Positions 1 to 64,000 of a DNA stretch of 64,000 bases are shown here, piece by piece. A model generated the notes under the pieces. It saw only the letters and a program-made list of their open reading frames with translations, did not search any database and was not told where the DNA came from. Source of the DNA: Lachnospiraceae bacterium G41 (GTDB taxonomy: Bacteria; Bacillota; Clostridia; Lachnospirales; Lachnospiraceae); NCBI GenBank assembly GCA_900100245.1, contig FNEU01000004.1, forward strand, positions 84,219 through 148,218, read 5' to 3'. Every line of letters starts with the position of its first letter. Positions within the stretch are counted from its first letter, which is position 1. The position numbers and the translations under genes are program-made.

Positions 1-3000
1 ACTGGAAACGGATTAAGTTATCAGTGGCAGTATAAAAAACCTGAAAGCACAAGTTGGAAAAACTTTTCAGGAAACGGAGTAACAAGTGCATCATGCAATA
101 AAATGATGAATGCGTCATGGGATGGATGGAAATATCGTTGTGTTGTTACAGATGAAAATGGTATAAGTGTCACTACTGACGAAGCAACTATATCTTTGGC
201 CGTTACTTGCTCCATCACCTACGATGCAGGTAATGGCACATTCCCTGATGGTTCAAGTTTTGTAACTAACAATGTACAACCCGGCAATTATTATCTTCAG
301 GCGAAAGATGCAAACGGTGGTGACATTTGGCCCGGTCGTGAAGGATATTCTTTTGTCGGTTGGATGTACAAGGATCGTTTGTCGAGAAATATTAAAGTAA
401 CTTCTGACGCAACTGTATATGCAGTTTGGGAACAAAACTATGCGATTAAATACAATGCTAATGGTGGTACATTTACTGATGATTCGATTGAATTTGCATC
501 AGATTTAGGATTAACCTGCCAGAGCGGCCTTGTAACTGATTATGTAACAAAAGGGTCATATCGTATTCCCGATCGGCTTACAGTGGAAAAAGAGGGATAT
601 GTTTTTAAAGGCTGGAAATTAGGCAATTCATATTTGACAGATGTTGTGGTTGACGGCTCTGCCAATGCTTATGAGTTATTTGCAGACTGGGCACCTGCAG
701 CTAAGATTACTTACAATGCAAACGGTGGATACTGGTTATTTGATGCAACCGAAGGACCTTTTACCACTGTTGATGATTATCAGGAATATGGAATATATAC
801 TCTTGGATGGCATGAACCTGTCAGACCTGGATATAAATTCCTCGGATGGAAAGTAAATAACAGAAACGTTAAAACAGTTAACCTTACCGGCGACATTACC
901 GCTTATGCAATGTGGCGTGAATTATACAAAGTCACATATGATGCTAATGGTGGCGTTTGGAGTACGGATGAGTACAGCTGGTTAGAGGATGATACAGACG
1001 TTTATGTTGAAGAGACCAACCCCGGATTTTATGCGGTTGGCGGCTCTATACCGAATCCTTACAGAGAAGGATATGAGTTCTTTGGCTGGAGCGCAGTATC
1101 TAACGCACCCAGAGGTGAATGGGTTTATGAAGTTAACCTCCAGGGTAATATGACGGTATATGCGACATGGGTTAAGAGCAATCTTACCGTTACTTACGAT
1201 GCCAACGGTGGCTGGATGGACATCGATGGTGTTTCATATGATACATATACGCAGAATAATGATCCATGGGATTGGAACGGAATAGAGTTATTCCCTTGGC
1301 CCGATAAGGGCAAAGAGGGCGAGTACAAATTCCTTGGCTGGAGCGAAAATCCCAATGCTACAGAGCCGACTTATGAGCATAGACAAAGACTCCATTTAGA
1401 CAGATCTTTGGTTCTTTATGCGGTATATGAAAAGAGAGTGGCAATAACCTTTGATGGTAATGGCGGTACATGGCCTAAGTACGAGGAAGGTCATGATGGT
1501 GATGAAAACTTTATCATCGGGTCATATGGAATTCGTACTGAATATAGGGACAAGGGCGAATATTACTATCCCAGAACATGGAATCCTGAATATGATGATG
1601 ACGACTACAGATTCGATGGCTGGCTTGATGAAGATAATAATCTTTTAGATGATAGTGAGGTTATTGTTCTTGATGAAGATTTGGAATTAACCGCTAAATG
1701 GGTTAAAAGAATTTATATTACATACAATGCCAACGGTGGCTGCTGGGGCGATGATGCAAACGATACCCAGAGAGTGAATGAATGCGAGGAAGGCACCGAC
1801 GTTCATATAGGATATGAATGGCCTAACAACGGAGAAGCGTCGTTTGTGGGCTGGAGTACTAAGAGCAATGCTATTATAGGCATTGATGAAATAGTTCCGG
1901 ACAGAGATATAGAATTACACACAAATGCAACATATTATGCTATCTGGTGTAATCCTTTTAAGGTAAAATATAATGCCAATAACGGCTACTTTTATCATGA
2001 TGACTTTGGCAATCCTGTAACCATTCAGGAAGACACAGACATACATTATAGTACGAACAATGATTATAGGCTTAGAGATCGTGTAGACAGAGATGGCTAC
2101 AGATTCCTTGGCTGGAGCACATCACAAAATGCTACCGAAGCAACATATACACCCGGTGAATGGATTCCTATTTCCGGTCCAACCACTTTCTATGCAGTAT
2201 GGCAGAAATATCCTTGGGTAACATATCACGCTAATGGCGGTGAATGGGGCGAAGGACAGGATACCGAAGACACCAGAATTCACTGGGGCAACGAAAACGA
2301 ATACTATTATGTAGGAATGGAAGCTCCTAACCGTGAAAATTATGAATTTGATGGCTGGGTAGATTCTACCGGAGCAGATGCAGAGCATCGCGAAATCATA
2401 CTTGATAAGGATTATGATTTCTATGCAAGATGGCTTAAGAGAATTACCATTACATACAATGCTAACCAGGGTATCTTTAGCAGTGGCAGAACAGAAGGAA
2501 CTGATAACTGTAAAGAAGGTATGGTCGGCATAGGATATGAATGGCCGCAAAGAGGTGATTATACATTTGTAGGCTGGAGCACGAATCAGAATGCTGTTCC
2601 GGGTGTGGATGAAATCGAGATCAATTTCAATGCGGAATTACATGCTAATACTACTTATTATGCTATCTGGTCAGACACCTTTGATGTAACATTTGACGGT
2701 AACGGTGCTATATTCGGTTATGATGAAAACAATGATCCTATAATTATCGAAACATGGGAAGATGTCCGCTATGGAGAAATAAATCTCAAGGGTTGGGTAG
2801 ACAGAGAAGGTTACCGATTCTGTGGCTGGAGCGAAGATCCTTTAGGCGTCAGCAAACCAGTATACCATGATGGCGAACGCATTAAGATTAAAAAAGCTAC
2901 TACATTCTATGCAATATGGGATAAACAGGCTTGGGTAACCTATCACGCTAATGGCGGTGAATGGGGCGAAGACGAAACCGAGCGCTTAGATTGGCGTAAT

Positions 3001-4443
3001 CCCGGCGAGTATTATTACGTAGGTTATGAACGGCCCGGACGTGAAAACTATGAGTTTGCAGGCTGGGCAGATTCTCCTGATGCAGCTTTTGCTAATGCAG
3101 ATAACAGGCTCATAACTCTTGATGAAGATTACGATTTCTATGCAACCTGGAAAACCTCGATTCCTGTAACCTATTACGCAAATGGCGGAGAATTCCGTGA
3201 TTACGGAATGCCTTCGGGGGATCAGGAATACACAGGCAGAAAAGTTGAAACCCGAACCACCAAGACCGGTGAAGAACATTGGTTTATCGATTGGGAACCC
3301 GAAAGAGACGGCTACTGGTTCTTAGGCTGGTCTTATGATGAAGATGGAACAGAGGAAGATATTATTCCTAATCCTATCAATGTTCCTCTTAACTGCGAAG
3401 AAATTACTTTATACGCAGTTTGGGGCAAGAGATGCATTGTAACATTTGAATTCCAGGGCGGCTCTTGGAATGAATTCAATGATGAGTTTAGTTACGAACA
3501 GGCTCCTATGACACCGTTCTTTGTAGGTTATATTGAACCTCATAAAGACGGATATGAATTCATTGGATGGAATGAGGATCCTGCTGCAACTACAGCAGAG
3601 CCCAACTATTATATTGAAGCTCTTACAGATGACATCACATTCTATGCAGTCTGGAAGCCTTTGGTAACTGTTACATTTGATGCAGGCGAAGACGGACACA
3701 TTGAAAACGAACAGACAAAATCTGTTTACTTCAGAAACGGCGAAACCTTCAATTATACGCAGATTTGGAATCGTGACGGCGAAATCTTTGAGCCTCACAA
3801 AGAAGGTTACACATTTGCAGGCTGGCTGTATAACGGACAGGCATTTAACAACATTTCGTTGACCGAGAACATTACGCTTACGGCAAGCTGGATTGAGGAA
3901 CATACTATTTTCCTCGATGCCAACGGCGGTGCACTATGGTATGAAAAAGACGGTACTCCCGTATCATGCATATCATTAACCAAAGATGCAGATAGCTTCA
4001 TCTTTGCGTACGATTACGAGCCTTCAAGATACGGCTACGAGTTTGACGGCTGGTATGAAGGCGACACTTTGGTTAACAAGTTCACCTTTACGGCTGATCA
4101 CGCCTTCGTCGCTCACTGGACACCGATTGAAGAGTATGAACCCGAACCTGATCACACATGGGGTAACGACCCTGTAACAGAGGTAGTAATTACATCATCT
4201 AAAACAGCAGTTTTAATAGATGAAGAATTCCAACTCAACTATTCAGTCATAGGAGAAGGAACCTCATACAGCTTCTACATCAGTACTGACGGAGAAAACT
4301 GGACCCTCTTGACAGACGAAGGTGAATACGGAGCTACAACATCATTAAGTGTACCCGGCGATTACTACTACAAGCTCATCGTCGACGGTGTTGAATCCTC
4401 ACCTATCTGCGTCACCGTAGTTCCCAACCCCACCGAATGGTAA
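1..4443 (+). CDS. InlB B-repeat surface protein, 5' end outside window
   Basis: The frame is open from base 1, so the start lies upstream. The visible part begins with an Ig-like piece (about 65 residues) followed by about 16 InlB B-type (Listeria-Bacteroides, Flg_new) repeats. Each repeat opens with a variant of VTYDANGG and closes with GYxFxGW and YAxW about 70-90 residues later. The protein ends with a short Ig-like domain (about the last 85 residues) and PTEW, with no LPXTG or membrane anchor at this end. It is rich in Asp, Glu, Tyr and Trp and is presumably secreted and extended on the cell surface. Repeats 7-9 (about 1710-2438) and 10-12 (about 2439-3155) look like copies of one three-repeat block. 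A role in adhesion or wall binding is inferred from the family, not shown. Confidence 0.85.
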   Translation, partial: TGNGLSYQWQYKKPESTSWKNFSGNGVTSASCNKMMNASWDGWKYRCVVTDENGISVTTDEATISLAVTCSITYDAGNGTFPDGSSFVTNNVQPGNYYLQAKDANGGDIWPGREGYSFVGWMYKDRLSRNIKVTSDATVYAVWEQNYAIKYNANGGTFTDDSIEFASDLGLTCQSGLVTDYVTKGSYRIPDRLTVEKEGYVFKGWKLGNSYLTDVVVDGSANAYELFADWAPAAKITYNANGGYWLFDATEGPFTTVDDYQEYGIYTLGWHEPVRPGYKFLGWKVNNRNVKTVNLTGDITAYAMWRELYKVTYDANGGVWSTDEYSWLEDDTDVYVEETNPGFYAVGGSIPNPYREGYEFFGWSAVSNAPRGEWVYEVNLQGNMTVYATWVKSNLTVTYDANGGWMDIDGVSYDTYTQNNDPWDWNGIELFPWPDKGKEGEYKFLGWSENPNATEPTYEHRQRLHLDRSLVLYAVYEKRVAITFDGNGGTWPKYEEGHDGDENFIIGSYGIRTEYRDKGEYYYPRTWNPEYDDDDYRFDGWLDEDNNLLDDSEVIVLDEDLELTAKWVKRIYITYNANGGCWGDDANDTQRVNECEEGTDVHIGYEWPNNGEASFVGWSTKSNAIIGIDEIVPDRDIELHTNATYYAIWCNPFKVKYNANNGYFYHDDFGNPVTIQEDTDIHYSTNNDYRLRDRVDRDGYRFLGWSTSQNATEATYTPGEWIPISGPTTFYAVWQKYPWVTYHANGGEWGEGQDTEDTRIHWGNENEYYYVGMEAPNRENYEFDGWVDSTGADAEHREIILDKDYDFYARWLKRITITYNANQGIFSSGRTEGTDNCKEGMVGIGYEWPQRGDYTFVGWSTNQNAVPGVDEIEINFNAELHANTTYYAIWSDTFDVTFDGNGAIFGYDENNDPIIIETWEDVRYGEINLKGWVDREGYRFCGWSEDPLGVSKPVYHDGERIKIKKATTFYAIWDKQAWVTYHANGGEWGEDETERLDWRNPGEYYYVGYERPGRENYEFAGWADSPDAAFANADNRLITLDEDYDFYATWKTSIPVTYYANGGEFRDYGMPSGDQEYTGRKVETRTTKTGEEHWFIDWEPERDGYWFLGWSYDEDGTEEDIIPNPINVPLNCEEITLYAVWGKRCIVTFEFQGGSWNEFNDEFSYEQAPMTPFFVGYIEPHKDGYEFIGWNEDPAATTAEPNYYIEALTDDITFYAVWKPLVTVTFDAGEDGHIENEQTKSVYFRNGETFNYTQIWNRDGEIFEPHKEGYTFAGWLYNGQAFNNISLTENITLTASWIEEHTIFLDANGGALWYEKDGTPVSCISLTKDADSFIFAYDYEPSRYGYEFDGWYEGDTLVNKFTFTADHAFVAHWTPIEEYEPEPDHTWGNDPVTEVVITSSKTAVLIDEEFQLNYSVIGEGTSYSFYISTDGENWTLLTDEGEYGATTSLSVPGDYYYKLIVDGVESSPICVTVVPNPTEW

Positions 4444-4506
4444 GTCATTAGGGGACGGATTGTGTGATTTGACAATTTAGTTTTTAGAAAGAGTTTAGTG
4501 TGATGA

Positions 4507-4538
4507 CCCACAGGCGCTACCGCGCCTGTGGGTTTTTT
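4507..4538 (+). terminator. Intrinsic terminator of the InlB-repeat gene
   Basis: An 11-bp perfect stem (arms 4507-4517 and 4522-4532, CCCACAGGCGC with its complement) has a 4-nt loop and is followed directly by six T. A degenerate GGGGACGG repeat lies just before it at about 4444-4475. Confidence 0.9.
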
Positions 4539-4677
4539 ATTTAACAAATATGTAATGATTAGGTTATAAATATGATTTCATATGAAAAAGATTTATATAT
4601 AATATAAATAGGGAAATAAATAACTAAACAAGAATAGAAAATGAATAGATTTGTTTGAGAAATAAGAGAGGTGTACT

Positions 4678-7600
4678 TTGATAGGAAGTAAACAACATAT
4701 CGATTTTATAATGGAATATATTTCAGCATATGAAAAAAAAATAAAATTGGCAAACAAAAATGGGTTATTCAACGAGGCCCATTTATTTGAATTATTTGCT
4801 CAAGAAATATGTAAATTATGGTATGGACAGGATTTTAGAAATCTAAATGAAATAAAGAAAAACTATCCGTGCGTAGATTTACTTTCTGCTGATGGAACCA
4901 TATATGTTCAAGTAAGTACTCAAGAAAAAATCTTTGACAAAGTAAAAAATACATTAAAAACATTAGATGAAAACAAATATCCTGAACTCGAAAAAATATC
5001 GACTCCAGTGTTTTTTGTGTTGAGCTACGTATCTGAATCCTCGGTAAAAGATCTCATTGGAGAAAAACAAATTGGGAAATATCCTTTTTATGCAGAAACA
5101 AATTTAATATCAACTTCAAAAATAGTACAGCGTGCCAAAAATGATGTTGATTTTCAAAAAGCGTTATATATATTGTTAAAAAATGATGTTGAAGACGTTG
5201 AAACGCTTTCTGAAAAACTATTAAGTATATTTGATAATAGTAAAAGTGTTGGACTATTTAATATAAATACCAAGATTAATGATGAATATGAAATAGACAG
5301 AACAAACCTAGTAAATATTGTTAGGAATGACGATTGTAAATTTAAGGTAATTTCCGGTGAAGCTGGTAGTGGAAAATCAGTTATTTGTAAAAAAGTAGTA
5401 GAAAGTGAACCTAAAGTATTTTTTTTAAGGGCGGATAGTTTCGCAAACTGTCGTTCTATAGATGGTATATGGGATATTAGTATTTCAAGGGTTTTTAATT
5501 ATCTTAAAGGTGAAAAAGTGGTTATATATGTTGATGCGCTTGAATATATATCTAATGCGAGTGAATCAACCAAAAACATTCTTCATTCGTTGCTAAATGA
5601 AATACATAAATATACAAATGTATATTTTATTGCATCATGTAGATCATGTGATATGAGTGCTTTCATAAAAGTTTTTAGCCTTTTTGACTTTAAGAATTTC
5701 TCTGTTGATATGATTTCGGAGATTGAACTGAAAGATATATGCAGAAAATATACAATAATAAAAGAAATGTCTGAATCAAAAAAATATGCAGAATTAATTC
5801 GCTCTCCATTCTATATTAATGAAATAATTTCGAAAGAGATTAGTTTAACGGAAGCAGCCGATGTAAACTCCTTCAGATCTTTTATATGGAAAGAGTGTAT
5901 TTGCATAAATAAAAAAGCCCTGGAAAAAGGTATTCCTACAAACGATGTTGTTCGGGCAGTAGAGTTTTTGGCTCTTGAGCGTTCAAAGAGGTTTTCAGTA
6001 GGAATATTTGTAGAAGAGATTGATTCGAAGATATTGGATTTATTAAGATCAAATAATGTAGTAACGGAAAAGGATGATTATATTAGATTAAAATATGACA
6101 TTTATGAAGATATTTGTTTTGAAAAAATGTTTGATAAAGAATTTGATGCTTGCAAAGGAGTATATAAAACTTTTTTTACAAATATCGAAAAAATGGGAAA
6201 TGGAGTTTATAGAAGATATCAGATATGGATTTCCAATAAATTATTGGCGAAAGAAAATCGTGATAAGTTTTTATATGCATTAGTTTTTGGCAATGATACA
6301 TCTGATGATTGGCATAGAAGTACACTAGTAGGGTTAATTAAATCTCCTTTCTGTAAATGTTTTTTTGACGAACAAGGCTTAAAACTAATTGAGAAAAATT
6401 TAATAAGTGTTTTTTTGGAGTTAACCAACTGTTTTGCATTTGAAATGGATGGCTATTCATTTAATAAGATAGAATCTATTGGATCTCTAAAATTAAAGGG
6501 AGTGGGGTTTGGAAGATTAGCGCTTATTAAACTTATTTTTGAAAATCAATTGTTTAAGGATGACTTGCTCAATAAGAATAGTGTAGTAAAAATATGCAAA
6601 GATTATTCTCTTTTATCAAAACATGTTAATGATTTTGACGAATATGTATTTAATATCATTACGTATTATGTTGAAGAGTATTTGAAAGAAGCCATGGATG
6701 ATTTTTCTAAAACTACTGATAATATACACCAGTTGTTAAAGATAATATATTCACTTTCGAATATTGCACATTTGTGGATAAATGAGTTTTGGAAAAAATT
6801 AATAAATATATATTTAGGTGAGGATAATAGAAAATCTAGATTGGCCGAGGAAATATTAACATGGACGTTAGATAATCTAACAGAAGTCTTAATAAATGAA
6901 GAAGTCGAAGGGTTACTCGATATAGCATTGAAACTTTGGACAAGCAAAAAAGAAAGCGATAAGCAAAAGCATATTATATATGGAACCGAGTTAAATGATG
7001 ACTATTTATGGGGAATATATGGTGCTGGTGAAAACTATAACTATAGCCACAGTAAAGTTGAAGATGACTATTTTTTGAGATTATTATTTTTTAGAAAATT
7101 TAACATTGCTTTCGAATGGATGATAACAATAATAAATCAAATGGTTTCAAATTATTCTTCTCATGAACCTAATGATTTATTAGATGTAGTATTATTTGAT
7201 TGTGATGAAAAAAAAGAAAAAAAGTTTCTTGGATCTGGAAGAATGTGGTTTGCAGGTAGAGAGGAAAATGTTCTCCCAGACCTGATTGGAGATTTAGTTT
7301 ATTGGGCGAAAGAATCTGCAATTAAAATATTGCATGCATATGAAAATGATTCTGAGTTTTTTCAGAATTTTGCAGTATATATAAAGAATCAAATAATTAA
7401 TGAATCAACGAATATTATTCCATTTGTGATTATCGAAGAACTTGGGTTTGAGTTCCCGGATAAATTGCCGGGGTATGCTCTTTCTCTGATTTCTAGTATG
7501 GATATTATTTTTTGGGATGTTAATTGGGAGGTGACGAATACAACATCTTTAGCCAAAGAAATACTTGAGAAACAGATAAAAATGGCAATGGGAGTACCAA

Positions 7601-9414
7601 ACTTTGCGGGAAGGTATCCTAAAAGAAAGTATAAATTCAAAAGCCTGCAGCAATACATGGCTTGGAGCCAACTAAATGGAAACAATAAGGCAAAAGAATA
7701 CTGTGCTAAAGTTTTGGACTACTTATACGAAAAGATTGATGACAGTGATGCTCACGTTCTCTTACAAGTCCAGAAAATGGATATGCGAAATGCGAAGATT
7801 AAGCTTTATGGTGAAGGAATTCTTTCTATTGAGCCAAATTTATCAGAAGAAACACAAATAATAGTTGATGAATATGAAGCTAATAATTCTCAGGAAAAGA
7901 CAATTTTTCAGATACTTGATAACATTCTTCGAGATAAAGAATCCACGATAGAACCCATATTAGAGGGAATAGATTATATAAACCAACTAATGGAAAGTCC
8001 GGAAGAGTCAATTAAGTATGAAAGCTATTATATTATGTTTTTATGTTTGGCTTTAAAAAATGATAATCTTTCTAAAGCAAGAAGATCAGAGTTGGTTTGC
8101 GATTGGATTGATAGAATTGAAAACATCTTTTCTTATATGGCGGGGTATGTGGCTGATATAGATTTATCATTTGTTTTGTTTGAACAGCTTTGGAATGATA
8201 TTGATAAAACCGCATCTAATCGGCTAAAAAAATTTATTCTTTTATGCTTGATTGATAAATCTTATAATGGCCAGGTTAACAAATTAAAAAAATATATTCT
8301 TGACTTTCTATACAATAAAAAATCAACCGCAAGAATATATTTTAATACAATCTTAGCGATATCTGAAGATGAGTGGAAGCATACAACCTATAATCAAAAA
8401 GTAATTTCACAAAACAAGAAAAAAAATTATATCATTTCAGGGGAGAAAGGTGTTCCTAAACCAGATGATATAGTTTATGCCTTGGGAAAGAAATTATATA
8501 AGTCAAAACGAGAAGATATAATTAATAAATATCTTTTCGAAGAAAAAGAGCTTGATATAAAAAAACTCGATATTCATAAAATGGATAAAGGATATTTATT
8601 TAATGCAACTAATACGGGTTTGCACTTGGATGATGAAGATTTTAACTATTTTATCAAAAGGATGATGCCATTATTAGTTAACTCAATGAGGGAAGAAGAA
8701 GCGAGATTTTCTATGATGCATTATTATGACAGATTAAGTGTAAAAGAAATGTTTATAAGAGAAATAGACAAAGAAAAAGGAAACTATAAAATGGTAATTG
8801 ATTTATTATTTGAGGATAGTTTGATCGATGGACTTTGTCGTGAATCAATAAAGATGTATCTTTCTATTTTTGGCTATATAGCTTCTTGGTATTTTGATGC
8901 TTATGAAGATAAGCCCAAACGAAAATATTGCTGTGAATGCATAAAATATATTGAAGAAAAAATAAAGATAATCAAAGATCCATATACAAAAAATCAGCTA
9001 GAAAAAACTTTTTTCTTTGGTGCAGAAAATAAAGTGGGTGATTGGAATAAATGTAAAACGCATTATGATTATGAAGATAAAATTTTTATACGTGAATTAT
9101 GGACGAAGTATTTCGTTAACCATGAAACAGATGTTATTTATGCGCTTTATCAGATGAAAATGGGAGAATTACTTCCGGAAATCCTACCAGTTATTAGTAA
9201 AACTATTGATTCTATAAGAAATAGAGGAGAAGTTTTTTCGGAAGAATGTAAGCTTATTATAGAAACATTTATTTTAAAAGCTTTTCTGGATTTTTCGGAA
9301 AGTATAAAAGCAGACATGGAATTTCATAATTCGTATGAGTCTATTCTAAATAACCTAATATATTATGGCGATGAAAAAGCTGCGGTTATATTAGATGAGT
9401 ATAGGACTCATTAA
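4678..9414 (+). CDS. Large SMEK-like/STAND P-loop NTPase, putative defence protein
   Basis: A 1578-residue protein starting at TTG 4678 behind an AGAGAGG site. Residues 1-170 resemble the SMEK domain found at the N-terminus of NLR-like NTPases: a helix with KLANKNGLF, then NYPCVDLL and YVQVST. The NTPase follows, with Walker A GEAGSGKS at 227-234 and a Walker B-like VIYVDALE at 282-289. About 1100 residues of mostly helical, Lys/Glu/Ile-rich sequence follow with no recognised catalytic motif, as in STAND sensors. The gene is clearly more AT-rich than glmM or glnS, which suggests acquisition by transfer. It stands alone and faces a toxin-antitoxin pair. Family knowledge suggests a stress or phage sensor that oligomerises on ligand binding. 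The effector activity is unknown, and the SMEK match is from memory. Confidence 0.65.
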   Translation: MIGSKQHIDFIMEYISAYEKKIKLANKNGLFNEAHLFELFAQEICKLWYGQDFRNLNEIKKNYPCVDLLSADGTIYVQVSTQEKIFDKVKNTLKTLDENKYPELEKISTPVFFVLSYVSESSVKDLIGEKQIGKYPFYAETNLISTSKIVQRAKNDVDFQKALYILLKNDVEDVETLSEKLLSIFDNSKSVGLFNINTKINDEYEIDRTNLVNIVRNDDCKFKVISGEAGSGKSVICKKVVESEPKVFFLRADSFANCRSIDGIWDISISRVFNYLKGEKVVIYVDALEYISNASESTKNILHSLLNEIHKYTNVYFIASCRSCDMSAFIKVFSLFDFKNFSVDMISEIELKDICRKYTIIKEMSESKKYAELIRSPFYINEIISKEISLTEAADVNSFRSFIWKECICINKKALEKGIPTNDVVRAVEFLALERSKRFSVGIFVEEIDSKILDLLRSNNVVTEKDDYIRLKYDIYEDICFEKMFDKEFDACKGVYKTFFTNIEKMGNGVYRRYQIWISNKLLAKENRDKFLYALVFGNDTSDDWHRSTLVGLIKSPFCKCFFDEQGLKLIEKNLISVFLELTNCFAFEMDGYSFNKIESIGSLKLKGVGFGRLALIKLIFENQLFKDDLLNKNSVVKICKDYSLLSKHVNDFDEYVFNIITYYVEEYLKEAMDDFSKTTDNIHQLLKIIYSLSNIAHLWINEFWKKLINIYLGEDNRKSRLAEEILTWTLDNLTEVLINEEVEGLLDIALKLWTSKKESDKQKHIIYGTELNDDYLWGIYGAGENYNYSHSKVEDDYFLRLLFFRKFNIAFEWMITIINQMVSNYSSHEPNDLLDVVLFDCDEKKEKKFLGSGRMWFAGREENVLPDLIGDLVYWAKESAIKILHAYENDSEFFQNFAVYIKNQIINESTNIIPFVIIEELGFEFPDKLPGYALSLISSMDIIFWDVNWEVTNTTSLAKEILEKQIKMAMGVPNFAGRYPKRKYKFKSLQQYMAWSQLNGNNKAKEYCAKVLDYLYEKIDDSDAHVLLQVQKMDMRNAKIKLYGEGILSIEPNLSEETQIIVDEYEANNSQEKTIFQILDNILRDKESTIEPILEGIDYINQLMESPEESIKYESYYIMFLCLALKNDNLSKARRSELVCDWIDRIENIFSYMAGYVADIDLSFVLFEQLWNDIDKTASNRLKKFILLCLIDKSYNGQVNKLKKYILDFLYNKKSTARIYFNTILAISEDEWKHTTYNQKVISQNKKKNYIISGEKGVPKPDDIVYALGKKLYKSKREDIINKYLFEEKELDIKKLDIHKMDKGYLFNATNTGLHLDDEDFNYFIKRMMPLLVNSMREEEARFSMMHYYDRLSVKEMFIREIDKEKGNYKMVIDLLFEDSLIDGLCRESIKMYLSIFGYIASWYFDAYEDKPKRKYCCECIKYIEEKIKIIKDPYTKNQLEKTFFFGAENKVGDWNKCKTHYDYEDKIFIRELWTKYFVNHETDVIYALYQMKMGELLPEILPVISKTIDSIRNRGEVFSEECKLIIETFILKAFLDFSESIKADMEFHNSYESILNNLIYYGDEKAAVILDEYRTH

Positions 9415-9473
9415 TAATCAAAAAGAGGTAAAAATATTATAGGTAAGGAAATCACACCACTTGCAAAGAAAAA

Positions 9474-9508
9474 AATAATCCCCGAGTGTTTTACACCTGG
9501 GGATTATT
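9474..9508. terminator. Bidirectional terminator between convergent genes
   Basis: The arms AATAATCCCC (9474-9483) and GGGGATTATT (9499-9508) pair perfectly. A GTGT/ACAC inner pair extends the hairpin. An A-run on the left and T on the right allow termination for both the NTPase gene and the leftward toxin-antitoxin operon. The right arm touches the antitoxin stop codon. Confidence 0.85.
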
Positions 9509-9509
9509 T

Positions 9510-10553
9510 CTAGAAATCCCTTATTTCCTTCGCCAACGAAAACGGAATTATCTCACCAGTCTTTGTTTTGCTATAAGCTTTTTCTTTATGCATATAGTCT
9601 ACAATCTCTTGAGCCTTATAATTCTTAAACTTCTTTATCACGGTATCCAGTATCTTTTTTTCTTTATCGTCCAGGATGCTATAATCCATACCTTCAGTAG
9701 GGTAAATATGGAACATGGAATCGTAATTAATGCTTTCTTCTTCCTGAACATTCAGGTTTTCAAGGTTCAAAAGGCTATGGTGTCCGATTGGAAGAGCCCC
9801 CATTGCTTTATGTTGATATACAAGTCCGGTAATGGCATGTCCATTTTCTTTAAAAGACAGTGCATCAGTATACCAGAGCATTTTAACTAACTTAACTTTA
9901 AAGAGATTAGATACTTTCTCGGCTATATAAGATATAGCGGCTTCGAGTTTATCTATGTTCAGAATGGTATAACCGTTTGAATCGGACGGCTCGTCAAAAC
10001 ATGCATATTCGCCTTCAAGTGTTTGTCTCGTCAAATATTCTTTTCCGTATGAGTCGAGCTTTTCTACGATTTTAGATCTTATTTCATATCTTTTATGAGC
10101 CGAAAACTTATCAGCATTTCTCTTAAGGAACTCTAATGTTTGGAGTGGATTATCTTTGATTAAACGCAGCATAATATCATATGAGTCATCTTGAATTGCT
10201 TTGCTTTCGTATCTTGAGATAGTAGCTTCGCCCCATCCAAGCAATCTTGCCAAATCCACTTGCGATAATCCGTAGCTTTCTCGTATAGCAACTATCTCAT
10301 CAGAGGTAAGCAGCCCAAGTTTTTTACGATATGAATTGCGGGCATTTAGAAGATTTTCATTCGTCATTGAGCCGGTTTCAAATTCATTTTCTTCCACATC
10401 CGCATTTGCGCAAAAATAAAACCTTTCTTCATAGGTTACTTTTTCACCTTTTATAGTAATTGTTGCAATGCGCTTTCTTTCTTCTACTTCGTGTGTCTTG
10501 TCGCATAGCGGACAATCCATGTGAACTTTTCGTATTAATTTGCTCTTTCCCAT
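9510..10553 (-). CDS. Antitoxin: MqsA-like zinc finger, HTH and Panacea domain
   Basis: A 347-residue protein. The N-terminus has CPLC (Cys14, Cys17) and one further Cys48 in FYFCAN, a partly degraded MqsA/YgiT-type zinc ribbon. Residues 81-125 form an XRE-type HTH with GLSQVDLARLLGWGEATISR. From about residue 195 it matches the Panacea (SocA, DUF4065) domain, with the signature KLVKMLWYTDALSF and GLVYQHKAMGALP. Panacea proteins are known neutralising antitoxins with very diverse toxins. The start at 10553 has a good AAGGAG site. The gene lies 22 bp downstream of the toxin gene in one operon, toxin first as in mqsRA. It probably binds the operator at 11005-11037 and represses its own operon. 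Confidence 0.85.
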   Translation of the reverse strand: MGKSKLIRKVHMDCPLCDKTHEVEERKRIATITIKGEKVTYEERFYFCANADVEENEFETGSMTNENLLNARNSYRKKLGLLTSDEIVAIRESYGLSQVDLARLLGWGEATISRYESKAIQDDSYDIMLRLIKDNPLQTLEFLKRNADKFSAHKRYEIRSKIVEKLDSYGKEYLTRQTLEGEYACFDEPSDSNGYTILNIDKLEAAISYIAEKVSNLFKVKLVKMLWYTDALSFKENGHAITGLVYQHKAMGALPIGHHSLLNLENLNVQEEESINYDSMFHIYPTEGMDYSILDDKEKKILDTVIKKFKNYKAQEIVDYMHKEKAYSKTKTGEIIPFSLAKEIRDF

Positions 10554-10575
10554 GATTTACTCCTTTCGATTCCAT

Positions 10576-10986
10576 TTACGCATACGGGAAATTCATTTGT
10601 TCCCGGGCATAATGGAACGACACGCATAATACGCGTCGGTTTTGCTCTCCCTTGATTTTTAATTTAACATAAACGAGTTTTCCCTTGATGTCTTTTCCGA
10701 AAACAAATAATAAAAGCGGATTCTGATCATCTTTATCTATTCTTGTTTCAGAATACTCTGAAATGGTTAGTTCTTTTAGTCTTTTGATCACATCCCAAAC
10801 ATCGTAATCCAAATCCAATAGGGTATATGGTGTAGAGTGCTCCTCGTCACTGGGCTTTTTCTTTTTTATTAACGTAAAATTAGTATCTATATCAAAAGTA
10901 TCGTTTTCCAGAATTTCTTTTAATTCCTCAAGAAAAGCGATTACCTCACGTTTTTTCGATTGTATGCTAAGAACTATTTCAATCAT
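10576..10986 (-). CDS. MqsR-like toxin of the Panacea toxin-antitoxin pair
   Basis: A 136-residue soluble protein starting at 10986 behind GAGGAG. The C-terminal half, with VYVKLKIKG followed by VLCVSFHYA, resembles the closing strands of MqsR/RelE-fold mRNA interferases. The middle part, TLLDLDYDVWDVIKRL, matches the pattern of MqsR-family proteins. The N-terminal 40 residues are longer than in the short MqsR toxins. Being the first gene before an MqsA-HTH-Panacea antitoxin strongly supports a toxin role. If MqsR-like, it would be a ribosome-independent RNase, but catalytic residues cannot be assigned here. An unrelated toxin fold recruited by Panacea is the alternative. Confidence 0.6.
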   Translation of the reverse strand: MIEIVLSIQSKKREVIAFLEELKEILENDTFDIDTNFTLIKKKKPSDEEHSTPYTLLDLDYDVWDVIKRLKELTISEYSETRIDKDDQNPLLLFVFGKDIKGKLVYVKLKIKGEQNRRVLCVSFHYAREQMNFPYA

Positions 10987-11004
10987 CTCCTCACATGATA
11001 TTCA

Positions 11005-11045
11005 CTATCAATTGATAGTATACAATTCAATTGATAGAGTGTCAA
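11005..11045 (-). promoter_or_regulatory. Promoter and tandem operators of the toxin-antitoxin operon
   Basis: Reading leftward, TTGACA (11045-11040) and TATACT (11022-11017) are separated by 17 bp, close to the ideal sigma-A promoter. The perfect palindrome CTATCAATTGATAG (11005-11018) covers the -10 and start region. A second copy of its core, TCAATTGATAG (11027-11037), lies in the spacer 19 bp away, about two helical turns. This is a typical layout for autorepression by the HTH antitoxin. Confidence 0.8.
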
Positions 11046-11201
11046 TAAACGTAAATGTACAAAATTACGGGCTATTTTTGTAAGTGGAAAAAATAAGTGT
11101 TACCGAATATAATATAAAAAGGGAAAATAAAAGAAAATAAGATGTGTGTATACTACACCATTTATAAAACATAGTCAATAACTAAAACAAGGAGTGAAGA
11201 A

Positions 11202-11438
11202 ATGAACATACAAACCTCCCGCCTCACCCTTCGCCCCATCCAACGTGGCGATGAAATAATACTTGAAGAAATGTCCCGCGACAGAAGTTTTTCCAAACTG
11301 GGACTTGATTCAGACTGCGCTGAATGGATAGGAGAATGGATTGAAGAGGCATCGGGGACACATCTCCACACAAATGAAATCATTGTCAAACTCCCCCGCA
11401 GATATTATAATTCTTTTATGATTTCTATTAAAAAATAA
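11202..11438 (+). pseudogene. Truncated GNAT acetyltransferase remnant
   Basis: The 78-residue frame begins MNIQTSRLTLRPIQRGD, the usual N-terminus of RimJ/RimL-type GNAT N-acetyltransferases, and continues to about EWIGEWIEEA. The central sheet and the acetyl-CoA-binding loop (Q/RxxGxG/A) are missing, and the last 25 residues look unlike the family. A full-length enzyme is about 165-180 residues, so this is probably a 5' remnant left by a deletion. It has its own ribosome site (AAGGAG) and ends 13 bp before glmM, so it may now act only as a leader. Confidence 0.6.
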
Positions 11439-11451
11439 CGAGGTATAAACA

Positions 11452-12804
11452 ATGGGTAAATATTTTGGCACCGACGGTTTCCGCGGTGAAGCAAACAAAG
11501 AATTAACAGCGGCTAAGGCTTTTAAGGTTGGTCGCTATATTGGATGGTATTACGGCAAAAATCACGAAGACGGCAGAGCACGAATCATCATAGGCAAGGA
11601 CACCAGACGTTCTTCCTATACACTTGAGTATGCGCTTGCTTCAGGTATTACTTCTTCAGGTGCTGATGCATATCTTTTACACGTTACTACTACACCTTCC
11701 GTTTCCTATTGCTGCAGGACGGACGGTTTTGACTGCGGTATTATGATTTCGGCATCACACAATCCGTTCTATGACAACGGCATCAAGATTATGCGTGCCA
11801 ACGGACAGAAGATCGAGGCCGAGATAGAGGAAAAGATTGAAGCATACATTGATTCCGAAGAAGATCTGCCTTTGGCTGAGCGTGAAGCAATGGGCAATGT
11901 TGTTGACTATGCAGCAGGCCGTAACAGATATATTGGTTATCTGATGACAATCCCCACACGTGCTTTCAACGGCTACAAGGTTGGTCTTGACTGTGCGAAC
12001 GGAGCATCATGGAATATCGCGCGTGCGGTTTACGAGGCACTCGGCGCTAAAGTATATGTTATCAACAATACACCCGATGGTGTGAACATCAACAAGGACT
12101 GCGGTTCCACACACATCGAAGGCCTTCAGAAATACGTCCTTGAAAACGGCTTAAATGTTGGCTTTGCATATGACGGCGATGCCGACAGATGTCTCGCAGT
12201 AGACGAGAAGGGCAATGTGGTAAACGGCGACCATATCATGTATATGTGTGGCAAGTACCTAAAAGAAATAGGCCAGCTTGACGGTAACACAGTAGTTACC
12301 ACAGTTATGAGTAATATGGGCCTTTACAAGGCGCTTGAAGCTATCGATATTCGTACTGAAAAGACCGCAGTAGGCGACAAGTACGTAGCTGAAAATATGA
12401 TGGCAAACCGCTTTGTAATCGGCGGCGAGCAGTCCGGACATATCATCTTCGGCAAATATGCAACAACAGGTGACGGTATCCTTACATCCCTTATGGTTAT
12501 GATGACCATGCTTGACAAGAAGATGCCTCTCTCAATGCTTGCAGAAGAGATGAAGATGTATCCTCAGTGCTTAAAGAACGTTCGTGTTAAGAGCAAACCC
12601 GACGCACAAAACGATCCCGACGTTCAGGCTGCTGTTAAGGCTGCTGCAGACGCCCTCGGCGACTCCGGCCGTATCTTGGTACGTGAGTCCGGTACCGAGC
12701 CCAAGATTCGTGTCATGGTTGAAGCTTTATCCGACGAGCTTTGCGAGAAGTATGTGGATTCCGTGATTGACGTGATTAAGGCCAAGGGTCATATCGCCGA
12801 ATGA
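11452..12804 (+). CDS. glmM: Phosphoglucosamine mutase
   Basis: A 450-residue alpha-D-phosphohexomutase that converts glucosamine-6-phosphate to glucosamine-1-phosphate, a cytoplasmic step towards UDP-GlcNAc for peptidoglycan and the polysaccharides further right. The start MGKYFGTDGFRG is typical. The phosphoserine loop ISASHNP places the active serine at residue 102, the family position. The metal-binding DGDADR and the C-terminal phosphate loop RESGTEPKIRVM are intact. The start follows an ACGAGG site. Its TGA stop is also the first three bases of a TGACAC repeat. In this group such enzymes may also serve as phosphomannomutase, which would feed the GDP-mannose genes, but this is only an inference. 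Confidence 0.95.
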   Translation: MGKYFGTDGFRGEANKELTAAKAFKVGRYIGWYYGKNHEDGRARIIIGKDTRRSSYTLEYALASGITSSGADAYLLHVTTTPSVSYCCRTDGFDCGIMISASHNPFYDNGIKIMRANGQKIEAEIEEKIEAYIDSEEDLPLAEREAMGNVVDYAAGRNRYIGYLMTIPTRAFNGYKVGLDCANGASWNIARAVYEALGAKVYVINNTPDGVNINKDCGSTHIEGLQKYVLENGLNVGFAYDGDADRCLAVDEKGNVVNGDHIMYMCGKYLKEIGQLDGNTVVTTVMSNMGLYKALEAIDIRTEKTAVGDKYVAENMMANRFVIGGEQSGHIIFGKYATTGDGILTSLMVMMTMLDKKMPLSMLAEEMKMYPQCLKNVRVKSKPDAQNDPDVQAAVKAAADALGDSGRILVRESGTEPKIRVMVEALSDELCEKYVDSVIDVIKAKGHIAE

Positions 12805-12830
12805 CACTTGGGGACGGGGGTTTAGTGTCA
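12802..12830 (+). repeat. TGACAC...GTGTCA interspersed repeat after glmM
   Basis: TGACAC (12802-12807) and GTGTCA (12825-12830) are inverted arms around a G-rich core GGGGACGGGGG. The first three bases are the glmM stop codon. Similar elements occur at 14006-14032 and twice at 25635-25701. Confidence 0.75.
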
Positions 12831-12852
12831 TTTTTGAAAAAGTTTGATTTCG

Positions 12853-12884
12853 CCCGCAGACGTTTAGGCGCCTGCGGGTTTTTA
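12853..12884 (+). terminator. Intrinsic terminator after glmM
   Basis: CCCGCAG (12853-12859) pairs with CTGCGGG (12872-12878), with further GC pairing inside the loop, followed by a T-rich tract. Confidence 0.85.
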
Positions 12885-12898
12885 TTTTCAAAAAACAC

Positions 12899-12927
12899 TT
12901 GCAAATCTGCACTGTATTCACTATAAT
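12899..12927 (+). promoter_or_regulatory. Promoter of the thiamine riboswitch transcript
   Basis: TTGCAA (12899-12904) and TATAAT (12922-12927) are spaced by 17 bp. The start would fall near 12934, about 30 nt before the riboswitch. Confidence 0.75.
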
Positions 12928-12964
12928 AACCGCTGTATGTAAATCATATAAATATTGTTTTTGC

Positions 12965-13044
12965 TAGGGGAGCTTTAGCTGAGATGGATATTTTTATATC
13001 TAACCCTCATTACTTGAACCGGGTAATTCCGGCGTAAGGAAGCA
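12965..13044 (+). promoter_or_regulatory. TPP riboswitch (THI element)
   Basis: The leader carries the conserved parts of the TPP aptamer: AGGGGAGC, then GCTGAGA, CCCT, ACTTGAACCGGGTAATTCCG and GCGTAAGGAAGC. The variable P3 stem is GGATAT/ATATCT. It senses thiamine pyrophosphate and controls the thiamine transporter gene just downstream. Confidence 0.95.
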
Positions 13045-13056
13045 GTTTTAATGTCT

Positions 13057-13086
13057 CCTCCTGCGATTATTTTAGGAGGTTTTTTT
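13057..13086 (+). terminator. Riboswitch expression platform: hairpin that contains the ribosome site
   Basis: CCTCCT (13057-13062) pairs with AGGAGG (13074-13079), followed by seven T (13080-13086) and then the ATG at 13087. The 3' arm is the ribosome-binding site of thiT. With TPP bound, the same hairpin could both stop transcription and hide the ribosome site. Confidence 0.7.
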
Positions 13087-13944
13087 ATGTCAAAAACAAA
13101 AGATTCAACAAAAGATCCAAATTCTATTTCAAGTACGAGAATACTTGCGGAATGCGCATTAATGCTCGCAGTAGGCGTCGTTCTCTCGCTTGTCAAGCTT
13201 ATTGATTTGCCATACGGCGGATCGGTTACAATAGCTTCAATGTTACCCATCATCATTATTTCCTACAGACACGGCTTAAAATACGGCCTTATAACAGGAC
13301 TTACCTTTGGCATCATTCAGCAGCTCTTGGGACTTAACACGCTTTCATATGTTACAACATGGGTTTCGATCATTGCGGTTATTCTTTTAGACTATGTTGT
13401 TGCATTCGCAGTTATCGGTTTGGGCGGTGCATTCAGAAAGATTATTAAGAACCAGGCAGCAGCTCTGGTAGCCGGTTCAATCCTTGCATGTCTTTTAAGA
13501 TATGCATGCCACGTTATCTCAGGCGCTACGGTTTGGGCAGGCTTATCAATCCCTACAAACGCAGCTCTCATTTACTCCTTCGGATACAATGCAACATATA
13601 TGATTCCTGAGACCATCGTAACAGTTGCACTTGCTTACTACATCGGCTCACTGATTGATTTCAGAAATCCTACCATCAGACACATGGGTCAGACAGAAAA
13701 GACCAAAGTGCCTCTTTTATACTGGACAGGCGGACTTGCACTTGCAGCAGGCCTTATCATTGATATCGCATGCATCTTCCCCTTCCTTCAGAATCCCGAA
13801 TCAGGCGAATTTGATTTCGCAGGCTTATCAAGCGTTAACTGGATGGTAGTTATCATTGCAACAGCAGTCGCAATCGTGATTGCAGCAATCACCTTCGGTA
13901 TCGCTCTTTTGAAGAAGAAAAAAGCAGCTGCTAAGGCAGAATAA
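13087..13944 (+). CDS. thiT: ThiT-type thiamine transporter, ECF S component, with C-terminal extension
   Basis: A 285-residue membrane protein. ATG 13087 is chosen because AGGAGG lies 7 bp upstream; an earlier in-frame ATG at 13051 is inside the riboswitch platform. Residues about 20-195 match ThiT: LMLAVGVVLSLVKL, then PYGGSVTIASMLPIIIISYRHG and a CHVISGATVWAG segment. ThiT binds thiamine in the membrane and works with a shared ECF energising module (EcfA, EcfA', EcfT), which is not in this window. After the usual end at about 190-200 residues there are about 90 extra residues with two further membrane segments and a Lys/Ala-rich tail. The TPP riboswitch confirms the substrate. Confidence 0.92.
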   Translation: MSKTKDSTKDPNSISSTRILAECALMLAVGVVLSLVKLIDLPYGGSVTIASMLPIIIISYRHGLKYGLITGLTFGIIQQLLGLNTLSYVTTWVSIIAVILLDYVVAFAVIGLGGAFRKIIKNQAAALVAGSILACLLRYACHVISGATVWAGLSIPTNAALIYSFGYNATYMIPETIVTVALAYYIGSLIDFRNPTIRHMGQTEKTKVPLLYWTGGLALAAGLIIDIACIFPFLQNPESGEFDFAGLSSVNWMVVIIATAVAIVIAAITFGIALLKKKKAAAKAE

Positions 13945-13972
13945 AGAATAATAAAACCCAAACAATAGAAAC

Positions 13973-14006
13973 GGCGCCGGACTCTTACGAGTCTGACGCC
14001 TTTTTT
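13973..14006 (+). terminator. Intrinsic terminator after thiT
   Basis: GGCG...GACTC pairs with GAGTC...CGCC (13973-14000), followed by six T (14001-14006). Confidence 0.85.
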
Positions 14007-14032
14007 GACACAGGGGGACGGGGGGAGTGTCA
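14006..14032 (+). repeat. TGACAC...GTGTCA interspersed repeat after thiT
   Basis: TGACAC (14006-14011) and GTGTCA (14027-14032) flank a core with GGGGGACGGGGGG. It is joined to the thiT terminator T-run. Confidence 0.75.
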
Positions 14033-14056
14033 TTTTTTGGATAATATTGAAATATA

Positions 14057-14147
14057 TTGACAGATTATTTTATTGGGAGTATAATCCGTAAAATAGTATT
14101 TATCTGAATAAACGCAAGTTGAACACAGATATGAAAGATAGTATAAT
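14057..14147 (+). promoter_or_regulatory. Two tandem consensus promoters
   Basis: P1 is TTGACA (14057-14062) and TATAAT (14080-14085) with a 17-bp spacer, a perfect consensus. P2 is TTGAAC (14119-14124) and TATAAT (14142-14147), also with 17 bp. Both read into the small-gene operon that starts at 14165. Confidence 0.8.
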
Positions 14148-14164
14148 ATTATGAAAGGGAACAT

Positions 14165-14353
14165 ATGGTTTTTCTTGACCCAAGGGAATATGCAAAAATA
14201 GTAAGCGAAATTAATACTAATTATGAGAAGTATCGTGGGAAACGGATTGCAATCCATCTTTCATTTGGATTCGACAACAATGCCTATGCATACATTTTTG
14301 AGAATAAAGGATTTAATAAATATATCTTTATATCGCGAGATTTAATAGAGTGA
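14165..14353 (+). CDS. Small protein of unknown function
   Basis: A 62-residue soluble protein, start ATG 14165 behind GAAAGGGA. It has a predicted helix near the N-terminus (PREYAKIVSEINTNYEKY) and then aromatic strands such as IAIHLSFGFDNNAYAYIF. No family is recognised. It is first of three genes behind two strong promoters. Its stop lies 14 bp before the next start, which suggests co-translation, and the third gene is an XRE regulator. The context resembles a small regulatory or mobile-element-derived module, but no function can be assigned. Confidence 0.6.
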   Translation: MVFLDPREYAKIVSEINTNYEKYRGKRIAIHLSFGFDNNAYAYIFENKGFNKYIFISRDLIE

Positions 14354-14367
14354 GGAAAGGAGCGAGG

Positions 14368-14607
14368 ATGGATAGACTCATAGAATTATTAAACAGCATA
14401 AGTGACTCATATTATGATTTTGTTGTAGGAGTCATTAATTATGCTAAGAGAAATGATGACAATCGTAATGCAATGATATCTTTTATAGAGAATAATCCTA
14501 AGGCACTTTCTTCAGATGTTTTGGAATATATGATTAGCAGGAAAGATTATTTTGATCATGCACAACGCATCTCCGGAGTTGCAAAACAAACTAAGAGCCA
14601 GGTTTAA
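14368..14607 (+). CDS. Small acidic helical protein of unknown function
   Basis: A 79-residue protein. ATG 14368 is preferred over the in-frame GTG at 14350 because AAAGGAG lies just upstream of the ATG, while GTG 14350 overlaps the previous gene. The sequence MDRLIELLNSISDSYYDFVVGVINYAKR looks helical and amphipathic, with no membrane span and no recognised domain. It lies between the 62-residue protein and the XRE regulator and is likely made with them. Confidence 0.6.
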   Translation: MDRLIELLNSISDSYYDFVVGVINYAKRNDDNRNAMISFIENNPKALSSDVLEYMISRKDYFDHAQRISGVAKQTKSQV

Positions 14608-14613
14608 TAATAT

Positions 14614-14964
14614 ATGACCATAAGAGACAGAGTATTTGATAAATTATCGGAACTAAATATGACTCAGAAAGAATTTGCCAAGAGAACAGGCATTCCTGAG
14701 ACTACTATAAGCGATTGGAAGAAGAAAAAGACCAATCCGACTTCAGAAAAAATTCTAATCATTTGCAAGGTGCTTGACGTGACTCCGGAATGGCTCTTGT
14801 CAGGAATAGAAGTTAACGGTACAAGAAGCAATCCGCAGGAATGGTTTGCCGTGGATGCATCAACCGATGCTGGAATATTATTAACTGCTTTTAATTCCTT
14901 TGATTCCAAAGAACAAGCCAGACTTTTAGGATATGTAGAAGCAATGATGAAGAGTAAGAAATAA
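14614..14964 (+). CDS. XRE-family HTH transcriptional regulator
   Basis: A 116-residue protein. Residues 1-65 form a Cro/CI-type HTH: LNMTQKEFAKRTGIPETTIS then DWKKKKTNPTSEKILIICKVLDVTPEWLLSG. The C-terminal 45 residues (LLTAFNSFDSKEQARLLGYVEAMM) form a short helical tail as in phage-type and small regulators. It is last in the three-gene operon. It may regulate the two promoters at 14057-14147, but no clear palindrome was seen there. Confidence 0.85.
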   Translation: MTIRDRVFDKLSELNMTQKEFAKRTGIPETTISDWKKKKTNPTSEKILIICKVLDVTPEWLLSGIEVNGTRSNPQEWFAVDASTDAGILLTAFNSFDSKEQARLLGYVEAMMKSKK

Positions 14965-14986
14965 GAATAATACTTGCTTTATGTGG

Positions 14987-15012
14987 AGACCTCGCAGAAA
15001 TGCGGGGTCTTA
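14987..15012 (+). terminator. Hairpin after the XRE gene
   Basis: AGACCTCGCA (14987-14996), a GAAA tetraloop and TGCGGGGTCT (15001-15010) make a 10-bp stem with one G-U pair. The T-run is weak (TTATATG). Confidence 0.7.
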
Positions 15013-15104
15013 TATGTTTAATGGTTTATAAACGTATTGAAATAATAAAATTAGTAGAGTGAAAGTTTTGCGAAAATGCGTTATAATATCCCTGTAGACG
15101 GCGA

Positions 15105-16034
15105 TCAAATTAAAAACGCAAGAAGTGGAATTGTGAGTATGCAAAGCAGTGTACTTAAAAGAATGCAGTTTGCGCTCATTTCCGTTTCCTTGCCGTGAAT
15201 CTCTGCGAGATTAAGAATTATCGATGCGCAGGGAGTGGCTGCGAGAATGAGCATACTGGCCTTAAAAGACTGAGGCAGCGGTATGAAGAATAAAAGTGCA
15301 TACGCAAAGAGCGGGAAAACGATGAGCTTTCCGATGCATGCAAAATATACGAACGAATTCGTGAAAAGCTTTTTAAAATCCATTGTTGCCAGGCGAATTC
15401 CTAAGATAAACATGCACATCGGAGTCGTCATTTTTCCGAGGAGTCCTATGCTGTCTTTTAGGACAGTCGGCATCCAGTTTGATGCGCATGTAAGATAAAG
15501 CGGAATCGCGATTATAAAAGAAAACGAAGTCGGATTGACAAGCGCCGCCTTGACAGATATATATTTTTTATCCTGCGTGAGACAGTAAATTCCTGCGGTG
15601 AAGACAAGCAGGTTCATCGTGATTACATATATCGACGAATAGCAGGCAACCTCAGGATTCTCGGGCATCAGTGCTTTTATGAGCGGAAGTCCGAAAAATC
15701 CGCAGTTTCCGAGGACCGATCCGATGGTGAGCATTCTGTATTTTGATATGTTGAATTTCTTTTTGAATATAAAATAGACTATCAGAAGGAATAAAAGCTG
15801 CACCACGAAAGAGACCACGAAAAAGAGTCCCATATACAAGAGATTTGTTTTGTTAAACTCGAGCGAAATAAAAGAAGACACAATCATACACGGCGAGCAA
15901 AAGTAAATCAAAATGGCCGAAACCGTTGAAAGATGGCTTGCCGCGGCCTTTTTTGCCTTACAGAGAATATATCCCGGCAGCATATATAAAAGGGCTATTA
16001 GAACATTTATAAAAGCAATCTTAAAAGAAATCAT
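15105..16034 (-). CDS. AEC (auxin efflux carrier) family permease
   Basis: A 309-residue membrane protein with about 10 hydrophobic segments in two halves. It carries family features: MLPGYILCKAKK near the start, GSVLGNCGFFGLPLIKAL in the middle, and TTPMCMFILGIRLA followed by AATPCASIILNLAEIHG near the end. Family members export or exchange organic acids such as malate. The substrate here is unknown. It is divergent from the LytS-like kinase, with 70 bp between the starts, so the two may share regulation. Confidence 0.9.
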   Translation of the reverse strand: MISFKIAFINVLIALLYMLPGYILCKAKKAAASHLSTVSAILIYFCSPCMIVSSFISLEFNKTNLLYMGLFFVVSFVVQLLFLLIVYFIFKKKFNISKYRMLTIGSVLGNCGFFGLPLIKALMPENPEVACYSSIYVITMNLLVFTAGIYCLTQDKKYISVKAALVNPTSFSFIIAIPLYLTCASNWMPTVLKDSIGLLGKMTTPMCMFILGIRLATMDFKKLFTNSFVYFACIGKLIVFPLFAYALLFFIPLPQSFKASMLILAATPCASIILNLAEIHGKETEMSANCILLSTLLCILTIPLLAFLI

Positions 16035-16040
16035 TATTCA

Positions 16041-16074
16041 CCTCATCAACAAAGTTGATTATAAACCGATGAGG
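16041..16074. promoter_or_regulatory. Nested inverted repeats in the AEC/kinase divergent region
   Basis: CCTCATC (16041-16047) is inverted as GATGAGG (16068-16074), and ATCAACAAAGTTGAT (16045-16059) is a second dyad inside. The left arm overlaps the ribosome site of the leftward AEC gene (AGGTG). This could be an operator or an RNA hairpin. Confidence 0.4.
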
Positions 16075-16104
16075 AAATTTTGCCAATAAAAATCGGAGAG
16101 TACC

Positions 16105-17496
16105 ATGATAGGACAGTACATATCTGCGCTTTTTCACGAATATCATACCGCGATAGTCATTATGATAGGCCTTACCACGGTTTTCATATCCAACAATACG
16201 ATCAGTAAAAAGAAGAAAAACTATCTTTTTAAAATCATAATTTTGGATATTCTTTTGATGTTCGCGGAGACCTTCAGCCACATCATTTTCACGCCTGATA
16301 TGGAGATGATTCCTCTTCGAATTACGATGGATATCATCGGTTATGTGATTCGTCCGACACTGATTGTATATTTCTATCTCTTAATCAGTGAGCGATTAAA
16401 TCCGAAGTTCAATTTGCTTCTTATTTTCCCGCTTATCATCAATACGATGGTCTGCGTCAGCGCGTATTTTACGGACCTTCCGTTTTATTACATCACGGGC
16501 GAGGATGGTACTCACTGGCAGAGAGGACCGTTAGGCTTCGTTCCGTTTGCGGTTTCCGCACTTTATCTTTTAATCCTTATCATTGACTCGATTAAATACT
16601 TCAACACGGGCAAGGAAAAGACCTCGTTTGCGGTTATATATTCGGCGCTTGTGGTTATTATAGGATCGATTATCGAGACCGTCGACCAGTCCAGACGAAT
16701 CATTGTTAACTTTACGATGCTTTCGACACTTATCTACTTCCTGATGTTGTACTTCAAGACGGTGCTTGAGCAGGAAGAGGAAATCATCAGGCAGACGCGT
16801 ATCGAAGTGATGTATTCGCAGATCGGACCTCACTTTATCTTCAACACGCTTAGCGCAATCTACGGACTCGTTGACAAAGAGCCTAAAAAAGCCAAAGAGG
16901 CAATCGCAAAATTCTCCGATTATCTTCGAGGAAACATCGATTCCATCGGCAAAAAAGGCTGGGTGCCTTTCGAAGAGGAGTTAAAGCATATAGACTCGTA
17001 CGTATGGATTGAAAAAATGCGTTTCGGCGACGACTTAACGATTGAATATGATATCGACGTAATGGACTTTGAAGTCCCGCCGCTTTCGATTCAGCCCCTG
17101 GTTGAGAACGCCATAAAACACGGCATTCACAAGAAATCCGGTCCCGGAAAGGTTACGGTTAAGACCAGAGAGGAAGAAAACGAATATATCGTTGAAGTAA
17201 TCGACGACGGCGTGGGATTTGACACGAGCGAATTCGAGAAGGATGCTATCTTTGATATCCGTAATGCGACCGACCGTGGTATTTCGCTTATCAGCCGCCG
17301 TAGAAAAGAAAAAGAAGAGAAGGTAGACCACGCATCAAAGGGCGGCAGAGGCCACGTCGGACTAGATAACACGAGAACGAGACTCATCGGCAGCGGCATA
17401 GGCAAACTTGACATGGAGAGCGAAGTGGGCAAGGGCACTACCGCGAGGGTTACCATCTTTAAGAAGAACAAAGAAAAAGAGGCTTCAAAACCTTAG
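16105..17496 (+). CDS. LytS-type sensor histidine kinase
   Basis: A 463-residue protein, start ATG 16105 behind GGAGAG. About six N-terminal membrane segments (residues 1-225) are followed by the HisK domain SQIGPHFIFNTLSAIYGL with the phosphoacceptor His243. The HATPase domain has LVENAIKHG, DDGVGFD and HVGLDNTRTRL. This is the LytS/YehU subfamily (HPK8), which usually pairs with a LytTR regulator. No response regulator lies nearby, so it is an orphan here. A Lys/Glu-rich insertion (RRRKEKEEKVDHASKGGR) sits between the N- and G-boxes of the ATPase. The divergent AEC transporter is a plausible target. Confidence 0.9.
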   Translation: MIGQYISALFHEYHTAIVIMIGLTTVFISNNTISKKKKNYLFKIIILDILLMFAETFSHIIFTPDMEMIPLRITMDIIGYVIRPTLIVYFYLLISERLNPKFNLLLIFPLIINTMVCVSAYFTDLPFYYITGEDGTHWQRGPLGFVPFAVSALYLLILIIDSIKYFNTGKEKTSFAVIYSALVVIIGSIIETVDQSRRIIVNFTMLSTLIYFLMLYFKTVLEQEEEIIRQTRIEVMYSQIGPHFIFNTLSAIYGLVDKEPKKAKEAIAKFSDYLRGNIDSIGKKGWVPFEEELKHIDSYVWIEKMRFGDDLTIEYDIDVMDFEVPPLSIQPLVENAIKHGIHKKSGPGKVTVKTREEENEYIVEVIDDGVGFDTSEFEKDAIFDIRNATDRGISLISRRRKEKEEKVDHASKGGRGHVGLDNTRTRLIGSGIGKLDMESEVGKGTTARVTIFKKNKEKEASKP

Positions 17497-17509
17497 AAAA
17501 TATCATAAA

Positions 17510-17536
17510 AGAAGGCATCGGGCGTGCCTTCTTTTT
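17510..17536 (+). terminator. Intrinsic terminator after the sensor kinase
   Basis: AGAAGGCA (17510-17517) pairs with TGCCTTCT (17525-17532), followed by T. Confidence 0.85.
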
Positions 17537-17596
17537 ATGTTGTGAGAAAAATAGTTTAAAAACTGTGAAAATTGATGCCGATAGAGCCATCCAAGG

Positions 17597-17625
17597 TTTA
17601 CATTACACTCAAAAAATGGTAGAAT
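17597..17625 (+). promoter_or_regulatory. Promoter of glnS
   Basis: TTTACA (17597-17602) and TAGAAT (17620-17625) have a 17-bp spacer, giving a start near 17632 and a leader of about 45 nt. No T-box motif was seen. Confidence 0.65.
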
Positions 17626-17676
17626 AACTCTATCTATGATTAGATGGAAAAACTATGTAACTGAGGTTGATTTGAA

Positions 17677-19377
17677 ATGTCAGAAAATGTAAATATCACA
17701 GCGGAAAACGAAGAAATTGCAGAGGAAAAAACAAGCCGCAATTTTATAGAGATGATGATTGATAAGGATCTCGCGGAGGGAGTATACGATACAGTGCATA
17801 CAAGATTCCCGCCGGAGCCTAACGGATACCTTCATATCGGACACGCAAAAAGTATACTTCTTAACTACGGACTTGCTCAGGAATACGGCGGCAAGTTCAA
17901 TATGCGTTTCGACGATACAAACCCCACCAAGGAAAAAATCGAATTTGTAAATTCACAGCTTGAAGACATCAAGTGGCTCGGCGCCGACTGGGAAGACAGA
18001 CTGTTCTTCGCATCGGACTATTTCGAGCAGATGTACGAAGGCGCAGTTAAGCTCATAAAAAAGGGCAAAGCCTATGTATCGGATCTTTCCGCTGATGAAA
18101 TCAGAGAATACAGAGGAACCCTCACAGAGCCCGGCAAAGAAGACCCCGGCGTTCACAGAAGCATCGAAGAAAACTTACAGCTTTTCGAAGATATGAAAAA
18201 CGGCAAATTTGCCGACGGTGAGAAAGTTTTACGAGCTAGAATCGACATGGCGTCTCCCAACATGAACATGAGAGACCCGGTTATCTACAGAGTCGCACAT
18301 ATGACCCACCACAGAACAGGCGATAAATGGTGTATTTATCCGATGTACGATTTCGCTCATCCTATCGAAGATGCAGTGGAAGGCATCACACATTCCATCT
18401 GTACACTTGAATTCGAAGACCACAGACCTTTATACGACTGGGTTGTAAGGGAGCTTGAATATGAGAGACCTCCCAGACAGATAGAGTTCGCAAAGCTTTA
18501 TTTAAAGAATGTCGTTACAGGCAAGAGATACATCAAAAAGCTCGTTGAAGACGGTATCGCAGACGGCTGGGACGATCCGAGACTTGTATCCATCTCTGCA
18601 CTTAGAAGACGTGGCTACACACCCGAATCCATCAAGATGTTCGTAGACCTCTGCGGTGTATCCAAAGCTCATTCAATCGCCGACATGGCAATGCTTGAGT
18701 ACTGTATCAGAGAAGATCTTAAGCTAAAGAGACCCCGTATGATGGCAATACTCGATCCCGTCAAACTCGTGATCGACAACTACGAAGGCGAAGGCGAAAT
18801 GTTAGAGGCAGCCAACAACTTAGAGAACGAAGCACTCGGCTCGAGAATGATTCCCTTCTCCAAAGAACTCTACATCGAGAGAGAAGATTTTATGATCGAC
18901 CCTCCCAAGAAATACTTCAGACTTTTCCCGGGCAACGAAGTTCGTCTCATGAACGCATACTTTGTTAAGTGCGTAAGTTACGAGACGGATGCAGACGGAA
19001 ATGTAACGGTTGTTCACTGTACCTACGATCCCGAGACAAAGTCCGGCAGCGGTTTTACCGGCAGAAAAGTCAAAGGTACGATTCACTGGGTGGATGCAAA
19101 GAGTGCGGTTCCCGTTGAAGTCAGACTCTTCGAAAACATTGTTGACGAAGAAAAGGGCGTATACAACGAGGAAGACGGCAGCATCAATGTTAATCCCGAC
19201 TCCCGCAAGATTGTAACAGCTTACGTTGAGCCGGATTTAGCCAAGGCCAAAGCATTCGAAAGCTTCCAGTTCGTAAGAAACGGATTTTACTGTGTGGACT
19301 ACAAGGACTCCAAGGAAGGCGCACCGGTATTCAACAGAATCGTAAGCCTTAAGAGTTCATTTACCTTACCTAAATAA
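17677..19377 (+). CDS. glnS: Glutaminyl-tRNA synthetase
   Basis: A 566-residue class I synthetase that charges tRNA-Gln directly. Residues 40-56 contain [16 protein letters not shown] with HIGH at 53-56. [10 protein letters not shown] follows, and the C-terminal anticodon-binding beta-barrels carry [14 protein letters not shown] and [12 protein letters not shown]. In place of the KMSKS-type VMSKRKL loop it has [16 protein letters not shown] (TGKRY at 281-285), a form I recall from Lachnospiraceae GlnRS. GlnRS rather than GatCAB is a minority choice in Firmicutes and fits this group. The start has only a weak GAGG site. Confidence 0.95.
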
Positions 19378-19385
19378 TTAACATC

Positions 19386-19416
19386 GGTGCCTGGCTCCCG
19401 AAGGGTGCCTGGCTCC
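19386..19416 (+). repeat. Tandem GGTGCCTGGCTCC repeats
   Basis: Two identical 13-mers at 19386-19398 and 19404-19416, 18 bp apart, lie between glnS and the kinase gene. They resemble short interspersed repeats common in Clostridia. No terminator is visible in this gap. Confidence 0.7.
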
Positions 19417-19483
19417 GTACATAAACGACACAAAGCAGGCTATGGAAGAAGCCTGAACGTGACATAAATCAAGGGGATTATGT

Positions 19484-21367
19484 ATGGAAATATCAGAGAT
19501 TAAAAAAATGTGCCTAAACTGCATGCATATGACAAAAGAAGAAGACTTTTGTCCTGTGTGCGGCAAGCCGAAAAAAGGGGTAAAAACATTCGGAAGAGCA
19601 CTTGAGCCGGGTACGATTTTAAACGGCAAATTCCTTATCGGTAATATTCTCGGTATGGGAAGTTTCGGAATCACGTACATCGGTTTTGATATGCTGCTCG
19701 AATACAGGGTTGCTATCAAAGAGTTCTTTCCCGATGAAATGGTAGAAAGAAAAGAAGACGGATCTTTAATCGTTGCGGGTGATACCACAGAAGAAGAGTT
19801 CCAGGCTGAACTTAAAGCATTCCTTCGCGAGTCGAGAATGCTCGCACAGTTTGCGAAATATCCCGGTATCGTTTCGATTAAAGAACTTTTCTATGCCAAC
19901 AACACCGGATACATGGTAATGGAGTATCTCGAAGGTGGCACACTTAGAAGATTTATCGACAATAACGGCGGACATCTGTCTGTAGAGCAGACGCTCTCCC
20001 TTATGAAACCCGTTATCGTTTCGATGGAAGAAATTCATAAAGCGGGATTGATACACCGTGATATTTCGCCCGAAAACATCATGCTTGATTCGGACGGAAG
20101 CATCAAGGTGATTGATTTCGGTGCGACGAAAAAGCTTAATAACCGTACCGCACAGGTTTACTTCGGCAAATTCGGATATGCTCCCTTAGAGCAGATGGTA
20201 GGCGAAGGCCAGGGACCCTGGACCGACGTTTACGGTATCTGCGCGACCATGTACTGCATGATTACGGGCGACATCCCGACCGATGCTTTTAGGAGAAGTA
20301 TGAACGAACCGCTGACACCGATCACGGATTACAATATCCAGATCGACCAGCGTGTGGCGGATGCCATCATGAAGGGCATGAACATGCAGTGCGCCGACAG
20401 ACAGCAGGATATGGGTCAGCTTCGTCGTTCGCTCTACGGCTTCTCACAGGAAGAGATGAACAAAAAGAACGAGCCAGTTTACTTCCCGACCATCAATACT
20501 CAGATGCTTTACGACAAGAAGAACAGAAGAGTATGGTTCGGCCATTATCCGATGAATGAAGTTTCCGGTTCGAGACTTACGACAGATATCATTTATGCTA
20601 CCTACGATCTCGTTGATTCGACGATGATTAAGGGCGCGAAATTCAAGAGATTTAACGTTGCCTCAGCCCTTATGAGCAGGGATTACAGAAACGTTAACAG
20701 AGCCAAGATTAAGGAAGATTCCAGAAAATACAGATACTTTGAGTACACCGAAATCCCTTGGGTTATCAGACAGCAGAAAGGCAACACAATGATTCTGCAG
20801 TCCGAGTACGTGCTTGATTATCAGCTCTTTGATGACAGGGACTACATGGATATGACCGAACGTGAAATCGGCAAGATTCGTACGGGTATCGTTTGGGAAT
20901 CAAGCGGCATCAGAGAGTGGTTAAACCGCGACTTCTTCCAGGAAGCATTTTCCAAGGAGGAGCAGGAGCGAATCATCATAAAAGAAATCAGAACTCCTAT
21001 TTCTACTTTTACGGACAAAACCACTTACGACCGCGTGTTCCTGCCGAGCGTCGAAGAAATGATCAACGGCTACGACGAAAGAAACGGTCAGGTGAGAGCA
21101 AACAATTCTCTCAAACTTTTCGAAGAACAGGCACCCTGCTACTTCTCGCAGTTTGCGGATGCCAAAAAAATAAACGAAAGCCTTCCGATGGGTTACGGAC
21201 TTAGAACCCGAGGAACGGTAAACGAATATAACGGAACTTTCACTTACGGTGAAAGCTGCGACGGTCAGTCAATCCAGGCCGGAATGCTTAAAAACTGGAG
21301 ACTTGACGTGCCCATGGGAATAAGGCCCGTCATCCTGGTTGATGTGACTGATATTTGTGAAGTTTAA
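19484..21367 (+). CDS. Ser/Thr protein kinase with zinc ribbon and DUF6273-like domain
   Basis: A 627-residue cytosolic protein with no membrane span. The N-terminus has a zinc ribbon, CxxC at 10/13 and 23/26. The Hanks-type kinase domain spans about 47-330: GNILGMGSFGITYIGFD, Lys79 in VAIKEFF, HRDISPEN (HRD 191-193), DFG 211-213 and a GFAPLEQ-like YAPLEQ segment. The C-terminal 270 residues end with WLNRDFF and MGIRPVI, typical of DUF6273-like domains. PASTA repeats of PknB kinases are absent. It is followed 16 bp later by a phosphatase gene that overlaps the first capsule gene, so a role in controlling polysaccharide synthesis is plausible. Confidence 0.9.
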   Translation: MEISEIKKMCLNCMHMTKEEDFCPVCGKPKKGVKTFGRALEPGTILNGKFLIGNILGMGSFGITYIGFDMLLEYRVAIKEFFPDEMVERKEDGSLIVAGDTTEEEFQAELKAFLRESRMLAQFAKYPGIVSIKELFYANNTGYMVMEYLEGGTLRRFIDNNGGHLSVEQTLSLMKPVIVSMEEIHKAGLIHRDISPENIMLDSDGSIKVIDFGATKKLNNRTAQVYFGKFGYAPLEQMVGEGQGPWTDVYGICATMYCMITGDIPTDAFRRSMNEPLTPITDYNIQIDQRVADAIMKGMNMQCADRQQDMGQLRRSLYGFSQEEMNKKNEPVYFPTINTQMLYDKKNRRVWFGHYPMNEVSGSRLTTDIIYATYDLVDSTMIKGAKFKRFNVASALMSRDYRNVNRAKIKEDSRKYRYFEYTEIPWVIRQQKGNTMILQSEYVLDYQLFDDRDYMDMTEREIGKIRTGIVWESSGIREWLNRDFFQEAFSKEEQERIIIKEIRTPISTFTDKTTYDRVFLPSVEEMINGYDERNGQVRANNSLKLFEEQAPCYFSQFADAKKINESLPMGYGLRTRGTVNEYNGTFTYGESCDGQSIQAGMLKNWRLDVPMGIRPVILVDVTDICEV

Positions 21368-21382
21368 GGGGATATAAAAAAA

Positions 21383-22165
21383 ATGAGTACTTACGTTTTA
21401 AGTGATATTCACGGTCAATATGATGCTTTCATGAACATGTTAAAGCAGATCAATTTTTCCGACAATGATACGCTTTTCGTACTCGGGGACGCTATAGACA
21501 GAGGCCCGGACGGTATAAAGATTTTAAAGACCATCATGAAGATGGATAATGTAAAAATGTTTCTCGGCAATCATGAGCTTTTAATGATGGAAGCCTTAAG
21601 AAACGTCGAGGAATGCGAAAAAGAAGGCAGACAGGACACCGAAGAGCTTGATTTGTGGCTCGATGAATGCAACGGCGGCCGACAGACCTTCGAGGATTTT
21701 AAGAAATGCTCCGCGAAAAAGAAAGCGGAAATTCTTATATATCTTGACAATGCAATCGTGGCTAAAAAAGTCAAAATGGGCAAAAAGACATACTATCTTT
21801 GCCACGCATACGCCGTGAGCAAGAGATTTGACAACGAAGTCAAATACAACGAGCTTATCTACCGAGATGTATTCCAGGCCGTTTGGCAGAATATCTACGA
21901 TGCGGGCTTTGCCAAGAAATTAAATGAAAAAATATTCCCGAACAAAAAATACATTTACGTTCTGGGACATATCTTTACTCAGCGTCTCGACAGTGTAGAT
22001 GAACAAGGCAGGGGCATAGTTCTCGATGACAAGAACTTCCTCGATGGATACCATATCATCAACATTGACTGCGGTATGGCGCTTCGAAACAAATCGAGTC
22101 AGCTCGCCTGCATGAGGCTTGAGGACGAGAAAATCTTTTATGAGGCTTTAGATGTCGAAGATTAA
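21383..22165 (+). CDS. PPP-type metallophosphatase, partner of the kinase
   Basis: A 260-residue protein with the calcineurin-like metal motifs LSDIHGQYD, VLGDAIDRGPD and LGNHE, and later histidines in LCHAYAVS and VLGHIFT. This matches bacterial Ser/Thr phosphoprotein or diadenosine tetraphosphate phosphatases (PrpA/PrpE, ApaH-like). The adjacent kinase favours protein dephosphorylation. The start ATG 21383 follows AAGGGGA. Its last 14 bases overlap the start of the next gene, so the phosphatase and the 4,6-dehydratase are translationally coupled. Confidence 0.88.
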   Translation: MSTYVLSDIHGQYDAFMNMLKQINFSDNDTLFVLGDAIDRGPDGIKILKTIMKMDNVKMFLGNHELLMMEALRNVEECEKEGRQDTEELDLWLDECNGGRQTFEDFKKCSAKKKAEILIYLDNAIVAKKVKMGKKTYYLCHAYAVSKRFDNEVKYNELIYRDVFQAVWQNIYDAGFAKKLNEKIFPNKKYIYVLGHIFTQRLDSVDEQGRGIVLDDKNFLDGYHIINIDCGMALRNKSSQLACMRLEDEKIFYEALDVED

Positions 22166-24050
22166 ACTGCATATCAGCAGGCAAATGATTCTAAGAATAA
22201 TATTGCTGGCCGTAATGGACATGATTAGCATTCTTGTCGTTACGGTTTTTGCTATTTATGTTCGTTATGATTTTTCCTTCAAGGATTTGCCTGAACACTT
22301 TTTAAAATCTACTATTTGGTTCATTCCGATTAACCTGGTCGTGACGATGATAAGCTTCGTGGCATGGAATCTTTACACCTCCGTCTGGAGATACGCATCC
22401 GCCACAGAACTCATTAAAATCATCGCAGCCGTAACCACGGCGACCATCGGACAGGTTATCTGCAAATTCATTTTTAAATTACCGATTCCGAGATCATATC
22501 CTTTGATTTACCTGGTTGCGCTTCTTGCAATTACATCCGCCATCAGGTTTTCTTATCGTGCGCTTCGAATCCTTCGTGCCAAAAGAAGAGTCCGCGAAAG
22601 CGGCAAAGAGCCCACCAGATGCATGGTTATCGGCGCAGGCAGTGCGGGAAATGAAATCATAAAAGAAATATCCACTACTCAGTACCTCACAATGAAGGTT
22701 TGCTGTATCATCGATGACGGCCAGGGTTGCTGGGGCAAAAAACTTCGTGGTGTTCCCATTGTAGGCGGCCGTGATGTAATCGTTCAGGCGGCTGCAGAAT
22801 ACAATATCGCGGAGATTATCATCGCAATTCCTTCGGCAAAGCCCTCAGAGATAAAGGAAATAGTAAATATCTGCAAGGAAACAGGCTGTAAGATGCGTAT
22901 CCTTCCCGGTATGTATCAGCTTATAAACGGCGAAGTTGATGTCGATGTATCCAAACTTCGTGATGTACAGATTGAGGATCTTTTAGGAAGAGAACCCGTC
23001 AGTACAAACTTAGACGAAATCATGGGCTATGTATCGGGCAGAGTCATCATGGTTACAGGTGGCGGCGGATCAATCGGATCCGAACTTTGCAGACAGATCG
23101 CGGGCCACAATCCCAAGCAGCTTATCATCGTTGATATCTACGAAAACAATGCTTATGACATCCAGCAGGAGCTGGCGCGTAAATTCCCCGAGTTAAATCT
23201 CGTGGTACTTATCGCGTCCGTTCGAAACACGCTGAGAATGGATAAGATTTTTGAAGAATACAAGCCTGACATTGTCTATCATGCGGCAGCTCACAAGCAT
23301 GTTCCGCTCATGGAAGAAAGCCCCAACGAGGCTATCAAAAACAATGTTTTAGGTACACTCAAGGTCGTTAAGGCGGCTGATAAATGGAAGGTTAAAAAGT
23401 TCGTACTTATTTCGACCGACAAGGCCGTTAACCCCACAAACGTAATGGGCGCAACCAAGCGTATCTGCGAAATGATAGTACAAACCTACAACGAGCGTTC
23501 CGAGACCGAGTTTGTAGCAGTACGATTCGGCAATGTTTTAGGATCGAACGGTTCGGTTATTCCGCTCTTTAAAAAGCAGATTGAAGCAGGCGGTCCCGTA
23601 ACCGTTACACATCCTGATATCATCAGATATTTCATGACGATTCCCGAAGCTGTTGCTCTGGTTTTACAGGCCGGCGCATACGCAAAGGGCGGCGAAATCT
23701 TCGTGCTCGACATGGGCGAGCCCGTCAAGATTCTCGACCTCGCAGAGAACTTAATCAAGCTCTCCGGCCTTCGTGTCGGCGATGATATCGAGATAGTCTT
23801 CACCGGCTTAAGACCCGGCGAAAAGCTCTTCGAAGAGATGTTAATGGACGAGGAAGGCCTGACCGAGACCCGCAACAAGCGTATCCACATCGGCCACCCC
23901 ATCAACTTCAACGAGGACGAATTCCTCGCGCAGATTGAAAACCTCAAGACCTTCGTAGAAGGCGAGCCCGACATAGAAGAAGTCAAAAAGAAAATCGCCG
24001 AGATAGTCCCGACGTATAAGGCAGCTGCAGATGACGCGAAGGCGAAGTAG
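22152..24050 (+). CDS. Membrane UDP-N-acetylhexosamine 4,6-dehydratase (PglF/WbpM/CapD family)
   Basis: A 632-residue protein. Four N-terminal membrane helices (about residues 10-135) are followed by a first Rossmann domain (CMVIGAGSAGNEI) and a second, catalytic SDR domain with VTGGGGSIGSEL and HAAAHKHVPLMEE. The active-site triad uses Met in place of Tyr (STDKAVNPTNVMGATK), as in this dehydratase family. It forms the 4-keto-6-deoxy intermediate of UDP-GlcNAc, leading to sugars such as QuiNAc, FucNAc or bacillosamine. Its TAG stop (24048-24050) is followed, in the same frame and without another stop, by the 63-bp repeats and the next epimerase. The C-terminal tail is Ala/Lys-rich. Confidence 0.9.
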   Translation: MSKIKLHISRQMILRIILLAVMDMISILVVTVFAIYVRYDFSFKDLPEHFLKSTIWFIPINLVVTMISFVAWNLYTSVWRYASATELIKIIAAVTTATIGQVICKFIFKLPIPRSYPLIYLVALLAITSAIRFSYRALRILRAKRRVRESGKEPTRCMVIGAGSAGNEIIKEISTTQYLTMKVCCIIDDGQGCWGKKLRGVPIVGGRDVIVQAAAEYNIAEIIIAIPSAKPSEIKEIVNICKETGCKMRILPGMYQLINGEVDVDVSKLRDVQIEDLLGREPVSTNLDEIMGYVSGRVIMVTGGGGSIGSELCRQIAGHNPKQLIIVDIYENNAYDIQQELARKFPELNLVVLIASVRNTLRMDKIFEEYKPDIVYHAAAHKHVPLMEESPNEAIKNNVLGTLKVVKAADKWKVKKFVLISTDKAVNPTNVMGATKRICEMIVQTYNERSETEFVAVRFGNVLGSNGSVIPLFKKQIEAGGPVTVTHPDIIRYFMTIPEAVALVLQAGAYAKGGEIFVLDMGEPVKILDLAENLIKLSGLRVGDDIEIVFTGLRPGEKLFEEMLMDEEGLTETRNKRIHIGHPINFNEDEFLAQIENLKTFVEGEPDIEEVKKKIAEIVPTYKAAADDAKAK

Positions 24051-24068
24051 TTTACGCGCGGAGGCGGA

Positions 24069-24486
24069 AGTTACGCGCACAGGCGCTGTGGAGACTCAAA
24101 CGCGCGTAATATTGCGCAGGCGGCAGTCATAGACTACGCGCGAATAGCAAGAGAAGTCCCAAACGCGCGTAAGATTGCGAGGGTGGAAGCCATAGACTAC
24201 GCGCGAAAAGCAAGAGAAGTCCCAAACGCGCGTAAGATTGTGCGGGCGAAAGTTATAGACTACGCGCGAAAAGCAAGAGAAGTCTCAAACGCGCGTAAGA
24301 TTGTGCGGGCTGAAACCTTGGACTACGCGCGAAAAGCAAGAGAAGTCCCAAACGCGCGTAAAATTACGCGGGCGAAAGTTATAGACTACGCGCGAAAAGC
24401 AAGAGAAGCTTCAAACGCACGTAAGATTGCGCGGGCGGCAGTCATAGACTACGCGCGAAAAGCAAGAGAAGTCTCAAACGCGCGTA
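24069..24486 (+). repeat. Seven-copy 63-bp tandem repeat, open in one frame
   Basis: Full copies start at 24132, 24195, 24258, 24321, 24384 and 24447, exactly 63 bp apart. A degenerate copy starts at 24069 and the last copy is cut short. Each unit contains TACGCGCG and, 21 nt later, CGCGCGTA, so each can form a hairpin. In the frame of both neighbouring genes the unit has no stop and would read DYARKAREVPNARKIVRAKVI-like, 21 residues. The other two forward frames have stops. Most differences between copies change the amino acid, which argues against a conserved protein. No SD precedes the in-frame GTG at 24183. The array occupies the whole gap between the two genes. Confidence 0.9.
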
Positions 24487-24497
24487 AACAGAAGAAT

Positions 24498-25637
24498 ATG
24501 AAAAGAATTCTAATCACGGGTGCCGGAAGTTTTATTGGTACCTCCTTCGAAAACTACATAAAGAATCACACAAATCATGCTGAGTATGAGATAAGTGTGA
24601 TGGATACGCTGACAGGAAAAATCGTCAGTGGAAGTTCGTTATCTGATAAGAGAAAAGACACTTGCAAGGATGCTACAGACACTGGCAAAGAAATTGCAAA
24701 TGATGATAAAGATGTTGCTGAAACTGGCAAGAATGTTGCAGATGCTATTTCAGATAATGAAAATGATGCATCGACTGACACCTGGAACTTCGACGGATAT
24801 GATGTAGTTTTTCATGTAGCTGGCATAGCACATGCAGACGTCGGAAAAGTCACAGAAGAAGGCAAGGAACTTTACAGAAAAGTAAATACCGAACTTGCGA
24901 TTGAAACTGCGAAGAAAGCCAAGGCAGCAGGCGTTAAACAGTTCATTTTTATGAGCTCAGCGATTGTTTATGGCGCCAGTTCTCCAATAGGAAAAGAAAA
25001 AATCATAACAAAAGATACAAAGCCCGAACCCGAGAACTTCTACGGTGAGAGCAAACTTAATGCCGAAACAGGATTGTTGAAGCTTATGAGCAATGAAGGT
25101 GAAAATAAGCTTAATGCCGAGACAGGACTTTCGGAATTGTCTGATGGAGATACTCAGGCTAATCGCAATCAGACAGAAGTGGCCGACAGTTCGGGAAAGC
25201 CTTTCAAGGTGGTCATCCTGCGACCTCCGATGATTTACGGACCGGGCTGCAAGGGCAATTACAATTCACTGAGGAAATTTGCTCTGAAATTTCCGGTATT
25301 TCCCAAAGTTGCCAATGAGCGTTCAATGCTTTACATAGATAACCTCTGCGAATTCGTGAGACTGATGATCGACAACGAAGAGAGCGGAATTTTCCATCCT
25401 GCCAACGCAGAGACATCAAACACATCAGAGATGGTTAAAATGATAGCCGAAGCCCACGGCAAAAAGAAAGCACTCATGGGTGGTCTGACTTGGCTTTTAA
25501 AACTTTTAAGCCACTTTACAGGACTTGTAAACAAAGCTTTCGGTAATTTAACCTATGCAGAAGAACTCACGGAATACAAAGATAACTATAGAATCTATTC
25601 GCTTACAGAAAGCATCACTGCCACTGAACAGCAATGA
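24498..25637 (+). CDS. NAD-dependent sugar epimerase with two low-complexity insertions
   Basis: A 379-residue extended-SDR protein. ATG 24498 is chosen because MKRILITGAGSFIG is the canonical Rossmann start, although the ribosome site is weak. HVAGIAHADVG, MSSAIVYG, the catalytic YGESK and RPPMIYGPG follow. Compared with the family pattern, it carries an extra Asp/Lys/Thr-rich stretch at about residues 42-94, with imperfect TGKEIA/TGKNVA repeats. A second insertion follows YGES, where KLNAETGL occurs twice (25051 and 25107 regions). It probably reduces or epimerises the 4-keto sugar made by the preceding gene. The TGA stop is the start of a TGACAC repeat. Confidence 0.85.
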   Translation: MKRILITGAGSFIGTSFENYIKNHTNHAEYEISVMDTLTGKIVSGSSLSDKRKDTCKDATDTGKEIANDDKDVAETGKNVADAISDNENDASTDTWNFDGYDVVFHVAGIAHADVGKVTEEGKELYRKVNTELAIETAKKAKAAGVKQFIFMSSAIVYGASSPIGKEKIITKDTKPEPENFYGESKLNAETGLLKLMSNEGENKLNAETGLSELSDGDTQANRNQTEVADSSGKPFKVVILRPPMIYGPGCKGNYNSLRKFALKFPVFPKVANERSMLYIDNLCEFVRLMIDNEESGIFHPANAETSNTSEMVKMIAEAHGKKKALMGGLTWLLKLLSHFTGLVNKAFGNLTYAEELTEYKDNYRIYSLTESITATEQQ

Positions 25638-25701
25638 CACCGCGGACCGAGTTTAGTGTCACTTTTGTGATAATGACACCGGGAACTGGGGTTTAGTGTC
25701 A
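25635..25701 (+). repeat. Two tandem TGACAC...GTGTCA repeats
   Basis: The first element is 25635-25661 and the second 25674-25701. Each has TGACAC and GTGTCA arms with a core close to GGACCGAGTTTA or GGGAACTGGGGTTTA. The first three bases are the stop codon of the epimerase, as also happens at glmM. Confidence 0.8.
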
Positions 25702-25782
25702 GTTTTATGATAAAAGAACCATGAATTAAACGAAACAATATAGTGCAATATTACAATAAAAACATAAATACATTGTTAAATA

Positions 25783-25811
25783 TTTACAATAATCAACCGA
25801 TATGGTAATAT
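25783..25811 (+). promoter_or_regulatory. Promoter of the type I toxin mRNA
   Basis: TTTACA (25783-25788) and TAATAT (25806-25811) have a 17-bp spacer, placing the start near 25818. Confidence 0.65.
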
Positions 25812-25908
25812 CATCTCAGGTGTTACCAATAACACGGTAGGCGGTTGCCCTCCATTTTTTGAGGAGGGTTCTCACCCTCCAATCTGCAAAGAAAGGAGGG
25901 GGATGCTA

Positions 25909-26004
25909 ATGTTCGTGACTTTTGATGTATTAATTCAGACGTTTATAATGCTCATAGCATTTGCGACACTGATAGTAATAATCTTTAGAAATGACAAAAA
26001 ATAA
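25909..26004 (+). CDS. Type I toxin, holin-like membrane peptide
   Basis: A 31-residue peptide: MFVTFDVLIQTFIMLIAFAT, then LIVIIFRNDKK. A short polar start, one hydrophobic helix and a charged tail match the putative holin-like toxins (Hol_Tox, TxpA-related) of Firmicutes. ATG 25909 is preferred because AGGAGG (25894-25899) is 9 nt upstream; an in-frame ATG at 25903 would add Met-Leu but is only 3 nt from the ribosome site. The structured leader and a converging antisense RNA over the 3' end complete the type I layout. When free of antisense RNA it would insert in the membrane and harm the cell. Confidence 0.8.
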   Translation: MFVTFDVLIQTFIMLIAFATLIVIIFRNDKK

Positions 26005-26080
26005 ACCCGTCCTGGTCCGACGGGTTTATTAGTTCTTCTAATATACCATTAGGGCAACCGTCTATCGGCAGCACCTTTTA
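25996..26080 (-). ncRNA. Antisense RNA antitoxin (RatA-like in position)
   Basis: Reading leftward, TTGACT (26115-26110) and TATAAT (26093-26088) are spaced by 16 bp. Transcription would start near 26080 and end at the hairpin TAAACCCGTC/GACGGGTTTA (26028-26002), which on this strand is followed by six T. The predicted RNA of about 85 nt overlaps the 3' end of the toxin mRNA. The exact ends are inferred. Confidence 0.75.
26002..26028. terminator. Bidirectional terminator shared by toxin mRNA and antisense RNA
   Basis: A 10-bp perfect stem TAAACCCGTC/GACGGGTTTA with a 7-nt loop. It has six T on the leftward side and a weaker T-rich tail on the rightward side, so some toxin mRNA may read through to 26076. 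Confidence 0.85.
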
Positions 26081-26150
26081 TAATTTTATTATATTATCAG
26101 GACGGTAAAAGTCAAGCAATATAAGCAGTTTTCAAACATCATAAAAGATA

Positions 26151-26888
26151 ATGACGGTCAGTATAATCACCATTTGCTTCAACTCCGAAGCAGCGATAAA
26201 AAAGACAATTGAATCGGTTTTAAACCAGACTTACACGGATATCGAGTACATAATCATCGACGGTGCGAGCAAAGATAAAACGGTTGAAATCGCCGAATCC
26301 TACAAGGATGCATTCGCCGAAAAAGGTATCGACTACAAGATTTTTTCCGAGCCGGACAAAGGCATTTATGATGCCATGAACAAAGGCATCGCCAAAGCTA
26401 CGGGCGAACTTGTAGGACTTATTAATTCCGGTGACTTTTATGAGCCTCAAATGATAGAAACGGCCGTAAAAGCGTTCGAAGAGAAGCCCTACGATATCTT
26501 TTATGGTGACATCAATTTGATCAAGGATAACGGCCAAATAATCGTCAAAAAGAGTAAGTACGACAAGCTCCCGACCTCGCGTCACTGGAATCATCCGACG
26601 ATGGTGGTTAGAAAAGCGTATTACGACGAGATCGGTACATACAAGTGCGAGGGAATTCATGACGATTTTGAATTCTTTTTACGAGCAAGGAAAAAGAATG
26701 CCCGCATAACCATCAAGAATGTTACGTTGGCTAATTTTATGACGGGCGGCGCGAGCAATAAGAAGAGTTTCAAGCAGTGCAAAAAACGCTGCAAGGACCG
26801 CTACAAAGCTTACAGAGACAACGGCTACGGCATATGGTCGTGGTTTGAATGCGTGGGAATTGAGATAGCGAAGTTTATTATAAGTTAG
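26151..26888 (+). CDS. Family 2 glycosyltransferase
   Basis: A 245-residue cytosolic enzyme with the GT-A start VSIITICFNSEAAIKKTIES, VLNQTY and YIIIDGASKDKT, then KGIYDAMNKGIAKATGE and the DxD-like YGDINL. It lacks membrane helices and transfers one sugar from a nucleotide-sugar donor. It is the first gene of the main polysaccharide run and ends 8 bp before the next GT. It resembles the GT2 enzyme at 38637 in layout. Donor and acceptor are unknown. Confidence 0.9.
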   Translation: MTVSIITICFNSEAAIKKTIESVLNQTYTDIEYIIIDGASKDKTVEIAESYKDAFAEKGIDYKIFSEPDKGIYDAMNKGIAKATGELVGLINSGDFYEPQMIETAVKAFEEKPYDIFYGDINLIKDNGQIIVKKSKYDKLPTSRHWNHPTMVVRKAYYDEIGTYKCEGIHDDFEFFLRARKKNARITIKNVTLANFMTGGASNKKSFKQCKKRCKDRYKAYRDNGYGIWSWFECVGIEIAKFIIS

Positions 26889-26896
26889 GTATAGGA

Positions 26897-28039
26897 ATGT
26901 TAATTGGAATCGACCTCCTCTGGGTGCGCCCGGGGATTAACGGAGGAACCGAGTCTGCAACCAGAAATCTGATTAACGGATTCGGAATGTTTGATGATAA
27001 AAATGAATACATACTTTTCGTCGGAAAAGATACTGCCGAGTCTTTTGAAGAATATAAAAAATATCCCAACATGAAGATTGAGATATGCGATACGGAAAGC
27101 CTAAAAAGGGTAAAAAGAATTGCTTGGGAAAATTTGAATCTTGATAAGCTTGCCAGAAGCTTAAACGTGGATGTGATGTTTATACCCGTGTATTCAAAGC
27201 CAAACAGTTTGAGCGTTAAAAAGGGCGGAATACCTTACATTACAATGATTTATGATTTGCAGGCCTTACATTTTCCTCAGTATTTTTCAAAAAGCAGATT
27301 ATTGTTTTTTAAGAGGTCGTGGAAAAAAGCCTGTAATACAAGCGTTAAACTCATTACGAGTTCAAGTTACAGCAAAGAAGACATTGAAGAGCATTTTCCT
27401 TCGTCAAAAGGAAAAATATCGGTTATATATAGTCCGATTACTGTTACAAATATCAGCGAAGATAATTTTGATTCAAAAGAAGGATTGCAAACGGAAAGTG
27501 TTCTTGCAAAATATGGCATCGAAAAAGACAGATATTTTTACACATTAAGTTCAATGCTTCCTCATAAAAATCTTGAAACTCTTATTAAAACAATAAAGCT
27601 TTTAAAAGAGTCAGATGATACAAAACTTGTTGTAAGCGGCGTAGGTGGAAACAAAGAATCGTTTAACAGTTGCGTAAAAGAAGAAGGCGTTGAAAATCTG
27701 ATTATAGATACCGGATTTGTCAGCGACGAGGAGAGAGATATTCTTTATGAAAACTGTAAATTATTTCTTTTTCCCAGCACTTTCGAAGGCTACGGAATGC
27801 CGCCTATTGAAGCGATGATGAAAGGTGCGAGAGTTGTTACCACAAAGTGCACCTGCATAGAAGAAATAACTCAGGGAAAAGCAACCTACGTAGATGACCC
27901 TTTAAATACAAATGAATGGGCTGATGCGATTGACAAGGCGCTTCTTTTAGAAAGAAAGAAATTTGATTTCCCCGAGTACGATTTGAAAAATGTGACTTTG
28001 AAATATCTCGATGTTTTTAACGGGATAAAGGAGAAATAG
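26897..28039 (+). CDS. Family 4 glycosyltransferase
   Basis: A 380-residue GT-B enzyme. The N-terminal glycine loop reads GINGGTESATRNLI. The C-terminal half has YTLSSMLPHKNLETLI, a hinge common to mannosyl/rhamnosyl GT4 enzymes, and the ExxxxxxxE donor motif EGYGMPPIE. It is a cytosolic retaining transferase. The next gene starts directly after its stop codon, so the genes are co-translated. Confidence 0.9.
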   Translation: MLIGIDLLWVRPGINGGTESATRNLINGFGMFDDKNEYILFVGKDTAESFEEYKKYPNMKIEICDTESLKRVKRIAWENLNLDKLARSLNVDVMFIPVYSKPNSLSVKKGGIPYITMIYDLQALHFPQYFSKSRLLFFKRSWKKACNTSVKLITSSSYSKEDIEEHFPSSKGKISVIYSPITVTNISEDNFDSKEGLQTESVLAKYGIEKDRYFYTLSSMLPHKNLETLIKTIKLLKESDDTKLVVSGVGGNKESFNSCVKEEGVENLIIDTGFVSDEERDILYENCKLFLFPSTFEGYGMPPIEAMMKGARVVTTKCTCIEEITQGKATYVDDPLNTNEWADAIDKALLLERKKFDFPEYDLKNVTLKYLDVFNGIKEK

Positions 28040-28504
28040 ATGTCGAAAGACCAAGAGAATCTGCAGGTATATAAACATCTTTTTGAGCATGTTAAGGAAA
28101 GGCTTGAAGAAAAAGGCCAGACGCTTAACTGCGATACAAATGCATTTATTAATTCTGTCGGAACCCCTCCTAAAAGAATCAGTTACAGAAGATTATTGGA
28201 TGCTCACGAAGAGTCTTTTTTGGCGTGCGCATATTTAGCATTTTTCCAACGACTTCCGCTTGATGAAGAAGTAAAAGCGTGCGAGGGCCTAAAGAGGGAA
28301 CAAATACTCAGGTACCTTATGAACAAGGCATCATATTCGATTAGACGAATTAAACTGGTTGAGTATTCGGGAAACATCGAGCCGGGCTTAAGGGGCAGGA
28401 TCTTTGGGTTTGCGGCCACAATAATGTCTTCGCCGAAGCTTAGAAAAATTGCCAAGAAAATGCCTTCCGGAATACAAAATAAAATAAGGGGGACTTTCAG
28501 ATGA
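28040..28504 (+). CDS. Small DUF4214-like protein of the polysaccharide cluster
   Basis: A 154-residue protein. The central part FLACAYLAFFQRLPLDEE and REQILRYLMNKASY resembles the DUF4214 repeat seen in proteins linked to polysaccharide genes and surface glycans. The C-terminal 40 residues are very basic (KLRKIAKKMPSGIQNKIRGTF) and may bind membrane lipids. It starts right after the preceding GT4 gene and overlaps the next by 4 bp (ATGA). It may be a partner of one of them, but no activity can be assigned. Confidence 0.65.
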   Translation: MSKDQENLQVYKHLFEHVKERLEEKGQTLNCDTNAFINSVGTPPKRISYRRLLDAHEESFLACAYLAFFQRLPLDEEVKACEGLKREQILRYLMNKASYSIRRIKLVEYSGNIEPGLRGRIFGFAATIMSSPKLRKIAKKMPSGIQNKIRGTFR

Positions 28505-29658
28505 TAAAAGTGTATCTGGATGTCTCAATGGTAATGATAGGTACCAGTTTTACAGGTATTCCAAGAGTACTTATGGAAATCGTAAAAAGACTTGGGACAG
28601 ACGAAGAATTCAATTTTCACTTTATAGAATACGATTCAAAAAAAGATGCCTACAGAGTACTTAAAACACTCGATTTTATCGAATTTTGCAAAACCAAAAA
28701 CGACAACAGAAATCATATCAGAAGTAATGAGTATATATCCATTGAAGAAATAGGAGAAGACTGTATTTTCTTCGACTGTGATACAGCGTGGAAAACGCGT
28801 GTGAGAAGAAGTTTTTTATATCCGATTTTAAAGCAGAACAATGTTAAAATCATTACGCTTATATATGATATTATCAGCATTGATTATCCGCAGTTTTGCG
28901 ACCAAAGCGATGTGATGAATTTTGTCGATTATTTTGGCGCGACATTGCTTTATTCCGACAAAATAATCGTAACAAGTCAGGACACTAAAGATGCGATTTT
29001 TTATCATTGCTTAAAAACGAATGTTGATTTCCCTGAGATAGACATTATCCCTTTGGGCGGCGATTTTAAGAAAAAAGAAAATGCCAAAAAAAATGTCAAA
29101 AAAGAAGTAAAAGATATTGTTTCAAAAGGCAAATATCTGCTGATGGTGGGAACGATAGAACCCAGAAAAAACCACAAGCTTTTGCTTAAGGCATATAAAA
29201 GTTATTTAAGATATAAAATCAACTTTGTTTTTGCCGGATTTTCAGGTCAGGGAATGGACGATTTCTTTGCCGATTTAACCTCGGACCCGGACTACAATAA
29301 CGGTATTTGGCATGTAAAGAATGCATCAGATGACGATATCGATTATCTTTACAAAAATGCGTTTGCCATGGTGTTCCCGAGCTATATTGAAGGTTATGGC
29401 CTGCCCATAATCGAATCATTCGTAAGAGAGGTTCCGGTTATTGCGGCGGACACAAATATCAATCGTGAGATTGCAGGCGAAAGGGCAATATTTTTCGAGC
29501 AAGATAACAGCATCGAATTATCTGATGTTGTAAGCGATCTTTTAGAAAATGAACAGAAATACAACGAACTTTGCGAACGCGTAAAAGGTTATGTTCCGAA
29601 GACCTGGGATGATACTGCAGCAGGAATTAAAAAGAGCCTAAAAGGTGTTGTAAAATAA
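28501..29658 (+). CDS. Family 4 glycosyltransferase
   Basis: A 385-residue GT-B enzyme with FTGIPRVLMEIVKRL near the start, the hinge LMVGTIEPRKNHKLLL and the donor motif EGYGLPIIE. The hinge is typical of mannosyltransferases acting on bacterial polysaccharides. The next gene begins with no gap after its stop. Nearby GDP-mannose genes make GDP-mannose or a 6-deoxy derivative plausible donors. Confidence 0.88.
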   Translation: MIKVYLDVSMVMIGTSFTGIPRVLMEIVKRLGTDEEFNFHFIEYDSKKDAYRVLKTLDFIEFCKTKNDNRNHIRSNEYISIEEIGEDCIFFDCDTAWKTRVRRSFLYPILKQNNVKIITLIYDIISIDYPQFCDQSDVMNFVDYFGATLLYSDKIIVTSQDTKDAIFYHCLKTNVDFPEIDIIPLGGDFKKKENAKKNVKKEVKDIVSKGKYLLMVGTIEPRKNHKLLLKAYKSYLRYKINFVFAGFSGQGMDDFFADLTSDPDYNNGIWHVKNASDDDIDYLYKNAFAMVFPSYIEGYGLPIIESFVREVPVIAADTNINREIAGERAIFFEQDNSIELSDVVSDLLENEQKYNELCERVKGYVPKTWDDTAAGIKKSLKGVVK

Positions 29659-30840
29659 ATGAGTAAAATTGCTTTCATAAATCAAAGATACGGAGAAGAA
29701 GTGCTTGGCGGTTCGGAAACATATACGCGAAAGACCGCAGAAGCACTTGCTTTGCGTGAAGGATTTGATGTGGAAGTTTTAACCACCAAGGCACTTGATT
29801 TTAAGACTTGGGCAAATTATTACGAGCAGGATGTTGAAGTGATAAACGGCGTAAAAGTTCGTCGTTTTAAAACGGCTAAAAACAGAGACAGATTCACGCA
29901 GCGTTCTCTTCAAATCCTAAAAAATGTATTCAGCTTAAGCTCGATTGGTCTCGAAGAAAAACGTCTTAAAGCCAGAGGCCCGTACACTCCGGATTTGGTG
30001 GAATATATAAAGGCTCACAAGGATGAGTATGATGCCTTTATTTTTGTGACATATATGTTCTATCCGACATATTTTGGCGCAAGGGAAGCATATGAAAAGG
30101 CTTTCTTCGTTCCAACAGCACATGACGAAGAGCCGATTTACATGGAGATATATAAGGAACTCTTCAACAGCGTAAAAGGTATCATTTATCTGACCGATGA
30201 AGAAAAGGAATTCGTTAACAAACAGTTTAAAAACAGCAATGTTCCTTCAATCGTAAACGGAATGGGCATCGATATTCCTGCGCAAGACAATTCAAAAGAG
30301 TTTTGCGCTAAGAATGGAATAGACGGAAAATACATCGTTTACTGCGGTCGAATCGAAGAAAAAAAGGGCATAAAAACTCTGGTTGAATATATTCAGAAAT
30401 TCAATGCAGAAGTGACTGAGAATGCAGAACCTATAAAACTCGTCCTTACCGGCAAAGGCAATATGAGCATTCCCGATGATTCGAACATAAAGTACCTCGG
30501 TTTTGTTTCCGACGAAGATAAATTCTCGGCTATGAAGGGGTCTATTGCAATATGCCTTCCTTCAAGATTTGAAAGTTTTTCGATTACACTTCTCGAAGGA
30601 ATGGGCTGTGGCAAACCGGGATTGGTAAATGCAAAATGCGAAGTTCTCGATGGTCACATCAAGAAAAGCGGTGGCGGCTTTTCGTTTGAAAACTATGAGG
30701 AATTTAAAGAATCGCTGACAAATCTTTTAGATGAAAAGACTAATACAGAATTGGGCGAAAAAGCTAAGGAGTATGTAAAAAATAAATATTCTACAGAAGC
30801 GGTTATTTCAAAACTGGCGGAGTTTATTGTACCTAATTAG
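29659..30840 (+). CDS. Family 4 glycosyltransferase
   Basis: A 393-residue GT-B enzyme. The start has FINQRYGEEVLGGSETYTRK, the acceptor-side loop of GT4 enzymes. The donor domain has IVYCGRIEEKKGIKTL and ESFSITLLEGMGCGKP. The overall pattern resembles PimB/mannosyltransferase-like enzymes. It is followed 15 bp later by the guanylyltransferase manC, which fits a GDP-mannose donor. Confidence 0.88.
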   Translation: MSKIAFINQRYGEEVLGGSETYTRKTAEALALREGFDVEVLTTKALDFKTWANYYEQDVEVINGVKVRRFKTAKNRDRFTQRSLQILKNVFSLSSIGLEEKRLKARGPYTPDLVEYIKAHKDEYDAFIFVTYMFYPTYFGAREAYEKAFFVPTAHDEEPIYMEIYKELFNSVKGIIYLTDEEKEFVNKQFKNSNVPSIVNGMGIDIPAQDNSKEFCAKNGIDGKYIVYCGRIEEKKGIKTLVEYIQKFNAEVTENAEPIKLVLTGKGNMSIPDDSNIKYLGFVSDEDKFSAMKGSIAICLPSRFESFSITLLEGMGCGKPGLVNAKCEVLDGHIKKSGGGFSFENYEEFKESLTNLLDEKTNTELGEKAKEYVKNKYSTEAVISKLAEFIVPN

Positions 30841-30855
30841 GAGGATGATAAAGAT

Positions 30856-31932
30856 ATGAACGTATATGGAGTAATAATGGCAGGCGGCGGTGGAACAAGA
30901 TTCTGGCCCCTTTCAAGAAAAGAAACTCCCAAGCAGTTGCTTAATCTTACCGGAAAAGAACTGATGGTAAATGAGGCTGTTGACAGACTTGCATTTGTGG
31001 CTGATAAAAGCAATATCTTCATAGTAACCAATGTTACGCAGGTGCCTTCAATGCTTGAAGCAACCAAAGGAAGACTTAAAAGCGACCATATTTTATCAGA
31101 GCCTTCAGCTAGGAATACCGCAGCATGCATCGGTTATGCGGCTATGGAAATTATAAGAAAATACGGCGACGGCGTGATGATTATTACACCCGCAGATCAC
31201 TATATTAAGGACGAAGCAGGCTTTGTAAGAATTCTTAATGAAGCAGTCAGAACCGCTGACAATACAGGCAAACTTGTTACCATCGGTATCACTCCCACAT
31301 TTCCTTCGTCAGGCTTCGGATATATCAGATATGACAAGAACGAAACCGGTGATGCAAAGTCAGTTATCGAGTTTAAGGAAAAACCCGATGAGGAAACCGC
31401 TAAAGAGTATCTTGCATCAGGCGAATATGCTTGGAATAGTGGTATGTTTGCATGGAAAGCAAGCGTAATTCTTGATAAGTTCAAAGAATACATTCCCGAC
31501 ATCTACGCGGATCTTGAAAAGATTGGCAATGCAATGAATACAGCGGATGAAAAGGCTGTAATCGACGAAGTTTACCCCAACATCAGAAAGATTTCGGTTG
31601 ATTACGCAATAATGGAAAAAGCCGCTGCAACGGGCGATGTACTGGTGGTTCCCGGTGAGATGGGCTGGAATGATGTCGGAAGTTTCGACATGATGGAAGT
31701 GCTCAGAGACAAGGACGAAAACGGCAATATCCTTGAAGGCGATGTAGTTGCAGTAGACTGCAAGGATTCCATCATCCTTTCATCAGGCAAGACTTTAACC
31801 GCAGTGGACGTTGAAGGCCTTGTAATCGTTGAAACAAAGGACGCCATCATGGTTTGTCCAAAGGAAAAAGCACAGAGTGTAAAGAAAATAGTTGATAAAC
31901 TCCAGGAACTCGGACGCAACGAACTTTTATAA
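30856..31932 (+). CDS. manC: Mannose-1-phosphate guanylyltransferase
   Basis: A 358-residue single-domain nucleotidyltransferase that makes GDP-mannose from GTP and mannose-1-phosphate. The signature GGGGTRFWPLSRKETPKQLL is followed by EPSARNTAACIG, TPADHYI and the FKEKPD segment. There is no C-terminal cupin or isomerase domain. A GGAGGA site precedes ATG 30856. A second guanylyltransferase, fused to isomerase domains, lies at 59694, so the cluster holds two GDP-mannose sources. Confidence 0.93.
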   Translation: MNVYGVIMAGGGGTRFWPLSRKETPKQLLNLTGKELMVNEAVDRLAFVADKSNIFIVTNVTQVPSMLEATKGRLKSDHILSEPSARNTAACIGYAAMEIIRKYGDGVMIITPADHYIKDEAGFVRILNEAVRTADNTGKLVTIGITPTFPSSGFGYIRYDKNETGDAKSVIEFKEKPDEETAKEYLASGEYAWNSGMFAWKASVILDKFKEYIPDIYADLEKIGNAMNTADEKAVIDEVYPNIRKISVDYAIMEKAAATGDVLVVPGEMGWNDVGSFDMMEVLRDKDENGNILEGDVVAVDCKDSIILSSGKTLTAVDVEGLVIVETKDAIMVCPKEKAQSVKKIVDKLQELGRNELL

Positions 31933-31974
31933 AATGGAAAATACATCGTGCAGCAAAAAAAAGGGGGAACTTCC

Positions 31975-32406
31975 ATGGCAAAGGAAATAGAAGTTGACAA
32001 TATTTTAACTGAAATTCGCAAGGATATTGAAGATAAAAACCTTACAGAAGAGAAGTTTGATTTTAAAGATGTTCAGATTTCCGACGGTTTGTTTGACGCA
32101 GACCACGAGTTTTCCATGAACGATTATCTTAAAACAATCAATGATATTAATCAGCAGTGGAAAATTCCCATGAGTGTTCATATTCAGGGAAGGGGAAAAT
32201 TGATTAAAAAACTTGTGGAAAGATTAACCTATTTTTCTATTATCCCCAGGTTTAGTTCCCAAAATGATTTTAACAAATCGGTAACCAAAGGCTTTAATGA
32301 AATGGCCGCATATATCGTAAAACAGAATGAAATAATCGATTCGTTAAAGGAAAAAGTCGATCGTTTGGAAAAAGAGTTAAAAGAAGAGAAAGAAAAAAAT
32401 GAGTAA
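31975..32406 (+). CDS. Small coiled-coil protein of unknown function
   Basis: A 143-residue protein. ATG 31975 is chosen because AAGGGGGA lies 7 nt upstream; an earlier in-frame GTG at 31948 has no ribosome site. The N-terminal half is acidic, and a short conserved-looking middle YFSIIPRFSSQNDFNKSV precedes a C-terminal coiled coil (EIIDSLKEKVDRLEKELKEE). Such a layout occurs in scaffold or chain-length partners of glycosyltransferases. The gene overlaps the next GT4 start by 8 bp, so a physical link is possible. No domain is recognised. Confidence 0.6.
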   Translation: MAKEIEVDNILTEIRKDIEDKNLTEEKFDFKDVQISDGLFDADHEFSMNDYLKTINDINQQWKIPMSVHIQGRGKLIKKLVERLTYFSIIPRFSSQNDFNKSVTKGFNEMAAYIVKQNEIIDSLKEKVDRLEKELKEEKEKNE

Positions 32407-33490
32407 TATCCGAATTTTCCAATATACTCATTATCTGAAAACCGGAGACGGTGTCGGAAATGATGTTTTGGCAATTCATAAATTTTTAAGCGAACAGAAA
32501 AAAATTGATGCAAGAATCTTTTATGGTGTTACGGCCGAAAGATTTAATTCCGGCAAAATCAAAAGCATCGACCATGCCGTTGAAACAAAAGATGATGACA
32601 TTCTCATAATCCATGTTTCGACGGAATGGGATTATATGGATACGCTTTGCGGGCTTAAAGGAAAAAAGATATTTGTTTATCACAACATTACTCCTCCGGA
32701 ATTCTTTGAAGACTATAGCTATTATGTGTATGAAAACTGCAAAAAAGGAATCGAAGAGGTAAAAAGATGCAAAGACAAGGCCGATTACTGCCTGGCTGAT
32801 TCCGAGTTTAACAAGAGTGATTTGATAAGCTACGGTTATGAGTGCCCGATAGATGTTCTTCCGATAATCATTCCGTTTGATGATTACAAACAGCCTGTTG
32901 ACGAGGCTTTTGCGGATGAATTAAATGACGGCAAAACCAATATTCTTTTTGTAGGCAGAATAGCTCCGAACAAAAAACAGGAAGATATAATTCTTTCTTT
33001 TTATCACTATAAAAAATATTACAATCCGAACAGCCGCCTGATTCTTTTAGGAGGCTATGATGAGAACGATAAATACTATCAGAAGATTGTAAAATATATA
33101 GACGAAATCGGAGTTGAAGATGTAAGACTTACGAGTCATATTCCGTTCAAACAGGTACTTGCAATATTCAAAAGCGCTCACCTGTTCCTTTGCCTCAGTG
33201 AACATGAAGGATTCTGCATTCCACTGCTTGAAGCAATGTCCTTCGAAATTCCGATAATAGCGTATGATTCGACTGCCGTTAAGGATACTTTGGGAGGCGG
33301 AGGAATTCTCATAAAAGAAAAGAACCCCCTGGAAGTAGCAGGATTAATGGATTATGTTCTCAAACATGAAGATATCGTTTCGACCATAAAAGAACGACAA
33401 AAAGAAAGACTGGAAGAAATGAAATATGAGAATGTAACCGATAAACTTTGGAAGTATCTGACTAAATTCGAACCAAAGCTTTTGCAGTAA
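32399..33490 (+). CDS. Family 4 glycosyltransferase
   Basis: A 363-residue GT-B enzyme. The N-terminal half has HYLKTGDGVGNDVLAIHKFL and VYHNITPPEFF, found in a subgroup of mannosyl/rhamnosyl transferases. The C-terminal half has ILFVGRIAPNKKQEDII and EGFCIPLLEAM. The start lies within the end of the coiled-coil gene. Its donor is unknown. Confidence 0.88.
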   Translation: MSNIRIFQYTHYLKTGDGVGNDVLAIHKFLSEQKKIDARIFYGVTAERFNSGKIKSIDHAVETKDDDILIIHVSTEWDYMDTLCGLKGKKIFVYHNITPPEFFEDYSYYVYENCKKGIEEVKRCKDKADYCLADSEFNKSDLISYGYECPIDVLPIIIPFDDYKQPVDEAFADELNDGKTNILFVGRIAPNKKQEDIILSFYHYKKYYNPNSRLILLGGYDENDKYYQKIVKYIDEIGVEDVRLTSHIPFKQVLAIFKSAHLFLCLSEHEGFCIPLLEAMSFEIPIIAYDSTAVKDTLGGGGILIKEKNPLEVAGLMDYVLKHEDIVSTIKERQKERLEEMKYENVTDKLWKYLTKFEPKLLQ

Positions 33491-33528
33491 ATTTTTGTTG
33501 ATCAAAGAGAGAAACGTTTGGCAGTATT

Positions 33529-35430
33529 ATGACGAATAATTATTTCCAAAAAAATGAAAAAATACTGGTTGTTGTGGGATGTGTTATAACATTCCTTCTT
33601 TGCGTCTGCACAGTGTTTCAAAGGAATATGATAGTAATGTCTGCCGATGAGATGGGACCGATTTCCATAGCAGCATACTGGAATGGATATGATTGGTCTG
33701 AAGTCATGTCGCACGGTTCATATTATTCCTATGGATATTCAATAGTTCTTTTCCCTTTGTTTTTCTTATTTAAATCACCGGAAATGTTTCTTAAAAGTGT
33801 TATTGTGGCAAATTCGGTTTTTTCGGCATTGATTTTTTTGTTTTCATGGCTTATTGCCAAAGAAATCAAACCCGAATCAAAGCCTTATTTCAGACTTTCG
33901 GTTGCTTTGTTTTGCGGCTGCTTTGTTTCAAATATAGCGAGAAGCTCATCCGCCTGGGATGAGGTTTTCCTGGCGTTTCTTTGCTGGACCCTTTTGTTTT
34001 CTTTTATCAAGGTTTATAAAAAAGGCAATATTCCCTTTTATCTGCTTGGTTCATTTTTATCGTTTATTTTATACATCACTCACCAGAGAATGATTGGTGT
34101 ATTTTTTGTGTTTCACGTATTTGTTTTTTTCATTTCATTGTTTGATATTAAGAGATTCCTAAAATTTTTAACCGGCGAACTGTTTTTAATTGGGTTATTT
34201 ATCGGACATATCTTTATCAAAAGAGATATAAAAGCCAATGTCTGGCGTAACAGCGCAAATTCTGAAATAAATGATTATTCTTCTGTTCTTCGTGATTTAT
34301 TTGGTGAGAATTATATTTATACTTTTATCATTTTAGGTATAATTATGCTTCTTGTTCTCATAACAATTGTGTTGATAGCTGTATTCTTGAAGAAGAAAGG
34401 CGAAGAAAGTAAGAGCCTTAGAATATACAGATGGATATTGACTGGATTGTTTGTCAGCTCATGCCTCGCAGGCGTAGTAATTCTGAATTTGGACAGTATT
34501 AAATTGGCATTATATTCCGTTTCCGCACAATTGTTATATGCCGGTATAAGCTCGTTTGGACTTGTTTATCTTGGGATTCTGTTTTCACTTGTCAATTTCT
34601 TTTGTTGGGTAAAGAATGGGGCTAAAGTTGATTATAAACAGAATGATTTAATATACAATTATGTGCTGTTTGCATTTCTGTCCATGTTTTTCATAAGTGA
34701 AATTGTCACTCATCCCGTAACAAATCCTTCTGTGGCTGTAAGGTCAGATTATCTGTTTTACGGCAGGTATTTTGAACCGATGCTTGCTTTGGTTGCATTC
34801 GCCGGAGCAATCAACCTTGATATTATAAATGAGAGAAAATGGGCCTATTTTATTCCTTCTCTGCTAATGATTATTTTTAATATTCCGGCAATCCGCAGAT
34901 ACAATTTGTGTTTTAAAGGAATACTGTTATTAGTACATAACTGCGTGGCATTGGATTTCTTTTCCAAGAACGGAGTGGTGAATTTCGTATTGGCAACGGC
35001 AGTGATGAGCGTTTTCCTGTTTCTTTTTATCTTGCTAAAAAAGGACAGCATCAAAACATACGTCATGCTGGCTTGTATAGTTTTAGCTTTTGCTATGGGA
35101 CTGACGTATATAGAAAGAACCGTTATGCCTGCGGATAAGGATAAATACGCAATCAAAGAAGTTTTGGAAGTAAAGGAAACCCTGGATCCTGATGCTCCGC
35201 TTGTGTTTTATGGAAATGAACCTGATTATATTTATAATTCATCGTTTATTCAGTATCTTATGAAGAATCATAAAAGTTTGCGTTATGGTGATAAACAAAA
35301 TATTCCGGATACGCTGTTTTACGGTATCACGGATGATGCTGAATTTCTTGGAGAAAATCCAAATCTTTATCTTGTTGACCGGAAAAATGAGTTTTATCTT
35401 TTTACCAATATAAAACCGAATGAAAACTGA
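33529..35430 (+). CDS. Polytopic GT-C-like membrane glycosyltransferase or polymerase
   Basis: A 633-residue protein with about 12 membrane segments and a soluble C-terminal part of about 90 residues. After the first helix an outward loop carries MSADEMGPIS and YYSYGYSIVLFP. The acidic pair in the first loop is typical of GT-C enzymes such as PMT/ArnT. The 568-residue protein at 39459 has the same loop pattern (LMDEYGYWA, NYYSYGYSFLL), so the two are paralogues. They probably use polyprenyl-phosphate sugars outside the membrane, which fits the DPM1-like GT2 at 35561. A Wzy-type polymerase is the alternative. Confidence 0.7.
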   Translation: MTNNYFQKNEKILVVVGCVITFLLCVCTVFQRNMIVMSADEMGPISIAAYWNGYDWSEVMSHGSYYSYGYSIVLFPLFFLFKSPEMFLKSVIVANSVFSALIFLFSWLIAKEIKPESKPYFRLSVALFCGCFVSNIARSSSAWDEVFLAFLCWTLLFSFIKVYKKGNIPFYLLGSFLSFILYITHQRMIGVFFVFHVFVFFISLFDIKRFLKFLTGELFLIGLFIGHIFIKRDIKANVWRNSANSEINDYSSVLRDLFGENYIYTFIILGIIMLLVLITIVLIAVFLKKKGEESKSLRIYRWILTGLFVSSCLAGVVILNLDSIKLALYSVSAQLLYAGISSFGLVYLGILFSLVNFFCWVKNGAKVDYKQNDLIYNYVLFAFLSMFFISEIVTHPVTNPSVAVRSDYLFYGRYFEPMLALVAFAGAINLDIINERKWAYFIPSLLMIIFNIPAIRRYNLCFKGILLLVHNCVALDFFSKNGVVNFVLATAVMSVFLFLFILLKKDSIKTYVMLACIVLAFAMGLTYIERTVMPADKDKYAIKEVLEVKETLDPDAPLVFYGNEPDYIYNSSFIQYLMKNHKSLRYGDKQNIPDTLFYGITDDAEFLGENPNLYLVDRKNEFYLFTNIKPNEN

Positions 35431-35474
35431 TACAGAATAATAGTGACAGACCGTAACAAAAGGCAAAGTTATGT

Positions 35475-35524
35475 CAACCTAAGGAGCTCCGAAGGTTGCA
35501 ACAAGCAGTGTATTATGTTAATAT
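35475..35524 (+). promoter_or_regulatory. Internal promoter with 24-bp palindromic operator
   Basis: The dyad 35475-35498 has arms CAACCT/AGGTTG around the inner palindrome GGAGCTCC. Its right arm overlaps a -35 box TTGCAA (35496-35501), which is followed after 17 bp by TAATAT (35519-35524). This suggests a regulated internal promoter for the GT2 gene at 35561. The hairpin lacks a T-run, so it is not a terminator. Confidence 0.6.
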
Positions 35525-35560
35525 AAAAAGAGTGCCTATGTTCAAAAAGAGGATAAAAAT

Positions 35561-36550
35561 ATGAAGTTAATAATTCAGATTCCGTGCTATAACGAAGCGG
35601 AAACTTTGGAGATTGCATTAAACGATCTTCCCAAACATATAGATGGTATAGATGAGATTGAATACCTCATTATTAACGACGGAAGCAAGGACAATACAGT
35701 TGAAGTCGCTAAGAATTGGGGTGTTCATTATGTTGTGAATTTTAAAAAGAATAAAGGTCTTGCAAAAGGGTTTATGGCAGGAATAGATGCCTGTCTTAAA
35801 AACGGTGCTGATATTATCGTCAATACTGATGCAGACAACCAGTATTGCGGAGATGATATCGAGACAATAGTCAGACCTATACTTGAAGGAAAAGCCGATA
35901 TAGTAATCGGAGCCCGTCCTATAGACCAGACAGAACATTTTTCATGGCTTAAGAAGAAACTCCAGCATCTTGGAAGCTGGGTTGTAAGAAGAGCTTCGAA
36001 AACAGATATTCCCGATGCTCCTTCAGGTTTCAGAGCATACAGCAGAGAGGCTGCCCTTCAGTTAAACATTGTCAATGAATATACATATACTCTCGAGCAG
36101 ATAGTTCAGGCAGGAAGAAGCAATATTCCCATCATGTCGGTTCCCATTAGAACCAACGGCGAACTTCGCCCTTCCAGGCTTTTCCACAGCATGTTCGGAT
36201 ATATTAAAAAATCCATGCTTACAATTTTCAGGGCATATCTTATGTATAAACCCATGAGATTTTTCCTTGCATTGGGAGTAGTGCCGTTTGTAATTGGTTT
36301 TGCTTTAGGTGTAAGATATATAGTATTTATCTTCATGGGAAGAGCTACTGGTAATATTCAGTCGCTGATTCTTTGCAGTCTTTTGATAATGATAGCCGTT
36401 ATGATCTGGGTTCTCGGAATGTTGGCAGATCTCATATCCGCCAATCGTAAGATTTCCCAGGAGATTCAGGCAAGAACCAGAGATATTGATTACAGACTGG
36501 CCTGGATAGAAAAAAACATGAAGAAAGATTCAGAGCCGTCAGAAAAATAG
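35561..36550 (+). CDS. DPM1/GtrB-like polyprenyl-phosphate glycosyltransferase
   Basis: A 329-residue GT2 enzyme with IIQIPCYNEAETLE, LIINDGSKDNT and the DxD motif NTDADNQY. The SGFRAYSREAAL and LEQIVQAGRSN segments are typical of dolichol/undecaprenyl-phosphate sugar synthases. Two C-terminal membrane segments lie near residues 230-290. It would load one sugar onto undecaprenyl phosphate for use by the GT-C proteins of the cluster. The ribosome site is AAAGAGG. It has its own promoter and operator. Confidence 0.88.
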   Translation: MKLIIQIPCYNEAETLEIALNDLPKHIDGIDEIEYLIINDGSKDNTVEVAKNWGVHYVVNFKKNKGLAKGFMAGIDACLKNGADIIVNTDADNQYCGDDIETIVRPILEGKADIVIGARPIDQTEHFSWLKKKLQHLGSWVVRRASKTDIPDAPSGFRAYSREAALQLNIVNEYTYTLEQIVQAGRSNIPIMSVPIRTNGELRPSRLFHSMFGYIKKSMLTIFRAYLMYKPMRFFLALGVVPFVIGFALGVRYIVFIFMGRATGNIQSLILCSLLIMIAVMIWVLGMLADLISANRKISQEIQARTRDIDYRLAWIEKNMKKDSEPSEK

Positions 36551-36551
36551 T

Positions 36552-37715
36552 ATGAAAAAACTGCTTATTACAGCTTCGACGTTCCCCAGATGGGAGAACG
36601 ATACAGAACCGAGATTTATCTTGGACTGTGCAATAGAACTGAATAAATATTATGATGTTACCGTTTTGGTACCGGCAGCTCCGGGATCAAAAAAGAGTGA
36701 AGTGCTTGATGGTGTAAATGTTGTCAGATACCATTATTTTCCTATTCATAAATTAGAGACTTTATGCTATCCGGGAGCCATTGTTCCAAGGATTAAGGAG
36801 AAGAAAATACGAGTTCTGCTTGTTCCGTTTCTTTTTTCATCCTTGTATTTCAAGTTATTGTTTACTCGTAAAAAGTATGATTTATTTGTTTCCAATTGGA
36901 TAATACCCCAAGGAATAATTCATGCTTTTTTTTCTGACAAATACATTCAGGTCGGATTGGGCGGAGATGTTACTTCTTTAAACAAAGGTATTTTAAAAAC
37001 TCTTAAAAAAAGATGTGTTGAAAAAGCATCCTACATTACGGTTGTTTCAAAAGATCTTAAGGATTCATTAATAGATAATTACCGGCTTAATGAAAGCAAA
37101 ATCGAAGTGGTACCCATGGGTGTCAATCTGGCTAAGTTTTCGCCTAAAAACAGGATTGAAAATTACTTTAAACAGGAAGACAAAAAAGTAATTCTTTTCG
37201 TCGGAAGACTGGTAGAGAAAAAGGGAACGGAATATCTGATTAAAGCCATGAAAGATATACCGGCCAAACTGATAATTGTCGGCGACGGCCCCCAGAGAGA
37301 TTATCTTGTTGAACTTGCCAACGGTATCGGCTCGGATATAGAATTCGTCGGACCAAAGAATAAGGACGAATTAATAAAGATGTATGCGTCCTGCGATATT
37401 TTCTGCCTGCCGTCGGTATTGGCTAAGGACGGAGACAAGGACGGTACTCCCGTTGCATTGATAGAAGCCATGGCTTCCGGAGCAGTTCCCGTGGGAACAA
37501 ATGTCGGCGGAGTAGGCGAAGTCATAAAAAATGAGATAAATGGTTTAATAGTTAAAGATAGAGATGAAAATGAATTGCATTTTGCATTGGATTCTTTGTT
37601 AAAAAATGACGAGTTAAGAACCTTGTATTCGGCCGAGGCCAGAAAAAGGGCCGAAGAATTTGATTTTATAAAAATCGGTGAGAGATACAAAGAATTACTG
37701 GAAGAGTATTGTTGA
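36552..37715 (+). CDS. Family 4 glycosyltransferase
   Basis: A 387-residue GT-B enzyme with an ITASTFPRWENDTEPRFILD start seen in colanic-acid-type GT4 enzymes, then ILFVGRLVEKKGTEYLIKAM and a donor motif DGTPVALIEAMASG. The usual first Glu of the ExxxxxxxE motif is Asp here. It begins one base after the stop of the DPM1-like gene, so these two are translated together. Confidence 0.9.
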   Translation: MKKLLITASTFPRWENDTEPRFILDCAIELNKYYDVTVLVPAAPGSKKSEVLDGVNVVRYHYFPIHKLETLCYPGAIVPRIKEKKIRVLLVPFLFSSLYFKLLFTRKKYDLFVSNWIIPQGIIHAFFSDKYIQVGLGGDVTSLNKGILKTLKKRCVEKASYITVVSKDLKDSLIDNYRLNESKIEVVPMGVNLAKFSPKNRIENYFKQEDKKVILFVGRLVEKKGTEYLIKAMKDIPAKLIIVGDGPQRDYLVELANGIGSDIEFVGPKNKDELIKMYASCDIFCLPSVLAKDGDKDGTPVALIEAMASGAVPVGTNVGGVGEVIKNEINGLIVKDRDENELHFALDSLLKNDELRTLYSAEARKRAEEFDFIKIGERYKELLEEYC

Positions 37716-37726
37716 TACGGACAAGT

Positions 37727-38647
37727 ATGAAAAAAGTAATAATACTTGGTGGAAATGGTTTTATCGGTAAAAGACTGGCGTCATATCTTTTAAAACAGGA
37801 TGTTTCGGTTTACAGTTTTGACCTTACGATTCCATCAGACAAGGAAAACGGAATAAATTATATAGAAGGCAATTTTTTTGATGACGATACTTTGATGAAT
37901 GCTGTTGAAGACAAAGATATCGTCTTTCACTGTGTTTGTACGATTAATCCCGGAAATTCCTGGGAAAAATACATGCAGGCTTACAATCTGGATTTTATTC
38001 AGACTGTCAAGCTTTGCAAGATTGTATCTGAAACGAACAAAAAGATGGTTTTCCTCTCAAGCGGCGGAACCGTTTATGGTAAAAAAGACATTCAGCCTAT
38101 AGAAGAGAACAGCACGACATATCCTATCAATCATTACGGTGCATTAAAAATATGTATTGAAAATGTTATTCATTCTTTTAACGAACGAATCAATGACAAA
38201 ATTATTATTGCCAGAATCTCCAATCCCTATGGTCCGGGACAGGATTATACCAAGGGTGTCGGATTTATTGATGCTGCAATTAAAAATGCGATAAGCGGCA
38301 AGGACATTGTCGTATTCGGAGACGGATCTGTAATCAGAGATTATATTTATATTGATGATGTTGTTAAGTTATTGTATTTCTTATCTTCATATAACGGAGA
38401 ATATGATACGTTCAATGTCAGCACCGGAATAGGTACTTCCCAGATTGAAATACTCCAAATGCTTCAGACTCATTTTCCTGATATGAAAATTAAGTATGAG
38501 AAAGAAAGAGATGTTGATTTAAAAAAGACAATTCTGTCCAACAAAAGACTGATGGATTGTTACGATTATAAAATGATAGATATTAAAGACGGAATATTCA
38601 AATATGTTGAATATTTAAAAGAAAAAAAGGACGAATATGCAACATAA
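37727..38647 (+). CDS. NAD-dependent epimerase/dehydratase (SDR)
   Basis: A 306-residue extended SDR. ATG 37727 gives the usual start VIILGGNGFIGKRLA; an upstream in-frame TTG at 37709 overlaps the previous gene. LSSGGTVYG and the catalytic YGALK follow, with RDYIYIDDVVKLL near the C-terminus. It resembles UDP-glucose/GlcNAc 4-epimerase-like proteins, but substrate and product are not clear. It overlaps the next gene by 11 bp. Confidence 0.85.
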   Translation: MKKVIILGGNGFIGKRLASYLLKQDVSVYSFDLTIPSDKENGINYIEGNFFDDDTLMNAVEDKDIVFHCVCTINPGNSWEKYMQAYNLDFIQTVKLCKIVSETNKKMVFLSSGGTVYGKKDIQPIEENSTTYPINHYGALKICIENVIHSFNERINDKIIIARISNPYGPGQDYTKGVGFIDAAIKNAISGKDIVVFGDGSVIRDYIYIDDVVKLLYFLSSYNGEYDTFNVSTGIGTSQIEILQMLQTHFPDMKIKYEKERDVDLKKTILSNKRLMDCYDYKMIDIKDGIFKYVEYLKEKKDEYAT

Positions 38648-39452
38648 AATATCAATAGTAACAATCTGTTATAATTCCGAAAAAGAAATAAAGGACACTT
38701 TACAGTCAATAGCTGAACAGGATTATACCGATTATGAAATAGTAATAAAAGACGGATTGTCAACTGATAATACCATGAGTATTGTCAACGATTTTATAAA
38801 GGAGAATTCGACATTTGACGTGATAGCGGAATCGGCAGCTGACAGCGGTATTTACAATGCCATGAATGCAGCTATCGATAAGGCAAGGGGAGAATGGATT
38901 TTCTTTTTGAATTCAGGTGACCGTTTTGTTTCTAAAGATGTTTTGTCAAAAGTTTCAGAGTCATTGAACGATGAGAATGAAGTTGTTTACGGCAATGTAA
39001 TAATGTGTGACGGGAACGGGGATTCCAGGTGGAAGGGTGACATCAGCCTAATAGAAAAAAAGATGCCATTCGGACATCAGTCCTGCTTCATGAAAACATC
39101 CATGGTTCGTCAATACAAGTTTGATGAACAGTTTAAAATCGCTGCGGACTATAACATGGTTTTAAAATCCTATAAGGACGGACGTAAATTCCATTATGTG
39201 GATACTGATATTGCGCGATTTGATATGGAAGGTGTTTCATCCACGGATTTTTGTGCAACTATGCGTGAGAGATATGCTGTCAGAAGTTCCAATCATGTTT
39301 TGGAACCTGATTATATGAAATCTTTCGCGTATAAGAAAGATATGTTTATTGCAAAAATAAAGGAATTTATAGCAAAACATGTTTCGGGAAAGTTACTAAC
39401 GGGGTTACGCGAGATATATAAAACTAAGATAAAAAAATATCAGAAAGTATAG
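38637..39452 (+). CDS. Family 2 glycosyltransferase
   Basis: A 271-residue GT-A enzyme: ISIVTICYNSEKEIKDTLQS, IAEQDY, VIKDGLSTDNT and SGIYNAMNAAIDKARGEW, with a VVYGNVIM acidic-poor metal site and GHQSCFM. It resembles the GT2 at 26151. The C-terminal 60 residues are basic and may contact the membrane. It ends 6 bp before the next membrane gene. Confidence 0.88.
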   Translation: MQHKISIVTICYNSEKEIKDTLQSIAEQDYTDYEIVIKDGLSTDNTMSIVNDFIKENSTFDVIAESAADSGIYNAMNAAIDKARGEWIFFLNSGDRFVSKDVLSKVSESLNDENEVVYGNVIMCDGNGDSRWKGDISLIEKKMPFGHQSCFMKTSMVRQYKFDEQFKIAADYNMVLKSYKDGRKFHYVDTDIARFDMEGVSSTDFCATMRERYAVRSSNHVLEPDYMKSFAYKKDMFIAKIKEFIAKHVSGKLLTGLREIYKTKIKKYQKV

Positions 39453-39458
39453 ATAAAA

Positions 39459-41165
39459 ATGCCAAATGAGAAAAAGAGCATAAATAAACAAAGGCTTTTT
39501 GCTATTCTGTTAAGAATATGCTTTATTTTTGTTATGCTTTTTTTAGGATTATATCGTATCGGTGAACATAATGCCCCGACGATTCTTATGGATGAATATG
39601 GATACTGGGCAAATGGTGCATTTTTTACAGGTAGAAACTGGAGCATTATCGGCTCGGAAATGAACTACTATTCATATGGATACAGTTTCTTGCTTACTGT
39701 GATTATGGTTTTGTTTCACAGTACAGCTTTGATGTACAAGGCTGCTATTGTTTTGAATATTATAATATGGATAGGTTTATTTGAAGTAATTTATCAAATT
39801 GAAAAAATATTGTTCGAAATCGATGAAAAGTTGATGCTTATGGCGGCATTTGTTTCATGTGTTTATCCCAGTATAGCTTTAAATGTTCATATAACATGGA
39901 GCGAAACTTTACTGGCGCTTTGCTTTGCAATAAGTGTCCTACTCTTTCTCAAGTATTTAAAAAACAGTAATAGAGTTTATCTGGTATTATTCTTTATTGA
40001 TTTAGTATATTTATATTCGGTTCATCAAAGATCAATAGGCATTTTGGTAGCGGCAATAGTTTCATTTGTAATTTTTAAAAAAACAAAAATACAATTTTTG
40101 GATATTCTTTTAGTCGGATTAGTTCTTTTAATTGGCTTCTTTTCCGTAAAATATTTTAAAAAGAATTTATTATCAAATATTTATAATGTCGGGTCTAACA
40201 CAAAGGCTTCACATACGGATTATGGTGGAGTATTAGCGTATTTGTTTTACATTTTAAATTTCGATGGAATTCGAGCGTTGTTACTTTCTGCTTCGGGCAA
40301 AGCTTTATATTTGATTGTCAGTACATTAGGTATTCTCCCTCTTTCATTGGTTTATTTAGTAAAAAAAATAAGAAATATTAGAACTGATAAAGAGAATGCT
40401 TCGTTGAATCGGGATTATGTATATATTTATATGCTTCTATCCATTGTTTTAATGTTTGGAATAGCTACATACTATACATCTACCAATCAAAGAATGGATA
40501 TTGTGTTGTACGGGAGATATGTTGAATTTTTAATACCGCCGTTTATTGCCTTTGGCCTGGGTTCTGTTTTTCAGGGGCACGGGGAAGAAAAAAAATATCT
40601 TATAATTATGGGTATAGTTTTACCTCTTTTAGGAAGTTTTGTTTCATTTGAGTTCGCGAATAACGGTATAGAAGAATTCAACATTTATTCAGTTTGCAGT
40701 CTGTTTTTTGGATTGTTTTACAAATTCTTCGAAAATGATTATATTTTGGAATCGGTTAAATTATCTTTGATAGTTATTATCATTTTGCTTTTGCTTATTT
40801 CCTTAAAGCATAAGGTAAAAAATTACTTGGTTTGCATTTTTGTCTCTGCTATATTTTTGCTTATTAGCTGGTGTGGAATCGAAACAGTTTTCAAATCAAA
40901 TTACAGAAATGAAGTATGCCTTGAGATGCAAGATTATCTTAAAAATCAGGAAATAGTTTATTATCAAATCGACGAAGAGAATGAAAAACATACATCCTGG
41001 TATGTAGCTGATATGCAAATAATGAATCCTGATATACATTTCATAAAACTTCAAAAGGATGAAATACATAATATAAGTGGATATATTATTTGTGATAATA
41101 TTCCCGATATAAAAAGTAACGTACTGATAGAAAGCTGGCAGGTAAATTTTATTTATAAAGAATAA
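39459..41165 (+). CDS. Polytopic GT-C-like membrane protein
   Basis: A 568-residue paralogue of the protein at 33529, with about 11-12 membrane segments. The first outward loop has LMDEYGYWANGAFF and MNYYSYGYSFLLTV, with an acidic pair like that of GT-C enzymes. The soluble end is short (about 65 residues). The gene is AT-rich. It would transfer a sugar from a lipid-phosphate donor onto the polymer, or polymerise the repeat unit; the sequence alone does not decide. Confidence 0.68.
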   Translation: MPNEKKSINKQRLFAILLRICFIFVMLFLGLYRIGEHNAPTILMDEYGYWANGAFFTGRNWSIIGSEMNYYSYGYSFLLTVIMVLFHSTALMYKAAIVLNIIIWIGLFEVIYQIEKILFEIDEKLMLMAAFVSCVYPSIALNVHITWSETLLALCFAISVLLFLKYLKNSNRVYLVLFFIDLVYLYSVHQRSIGILVAAIVSFVIFKKTKIQFLDILLVGLVLLIGFFSVKYFKKNLLSNIYNVGSNTKASHTDYGGVLAYLFYILNFDGIRALLLSASGKALYLIVSTLGILPLSLVYLVKKIRNIRTDKENASLNRDYVYIYMLLSIVLMFGIATYYTSTNQRMDIVLYGRYVEFLIPPFIAFGLGSVFQGHGEEKKYLIIMGIVLPLLGSFVSFEFANNGIEEFNIYSVCSLFFGLFYKFFENDYILESVKLSLIVIIILLLLISLKHKVKNYLVCIFVSAIFLLISWCGIETVFKSNYRNEVCLEMQDYLKNQEIVYYQIDEENEKHTSWYVADMQIMNPDIHFIKLQKDEIHNISGYIICDNIPDIKSNVLIESWQVNFIYKE

Positions 41166-41198
41166 AAAGACTTTTCGGTCTTTAAAGAGGAAAAAGTT

Positions 41199-42326
41199 TT
41201 GAAAAAGCAAATAGTATTACGAGTTCAGGGTGATAAAACCTGGATTGGAGGAGTGTATTATAAAAAAAATATTTTGTACTCTATGCTTCAGAGCGAGAAG
41301 ATAAAAAACAATTTTAATATAGTTGTTTGTGTTACTCCAAAATATGCAAATATATTTGATGAATTTAAGGATGAGATAATTCTCAAAGTATTTCCGGAAA
41401 ATAAATATCTTTTTGAATTGGGTATAATAAAAGAAATGTTGTCTTCCAGAAATAAGTTTATGTATTGTATGAATTCTTCTTTCTTTAACAAACTGTGGGG
41501 AGGAAGAAGCATATACTGGATACCTGATTTTCAATACAAATATTATCCTGATTATTTTGATAAAAAACTTGTGAACAAACGAGACAAGAACTATTCGAAA
41601 ATGGCCAAGACTTCCGGAAAATTGGTTTTGAGCAGTCAGGCATGCAAGGATGACTATGATAGATTTTTCCCTGTCAGCAACAATCGGATAACGGTTATTC
41701 CGTTTGTTTCATATATTGAAAAAGAAATTGCTAATCTGAATGATGATTTTTGCAAGAGTGTATTGGAAAAATACAATTTGTCCGGACACAAATACATTTA
41801 TATTCCGAATCAGTTTTGGAAACACAAAAATCATATTGTGGTTCTGGAAGCAATAAAGAAACTGTCTGAAAAGAATTTCTCGGATTATAAATTTGTTTTT
41901 ACCGGAGAACTGTTGGATTTCAGAAATCCTGATTATATTGATCTGGTTAAGGAAAAAATGTCTGATCCGGATATTATGAATTATATAATCAATCTTGGCT
42001 TTATTCCCAGAGCGGATCAGGTTGCTATTATGAAGGAAGCGGCGTTTTTAATTCAGCCTTCTTTATTCGAAGGATGGGGAACGGTTATGGAAGATGCGAA
42101 AGTACTCGACAAGACCGTGCTGCTTTCGAATATTCCGGTTCATAGAGAACAAAAATCCGAGAAATGTTATTTATTTAATCCTTCTGATTCAACCGAATTA
42201 TCTGAACTGATTATGGAAGTTTCAATGAAAGAAGCGGATGAGAGTATATCTGCAGGTCTTAAACGCATGAAAAATACGGCATTGGAGTATTCTAAAAAAC
42301 TTGAGGAACTATTCGATCTGGCATAA
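41199..42326 (+). CDS. Family 4 glycosyltransferase
   Basis: A 375-residue GT-B enzyme, start TTG 41199 behind AAAGAGG. The donor half has YIYIPNQFWKHKNHIVVLEA and EGWGTVMEDAKVLDKTVL; the second Glu of the donor motif is replaced by Asp. The N-terminal half begins with RVQGDKTWIGGVYYKKN. It matches GT4 enzymes of O-antigen clusters. The donor is unknown. Confidence 0.85.
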   Translation: MKKQIVLRVQGDKTWIGGVYYKKNILYSMLQSEKIKNNFNIVVCVTPKYANIFDEFKDEIILKVFPENKYLFELGIIKEMLSSRNKFMYCMNSSFFNKLWGGRSIYWIPDFQYKYYPDYFDKKLVNKRDKNYSKMAKTSGKLVLSSQACKDDYDRFFPVSNNRITVIPFVSYIEKEIANLNDDFCKSVLEKYNLSGHKYIYIPNQFWKHKNHIVVLEAIKKLSEKNFSDYKFVFTGELLDFRNPDYIDLVKEKMSDPDIMNYIINLGFIPRADQVAIMKEAAFLIQPSLFEGWGTVMEDAKVLDKTVLLSNIPVHREQKSEKCYLFNPSDSTELSELIMEVSMKEADESISAGLKRMKNTALEYSKKLEELFDLA

Positions 42327-42369
42327 GCCGGTTTGGGTTTAAGAAAAACATAAGAAAAAAGTTAGTCAA

Positions 42370-42978
42370 ATGAAAAAAATATTGGGTTTATATCAAAAAA
42401 TCAGAAAAAAAAGAATACTAAAAAGATATAAAAACTATCTGGAATTAAGCTCCCAATCGGCGTATTTGGAGAATTTTAAAGTCGATATCCGAAATCCGAT
42501 TGAAAAAAATTATCTTTCTATCGGAAATAATTGCGTTATTGATTCACGGTTTGTTTTTGAGAAAGAATCAGGAAGAATATCTGTCGGAGACAGGGTTCAT
42601 ATAGGAAACAGCAGATTGATATCTATTGACGAAATTGTTATCGAAGATGATGTGATAATAGCCTGGGATTGCCTAATCTATGATCATAATTCACATTCTG
42701 TATCATGGGAAGAAAGAAAAGAGGATACCTTAAGAGAATATAATTGTATTTCTCAGAAAAAGGATGCAATTTCGGATAAAAGATGGGATGTGGTAAAATC
42801 CGCACCGATTCATATTTGTTCTAAAGCGTGGATAGGAACAGGGGTAAAAATTTTAAAGGGCGTTACAATAGGAGAGGGCGCTGTGGTAGCTGCCGGAAGT
42901 GTTGTGGTTAAAGATGTTCCTGCATGGACTGTTGTAGGCGGGAATCCGGCACAGATAATTAAAACTATAGACAGATGA
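42370..42978 (+). CDS. Hexapeptide-repeat acyltransferase
   Basis: A 202-residue left-handed beta-helix protein of the LbH/maltose-acetyltransferase type. Hexapeptide turns such as [10 protein letters not shown] and [12 protein letters not shown] precede DHNSHS, with the putative catalytic His. It ends [20 protein letters not shown] and then [14 protein letters not shown], the usual C-terminus. It probably O- or N-acetylates a sugar of the polymer using acetyl-CoA. It could be the acetylase of the 3-amino sugar pathway, but 49392 is a better candidate. Confidence 0.9.
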
Positions 42979-43020
42979 AATTGCAAATCATTCTAATTAA
43001 TAATATTGGAGTAGTGTTTA

Positions 43021-43920
43021 ATGAGAGTATTAGTTACGGGTGCGTCCGGATTTATCGGAAAGAAAATCGCACAGTATTATCTGAATAAAGGATATGAAGT
43101 CAGGGGATGGGATTTGGTATCTGGCAACGAATTATTTGATATTAAAGCCGTTGATATGATGAATTATTCGGATGTTTTATCGGAATTAAAAGAATACAAT
43201 CCGGATATCGTTATTCATTGTGCAGGATGTGCTAATGTAAGTGAATCGGTAAAGAATCCTGAACGTGATTTTTATGGTAATGTAACTATTACTCATCATT
43301 TATTATTTGCTTTAAATGAGTGTAAAATTCCAAATCTTCGCGTTGTTTTTCTGTCCAGTGCAAGTGTATATGGAAATCCGTCAAAACTCCCGATTTCTGA
43401 AGAGGATGCGTTAAAACCTCTGTCTCCATATGCTTTGCATAAGGAAATGTGTGAAAAAATATGTGAATTCTTTATATCCAATTACGGAATGGATATAAAA
43501 ATAGCAAGAATTTTTTCTGCATATGGTGAAGGCCTGAAAAAACAGATTTTCTGGGATATGTATCAAAAGGCTCAAAAAGGCAAACTGGAAATGTTTGGGA
43601 CAGGAAATGAAAGCAGAGATTATATTCATGTAGATGATGTAGTGCGGGCTATTTATCTTATTTCTGTTACAGACTCCAAAGATTATGTTTTTAATGTTGC
43701 TAACGGCGAAGAGATTACAATCAGGAATGCAACAGAACTATTTGCTCAAATTGCCGGGGTTGAAAAAGAAAAAATATTTTTTAACGGAATTGTTAGAGAA
43801 GGGGATCCCTTAAATTGGAAAGCGGACATTACCAAAATCAATGGAATCGGATATAAACAAAGTGTTGGTATTTATGCCGGTTTGAAGTCCTATTATGATT
43901 GGGTGTCTCATTTAGAATAA
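43021..43920 (+). CDS. NAD-dependent epimerase/dehydratase (SDR)
   Basis: A 299-residue extended SDR with VLVTGASGFIGKKIA, the LSSASVYG strand and catalytic YALHK, then RDYIHVDDVVRAI. A TTGGAG site precedes ATG 43021. It is close to UDP-glucose 4-epimerase and GDP-4-keto-6-deoxymannose reductase-like proteins. The exact sugar cannot be read from the sequence. It is one of six SDR sugar enzymes of similar kind in the window. Confidence 0.85.
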   Translation: MRVLVTGASGFIGKKIAQYYLNKGYEVRGWDLVSGNELFDIKAVDMMNYSDVLSELKEYNPDIVIHCAGCANVSESVKNPERDFYGNVTITHHLLFALNECKIPNLRVVFLSSASVYGNPSKLPISEEDALKPLSPYALHKEMCEKICEFFISNYGMDIKIARIFSAYGEGLKKQIFWDMYQKAQKGKLEMFGTGNESRDYIHVDDVVRAIYLISVTDSKDYVFNVANGEEITIRNATELFAQIAGVEKEKIFFNGIVREGDPLNWKADITKINGIGYKQSVGIYAGLKSYYDWVSHLE

Positions 43921-43945
43921 TAATTATTGAATAATTTCATAGAGT

Positions 43946-44890
43946 ATGGCGAATAAAGAGTTTACTTTTGCAATAATTACGTTTAATCAAGAAAAATATG
44001 TAATTGAATTGCTGGAATCAATTAAATATCAAATAGAAACTTATGGTAAAGAATATAAAAATCATCTTGTTGTGTGTGATGATGCATCAAAGGATGATAC
44101 GGTAAAAAATATTTCGGAGTGGGTTGGAGATAACAGAGAATTATTCTCAGATGTTATCATAAATAAAAATGTAGAAAACATTGGAACCGTAAAAAATATT
44201 ATTAATACTTTTAAGTTGATTACAACTGAACAATTCAAGATAATAGCCGGAGATGATTTATTTTATAAAAAATCCATTTATGCGTTAAACATTCAGGATG
44301 AAATTTATATTACCCCGGTTATTAGATTTTCGGAAGGAGTTTATAAAATCAAACCGGATTCTAGCGTGATGGAATTATTGTTTTCATCAAAACCCGCTAG
44401 GGCTTACATTAAATCTTTAAAAGACAGCAGTGCTGCGATGTCTACCGGCACACTTTGGAACAGTAAATATAATACAGAAGAAATGTTCAATGCTATGAGT
44501 GAATATAAATACATTGAAGATGTTGTACTTTTAAGATTTTTGGTTAATAAATGTGAGTTGAAAGTAGTTGCAGATGAAACTCCATATATTATGTATAGAG
44601 TGGGAAACGGGATTTCTACAAGGAAAGAGAATAATACCCCACAGAGAATTGCTTTTGCTAAAGAGGTTGAAAGACTTTACCCTTTTAAGAAAAATAAAGT
44701 TTTGGACAAACTTAACTCAATTAAATTGAAGTTTAAGGCGTTGCATTATAAGGTAATTATACCAGCGTTCAGTAAAAAAATACGTAAGTTTATAAATGGA
44801 TGGTTTAATGAACTTTCGGAAGCAGAAGAGTATTTAAAAAGTATAAGAGAAAAATCCGAGAATTGGATGAACAACAGTAGTTTTCTTTGA
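43946..44890 (+). CDS. Family 2 glycosyltransferase
   Basis: A 314-residue GT-A enzyme with FAIITFNQEKYVIELLES, VVCDDASKDDT and IIAGDDLFY as the metal-binding acidic motif. The C-terminal 90 residues are basic and lack membrane helices. It starts 25 bp after the epimerase and has no strong ribosome site. The donor is unknown. Confidence 0.85.
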   Translation: MANKEFTFAIITFNQEKYVIELLESIKYQIETYGKEYKNHLVVCDDASKDDTVKNISEWVGDNRELFSDVIINKNVENIGTVKNIINTFKLITTEQFKIIAGDDLFYKKSIYALNIQDEIYITPVIRFSEGVYKIKPDSSVMELLFSSKPARAYIKSLKDSSAAMSTGTLWNSKYNTEEMFNAMSEYKYIEDVVLLRFLVNKCELKVVADETPYIMYRVGNGISTRKENNTPQRIAFAKEVERLYPFKKNKVLDKLNSIKLKFKALHYKVIIPAFSKKIRKFINGWFNELSEAEEYLKSIREKSENWMNNSSFL

Positions 44891-44925
44891 AATAAGCAAA
44901 GAGAAGGAAGTATTTAGGTGACAAT

Positions 44926-45345
44926 ATGCAAGTGGTAAAATATGTATTTCAACCTCACGGTGACGACAGGGGTCAATTGGTTGCGTTGGAGGAGTTTAAG
45001 GATATTCCTTTTAAGATTAAGAGAGTATATTACATGTATGATACTGGTGAAGGTGTTGTAAGGGGATATCATGCACATAAATCTTTGCAGCAGATTCTTA
45101 TTTGTATTCATGGTAGTTGTAAAATTAAATTGGACAACGGCAAGGAAAAGAAAGTTATTCCGCTGGAAAAACCTTATGAAGGATTATATGTTTCCAATGC
45201 CATGTGGAGAGAAATGTTTGATTTTTCTCCAGATGCTGTGTTAATGGTTTTGGCTTCAGAATTATATGATGAAAGTGATTACATAAGGGACTACGATGAG
45301 TTTTTGGAATATGTTAAACAAATAGGAAATGAAACAGAGGCGTGA
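44926..45345 (+). CDS. fdtA: dTDP-4-keto-6-deoxyglucose 3,4-ketoisomerase (FdtA/QdtA family)
   Basis: A 139-residue cupin of the WxcM/FdtA family. It has RGQLVALEE, IKRVYYMYDT and RGYHAHKSLQQILIC with the catalytic His pair HAH, then YVSNAMWREMFDFSPDAVL and a final YDESDYIRDYDEF. The enzyme moves the keto group of dTDP-4-keto-6-deoxy-D-glucose from C4 to C3, before 3-amination by a DegT enzyme (at 50065) and N-acetylation. The product would be dTDP-Fuc3NAc or Qui3NAc. The stop overlaps the start of the flippase gene. Confidence 0.9.
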   Translation: MQVVKYVFQPHGDDRGQLVALEEFKDIPFKIKRVYYMYDTGEGVVRGYHAHKSLQQILICIHGSCKIKLDNGKEKKVIPLEKPYEGLYVSNAMWREMFDFSPDAVLMVLASELYDESDYIRDYDEFLEYVKQIGNETEA

Positions 45346-46781
45346 ATAAATTTAAACTGTTTATAGAAAATTTTATAGTCTATGGATTTGGCGGAGTTAT
45401 CAGCAAGATAATTCCGCTTATTATGGTACCAATTGTCGTAAAGCTTCTTCCGAGCGAGGACTATTATGGTATAAGTGATATGTCCAACACCATTATTTCG
45501 TTTGCGAGCGCAATAGCAATAATGGGAATGTATGATGCTATGTATCGAATGTTTTTTGAAAAAGAAGACGAGGGGTACAAAAAAGAGATTTGTTCAACGA
45601 CTGTATATTTTACTTCTGCAATGTCAATCATTGTTTTTATTGTGATGATATTGATAAGGAATTTTTTGGCAACCTTGTTTTTAAAAGATATAAATTTAAA
45701 CTATGTTATTTTTATATCTGCTTTTGCCACTTTAGTAGGAGCCACGAACGGTATTATTTCGGCACCGACCAGAATGCAAAACAAACGCGGAGTATTTCTG
45801 ATTCTTAATACCGTAGGACCGATTATATCTTACTCAATAGCTATTCCGCTTATACTTAAAGGACATTATATTATTGCGTTACCTTTGGCCTTTGCTTTAT
45901 CCAATTTTTCACTGGAATGCGTATTTGCTATCTTAAATCACAAATGGTTTTCAATCAAATCATTCCGCAAGGAATACTTAAAGCCTTTGCTTTTAATAGC
46001 GGTACCTTTGATACCTAATTTCCTTGTTTATTGGATTTTCAATTCTTGCGATCGATTAATGATTACAAACCTGTTGTCTTTGGGTGATGACGGTGTATAT
46101 GCGGTTGGTTCCAAACTTGGACTGGCAAGTCAGCTGATTTATACTGCGTTCGCAGGTGGCTGGCAGTTTTTTGCCTTTTCCGTAATGAAGGAAAAAGATC
46201 AGGTTGAGACAAATTCAAAAATATTTGAATATCTTGGAACTATTTCTTTTGCCGGATTTTCATTTATTTGTGTAATTGCATATCCCTTGTTTTACATATT
46301 ATTCAAGGATACGGCATATCTTGGTGGATTTATCATTTCGCCGTATTTGTTTTTAGCTCCTCTTCTCCAAATGCTGTTCCAGGTTGAAGCAAATCAATTT
46401 CTTGTCATTAAAAAAACGTGGCCTAATTTGTTCATCTTATCATCAGGCGCTGTTTTTAATCTGATTATGAATTTTGTATTGATTCCTAAAATCGGAATAG
46501 AAGGTGCGGCGATTGCTACTTTGGGAGGATATATTATTACGGATATTATCTGTACGGTAGTTCTGATTAAGATGAAACTGATGACGGTTTCATTTCGCTT
46601 TATTGTTTCATGTGCGCTCTGTTTAGGTTATTTTGCGTTATGGCGATTGATGTCCGGTACAAACATATTGTTAAATGTAATAGCAATGTTTGCTCTATTG
46701 GCAATATACATTGTAATGTACAATAAAGAATTAAAGAATGTATCTGTAAAGGTAAAAGGTTTATTGAAAAGAAAGGAATAA
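45342..46781 (+). CDS. Wzx-like oligosaccharide flippase
   Basis: A 479-residue membrane protein, start GTG 45342 overlapping the fdtA stop. It has about 12-14 membrane segments of the MATE/MOP type: YGFGGVISKIIPLIMVPIVV at the start and YWIFNSCDRLMITNLLSLGD in the middle. It would flip the lipid-linked repeat unit across the membrane. A second flippase of the same superfamily is at 62070. Confidence 0.9.
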   Translation: MNKFKLFIENFIVYGFGGVISKIIPLIMVPIVVKLLPSEDYYGISDMSNTIISFASAIAIMGMYDAMYRMFFEKEDEGYKKEICSTTVYFTSAMSIIVFIVMILIRNFLATLFLKDINLNYVIFISAFATLVGATNGIISAPTRMQNKRGVFLILNTVGPIISYSIAIPLILKGHYIIALPLAFALSNFSLECVFAILNHKWFSIKSFRKEYLKPLLLIAVPLIPNFLVYWIFNSCDRLMITNLLSLGDDGVYAVGSKLGLASQLIYTAFAGGWQFFAFSVMKEKDQVETNSKIFEYLGTISFAGFSFICVIAYPLFYILFKDTAYLGGFIISPYLFLAPLLQMLFQVEANQFLVIKKTWPNLFILSSGAVFNLIMNFVLIPKIGIEGAAIATLGGYIITDIICTVVLIKMKLMTVSFRFIVSCALCLGYFALWRLMSGTNILLNVIAMFALLAIYIVMYNKELKNVSVKVKGLLKRKE

Positions 46782-46795
46782 TAGGAAGGGACGTT

Positions 46796-47863
46796 ATGAA
46801 TAAAATATTAATTGGCGGTGCAGGTGGTGCACCTTCTGAAGGCGTAATAAAATCACTTTTGTTAAGTTCAAAAAAGGAAGAGGTAATTGGAATGGGTTCA
46901 GTGGCCAGTGATTTGGCTATGTCTCATGCTCAAAGAAAGTATCTTGTTCCTTACGCAAATGATGCAAAATATAAAGATTCTCTGATGAAAGTTTTAAAAG
47001 AGGAAAAACCTTCTTTAATTCACTTGCAAAATGATCTTGAAGTTTGGCATGTTTCAAAAATCAGAGATGATGTTATGGAAATGGGAACAAAGGTATTTAT
47101 GCCCAGACATGAAGTTATTGATACCTGTGTTAGCAAATGGAAGTCTTGGGAGGCATTTAAAAAAGCAGGCGTTACGGTTCCGGAAAATATGTTCATTAAT
47201 TCTGAAGATGATCTTAAGCGTGCATTCAAAGAATTAGGAGACAGTGATGGAAAGATTTGGCTTAGAGCGGAAGAAATGGCCGGTGGCGGAGTAGGATCTA
47301 TCCCAACCAATCATTATGATATGGCTAAAGCTTGGATTAATCGTTATGACGGTTGGGGCAAATTTATTGCGGCTCAGATGTTAGGCTCTCAGACAATTAC
47401 ATGGCTTTCAATCTGGTATGAGGGAAAACTTGTTGTTGCTCAGACCAGAAAAAGAACAGGATGGATTCATGGTAATCGTTCCGCATCGGGTGTAACAGGT
47501 GTGACCAAGGTTGGTACAACATGCAGTGACGACCTTGTAACAGACATTGCAATGAAAACTGTATTTGCGGTTGATGAAAAGCCTCACGGAATATTTGGCG
47601 TGGATATGACGTATGATAATAACGGTATTCCCAATCCCACAGAAATCAATATTTCGAGATTTTTCACCACAATTCTTTTCTTTACAAAGGCCGGTTTAAA
47701 TATGCCTGAAATTTTTAAAGATTTGGCTTTATACGAAGAATTTCCCAAGCTGGAAAAGAACATTAATCCGTTACCTGACGGATTGCTCTGGCTCAGAGGT
47801 ATGGATACCGAGCCTATGATTACAACAAGAGAAGAAATAGATAAAGAGATTATTTGCTTATGA
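46796..47863 (+). CDS. ATP-grasp carboxylate-amine ligase-like enzyme
   Basis: A 355-residue cytosolic protein, start ATG 46796 behind GGAAGG. It has a Rossmann-like preATP part (ILIGGAGGAPSEGVIKSLLL), then KWKSWEAFKKAGVTVPENMF and the ATP-grasp core IWLRAEEMAGGGVGS. GIFGVDMTYDNNGIPNPTEI, with the Mg-binding acidic residues, and NISRFFTT follow. It resembles carbamoyl-phosphate-synthase-type ATP-grasp ligases. In a sugar cluster such an enzyme may join a carboxylate to an amine, for instance an amino acid to a uronic acid. It is coupled to the next epimerase by an ATGA overlap. Confidence 0.85.
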   Translation: MNKILIGGAGGAPSEGVIKSLLLSSKKEEVIGMGSVASDLAMSHAQRKYLVPYANDAKYKDSLMKVLKEEKPSLIHLQNDLEVWHVSKIRDDVMEMGTKVFMPRHEVIDTCVSKWKSWEAFKKAGVTVPENMFINSEDDLKRAFKELGDSDGKIWLRAEEMAGGGVGSIPTNHYDMAKAWINRYDGWGKFIAAQMLGSQTITWLSIWYEGKLVVAQTRKRTGWIHGNRSASGVTGVTKVGTTCSDDLVTDIAMKTVFAVDEKPHGIFGVDMTYDNNGIPNPTEINISRFFTTILFFTKAGLNMPEIFKDLALYEEFPKLEKNINPLPDGLLWLRGMDTEPMITTREEIDKEIICL

Positions 47864-48756
47864 GTATTTTGATTACGGGAACCTCCGGATTTGTAGGAAA
47901 AAGGGTAATTGAACAAATGAGAATTCACTATAGAAGTGAGGATATCATTACTTTCTCTTCTTCTTCCATTGACGGTATTAAGAATATAGATTCAAAGAAT
48001 TACGAAATTGACAGTGATTATTTGGTCAATTCCGGATGTGAGGAAGTTGAAACTCTCGTGCATATCGGTGCATTTACTCCCAAATCCGGATCTGAAACCA
48101 ATGACATTAATAAATCTTCGAGCAATATTGAAAATACCAAAAGATTGCTGGAAGCGTTATCTCAAATAAAGAGTTTAAAAAGGGTTGTTTATTTGAGTAC
48201 TCTTGATGTTTATGAACCGACTGATGAAATTATCAGTGAAAAAACTCCGGTAGGGCCTCAAACAATGTATGGTTGGTCAAAATTGTATTGCGAAGAGATG
48301 GTTAAGACATTTGCAAATCAAAACAATTTGCTTTTTTGTATATTACGATTAGGGCATGTTTACGGAGAAGGAGAAGAAAAATACAGAAAAGTTATGCCCG
48401 TAATGATTAAATCTGCCCTCAAAAATGAGGGAATCAGTATATATGGTGACGGAGAGGCATTAAGGTCATTTATATATATCGAAGATGTAGCAAAAGCTGT
48501 TGTTAACTCGCTTATGCTTCCTTCTTCGGATGTCATTAATATTGTGGGTAATGAAGCAACAAGCATAAACGATCTGGCTGAAAAAATAATAGCATTATCC
48601 GGAAACGATATTAAGATTGAACACATTCCTTCAAACGGTGCCAATCGGAATTATATATTTGATAACAGCAAATTATTAAGTACTCTCTTGGATAGTCTGA
48701 CTCCTTTGGAAACCGGACTTAAAAGGGAAATGGAATATTTAAAAAAATTATCATGA
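47860..48756 (+). CDS. NAD-dependent epimerase/dehydratase (SDR)
   Basis: A 298-residue extended SDR. ATG 47860 is chosen: it overlaps the ATP-grasp stop as ATGA and gives ILITGTSGFVGKRV. LSTLDVYEP, catalytic YGWSK, RLGHVYGEG and RSFIYIEDVAKAV follow. It overlaps the HAD gene by 4 bp, so ATP-grasp, SDR and HAD form one coupled module. The substrate is unknown. Confidence 0.85.
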   Translation: MSILITGTSGFVGKRVIEQMRIHYRSEDIITFSSSSIDGIKNIDSKNYEIDSDYLVNSGCEEVETLVHIGAFTPKSGSETNDINKSSSNIENTKRLLEALSQIKSLKRVVYLSTLDVYEPTDEIISEKTPVGPQTMYGWSKLYCEEMVKTFANQNNLLFCILRLGHVYGEGEEKYRKVMPVMIKSALKNEGISIYGDGEALRSFIYIEDVAKAVVNSLMLPSSDVINIVGNEATSINDLAEKIIALSGNDIKIEHIPSNGANRNYIFDNSKLLSTLLDSLTPLETGLKREMEYLKKLS

Positions 48757-49376
48757 AGATTATTTTTGATTTAGACGGTACTCTGATAGATTCGTCCGAG
48801 AGAATGTACAGGTTGTTTCAGGAACTTGTTCCGGAATCGGATTTTTCTAAAGAAGGTTACTGGGAATTAAAACGTAATAAGGTAAATCACAGGATGCTTT
48901 TGGAACGTTATTTTCCAAATTATGATTTTGATGATTTCAACGAAAAATGGCTTAAAAGGATTGAAGCCGAGGAGTATTTGAAAACAGATATTCTCTATTA
49001 TGATTCGATTGATACTCTTAATGCCTTAAAAAAAAGAGGAGTCGGGATTATTCTTTTGACCGCAAGACAGTCAAGAGAGGGATTATATCAGGAACTCGAA
49101 CGATTGGGCATATATACCTTTTTTGATGTGATATTAACTACGGAAGGTTCAAAATCAAAAGAATCATTACTTAAGGACAGCGGAATTTTGAATCATGTTA
49201 AAAATGCGGATTATGTTCTTTTTGTTTCGGATATGGGCAAAGATATTATGATAGGCAAAGAATTTGGTTTGAAAACAATAGCTATTACACATGGATTTAT
49301 GAATGAAAAATGTTTGTCAGAGTATAAACCGAATATAATAATAAACAATTTAAATGAAATATTAGAACTAATATAA
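48753..49376 (+). CDS. HAD-superfamily phosphatase
   Basis: A 207-residue hydrolase with motif I FDLDGTLIDSS, an alpha-helical cap, motif II ILLTARQSR, a Lys before motif IV, and FVSDMGKDIMIGKEFGLKT. It would remove phosphate from a small sugar phosphate or other metabolite. Translational coupling to the preceding SDR suggests it acts in the same pathway, perhaps on a heptose- or glycerol-like phosphate, but this is a guess. Confidence 0.88.
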   Translation: MKIIFDLDGTLIDSSERMYRLFQELVPESDFSKEGYWELKRNKVNHRMLLERYFPNYDFDDFNEKWLKRIEAEEYLKTDILYYDSIDTLNALKKRGVGIILLTARQSREGLYQELERLGIYTFFDVILTTEGSKSKESLLKDSGILNHVKNADYVLFVSDMGKDIMIGKEFGLKTIAITHGFMNEKCLSEYKPNIIINNLNEILELI

Positions 49377-49391
49377 CAAAAAGGAGAAGAA

Positions 49392-50051
49392 ATGACGGAT
49401 TTAATTATTGTTGGAGCTGGTGAACACGGGAGAATGATGTTTAATTTCTTCAAAGAAAGCACAGATTATAATGTTATCTCCTTTGCTGTTGAAGAAAAAT
49501 ATTACAATTGGGACATAATTGAAGGTATTCCTGTAATCACTGTAGAAAGATTAATAAAAGATTATAAACCTGAAGATATACAGTTATTTGTTGCTATTAC
49601 ATTTAATAATATGAACAGGGAAAGAAAGAGGCTGTACGAGTATTTAAATAAATATGGATTTAGTTTTGTGTCGTATATACATCCTTCTTCAATAGTTGAT
49701 AAAACAGTTAAAATAGGTGAAAATGTTGTTATTATGGAGAATAATGTTGTTCAATATAATGTAAGTATTGGAAATAACGTAGTTGTTCAGGCCGGAGGAG
49801 TAATTGCGCATAGTACCAAGATAGAAGATGATGTATGGATAGCACCTTGCTCATCCATAGCCGGTTTTGTTAATATTGGGCAGGGAAGTTTTATTGGCAT
49901 TAATTCCACAATATGTAATAACTTGGAGATAGCCCCGAAAACAATAATTGGCGGTGGCAGTGTTATACATAAAACCATTGCTGAAGAAGGAGTCTACGTT
50001 GGAAATCCTTTTAGAAAAATAAAAGATAGTTCTGAAGGCTATTTTTCATGA
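49392..50051 (+). CDS. PglD-family sugar N/O-acetyltransferase
   Basis: A 219-residue protein. The N-terminal Rossmann-like part (LIIVGAGEHGRMMFNFFKES) and left-handed beta-helix with hexapeptides (VKIGENVVIMENNVVQYNVS, KIEDDVWIAPCSSIAG) match the PglD/NeuD family. It ends with VYVGNPFRKIK. It acetylates an amino or hydroxyl group on a nucleotide sugar. The next gene is the DegT aminotransferase, so N-acetylation of the 3-amino sugar (FdtC/QdtC role) is the best guess. Confidence 0.88.
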   Translation: MTDLIIVGAGEHGRMMFNFFKESTDYNVISFAVEEKYYNWDIIEGIPVITVERLIKDYKPEDIQLFVAITFNNMNRERKRLYEYLNKYGFSFVSYIHPSSIVDKTVKIGENVVIMENNVVQYNVSIGNNVVVQAGGVIAHSTKIEDDVWIAPCSSIAGFVNIGQGSFIGINSTICNNLEIAPKTIIGGGSVIHKTIAEEGVYVGNPFRKIKDSSEGYFS

Positions 50052-50064
50052 TTAGGAGAATTAA

Positions 50065-51183
50065 ATGGAAAGAAAGATGATAGAATACACAAGTTTGCTT
50101 CAAAATTACAATCTTTTTAAGGAGGAATATGAAGAAGCTGCATTAAGAGCTCTTCGCTCGGGATGGTATATCTTAGGTCCTGAGCTTGAAAAGTTTGAAA
50201 AGGATTTTGCGGCTTATCTTGGAGTTAAGCATTGCATTGGACTTAATAGTGGTACTGATGCGTTAATACTTGCAATAAGAGCACTCAATATAGGAGTAGG
50301 AGATGAAGTTATTGTCCCTGCAGGAACATATATAGCATCAGTGTTGGGTATTACTGAGAATGGTGCAACTCCCGTATATGTTGACACAACGGAAGATACA
50401 CTTTTAATTAATCCGGCTAAGATAGAAGAAGCGATTACTGATAAAACAAAAGCAATTCTTCCTGTACACCTCTACGGACAGGCGTGCGATATGACATCAA
50501 TAATGGATATTGCGAAGAGGCATAATCTGCCTGTTATTGAGGACTGTGCCCAGTGCCATGGAAGCAAATGGAAAGGCGTTTTGACCGGTACACAGGGAAC
50601 ACTTTCGTGTTTCTCTTTTTATCCTACCAAACCTCTTGGTGCGCTTGGCGATGCAGGATGCGTTTGTACCAATGACGATGAACTTGCAGATAAAGTACGC
50701 ATGTTAAGAAACTACGGCAGCCGTATTAAATATCATAATGAATCTATCGGAAGAAACAGCAGACTGGATGAAGTTCAGGCCGCAGCACTTTCGGTCGGAC
50801 TTTCGCATTTGGATGAATGTAATGAGATAAGGGTAAAATTAGCTGAAAAGTATTTAAAGGGTATCAACAATCCTAAAGTTAAGCTGCCTTATACTAATCC
50901 CAATGCAACACATGTATACCATTTATTCCCTGTAATTGTGGATGATCAGAAAGCATTTCAGGATTTTCTTTTAAGCAAAGGAGTAAAGACTCAGGTTCAT
51001 TATCCTATTCCTCCGTTCCTTGCAGAATGCTATGAAGGAACCGATGCAGGAAAAGGAGAGGAAGGAAAGAAGCTTTATTCAAATGCATATTATATAGCCA
51101 CGCATGAAGTAAGTTTGCCGATATACAGTGGCATGAGCGAAGAAGATATTGATGAGGTTATCAAAGTGGTGAACGAATTTTAA
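50065..51183 (+). CDS. DegT/DnrJ/EryC1 nucleotide-sugar aminotransferase (FdtB/QdtB-like)
   Basis: A 372-residue PLP enzyme. SGWYILGPELEKFEKDFAAY and LNSGTDALILAIRAL open the fold. EDCAQCHGS holds the PLP-contacting Asp, and FYPTKPLGALGDAG carries the Schiff-base lysine (TKPLG). RNYGS and RLDEVQAA follow. With FdtA in the cluster it would aminate a 3-keto-6-deoxyhexose. ATG 50065 has a TTAGGAG site. The rmlA and rmlB genes needed to supply dTDP-4-keto-6-deoxyglucose are not in the window. Confidence 0.92.
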   Translation: MERKMIEYTSLLQNYNLFKEEYEEAALRALRSGWYILGPELEKFEKDFAAYLGVKHCIGLNSGTDALILAIRALNIGVGDEVIVPAGTYIASVLGITENGATPVYVDTTEDTLLINPAKIEEAITDKTKAILPVHLYGQACDMTSIMDIAKRHNLPVIEDCAQCHGSKWKGVLTGTQGTLSCFSFYPTKPLGALGDAGCVCTNDDELADKVRMLRNYGSRIKYHNESIGRNSRLDEVQAAALSVGLSHLDECNEIRVKLAEKYLKGINNPKVKLPYTNPNATHVYHLFPVIVDDQKAFQDFLLSKGVKTQVHYPIPPFLAECYEGTDAGKGEEGKKLYSNAYYIATHEVSLPIYSGMSEEDIDEVIKVVNEF

Positions 51184-51194
51184 CGGGTAATGTT

Positions 51195-52286
51195 ATGGAA
51201 AAAACAAAAGAGGTTAGTAATACTGTACAAGGTGAAAAAGGTAATAGAGCAGAGCAATTGCAATTTTTGAGATTTATTTGCTTCTTGATGATATGTTTAT
51301 TGCATTCCTCAAAGTATTGTGAGAATTGGGTTCCTGTAGGATATGGCGCAGCCAATGCTGTCGTGTTCTTTTTCATTTTAAGTGGATTTACATCCGGATA
51401 TTCCTCTTATGATGGTAAAATAACATTATCCTTTAAGAATGAAATATTATTTTTATATGGTAAAGTTAAAAAGTTTTATCCTTTGTACTTTTTAACTACA
51501 ATGTATTTTGTGATTTATTCGGGCATACCTAATTATGTTACAATCTTAGAGTTTAAGAGAATATCGCTTTTACTCGTACAGTTAGCTAAGAATTTACTAT
51601 TGATTCAATCATGGTTTTCTGATTACTATTTTGCTTTCAATGGGGTGGGATGGTTTTTATCAACCATATTCTTTTTATATTTTTTTAATTTACCTTTAAA
51701 AAAATTATTTTGCTTGATTAAAGAGAAAACAAAAAATATATATATATATATGCTTATAGCCATCGTTTCTTTCGTAGGTGTTTATTGTTATTGCTATTTT
51801 ACAAGGAATACAAATATACAATATATGCATTATGCTTTTCCTATATCGAGATTATTTGAATACATTGCAGGAATGAGTTTAGGTTATTTTATAAGATCTA
51901 TTTCTAAAAAAATCACTTATAATAATTTTCTATTTTATTCTATTTTAGAGTTATTAATGTTTACATTTTGGATTTATAATATTTTTTTGCCAATGAAGGA
52001 TTGGAAATATAATATAATCCATTGGTTCATTCCTAATTGCCTTTTAATTTGCGTTTTTGCGTTAGGGAAAGGCCTGTTATCAGACATATTCAAATTAAAA
52101 TTCTTTCTGTTTTTGGGAAATATATCGTTTGAGTGCTTCCTGTTGCACAAGGTAATAATAAAAATGTACTATGATAGTGGAGTAGAAAAAACCGGAATCT
52201 TTGGTAACATTTTTTCGTTATTATTTATTATAATAGGAACTGTATTACTTGCTTCATTAATTAAAAACAAGAAGTCAAATCGGTAA
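51195..52286 (+). CDS. Membrane acyltransferase (acyltransferase-3 family)
   Basis: A 363-residue protein with about 10 membrane segments. The start LQFLRFICFLMICLLHSSKY carries the conserved RxxAxxxV/H-type region, with His in the first helix. VVFFFILSGFTSGYSS is the FFxxSGF motif. It would O-acetylate the polymer or its lipid-linked unit. A basic soluble N-terminus of about 20 residues precedes the first helix. It is the last gene before rubrerythrin. Confidence 0.88.
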   Translation: MEKTKEVSNTVQGEKGNRAEQLQFLRFICFLMICLLHSSKYCENWVPVGYGAANAVVFFFILSGFTSGYSSYDGKITLSFKNEILFLYGKVKKFYPLYFLTTMYFVIYSGIPNYVTILEFKRISLLLVQLAKNLLLIQSWFSDYYFAFNGVGWFLSTIFFLYFFNLPLKKLFCLIKEKTKNIYIYMLIAIVSFVGVYCYCYFTRNTNIQYMHYAFPISRLFEYIAGMSLGYFIRSISKKITYNNFLFYSILELLMFTFWIYNIFLPMKDWKYNIIHWFIPNCLLICVFALGKGLLSDIFKLKFFLFLGNISFECFLLHKVIIKMYYDSGVEKTGIFGNIFSLLFIIIGTVLLASLIKNKKSNR

Positions 52287-52324
52287 TATATTAGAAAAAT
52301 AATAAAGAATTGGGAGGTAATTAT

Positions 52325-52888
52325 ATGGCAGAAAACAAATGGAGATTCAGAGGAGAAGATTTAAAGGGTACAGAAACAGAGAAAAACCTTCTTGCAGCGT
52401 TTGCCGGAGAGTCGGAAGCGCGCAATAAGTATACATTCTTTGCTTCCAAAGCAAAGAAAGAGGGATTCGTACAGATTTCCAATATATTTGCCGAGACGGC
52501 TGCTAACGAAAAGGAACATGCTGAAATATGGTATAAGATACTGACAGGTATCGGAACCACTGTTGAATGTCTTGAGGCTGCCGCAGACGGAGAAGCATAT
52601 GAGTGGAAAGAAATGTATCCTTCATTCGCAGCTAAAGCAAGAGAAGAGGGCTTTGATGAAATAGCAGAACTTTTCGAAGGTGTGGCTGCTATTGAAAAAG
52701 AACATGAAGAAAGATACAGAAAACTTCTCAAAAACATAGAAGGAAAACTTGTGTTTTCACGCGATGGCGACTGTGTATGGCAGTGCTCTAACTGCGGACA
52801 TATCGTTATAGGTAAGGAAGCCCCGGAGGTTTGTCCTGTATGTAATCACCCCAGAGACTATTTCCAGTTAAAAGCAGAGAATTATTAA
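52325..52888 (+). CDS. rbr: Rubrerythrin
   Basis: A 187-residue cytosolic protein. ATG 52325 is chosen behind GGGAGG at 52312-52317. The ferritin-like diiron part has [33 protein letters not shown] and [15 protein letters not shown]. The C-terminal rubredoxin-like iron site is CxxC...CxxC in [10 protein letters not shown] and CPVCNHP. It reduces hydrogen peroxide in anaerobes. It has its own terminator and does not belong functionally with the glycan genes, so it may have been trapped there. Confidence 0.95.
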
Positions 52889-52911
52889 AGATACAATAAA
52901 GAATATAATAT

Positions 52912-52948
52912 ATGGCTCGGGAACAATGTGTTGTTGCCGAGCCATTTT
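52912..52948 (+). terminator. Intrinsic terminator after rubrerythrin
   Basis: ATGGCTCGG (52912-52920) pairs with CCGAGCCAT (52937-52945), and an inner AACAA/TTGTT pair extends the stem. It is followed by TTTT. Confidence 0.88.
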
Positions 52949-52955
52949 GGCAGAG

Positions 52956-52984
52956 TTGAAAAAAGCCTCATTTTAGTGTAAAAT
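52956..52984 (+). promoter_or_regulatory. Promoter of the right-hand part of the cluster
   Basis: TTGAAA (52956-52961) and TAAAAT (52979-52984) are spaced by 17 bp, just after the rubrerythrin terminator. Confidence 0.65.
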
Positions 52985-53019
52985 TACATTAATTTATTAG
53001 TTACTTTCGGAAGAGAATA

Positions 53020-55488
53020 ATGTTTGTATATTTTTTACTGTTGCTGGATGTATTAATGCTATTCTTTACATTCAGCAGTTTTTCAGATAAGAAAAAAATA
53101 ATTGTCCCTTTGGCCGAAGCCGTTTCGGTCTTTTTGTGTTTATATACGGTCACATCTGGAATATTGTGGATGTGTAATGCTTTTTCTATGGGATTCTGTC
53201 TTTTGACAGTAACGATTCTGGTTTCAATAATATTTATGATTGTTTATTTTACAAATGGAACCAAAGGAATCGGATTTTTTAGATTTGAAGTTATAAAGAT
53301 AGATTATCGAGTTTTTTTGAACAGATTGGCAATTTTTATTGCGGTTTTCTTATCAATCGGAGCATATTCGACAATGGGTATTGGCTATAATGACGGAAAT
53401 GCTCAGATACAAGCAACTACAATTCTTAACGGAAATATATCAAGACAATTTGAAATTAAGGGATATGAAAACATTTCACCTGAAAGTCAGTATAGGGACT
53501 TTTTTTATGATGCAATAAGCAATTTTGATGTTGAGAATTGCATGGCTGATTTTTGGCTAGCCAGTGTTGACACCGAAGAAGGTGAAACAATTAAGATGAT
53601 GGGAGAATACAAGTTTAATCCCGTATACCCATCAATCCTTGCGCTTTCTGCTAATATTTTTGGCTTGGGAAGAATGGCATATATCCAGGCTGTATTTGCG
53701 TTTTGCATATTTGTTTTTGTTGATGAGATATTAAAAGCCCTCAAATGTAATTGGAAACTAAGATCCGTCCTTGTTCTCTTGCTTGGAGTATCACCGATTA
53801 TTGTTTATTGTAATCATACTACCATGGTTGAATCGGTCATTGGGTTCTGTATGATAGTCTTTATGTATTTCCTTATTTGCAAAAATGACAAACACCAAAT
53901 TCTTTCTGCTCTTGGCGTTATAACTTTTTCATTTATTCATTCCAGCGTATATACGATGATTCCGCTTTTCTTGATATTGTATTGGATGTTCTTTGTTCAT
54001 TCAGGGAAATACAAATATCTTATTTCGAGTGGAATTGCCGTTATTGGATATGGTTTAAGCTTTGAATTTTTAAATATTTTGGCATATGAAAGAACTTCTA
54101 TGGATTACAGAAAGGGTATGCCGTTTTTTGGAAATCATTATTATCTGTTTGTTGTTGCAATAGCGGTAATCACTTTGATTGTTGCAATATTCTTGATAAT
54201 AATCAGAAAGCTGGTTGTGTCAGAAAAATTTTCTGAATTTAAGAAAACAAAAGGAAAGAGATTTTTTAAGATTTTGATGTCAGGGTTTTCTGTAATACCC
54301 ATGATAATGACGGTTATAGTCATTGTTTTAAAATGCTATGTGTTTAGCGATTTTTTAAAGATTACCTTTATTTCATTTATTGTATGTTCGGGAGTGATTC
54401 TTGTTCCGATTATTCTGTTTAAAATGCTTACTGCAAAATATGAGTTGGGCATTAAGGAAGCGGCAGTTTTAATAGGATTTGTTTATACAATAATTCTTTA
54501 TTCTTCGGTAATGAAGGTTATGATAGAAGGTTATTACTATGATGCGAGATATTTGTCTTCATTTATTCCGTTTATCATAATGGCTGCCGGAATGATGTTA
54601 AGATTGAATCACATAAAGCATAATTATATTATTCCGATTATAGGAATTATCATTTTGATTGTGCCATATACATCTTCTTTATTATCGTCAAAAGCTGAAA
54701 CCAGGCTTGAAAGAGATGTATATGAAAGTGTATTGGAAAAGGCGGAGTACTATTCGAATGAATACAATATTGTTCTGATAGATAGATCTCTTTTGAATTA
54801 TTTTTATTATCCTTTGCTTACTACAAACTCAAGGATTTATCCGATGGATTCCGAATATTTAGATTCTTTTTGTTATGATATTGATGATTTTACTACAAGA
54901 GCAATATATATATCGGATTATGATGAAGATTGTGCTTTGGGGAAAGGAATAAATCTTTATTCCAAGAGTACTTATTCTTACAGTGTAAACGAAAATAACA
55001 TTTCAATAATTACCGGATTACCCATTGAATTTCAAAAGCATTCAAACATTAAAATTCGAGCAATAGGACTGGATGCATTATACAAATTAATGGACTCCAG
55101 TAAGTATGATGATTTAACATTGGATAACATACAATTGTCTATAGACAATGTTGAAATAGATGAGAACAATATTGCGCATGTGACGGTTTCACTTGCAGAC
55201 AGCTCCAAATTTTATTTTAACGAATCATATTTGCTTTCGTATCATATTGAATACAGGGATGGGGGAAATATCTATGACTTTCCCAGAATCGATCCGGGGA
55301 CACAGATAACCGGTGACTATACCCTTGACTTTGATTTATCACATCAAAAGGATGATATGACGGTTATAATTGATATGGTCGAAGAGGGAGTTGAATGGTA
55401 CTCTTGGAGTAATCCTGTTCCAAAGGTTGAATTTATTGAAAATGAAGAAGGCTGTTGGGATTATACAATCGGAACCAAAAAGTATTAG
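53020..55488 (+). CDS. Large GT-C-like membrane protein
   Basis: An 822-residue protein with about 13-14 membrane segments in residues 1-565 and a soluble C-terminal domain of about 250 residues with beta-rich segments. An outward loop after the third or fourth helix has GIGYNDGNAQIQATTI, with a single acidic residue in the place of the GT-C motif. It resembles other GT-C glycosyltransferases or wall-polymer membrane proteins, but no specific family is recognised. It starts the transcription unit that leads into ugd. Confidence 0.6.
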   Translation: MFVYFLLLLDVLMLFFTFSSFSDKKKIIVPLAEAVSVFLCLYTVTSGILWMCNAFSMGFCLLTVTILVSIIFMIVYFTNGTKGIGFFRFEVIKIDYRVFLNRLAIFIAVFLSIGAYSTMGIGYNDGNAQIQATTILNGNISRQFEIKGYENISPESQYRDFFYDAISNFDVENCMADFWLASVDTEEGETIKMMGEYKFNPVYPSILALSANIFGLGRMAYIQAVFAFCIFVFVDEILKALKCNWKLRSVLVLLLGVSPIIVYCNHTTMVESVIGFCMIVFMYFLICKNDKHQILSALGVITFSFIHSSVYTMIPLFLILYWMFFVHSGKYKYLISSGIAVIGYGLSFEFLNILAYERTSMDYRKGMPFFGNHYYLFVVAIAVITLIVAIFLIIIRKLVVSEKFSEFKKTKGKRFFKILMSGFSVIPMIMTVIVIVLKCYVFSDFLKITFISFIVCSGVILVPIILFKMLTAKYELGIKEAAVLIGFVYTIILYSSVMKVMIEGYYYDARYLSSFIPFIIMAAGMMLRLNHIKHNYIIPIIGIIILIVPYTSSLLSSKAETRLERDVYESVLEKAEYYSNEYNIVLIDRSLLNYFYYPLLTTNSRIYPMDSEYLDSFCYDIDDFTTRAIYISDYDEDCALGKGINLYSKSTYSYSVNENNISIITGLPIEFQKHSNIKIRAIGLDALYKLMDSSKYDDLTLDNIQLSIDNVEIDENNIAHVTVSLADSSKFYFNESYLLSYHIEYRDGGNIYDFPRIDPGTQITGDYTLDFDLSHQKDDMTVIIDMVEEGVEWYSWSNPVPKVEFIENEEGCWDYTIGTKKY

Positions 55489-55530
55489 AATATATTAATT
55501 ACCAAATTATATACTTTGGAGGAAATATAA

Positions 55531-56769
55531 ATGAAAATAGCTGTAGCCGGAACAGGCTATGTAGGAATGTCGATAGCAACACTCCTTGCTCAGCACAACA
55601 AGGTTGTTGCGGTAGATATTATTCAGGAAAAAGTAGATAAAATCAATAAAAAGATTTCTCCGATTCAGGATGCGGAAATCGAGGATTTCCTTGCTAACAA
55701 GGAATTGGATTTATATGCTACGACAGATATGGAAGAAGCTTATAATGATGCTGATTATGTTGTTATTGCAGCACCTACCAATTATGATTCCGATCTGGAC
55801 AGATTTGATACATCGGCAGTTGAAAGCGTAATTGATGCCGTAATGTCAATTAATCCCGATGCAATCATGGTTATTAAATCTACCATTCCCGTTGGATATA
55901 CCAAGAGAATCCGCAGAGAAAAGAATTCTAAGAATATAATCTTTTCTCCGGAGTTTTTAAGAGAATCCAAAGCTTTATATGACAATCTGTATCCGAGCAG
56001 AATCATCGTTGGCACAGATCCTGAAGATGAAAGACTCGTTAAAGCTGCCAATGAATTTGCAGCTCTTATAAAAGGCGGTGCAATCAAACAGGATGTTGAA
56101 GTGATGATAATGGGCTTTTCTGAGGCTGAAGCCGTAAAACTTTTTGCCAATACTTATCTAGCTTTAAGAGTCAGTTTCTTTAATGAACTTGATACATATG
56201 CCGAGGTAAAGGGACTTGATTCAAGTTCGGTTATAAAGGGTGTTTGTCTCGATCCGAGAATCCAGACATTTTACAACAATCCTTCCTTCGGCTACGGCGG
56301 ATACTGTTTGCCTAAGGATACCAAGCAGCTTCTGGCAAACTATAAGGACGTTCCGGAAAACCTCATTGAGGCTATTGTAAAGAGCAACAGCACCAGAAAA
56401 GATTTTATTTCCGAGCAGATTTTAAAGAAAGCAGGATTTTATGAGAAATACCATCGTATGGATAATCCTTCCAATCAGATTATGACATGCGTTATCGGTG
56501 TATACAGACTCACCATGAAGTCAAATTCCGACAATTTCCGTCAGAGTTCGATTCAGGGAATAATGAAAAGACTTAAAGCCAAAGGAGTTGAGGTTATTAT
56601 ATATGAGCCGATGCTTGAAAACGGCAGCACATTCTTTGGCAGCAGAATAGTCAATGATTTGAATGAGTTTAAGTCAAGAAGTGAAGTCATCGTGGCTAAC
56701 AGATATGACAAAATCTTTGATGATGTTAAAGAAAAGGTTTATACTAGAGATATATTCCAGAGAGATTAA
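55531..56769 (+). CDS. ugd: UDP-glucose 6-dehydrogenase
   Basis: A 412-residue enzyme that oxidises UDP-glucose to UDP-glucuronate with two [23 protein letters not shown] starts the Rossmann domain. [10 protein letters not shown] and [12 protein letters not shown] follow, and [15 protein letters not shown] contains the catalytic Cys259. The sequence is of the shorter Ugd type (about 390-420 residues). A GGAGG site precedes ATG 55531. UDP-glucuronate may be a polymer building block and a substrate for the ATP-grasp enzyme. Confidence 0.93.
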
Positions 56770-56799
56770 CAAAAGAGTTATTACAAAGAGGAAAAGTTT

Positions 56800-57747
56800 T
56801 TGAAAAAAGCTTTAATCATAGGCGCAGCAGGTTTTGTCGGAAATTATCTTATCAATCATCTTGCATTGGATAAAGGCATGGAGGTATATGCTACCAAACT
56901 TGCACATGAATGTATTGATAATACAAATGCAACAGTCTGCGACCTGAACATTCTTGAAAAACAGGAAATAGTTGATGTTCTTTTTAAGATAAGACCGGAT
57001 TATATATTCCATCTTGCGGCTCAGAGTTCCGTAGGCGTGGCATGGAGAAATCCTCAACTTACAATAGACGTTAACATCAAAGGCAGCGTCAATGTAATGG
57101 ACGCCATCAGAGAACTCTATTATAAGCCCAGAGTCCTCCTGATAGGTTCCGGAGAGGAATACGGTCACATAAGACCCGACGAGATACCGATTACCGAGGA
57201 AAATTCTATTCGTCCCGGTAATATCTATGCTGCAACAAAAGCATGTCAGAATATGATAGGAAGCATATATGCCAATGCGTACGATATGGATTTGATGTTG
57301 GTAAGAGCATTTAATCATATAGGACCCAATCAGCTTCCGATATTTGTCGTGGCAGATTTTTGCAGACAGGTTGTTGAGATTGAAAAAGGCTTGAGAGAAC
57401 CGGTTATGTATGTCGGCAATCTTAAGGCAATGAGAGATTTCTCTGATGTCAGAGATGTGGTAAGAGCATATGCGCTTCTTATCGAAAAGGGCGAAAAGGG
57501 CGAGACATACAATGTCGGCAGCGGTCATGCAATATCGATTCAGGATGTTCTTGATTTGATTTTATCCAAATCCGAAGCAGACATCAGAGTCGAGGTTGAT
57601 CCGGCCAAGATTCGTCCCGTAGACGTTCCGATTATTGAGGCAGATACGACCAAGATTAACAAGGCCACGGGTTGGAAAACCGAAATACCTTTGGCACAAA
57701 CCATAGAGGAGACTCTTAACTATTGGAGGGAAAAGATAGATGAGTGA
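56800..57747 (+). CDS. rmd: GDP-4-keto-6-deoxy-D-mannose reductase (Rmd-like)
   Basis: A 315-residue extended SDR, start TTG 56800 behind AAAGAGG. ALIIGAAGFVGNYLINHL, HLAAQSSVGVAWRNPQLT, IGSGEEYG and the catalytic YAATK are typical of Rmd/GMD-related enzymes. RAFNHIGPNQ and RDFSDVRDVVRAY follow. It reduces the 4-keto group to give GDP-D-rhamnose, which fits gmd two genes on. It overlaps the AraC gene by 8 bp. Confidence 0.85.
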   Translation: MKKALIIGAAGFVGNYLINHLALDKGMEVYATKLAHECIDNTNATVCDLNILEKQEIVDVLFKIRPDYIFHLAAQSSVGVAWRNPQLTIDVNIKGSVNVMDAIRELYYKPRVLLIGSGEEYGHIRPDEIPITEENSIRPGNIYAATKACQNMIGSIYANAYDMDLMLVRAFNHIGPNQLPIFVVADFCRQVVEIEKGLREPVMYVGNLKAMRDFSDVRDVVRAYALLIEKGEKGETYNVGSGHAISIQDVLDLILSKSEADIRVEVDPAKIRPVDVPIIEADTTKINKATGWKTEIPLAQTIEETLNYWREKIDE

Positions 57748-58621
57748 TACTTCCAGCACCCTTTTTTCCAATCAGGGCATTACAAAGTCAACAAGATTCA
57801 TTCATACTCCCGGAGATTTTGCGCTTAACAATCTTTTATACGTGCAGGAAGCGGGCGTGCTTAAGAGCTTAAGACCTCATACCAGTTCGAGAGAAGGAAT
57901 CGAATCCATTCTTTTTATCACCATAAAAGACGGAGAAGGTTTAGTCAGAGTTTCAGGCAAAGAATACGCAGTTAAAAGCGGAGACTGCATTCTTTTAAAC
58001 TGTATGAACAAGTATGAGCATGAAAGCAGCGAAAGTAAGCCTTGGGAACTCTCTTGGGTACATTTTTACGGGAAGACTGCAGTTAATCTGTTTGACTTGT
58101 TCCTAAAAGAAAATAAAAACTCCAACATTTTTACACCCGCCGAAACAGAAGGATATGTAAAAATGATTGAAAATCTCATGGCACTTTGCAATGATAAAAG
58201 TGTAATGTCGGAAATATATGCAAACGAAACTCTTACAGAAATGTTTACGGAAATTATTTCCGATGTTACAACTCTTTCATCAGAACCTTGTGATATAGAT
58301 GTGTCAATGGTAAGAACATATCTTAATGATAACTATGCTTCAGACAAAGCCATTGAGGAAATCTGTGAAAAACTCGGCACATCGAAGGATGCTGTTGAAG
58401 AGGCATTTGCCAATTCTTACGGAATCAGTATGGCTGAGTACCAGAAGATAAGAAGACTTAATGTTGCAAAAGAAATGCTCAGGTTCAGCATTGAACCCGA
58501 GAATAAGATTGCTTTAGAGTGCGGCATTAATGATTACAATGATTTTATTAAGCTCTTTGTGGATGCTGAGGGAATGACCCCCGAAGTTTATCGCAGCAAA
58601 TGGGCTCAATGGATAAAGTAA
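57740..58621 (+). CDS. AraC-family regulator inside the GDP-deoxysugar genes
   Basis: A 293-residue protein, start ATG 57740 behind TTGGAGGG. Residues 20-120 form a cupin-type sensor ([20 protein letters not shown]). Residues 195-290 carry the double [23 protein letters not shown] and [20 protein letters not shown], then [16 protein letters not shown]. It lies between rmd and gmd and overlaps rmd by 8 bp, so it is made with the enzymes. It may sense a sugar of the pathway and control the cluster. Confidence 0.9.
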
Positions 58622-58644
58622 ATAAATACTTAAGGAGATACACA

Positions 58645-59685
58645 ATGAAAAAAGCATTAATTACAGGTATTACAGGACAGGATGGTTCTTATCTTGCAGA
58701 ACTTTTGCTTGAGAAGGGATATGAAGTTCATGGTATTACACGTCGTGCATCAATTGCCAATACAGGACGTATTAATCATATCTTAGATAAGATTACTCTT
58801 CATGACGGTGACTTGTCAGACAGCACTTCCCTTATCAGAATCATTGGTCTTGTTAAACCCGATGAAATCTATAACCTTGCAGCACAGTCACATGTTCAGG
58901 TATCATTTGATGTTCCCGAATATTCTGGCGATGTTGATGCAATCGGTGTATTAAGAATCCTTGAAGCAGTCAGAATGCTCGGACTTGAAAAGACAACGAA
59001 GATTTATCAGGCATCCACATCCGAACTTTACGGTAAGGTTGAAGAGATTCCTCAGTCGGAGACAACACCTTTCCATCCTTACTCACCTTATGCAATTGCT
59101 AAGCAGTACGGCTTCTGGATGATGAAGGAATACAGAGAAGCATACGGAATGTTCTGTGTGAACGGCATCCTTTTCAATCATGAATCAGAGAGAAGAGGAG
59201 AGACATTCGTTACAAGAAAGATTACTCTTGCGGCAGGACGTATTGCAGAAGGTCTTCAGGATCATCTTGAACTCGGTAATATGGATTCTCTTCGTGACTG
59301 GGGCTATGCAAAGGATTACGTAGAGTGCATGTGGCTTATCATGCAGCAGGATACTCCCGATGATTTCGTAATCGCTACAGGCGAGCAGCATACAGTCAGA
59401 GATTTCACAGAGAAGGCTTTCGCTGCTAACGGCATTACCTTAAGATGGGAAGGCAGCGGAGTAGACGAAAAAGGTTACGATGCAGCTACAGGAAAGATGC
59501 TTGTATGCGTAAATCCTCAGTGGTTCAGACCTACAGATGTTGATAACCTCTGGGGTAATCCTACAAAGGCTAAAACAGTTCTCGGATGGAATCCTCAGAA
59601 GACTTCCTACGAAGAACTTGTCAAGATAATGGCAGAGCATGACAGAGCACTTGCCAAAAGAGAAAAGGCTCTTGCAAACGCATAA
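58645..59685 (+). CDS. gmd: GDP-mannose 4,6-dehydratase
   Basis: A 346-residue extended SDR. ATG 58645 is chosen behind TAAGGAG, giving [44 protein letters not shown], the catalytic SPYAIAK and the signature [17 protein letters not shown] identify Gmd. It converts GDP-mannose to GDP-4-keto-6-deoxymannose, the branch point to GDP-D-rhamnose (rmd) and GDP-L-fucose (fcl at 63690). It is 9 bp from the ManC-ManA fusion. Confidence 0.96.
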
Positions 59686-59693
59686 AAAATACT

Positions 59694-62063
59694 ATGAAGT
59701 GTATCATACTAGCAGGCGGGAGAGGAGACAGATTATGGCCCCTCTCCCGCCAAAGTTACCCGAAACAATTTATAAAGATTCAGGGAGATCATTCTCTGTT
59801 CCAGGAAACGATAGCCAGAAATATTCCTTATTGCGATGAGTTTATTATCATTACCAATGAGGAATACCGTTTTATTGCCATCAATCAGGTGGCAGCATTT
59901 CAGGGTCTGGTTCATCGTTTTATTTTTGAGGGTGAAGGCAGGAAAACTACAGCGGCAATTACGCTTGCGTGCTTAAGACTTGCAAAATCCGAAACGGTTC
60001 TCGTAGTTCCTGCAGACCAGGTAATTGAAGGACTTGAATATAAGGATGATATTTCCAGAGCGATTGAGTTAAGTAAGGAAGGAAATATTGTTACATTCGG
60101 TATGCCCGTAACGGCTCCTGAAGAAAGATACGGATATATTAAAGCAGATGGTGAAGATGTTTTGGCATTTGTTGAAAAACCGAATCATGATACAGCTGTA
60201 AAATATATGGAGGATAAAGATTATCTATATAACAGCGGAATGATGCTCTTTAGGGTCGGTGATTATCTTGATGAATTAAGGGAACTTTCTCCAAACGAAT
60301 TCAGACTTTGTATCGGAGCGTTAAAGGGCAGAATTTCGAAGGGTAATTCGCTCACATATCCTGCGGATGTGATGAATTCGATTCCTGCGGTTCATATTGA
60401 AAAAGCACTTCTTGAAAAGACGAAAAGAGCCAAGGTTGTTAAGGCTCATTTCGGATGGAAAGATATAGGCAGTCTCGAAGATATTGAAGAGACTAGATTA
60501 AAGACTTCAGGCGACGGTTTGGAGTATGAATATAATTGTGAAAATACTGATATCATTAACAGATGTTCCAAGAGTCTCGTAGTGGCAAACGGCATTTCGG
60601 ATGTTATAGTTGTTAATACCGAAGATGCGGTTTATGTTGGCAAAAAGGGCGAATCAGAGAGTTTAAAAGAACTGATTAATGACGATGAAATTGTAACTAA
60701 AATCGGTCGTTTCTTTGAATCCGGCCGTGTCGTATACAGACCTTGGGGTAGATATGAACTTTTGGTTGATACGCCTCATTACAGAGTAAAGCATGTGTTT
60801 ATACAGCCCGGTAAAACCATCTTTGCTCATAAGCATGTCTTCAGGTCCGAACACTGGACGATTGTTTCAGGTACTGCATTTATAGAGCTTGACGGCAAAG
60901 AAGGATTATATCATACGGATGACGTGGTAGATGTTCTTCCGGGCAAGACTCATCAGGTTTCAAACGCCGGCGATACGGAACTTGTAATAATAGAAGTATC
61001 CGTGGGTGAAAATGTTAGCGAAGACGATAAGGTTCCTACAGAAACATTGTCTGATAACAAAGAGCAGACATATATTTTTGATGCGCTTGTTCGTCTGAAT
61101 CCAACTTTTAAAGATAACCTCTGGGGAGGCAATAAATTAAAGGCTCTTTACGGAAAGAATTGTGACTTTGATATATTAGCCGAAAGCTGGGAAATGTCAG
61201 CGCATGAAGCAGGCCAGAGCATTGTGGCTACAGGTCGTCACAAAGGAATGCTCTTTAATGACTATCTCGGAACCATCGGAAAGAACAACTGGGGTTGGAA
61301 ATGTTCCACATTCGCAGATTTTCCTATATTGGTCAAATTAATCGATGCTAAAGACAAACTCTCTATACAGGTCCATCCTGACGACGATTACGCTATTGCA
61401 AACGAAAACCAGTACGGCAAAAATGAAGTCTGGTATGTAGTGGATTGTGAACCTGATTCATATCTTTATTGTGGCTTTAACCGAGATGTCAGCAGAGAAG
61501 AAGTTTTACAGAGAATAGAAGATGATTCAATACTTGATGTATTAAATAAAATCCCCGTACAAAAGGGTGATGTATATTTTATTAAAGCAGGAACCGTACA
61601 CGCCATAGGTGCAGGAATAGTTATATGTGAAATACAGCAGAGTTCGAACTGTACATACCGTCTATATGATTTTAAGAGACGCGACAAATTCGGAGACTTA
61701 AGAGAACTGCACATTGACAAGGCTTTGGATGTTCTTAACTTCTCCAAATACTGTCCTGAAAAAATCGATGAAGGAATCGTTGATGGTGACGGCTTTAAGA
61801 AGAGAATTATTTCACAGTGCAAATACTTTGAATGCACATTAATTGATGTGGATTTATCCGCACGTATTCTCGGCGTGGAAGAAAGCTTTACTTCATTCCT
61901 TATTCTCGAAGGAGAGGGCAGAATATCCGTTCATCCGATAGATGATCCGGAGAAGGTTAAAGAAGGAATCGCTTTCAAAGCGGGCGACAGTTTCTTTGCT
62001 CCAAAATCCAGGGATATTTTTGAAATAACCGGAAGAAGCAAAATAATAATGACAAGGGTATAA
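59694..62063 (+). CDS. manC: Fusion of GDP-mannose pyrophosphorylase, cupin isomerase and type I phosphomannose isomerase
   Basis: A 789-residue protein with three parts. Residues 1-330 form the nucleotidyltransferase (LAGGRGDRLWPLSRQSYPKQ). Residues about 345-440 are a type II PMI/cupin module with RPWGRYELLVDTPHYRVKHV and FRSEHWTIVSGTAFIEL. Residues about 470-789 are a class I mannose-6-phosphate isomerase with LSIQVHPDDDYA, KNEVWYV and AGTVHAIGAGI, which hold the zinc ligands. It would convert fructose-6-phosphate to mannose-6-phosphate and make GDP-mannose from mannose-1-phosphate. The phosphomannomutase step is missing from the protein. Confidence 0.92.
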   Translation: MKCIILAGGRGDRLWPLSRQSYPKQFIKIQGDHSLFQETIARNIPYCDEFIIITNEEYRFIAINQVAAFQGLVHRFIFEGEGRKTTAAITLACLRLAKSETVLVVPADQVIEGLEYKDDISRAIELSKEGNIVTFGMPVTAPEERYGYIKADGEDVLAFVEKPNHDTAVKYMEDKDYLYNSGMMLFRVGDYLDELRELSPNEFRLCIGALKGRISKGNSLTYPADVMNSIPAVHIEKALLEKTKRAKVVKAHFGWKDIGSLEDIEETRLKTSGDGLEYEYNCENTDIINRCSKSLVVANGISDVIVVNTEDAVYVGKKGESESLKELINDDEIVTKIGRFFESGRVVYRPWGRYELLVDTPHYRVKHVFIQPGKTIFAHKHVFRSEHWTIVSGTAFIELDGKEGLYHTDDVVDVLPGKTHQVSNAGDTELVIIEVSVGENVSEDDKVPTETLSDNKEQTYIFDALVRLNPTFKDNLWGGNKLKALYGKNCDFDILAESWEMSAHEAGQSIVATGRHKGMLFNDYLGTIGKNNWGWKCSTFADFPILVKLIDAKDKLSIQVHPDDDYAIANENQYGKNEVWYVVDCEPDSYLYCGFNRDVSREEVLQRIEDDSILDVLNKIPVQKGDVYFIKAGTVHAIGAGIVICEIQQSSNCTYRLYDFKRRDKFGDLRELHIDKALDVLNFSKYCPEKIDEGIVDGDGFKKRIISQCKYFECTLIDVDLSARILGVEESFTSFLILEGEGRISVHPIDDPEKVKEGIAFKAGDSFFAPKSRDIFEITGRSKIIMTRV

Positions 62064-62069
62064 TTATTT

Positions 62070-63623
62070 GTGTTTAATCATTTACCGAGAAAAACAAATA
62101 TAATAAAAGCTTTTATCATTTCCGGAGTCTGTGCGTTATTAAATATCGTCATAGGTTTCGGATACAGATATTTGTTTTTAAAGATACTGTCAATTGAATA
62201 CCTTGGAATAAACGGGTTATTCACCAACATCCTTGGTTTGCTGGCTTTGGCAGAACTTGGAATAACAGGCTCGATTGTATATCGTTTTTACGATCCTATC
62301 AGTAAAGACGATGTCAAAAAAGTCGGCGAACTCATGCGCTTTTTTAAGAATGCATATATTGTTATCGCAAGCGCTATTTTTGGTGTCGGGCTGGCGATAA
62401 CTCCTTTCCTAAAGTTTTTGATTAAAGACACAGCCGAAGTACCGGCCGATGTAAATTTATATATAGTATTTATTCTGTTTTTGCTTCAGAGCGCTTCAAC
62501 ATATTTATTTTCATATAAACTGACTCTTCTTTCCGCAGATCAGAAGCAGGATCAGTTCTCTGTTATAAATATTATTATTTCGTTTGGACGCTATTCTTCT
62601 CAGATTATTGTTCTCTTTATTACCAAAAATTTTACACTGACGCTTTTAGCCGGAATCCTGATAACGATGGCTTTGAACTTTATAGCGAGTCAGTGGGTGG
62701 CAAGTCGTTATAAATTTGTTTTTTCCGTAAAATCTAAACTTGATGACAAAGAAAGAAAGAATATATACAAAGACACAACGGCTGCAATGTTTCACAAGAT
62801 AGGGGGTACTGTTTTAAATTCAACGGACAGTATTCTTTTGTCAAAATTCATCGGTCTGGCCGTCACGGGAATTTATTCGAATTATTATCTGATTACATAC
62901 AATATTACAAGGATTTTAGGGGTTCTTTTTCAAAGTTTCACATCTTCGCTTGGCAATGCCCATTTTATGCTTGATAAGGATCAAAGATATGAAATATATA
63001 AAAAATCCCTGTTTTTGAATTTTGCTGCCGCAGGATTGATGACAGTCTGTGCATATTCGTTAATCAATGACTTTATTTTAATATGGCTGAGAAAACCTTT
63101 GTTTTTGGATGATATCACTGTAATATTAATTATCATTCAATTCTATATTCAGGCTGTAAGGTTTGTCTCAATGTCGTATACATCGGCATGCGGATTATTT
63201 GTCAAAGATAAAATAAGACCTTTAATAGAGGCCACTTTGAATCTGACCATATCGATTGTTGCTCTCAAATTCTTCGGCATAGCCGGTATTTTCTTAGGTA
63301 CGATTATAAGCAGCACCCTGACTGTTTTCTGGAGAGAGCCGTACTTATTGTATAAACATGCTTTTGGAAAAAAAGTTATAGAATATTGGTTTGAGTATAT
63401 AAAGAATGTTGTTGTGGTATTAGCATCGATTTTGATTTTACATTTTACGGTAAACAAGTATTTAAACGTTAACGGAATGCTTCATTTCTTCGTTTTGAAA
63501 GCTCTTGCCTGCATACTGATATTTGCTTTGATACATTTTCTGTTTTTCTTTAGAACAGAAGAGTATAAATATATGATAAGTCTTATCATAAACCTTACAA
63601 AAAAAATCAAGAGAAATAAATAA
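62070..63623 (+). CDS. Second Wzx-like flippase/polysaccharide exporter
   Basis: A 517-residue membrane protein, start GTG 62070 shortly after the fusion gene, with no strong ribosome site. About 12-14 membrane segments of the MOP superfamily are present, with FGYRYLFLKILSIEYLGING at the start and ILLSKFIGLAVTGIYSNYYL. It resembles flippases of the PST family. It is not a close copy of the flippase at 45342, so the locus may export two different lipid-linked glycans. Confidence 0.88.
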   Translation: MFNHLPRKTNIIKAFIISGVCALLNIVIGFGYRYLFLKILSIEYLGINGLFTNILGLLALAELGITGSIVYRFYDPISKDDVKKVGELMRFFKNAYIVIASAIFGVGLAITPFLKFLIKDTAEVPADVNLYIVFILFLLQSASTYLFSYKLTLLSADQKQDQFSVINIIISFGRYSSQIIVLFITKNFTLTLLAGILITMALNFIASQWVASRYKFVFSVKSKLDDKERKNIYKDTTAAMFHKIGGTVLNSTDSILLSKFIGLAVTGIYSNYYLITYNITRILGVLFQSFTSSLGNAHFMLDKDQRYEIYKKSLFLNFAAAGLMTVCAYSLINDFILIWLRKPLFLDDITVILIIIQFYIQAVRFVSMSYTSACGLFVKDKIRPLIEATLNLTISIVALKFFGIAGIFLGTIISSTLTVFWREPYLLYKHAFGKKVIEYWFEYIKNVVVVLASILILHFTVNKYLNVNGMLHFFVLKALACILIFALIHFLFFFRTEEYKYMISLIINLTKKIKRNK

Positions 63624-63629
63624 ATCAAT

Positions 63630-63681
63630 AAGGGACGGTTCTGTTTTGGAATTTTTTACCATTTAAGAACCGTCCCTTTTT
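63630..63681. terminator. Long inverted repeat acting as bidirectional terminator
   Basis: AAGGGACGGTTCT (63630-63642) pairs with AGAACCGTCCCTT (63666-63678), a 13-bp stem, with a 23-nt loop and a T-run to 63681. It lies between convergent genes and belongs to the GGGACGGTTCT family of Clostridia repeats. Confidence 0.82.
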
Positions 63682-63689
63682 GTATCAAT

Positions 63690-64000
63690 TTATCTTTCCG
63701 CTCTCATCGGATTGTTTAAGAAATCTTCATATGCAAGTTTTATGCCGTCCTCAAGCTCGGTTTTGTATGTCCAGCCTAAGTTCTTTGCCTTGCTGACATC
63801 AAGGAGTTTTCTGGGAGTGCCGTTCGGTTTGCTTGGATCCCATTCAATCTTTCCTTTGTAGCCTACAACCTTTGCAACAAGCTCTGTCAGCTCTTTTATG
63901 GTGAGTTCCTTGCCTGTACCTGCGTTTACGGTTTCATTGCCACTGTAGTTGTTAAGCAGGAATACACATAAATCTGCCAAATCATCTACATACAAAAATT
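63690..64000 (-). CDS. fcl: GDP-L-fucose synthase, C-terminal part, cut by window edge
   Basis: The leftward frame runs off the right edge, and only about 103 C-terminal residues are visible. YVDDLADLCVFLLNNY, NAGTGKELTIKELTELVAKV and the ending RKLLDVSKAKNLGW match GDP-4-keto-6-deoxymannose 3,5-epimerase/4-reductase (Fcl, WcaG). It would take the gmd product to GDP-L-fucose. It is convergent to the flippase gene. Confidence 0.88.
   Translation of the reverse strand, partial: FLYVDDLADLCVFLLNNYSGNETVNAGTGKELTIKELTELVAKVVGYKGKIEWDPSKPNGTPRKLLDVSKAKNLGWTYKTELEDGIKLAYEDFLNNPMRAER

Follow-up and report, generated by a model that had tools for sequence, protein, structure and literature searches.

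A tandem hairpin array between a dehydratase and an epimerase gene

The window, i.e. the whole stretch of DNA that was analysed, comprises 64,000 nucleotides of contig C21 (84219-148218) of the host genome (G000, 2.59 Mb). The TAG of a polysaccharide biosynthesis dehydratase gene (24048-24050) and the ATG of an epimerase gene (24498) are separated by 447 bp, a length divisible by 3, which accommodates a tandem array of hairpins. The features of the locus are:

22152-24050, + strand: upstream gene, polysaccharide biosynthesis dehydratase (Polysacc_synt_2, Pfam)
24053-24059, + strand: extra TACGCGC half-site, off the lattice, directly after the dehydratase stop (read from the sequence)
24072-24486, no strand assigned: tandem hairpin array, seven inward arm pairs, period 63 (TRF and arm count)
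24072-24108, no strand assigned: hairpin 1, unrelated loop
24135-24171, no strand assigned: hairpin 2
24198-24234, no strand assigned: hairpin 3
24261-24297, no strand assigned: hairpin 4
24324-24360, no strand assigned: hairpin 5
24387-24423, no strand assigned: hairpin 6, right arm GCACGTA with one mismatch
24450-24486, no strand assigned: hairpin 7, ending 11 bp ahead of the epimerase ATG
24498-25637, + strand: downstream gene, NAD-dependent epimerase/dehydratase family (Pfam)

The unit consists of TACGCGC, 23 bp and GCGCGTA, with 26 bp before the next unit. By arm count the seven hairpins are 14 half-sites, all at 30/33 spacing, and TRF returned a period of 63 with 6.2 copies and 86% matches (24097-24487); both agree with a preliminary description of this DNA, which had reported seven copies at exact 63-bp spacing. 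The 8-bp hairpin that it ascribed to each unit was seen in the single window unit folded alone. The loop of hairpin 1 is unrelated to the others; the remaining variable parts of the array are near-copies. No Rfam family was matched up to E=1 in the 23000-26200 segment of the window. After the epimerase stop (25633-25713) TRF also detected a 40-bp tandem repeat in two copies with inverted ends (TGACAC...GTGTCA), perhaps another small hairpin repeat.

At a threshold of E 1e-60, the dehydratase search matched 22 of the 31 genomes of the genus. The epimerase was seen adjacent in 13 of the 22 (the host included), with hairpins at the junction in five and none in eight. There are seven hairpins in the host, six in G023, five in G003, two in G006 and one, with a mismatched arm pair, in G010. 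The arms at the G023 junction, which turned up without an arm search, are TACGGGC/GCCCGTA and, once, TACGGGT/ACCCGTA. The sequence TACGCTCGTA is present at the junction in the array-free G013 and G020, where it is perhaps a remnant or a seed of an array.

The array belongs to a dispersed intergenic family

A blastn search of the host genome found four further places, and the arm-pair pattern, with 3-33 bp allowed between the arms, occurs 26 times (reversed control 0). With 16-30 bp allowed, the TACGCGC pair was found in 8 of the 31 genus genomes (control 0), of which two have just one site, and the TACGGGY/RCCCGTA pair in 11 of 31, with one or two matches to the reversed control in 9; the only match in G005, with a gap of 30, and both matches in G019, with gaps of 18 and 20, are chance-like. 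Among 84,980 species genomes, a collection that may omit the host or its near relatives, the strict motif retrieved 15 stretches in five Lachnospiraceae MAGs, two of which are titled rumen; several of the array-bearing bacteria come from the rumen. A scan of the bacterial family was positive in 5 of 397 genomes: 25 sites lie in the host, two genomes of a second genus have 47 and 40, and the remaining two have one chance-like site each; the reversed control gave single matches in 16 genomes. A class scan with a longer lattice pattern was positive in the host alone (1 of 391 genomes), and viral contigs gave 0 matches in both motif scans.

By crude ORF calls, 49 of 52 arrays lie outside any ORF of at least 110 aa and three overlap one; the flanking ORFs are co-directional at 28 arrays, divergent at 9 and convergent at 5, one flank being missing at 10. 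The window array is thus almost certainly one locus of a dispersed, mostly intergenic and non-coding family of hairpin arrays that occurs in two genera of one bacterial family. Among the matches listed in a search of mainly open-access literature, no title mentions such arrays in Lachnospiraceae.

Conserved arm distances in arrays with variable loops and spacers

Within the wide range allowed, the arms of the inward pair in the host genome are separated by N=23 in 24 of the 26 occurrences and by N=22 in two. The outward pair, for which 10-40 bp were allowed, is 26 bp apart in 23 of 24 cases and 27 bp in one (reversed control 0). Over 38 sources of the first genus, with duplicates excluded and chaining that permitted 29-31 inward and 32-34 outward, the inward distance is 30 in 125 of 132 cases (29 in five, 31 in two) and the outward distance 33 in 105 of 119 (34 in 11, 32 in three). 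Thirteen stretches of the second genus gave an inward distance of 30 in 104 of 108 cases and 29 in four (28-32 allowed), and an outward distance of 34 in 96 of 96 (31-36 allowed).

From one unit to the next, 157 of 2842 letters are changed in the arms, 1091 of 4391 in the loops and 1207 of 3958 in the spacers, a comparison that favours the arms because half-sites with more than two mismatches terminated the arrays; length changes number 12 in loops and 16 in spacers. Loop identity between arrays averages 0.44 (51 array rows, each represented by one unit). The arrays at the NIF3 gene of G000 and G023 have a loop identity of 0.41, which equals the shuffled level, and keep 104 of 112 arm letters. 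The HerA arrays are 98% alike in G000 and G006, and their loops have an identity of 0.63 between G000 and G013. The unit is an inward 7-bp arm pair of near-fixed outer length (37 bp; 36 bp in the TACGGGT form). Its tandem repetition follows a period of 62-64 bp, successive units being separated by 26 or 27 bp, and variation falls on the loops and spacers, whereas the arms and their distances are preserved. A common loop motif, AGCAAG, was enriched in two of the three lists of six-letter words (8 vs 0.89 and 4 vs 0.3 expected) and was rejected, since shared descent could account for the excess.

Forty-three of the 52 arrays end inside the DNA examined, and 35 of these run from a left arm to a right arm (5 are A-A, 2 B-B and 1 B-A), a count inflated because most loci were found by paired-arm searches, and in which two single hairpins fit by construction and orthologues are counted separately. 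The array unit is a complete inward hairpin. Pairing, inflated for the same reason, is of the Watson-Crick type at pair 5-33 in 164 of 199 units, vs an expectation of 133.9 if the columns were independent; in the 36-bp form, pairs 5 and 7 are complementary in 20 of 21 units, vs 11.3 expected, and beyond position 8 pairing drops below expectation. The arrays at the G023 junction, L028, L051 and L108 were seen without searching their arms. Complementary arm change fits a hairpin, and also a symmetric protein for which two identical half-sites are required.

A putative symmetric DNA-binding partner

The best reading, which we hold with somewhat less than even confidence, is that of an extragenic repeat of the BIME kind, the geometry of which is preserved for a putative symmetric DNA-binding partner; phased binding at the DNA level is suggested tentatively. 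A symmetric (dimeric) DNA-binding protein would recognise the paired arms in duplex DNA, tandem units whole helical turns apart would make the sites face one side, as in a BIME-like binding array, and the arrays would spread by unit copying and grow by tandem duplication. More doubtful, and unlikely as a whole, is the extended form of the proposal, in which inverted half-site pairs of near-constant length, repeated at whole turns (about 5, 6 or 7) and with exchangeable arms, would make up a class of chromosomal DNA lattices on which a putative symmetric protein assembles an ordered nucleoprotein structure at numerous intergenic sites of one genome.

Several observations point to DNA binding: (i) the arm distances stay fixed in the host despite wide freedom (24/26 and 23/24; reversed controls 0) and in the second genus (104/108 inward, 96/96 outward); (ii) the arms are far less changed than loops and spacers, the NIF3 arrays included; (iii) array ends are mostly complete hairpins (35/43); (iv) complementary arm variants were found at the G023 junction without a search for them; and (v) arm changes on the sense strand of oriented arrays are without a wobble bias (34 wobble and 29 A-C, i.e. 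about equal). Against it stand the facts that arms changed in both halves also suit a nucleic-acid hairpin, that the fixed lengths may partly descend through tandem copying and that arrays are often missing at orthologous sites. If the geometry reading is true, the arrays are natural DNA sites of a ruler-like kind, which preserve a distance but not most of their sequence, and they would point to a new chromosome-binding or copying protein.

The periods of the arrays also bear on DNA binding. TRF over all loci revealed that the second genus has more arrays, with other arms and with periods of 52, 62, 73 and 74 bp. Arrays with other arms lie at L108 10061-10643, L112 2954-3461, L107 4612-4900 and 64-326, L110 1936-2457 and L113 7988-8650, and several of the other-arm arrays of the second genus have purine-rich loops with CAAG. 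For ten array types, picked by the analyst and including two whose TRF consensus has a stem of 4-5 bp, the mean cosine to multiples of 10.5 bp is 0.93, which 0 of 200,000 random sets reach; periods so close to helical multiples favour DNA binding. Two omitted arrays with 7-bp stems have periods of 54 and 91 bp (5.14 and 8.67 turns), and their addition lowers the score to 0.78 (3 of 50,000 random sets); when related types are merged too, it is 0.74, matched by 86 of 50,000 random sets. The score is still 0.68 (6 of 50,000) after arrays without a long stem are added as well, so the period signal is not specific to hairpins. The periods of the ten types lie near whole turns of B-DNA, in a test that is post hoc and with array types that may share descent; these caveats and the lower scores weaken the argument for DNA binding, as does the inward distance of 30 bp, which is 2.86 turns and not a whole number.

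Possible action at the RNA level

Alternatively, the arrays may act as RNA: transcripts would carry rows of hairpins, each with a stem of 7-9 bp and a loop rich in purines, that affect the stability, processing or coupling of the neighbouring genes. When seven single units were folded as RNA, they proved more stable than most shuffled versions, with z values from -2.2 to -3.9, and the whole window array gave -2.19; these values, together with the preserved arm complementarity, are in line with such a role. So is the position of 28 of the 52 arrays between co-directional ORFs, the sense strand of which is purine-rich in 18, pyrimidine-rich in 6 and mixed in 4 (orthologues counted separately), although this strand polarity of the loop is a weak bias. 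Against a function in RNA, the near-equality of wobble and A-C changes gives no sign that transcript pairing is selected, 9 of the 52 arrays lie between divergent ORFs (crude ORF calls), no Rfam family matched the window locus up to E=1, and a simple hairpin does not need a fixed arm distance with unrelated loops. We consider action as RNA possible, but rather unlikely.

Turnover of the arrays

Arrays are present or absent at orthologous sites of related species, and some arrays of one genome share sequence. An RsmE-like gene, for instance, was matched in 30 of the 31 genomes and is followed by an array in G000 alone; there is one half-site in G006 and no array downstream of this gene in the other 28 stretches. 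Between G000 and G006, the L046/L061 arrays show 30 changes in 226 positions and no gap, against 6 changes in 724 positions of their flank and four gap openings there, at least one of which is at the alignment edge. The arrays change faster than the flank, seemingly by unit exchange.

The presence or absence between close species, the faster divergence of the arrays and the sequence common to several loci would also be expected of a neutral or selfish minisatellite, the units of which are copied and exchanged without a host function; perhaps the hairpins promote slippage, or the enzyme of a mobile element acts on them. That arms and distances persist where all else has changed argues against a mere minisatellite, and so does the distribution of the REP-type Y1 transposase, which does not track the arrays. 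Among the genus genomes, 6 of the 9 with arrays and 11 of the 22 others have this family, which is absent in the array-bearing G003, G006 and G010, all three of which are drafts; for want of a correlation, a Y1 (RAYT) transposase was rejected as the partner of the arrays. An origin as a minisatellite is, on balance, unlikely.

Pieces of Y1 transposase genes occur at many contig ends of G000 (C21, C16, C8, C10, C13, C4, C3 and C17), and the draft therefore seems to be broken at copies of an IS200-like element. An orphan gene of 265 aa lies between arrays in G000 (L051 6928-7722), and the same gene follows an array in G003 (L040); these are the only two loci where it was seen beside arrays. Its C-terminal part is PD-(D/E)xK-like (PADLOC models, PDC-S68); it matched no Pfam family, and no solved relative was better than E 0.28. 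An array of L051 is interrupted at about 7895-8155 by a run of N, an assembly gap or a masked stretch. Other palindromic repeats stand ahead of an array upstream of a GH120-type gene, in L052 before 6034 (G000) and in L008 at about 900-1060 (G023).

Comparison with known repeat systems

MIRU-type mycobacterial repeats are dispersed tandem repeats that lie between operon genes, sometimes in frame; we know of no arm-pair lattice in them.

REP families, according to excerpts of the literature, bear an unpaired tag (GTAG or CGTC) and have 5-13 bp in the stem and 2-20 in the loop, the GTAG type being associated with a transposase (PMC3733652); clusters have regular spacing and subfamilies with alternative complementary stem bases (PMC3733652, PMC2817692). 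Judged by these excerpts, the arrays resemble REP, BIME and REPIN elements as short, dispersed, extragenic palindromes in many copies (26 exact arm pairs in the host). They differ from REP and BIME in a near-fixed arm distance and a constant period of 62-64 bp, and may differ in their loops of 18-23 bp; the stem of 7-9 bp fits, and the loop measures about 21 bp with TACGCGC arms and 18-22 with TACGGGT arms. In contrast to the GTAG REPs as outlined there, the arrays have no link to the Y1 (RAYT) transposase. No unpaired GTAG or CGTC tag is conserved across the arrays (GTA lies in the paired arm, the next base being A or G). With neither the tag nor the transposase, we regard the arrays as a cluster resembling the BIME type and do not file them as GTAG or CGTC REPs.

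A guide-RNA-type array, CRISPR or TIGR, would likewise be built from units in tandem, each combining a short conserved segment with variable segments of constant length. TIGR arrays, in the available portions of their description, have two 8-12 nt repeats, 9-nt spacers and an adjacent Nop-domain gene, and stem-loop-array relatives exist (PMC12045711). As far as those portions go, the arrays share with them regular tandem units and are set apart by gaps of 23 and 26-27 bp and by variable parts that are near-copies within an array; they differ from CRISPR, which has identical repeats, unrelated spacers and nearby cas genes, in that the arms alone are constant, the rest being near-copies within an array. 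Neither Cas nor Nop families were matched among 20 neighbouring proteins scanned with Pfam, several loci occur per genome and the viral-contig scans gave 0 matches. On the basis of the layout and of the 20 neighbours scanned, CRISPR and TIGR were rejected, and a guide-RNA function is very improbable.

The open frame across the array

The preliminary description had proposed a hidden protein linker, i.e. a dehydratase-linker-epimerase fusion by suppression of the dehydratase stop, which is hardly credible in view of in-frame stops or shifted frames at the orthologous junction of five relatives, the period of 64 in arrays of the second genus, equal variation at the codon positions and the chance expectation of open frames. 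As that description stated, the frame is open from the dehydratase through the epimerase ATG, with no stop in the 447-bp gap, and the period is divisible by 3. When the columns of the units were shuffled around unchanged arms, 69% of 2000 shuffles left one or more of the six frames open, and 11% left open the dehydratase-epimerase frame itself. In first-genus arrays with at least six half-sites (n=28) some frame is open in 14, and the window frame or its mirror in 9; for the second genus (n=15 arrays) these numbers are 3 and 0. The open frame at the window is unremarkable, as expected by chance.

The G003 junction has an in-frame TGA and a TAA just ahead of the ATG. The stop-to-ATG gaps of G006 (134 bp), G010 (98), G013 (22) and G023 (478) are not divisible by 3, and lengths of this kind, as also seen in the period of 64, had been named beforehand as evidence against a coding array. 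Even if neutral, the arrays show how in-frame intergenic repeats can get mistaken for protein. Pairwise comparison of five window units gave 28, 28 and 26 differences at codon positions 1, 2 and 3, and their codon differences are synonymous in 17 cases and amino-acid-changing in 45, which bears out the earlier remark that the differences favour a non-coding origin.
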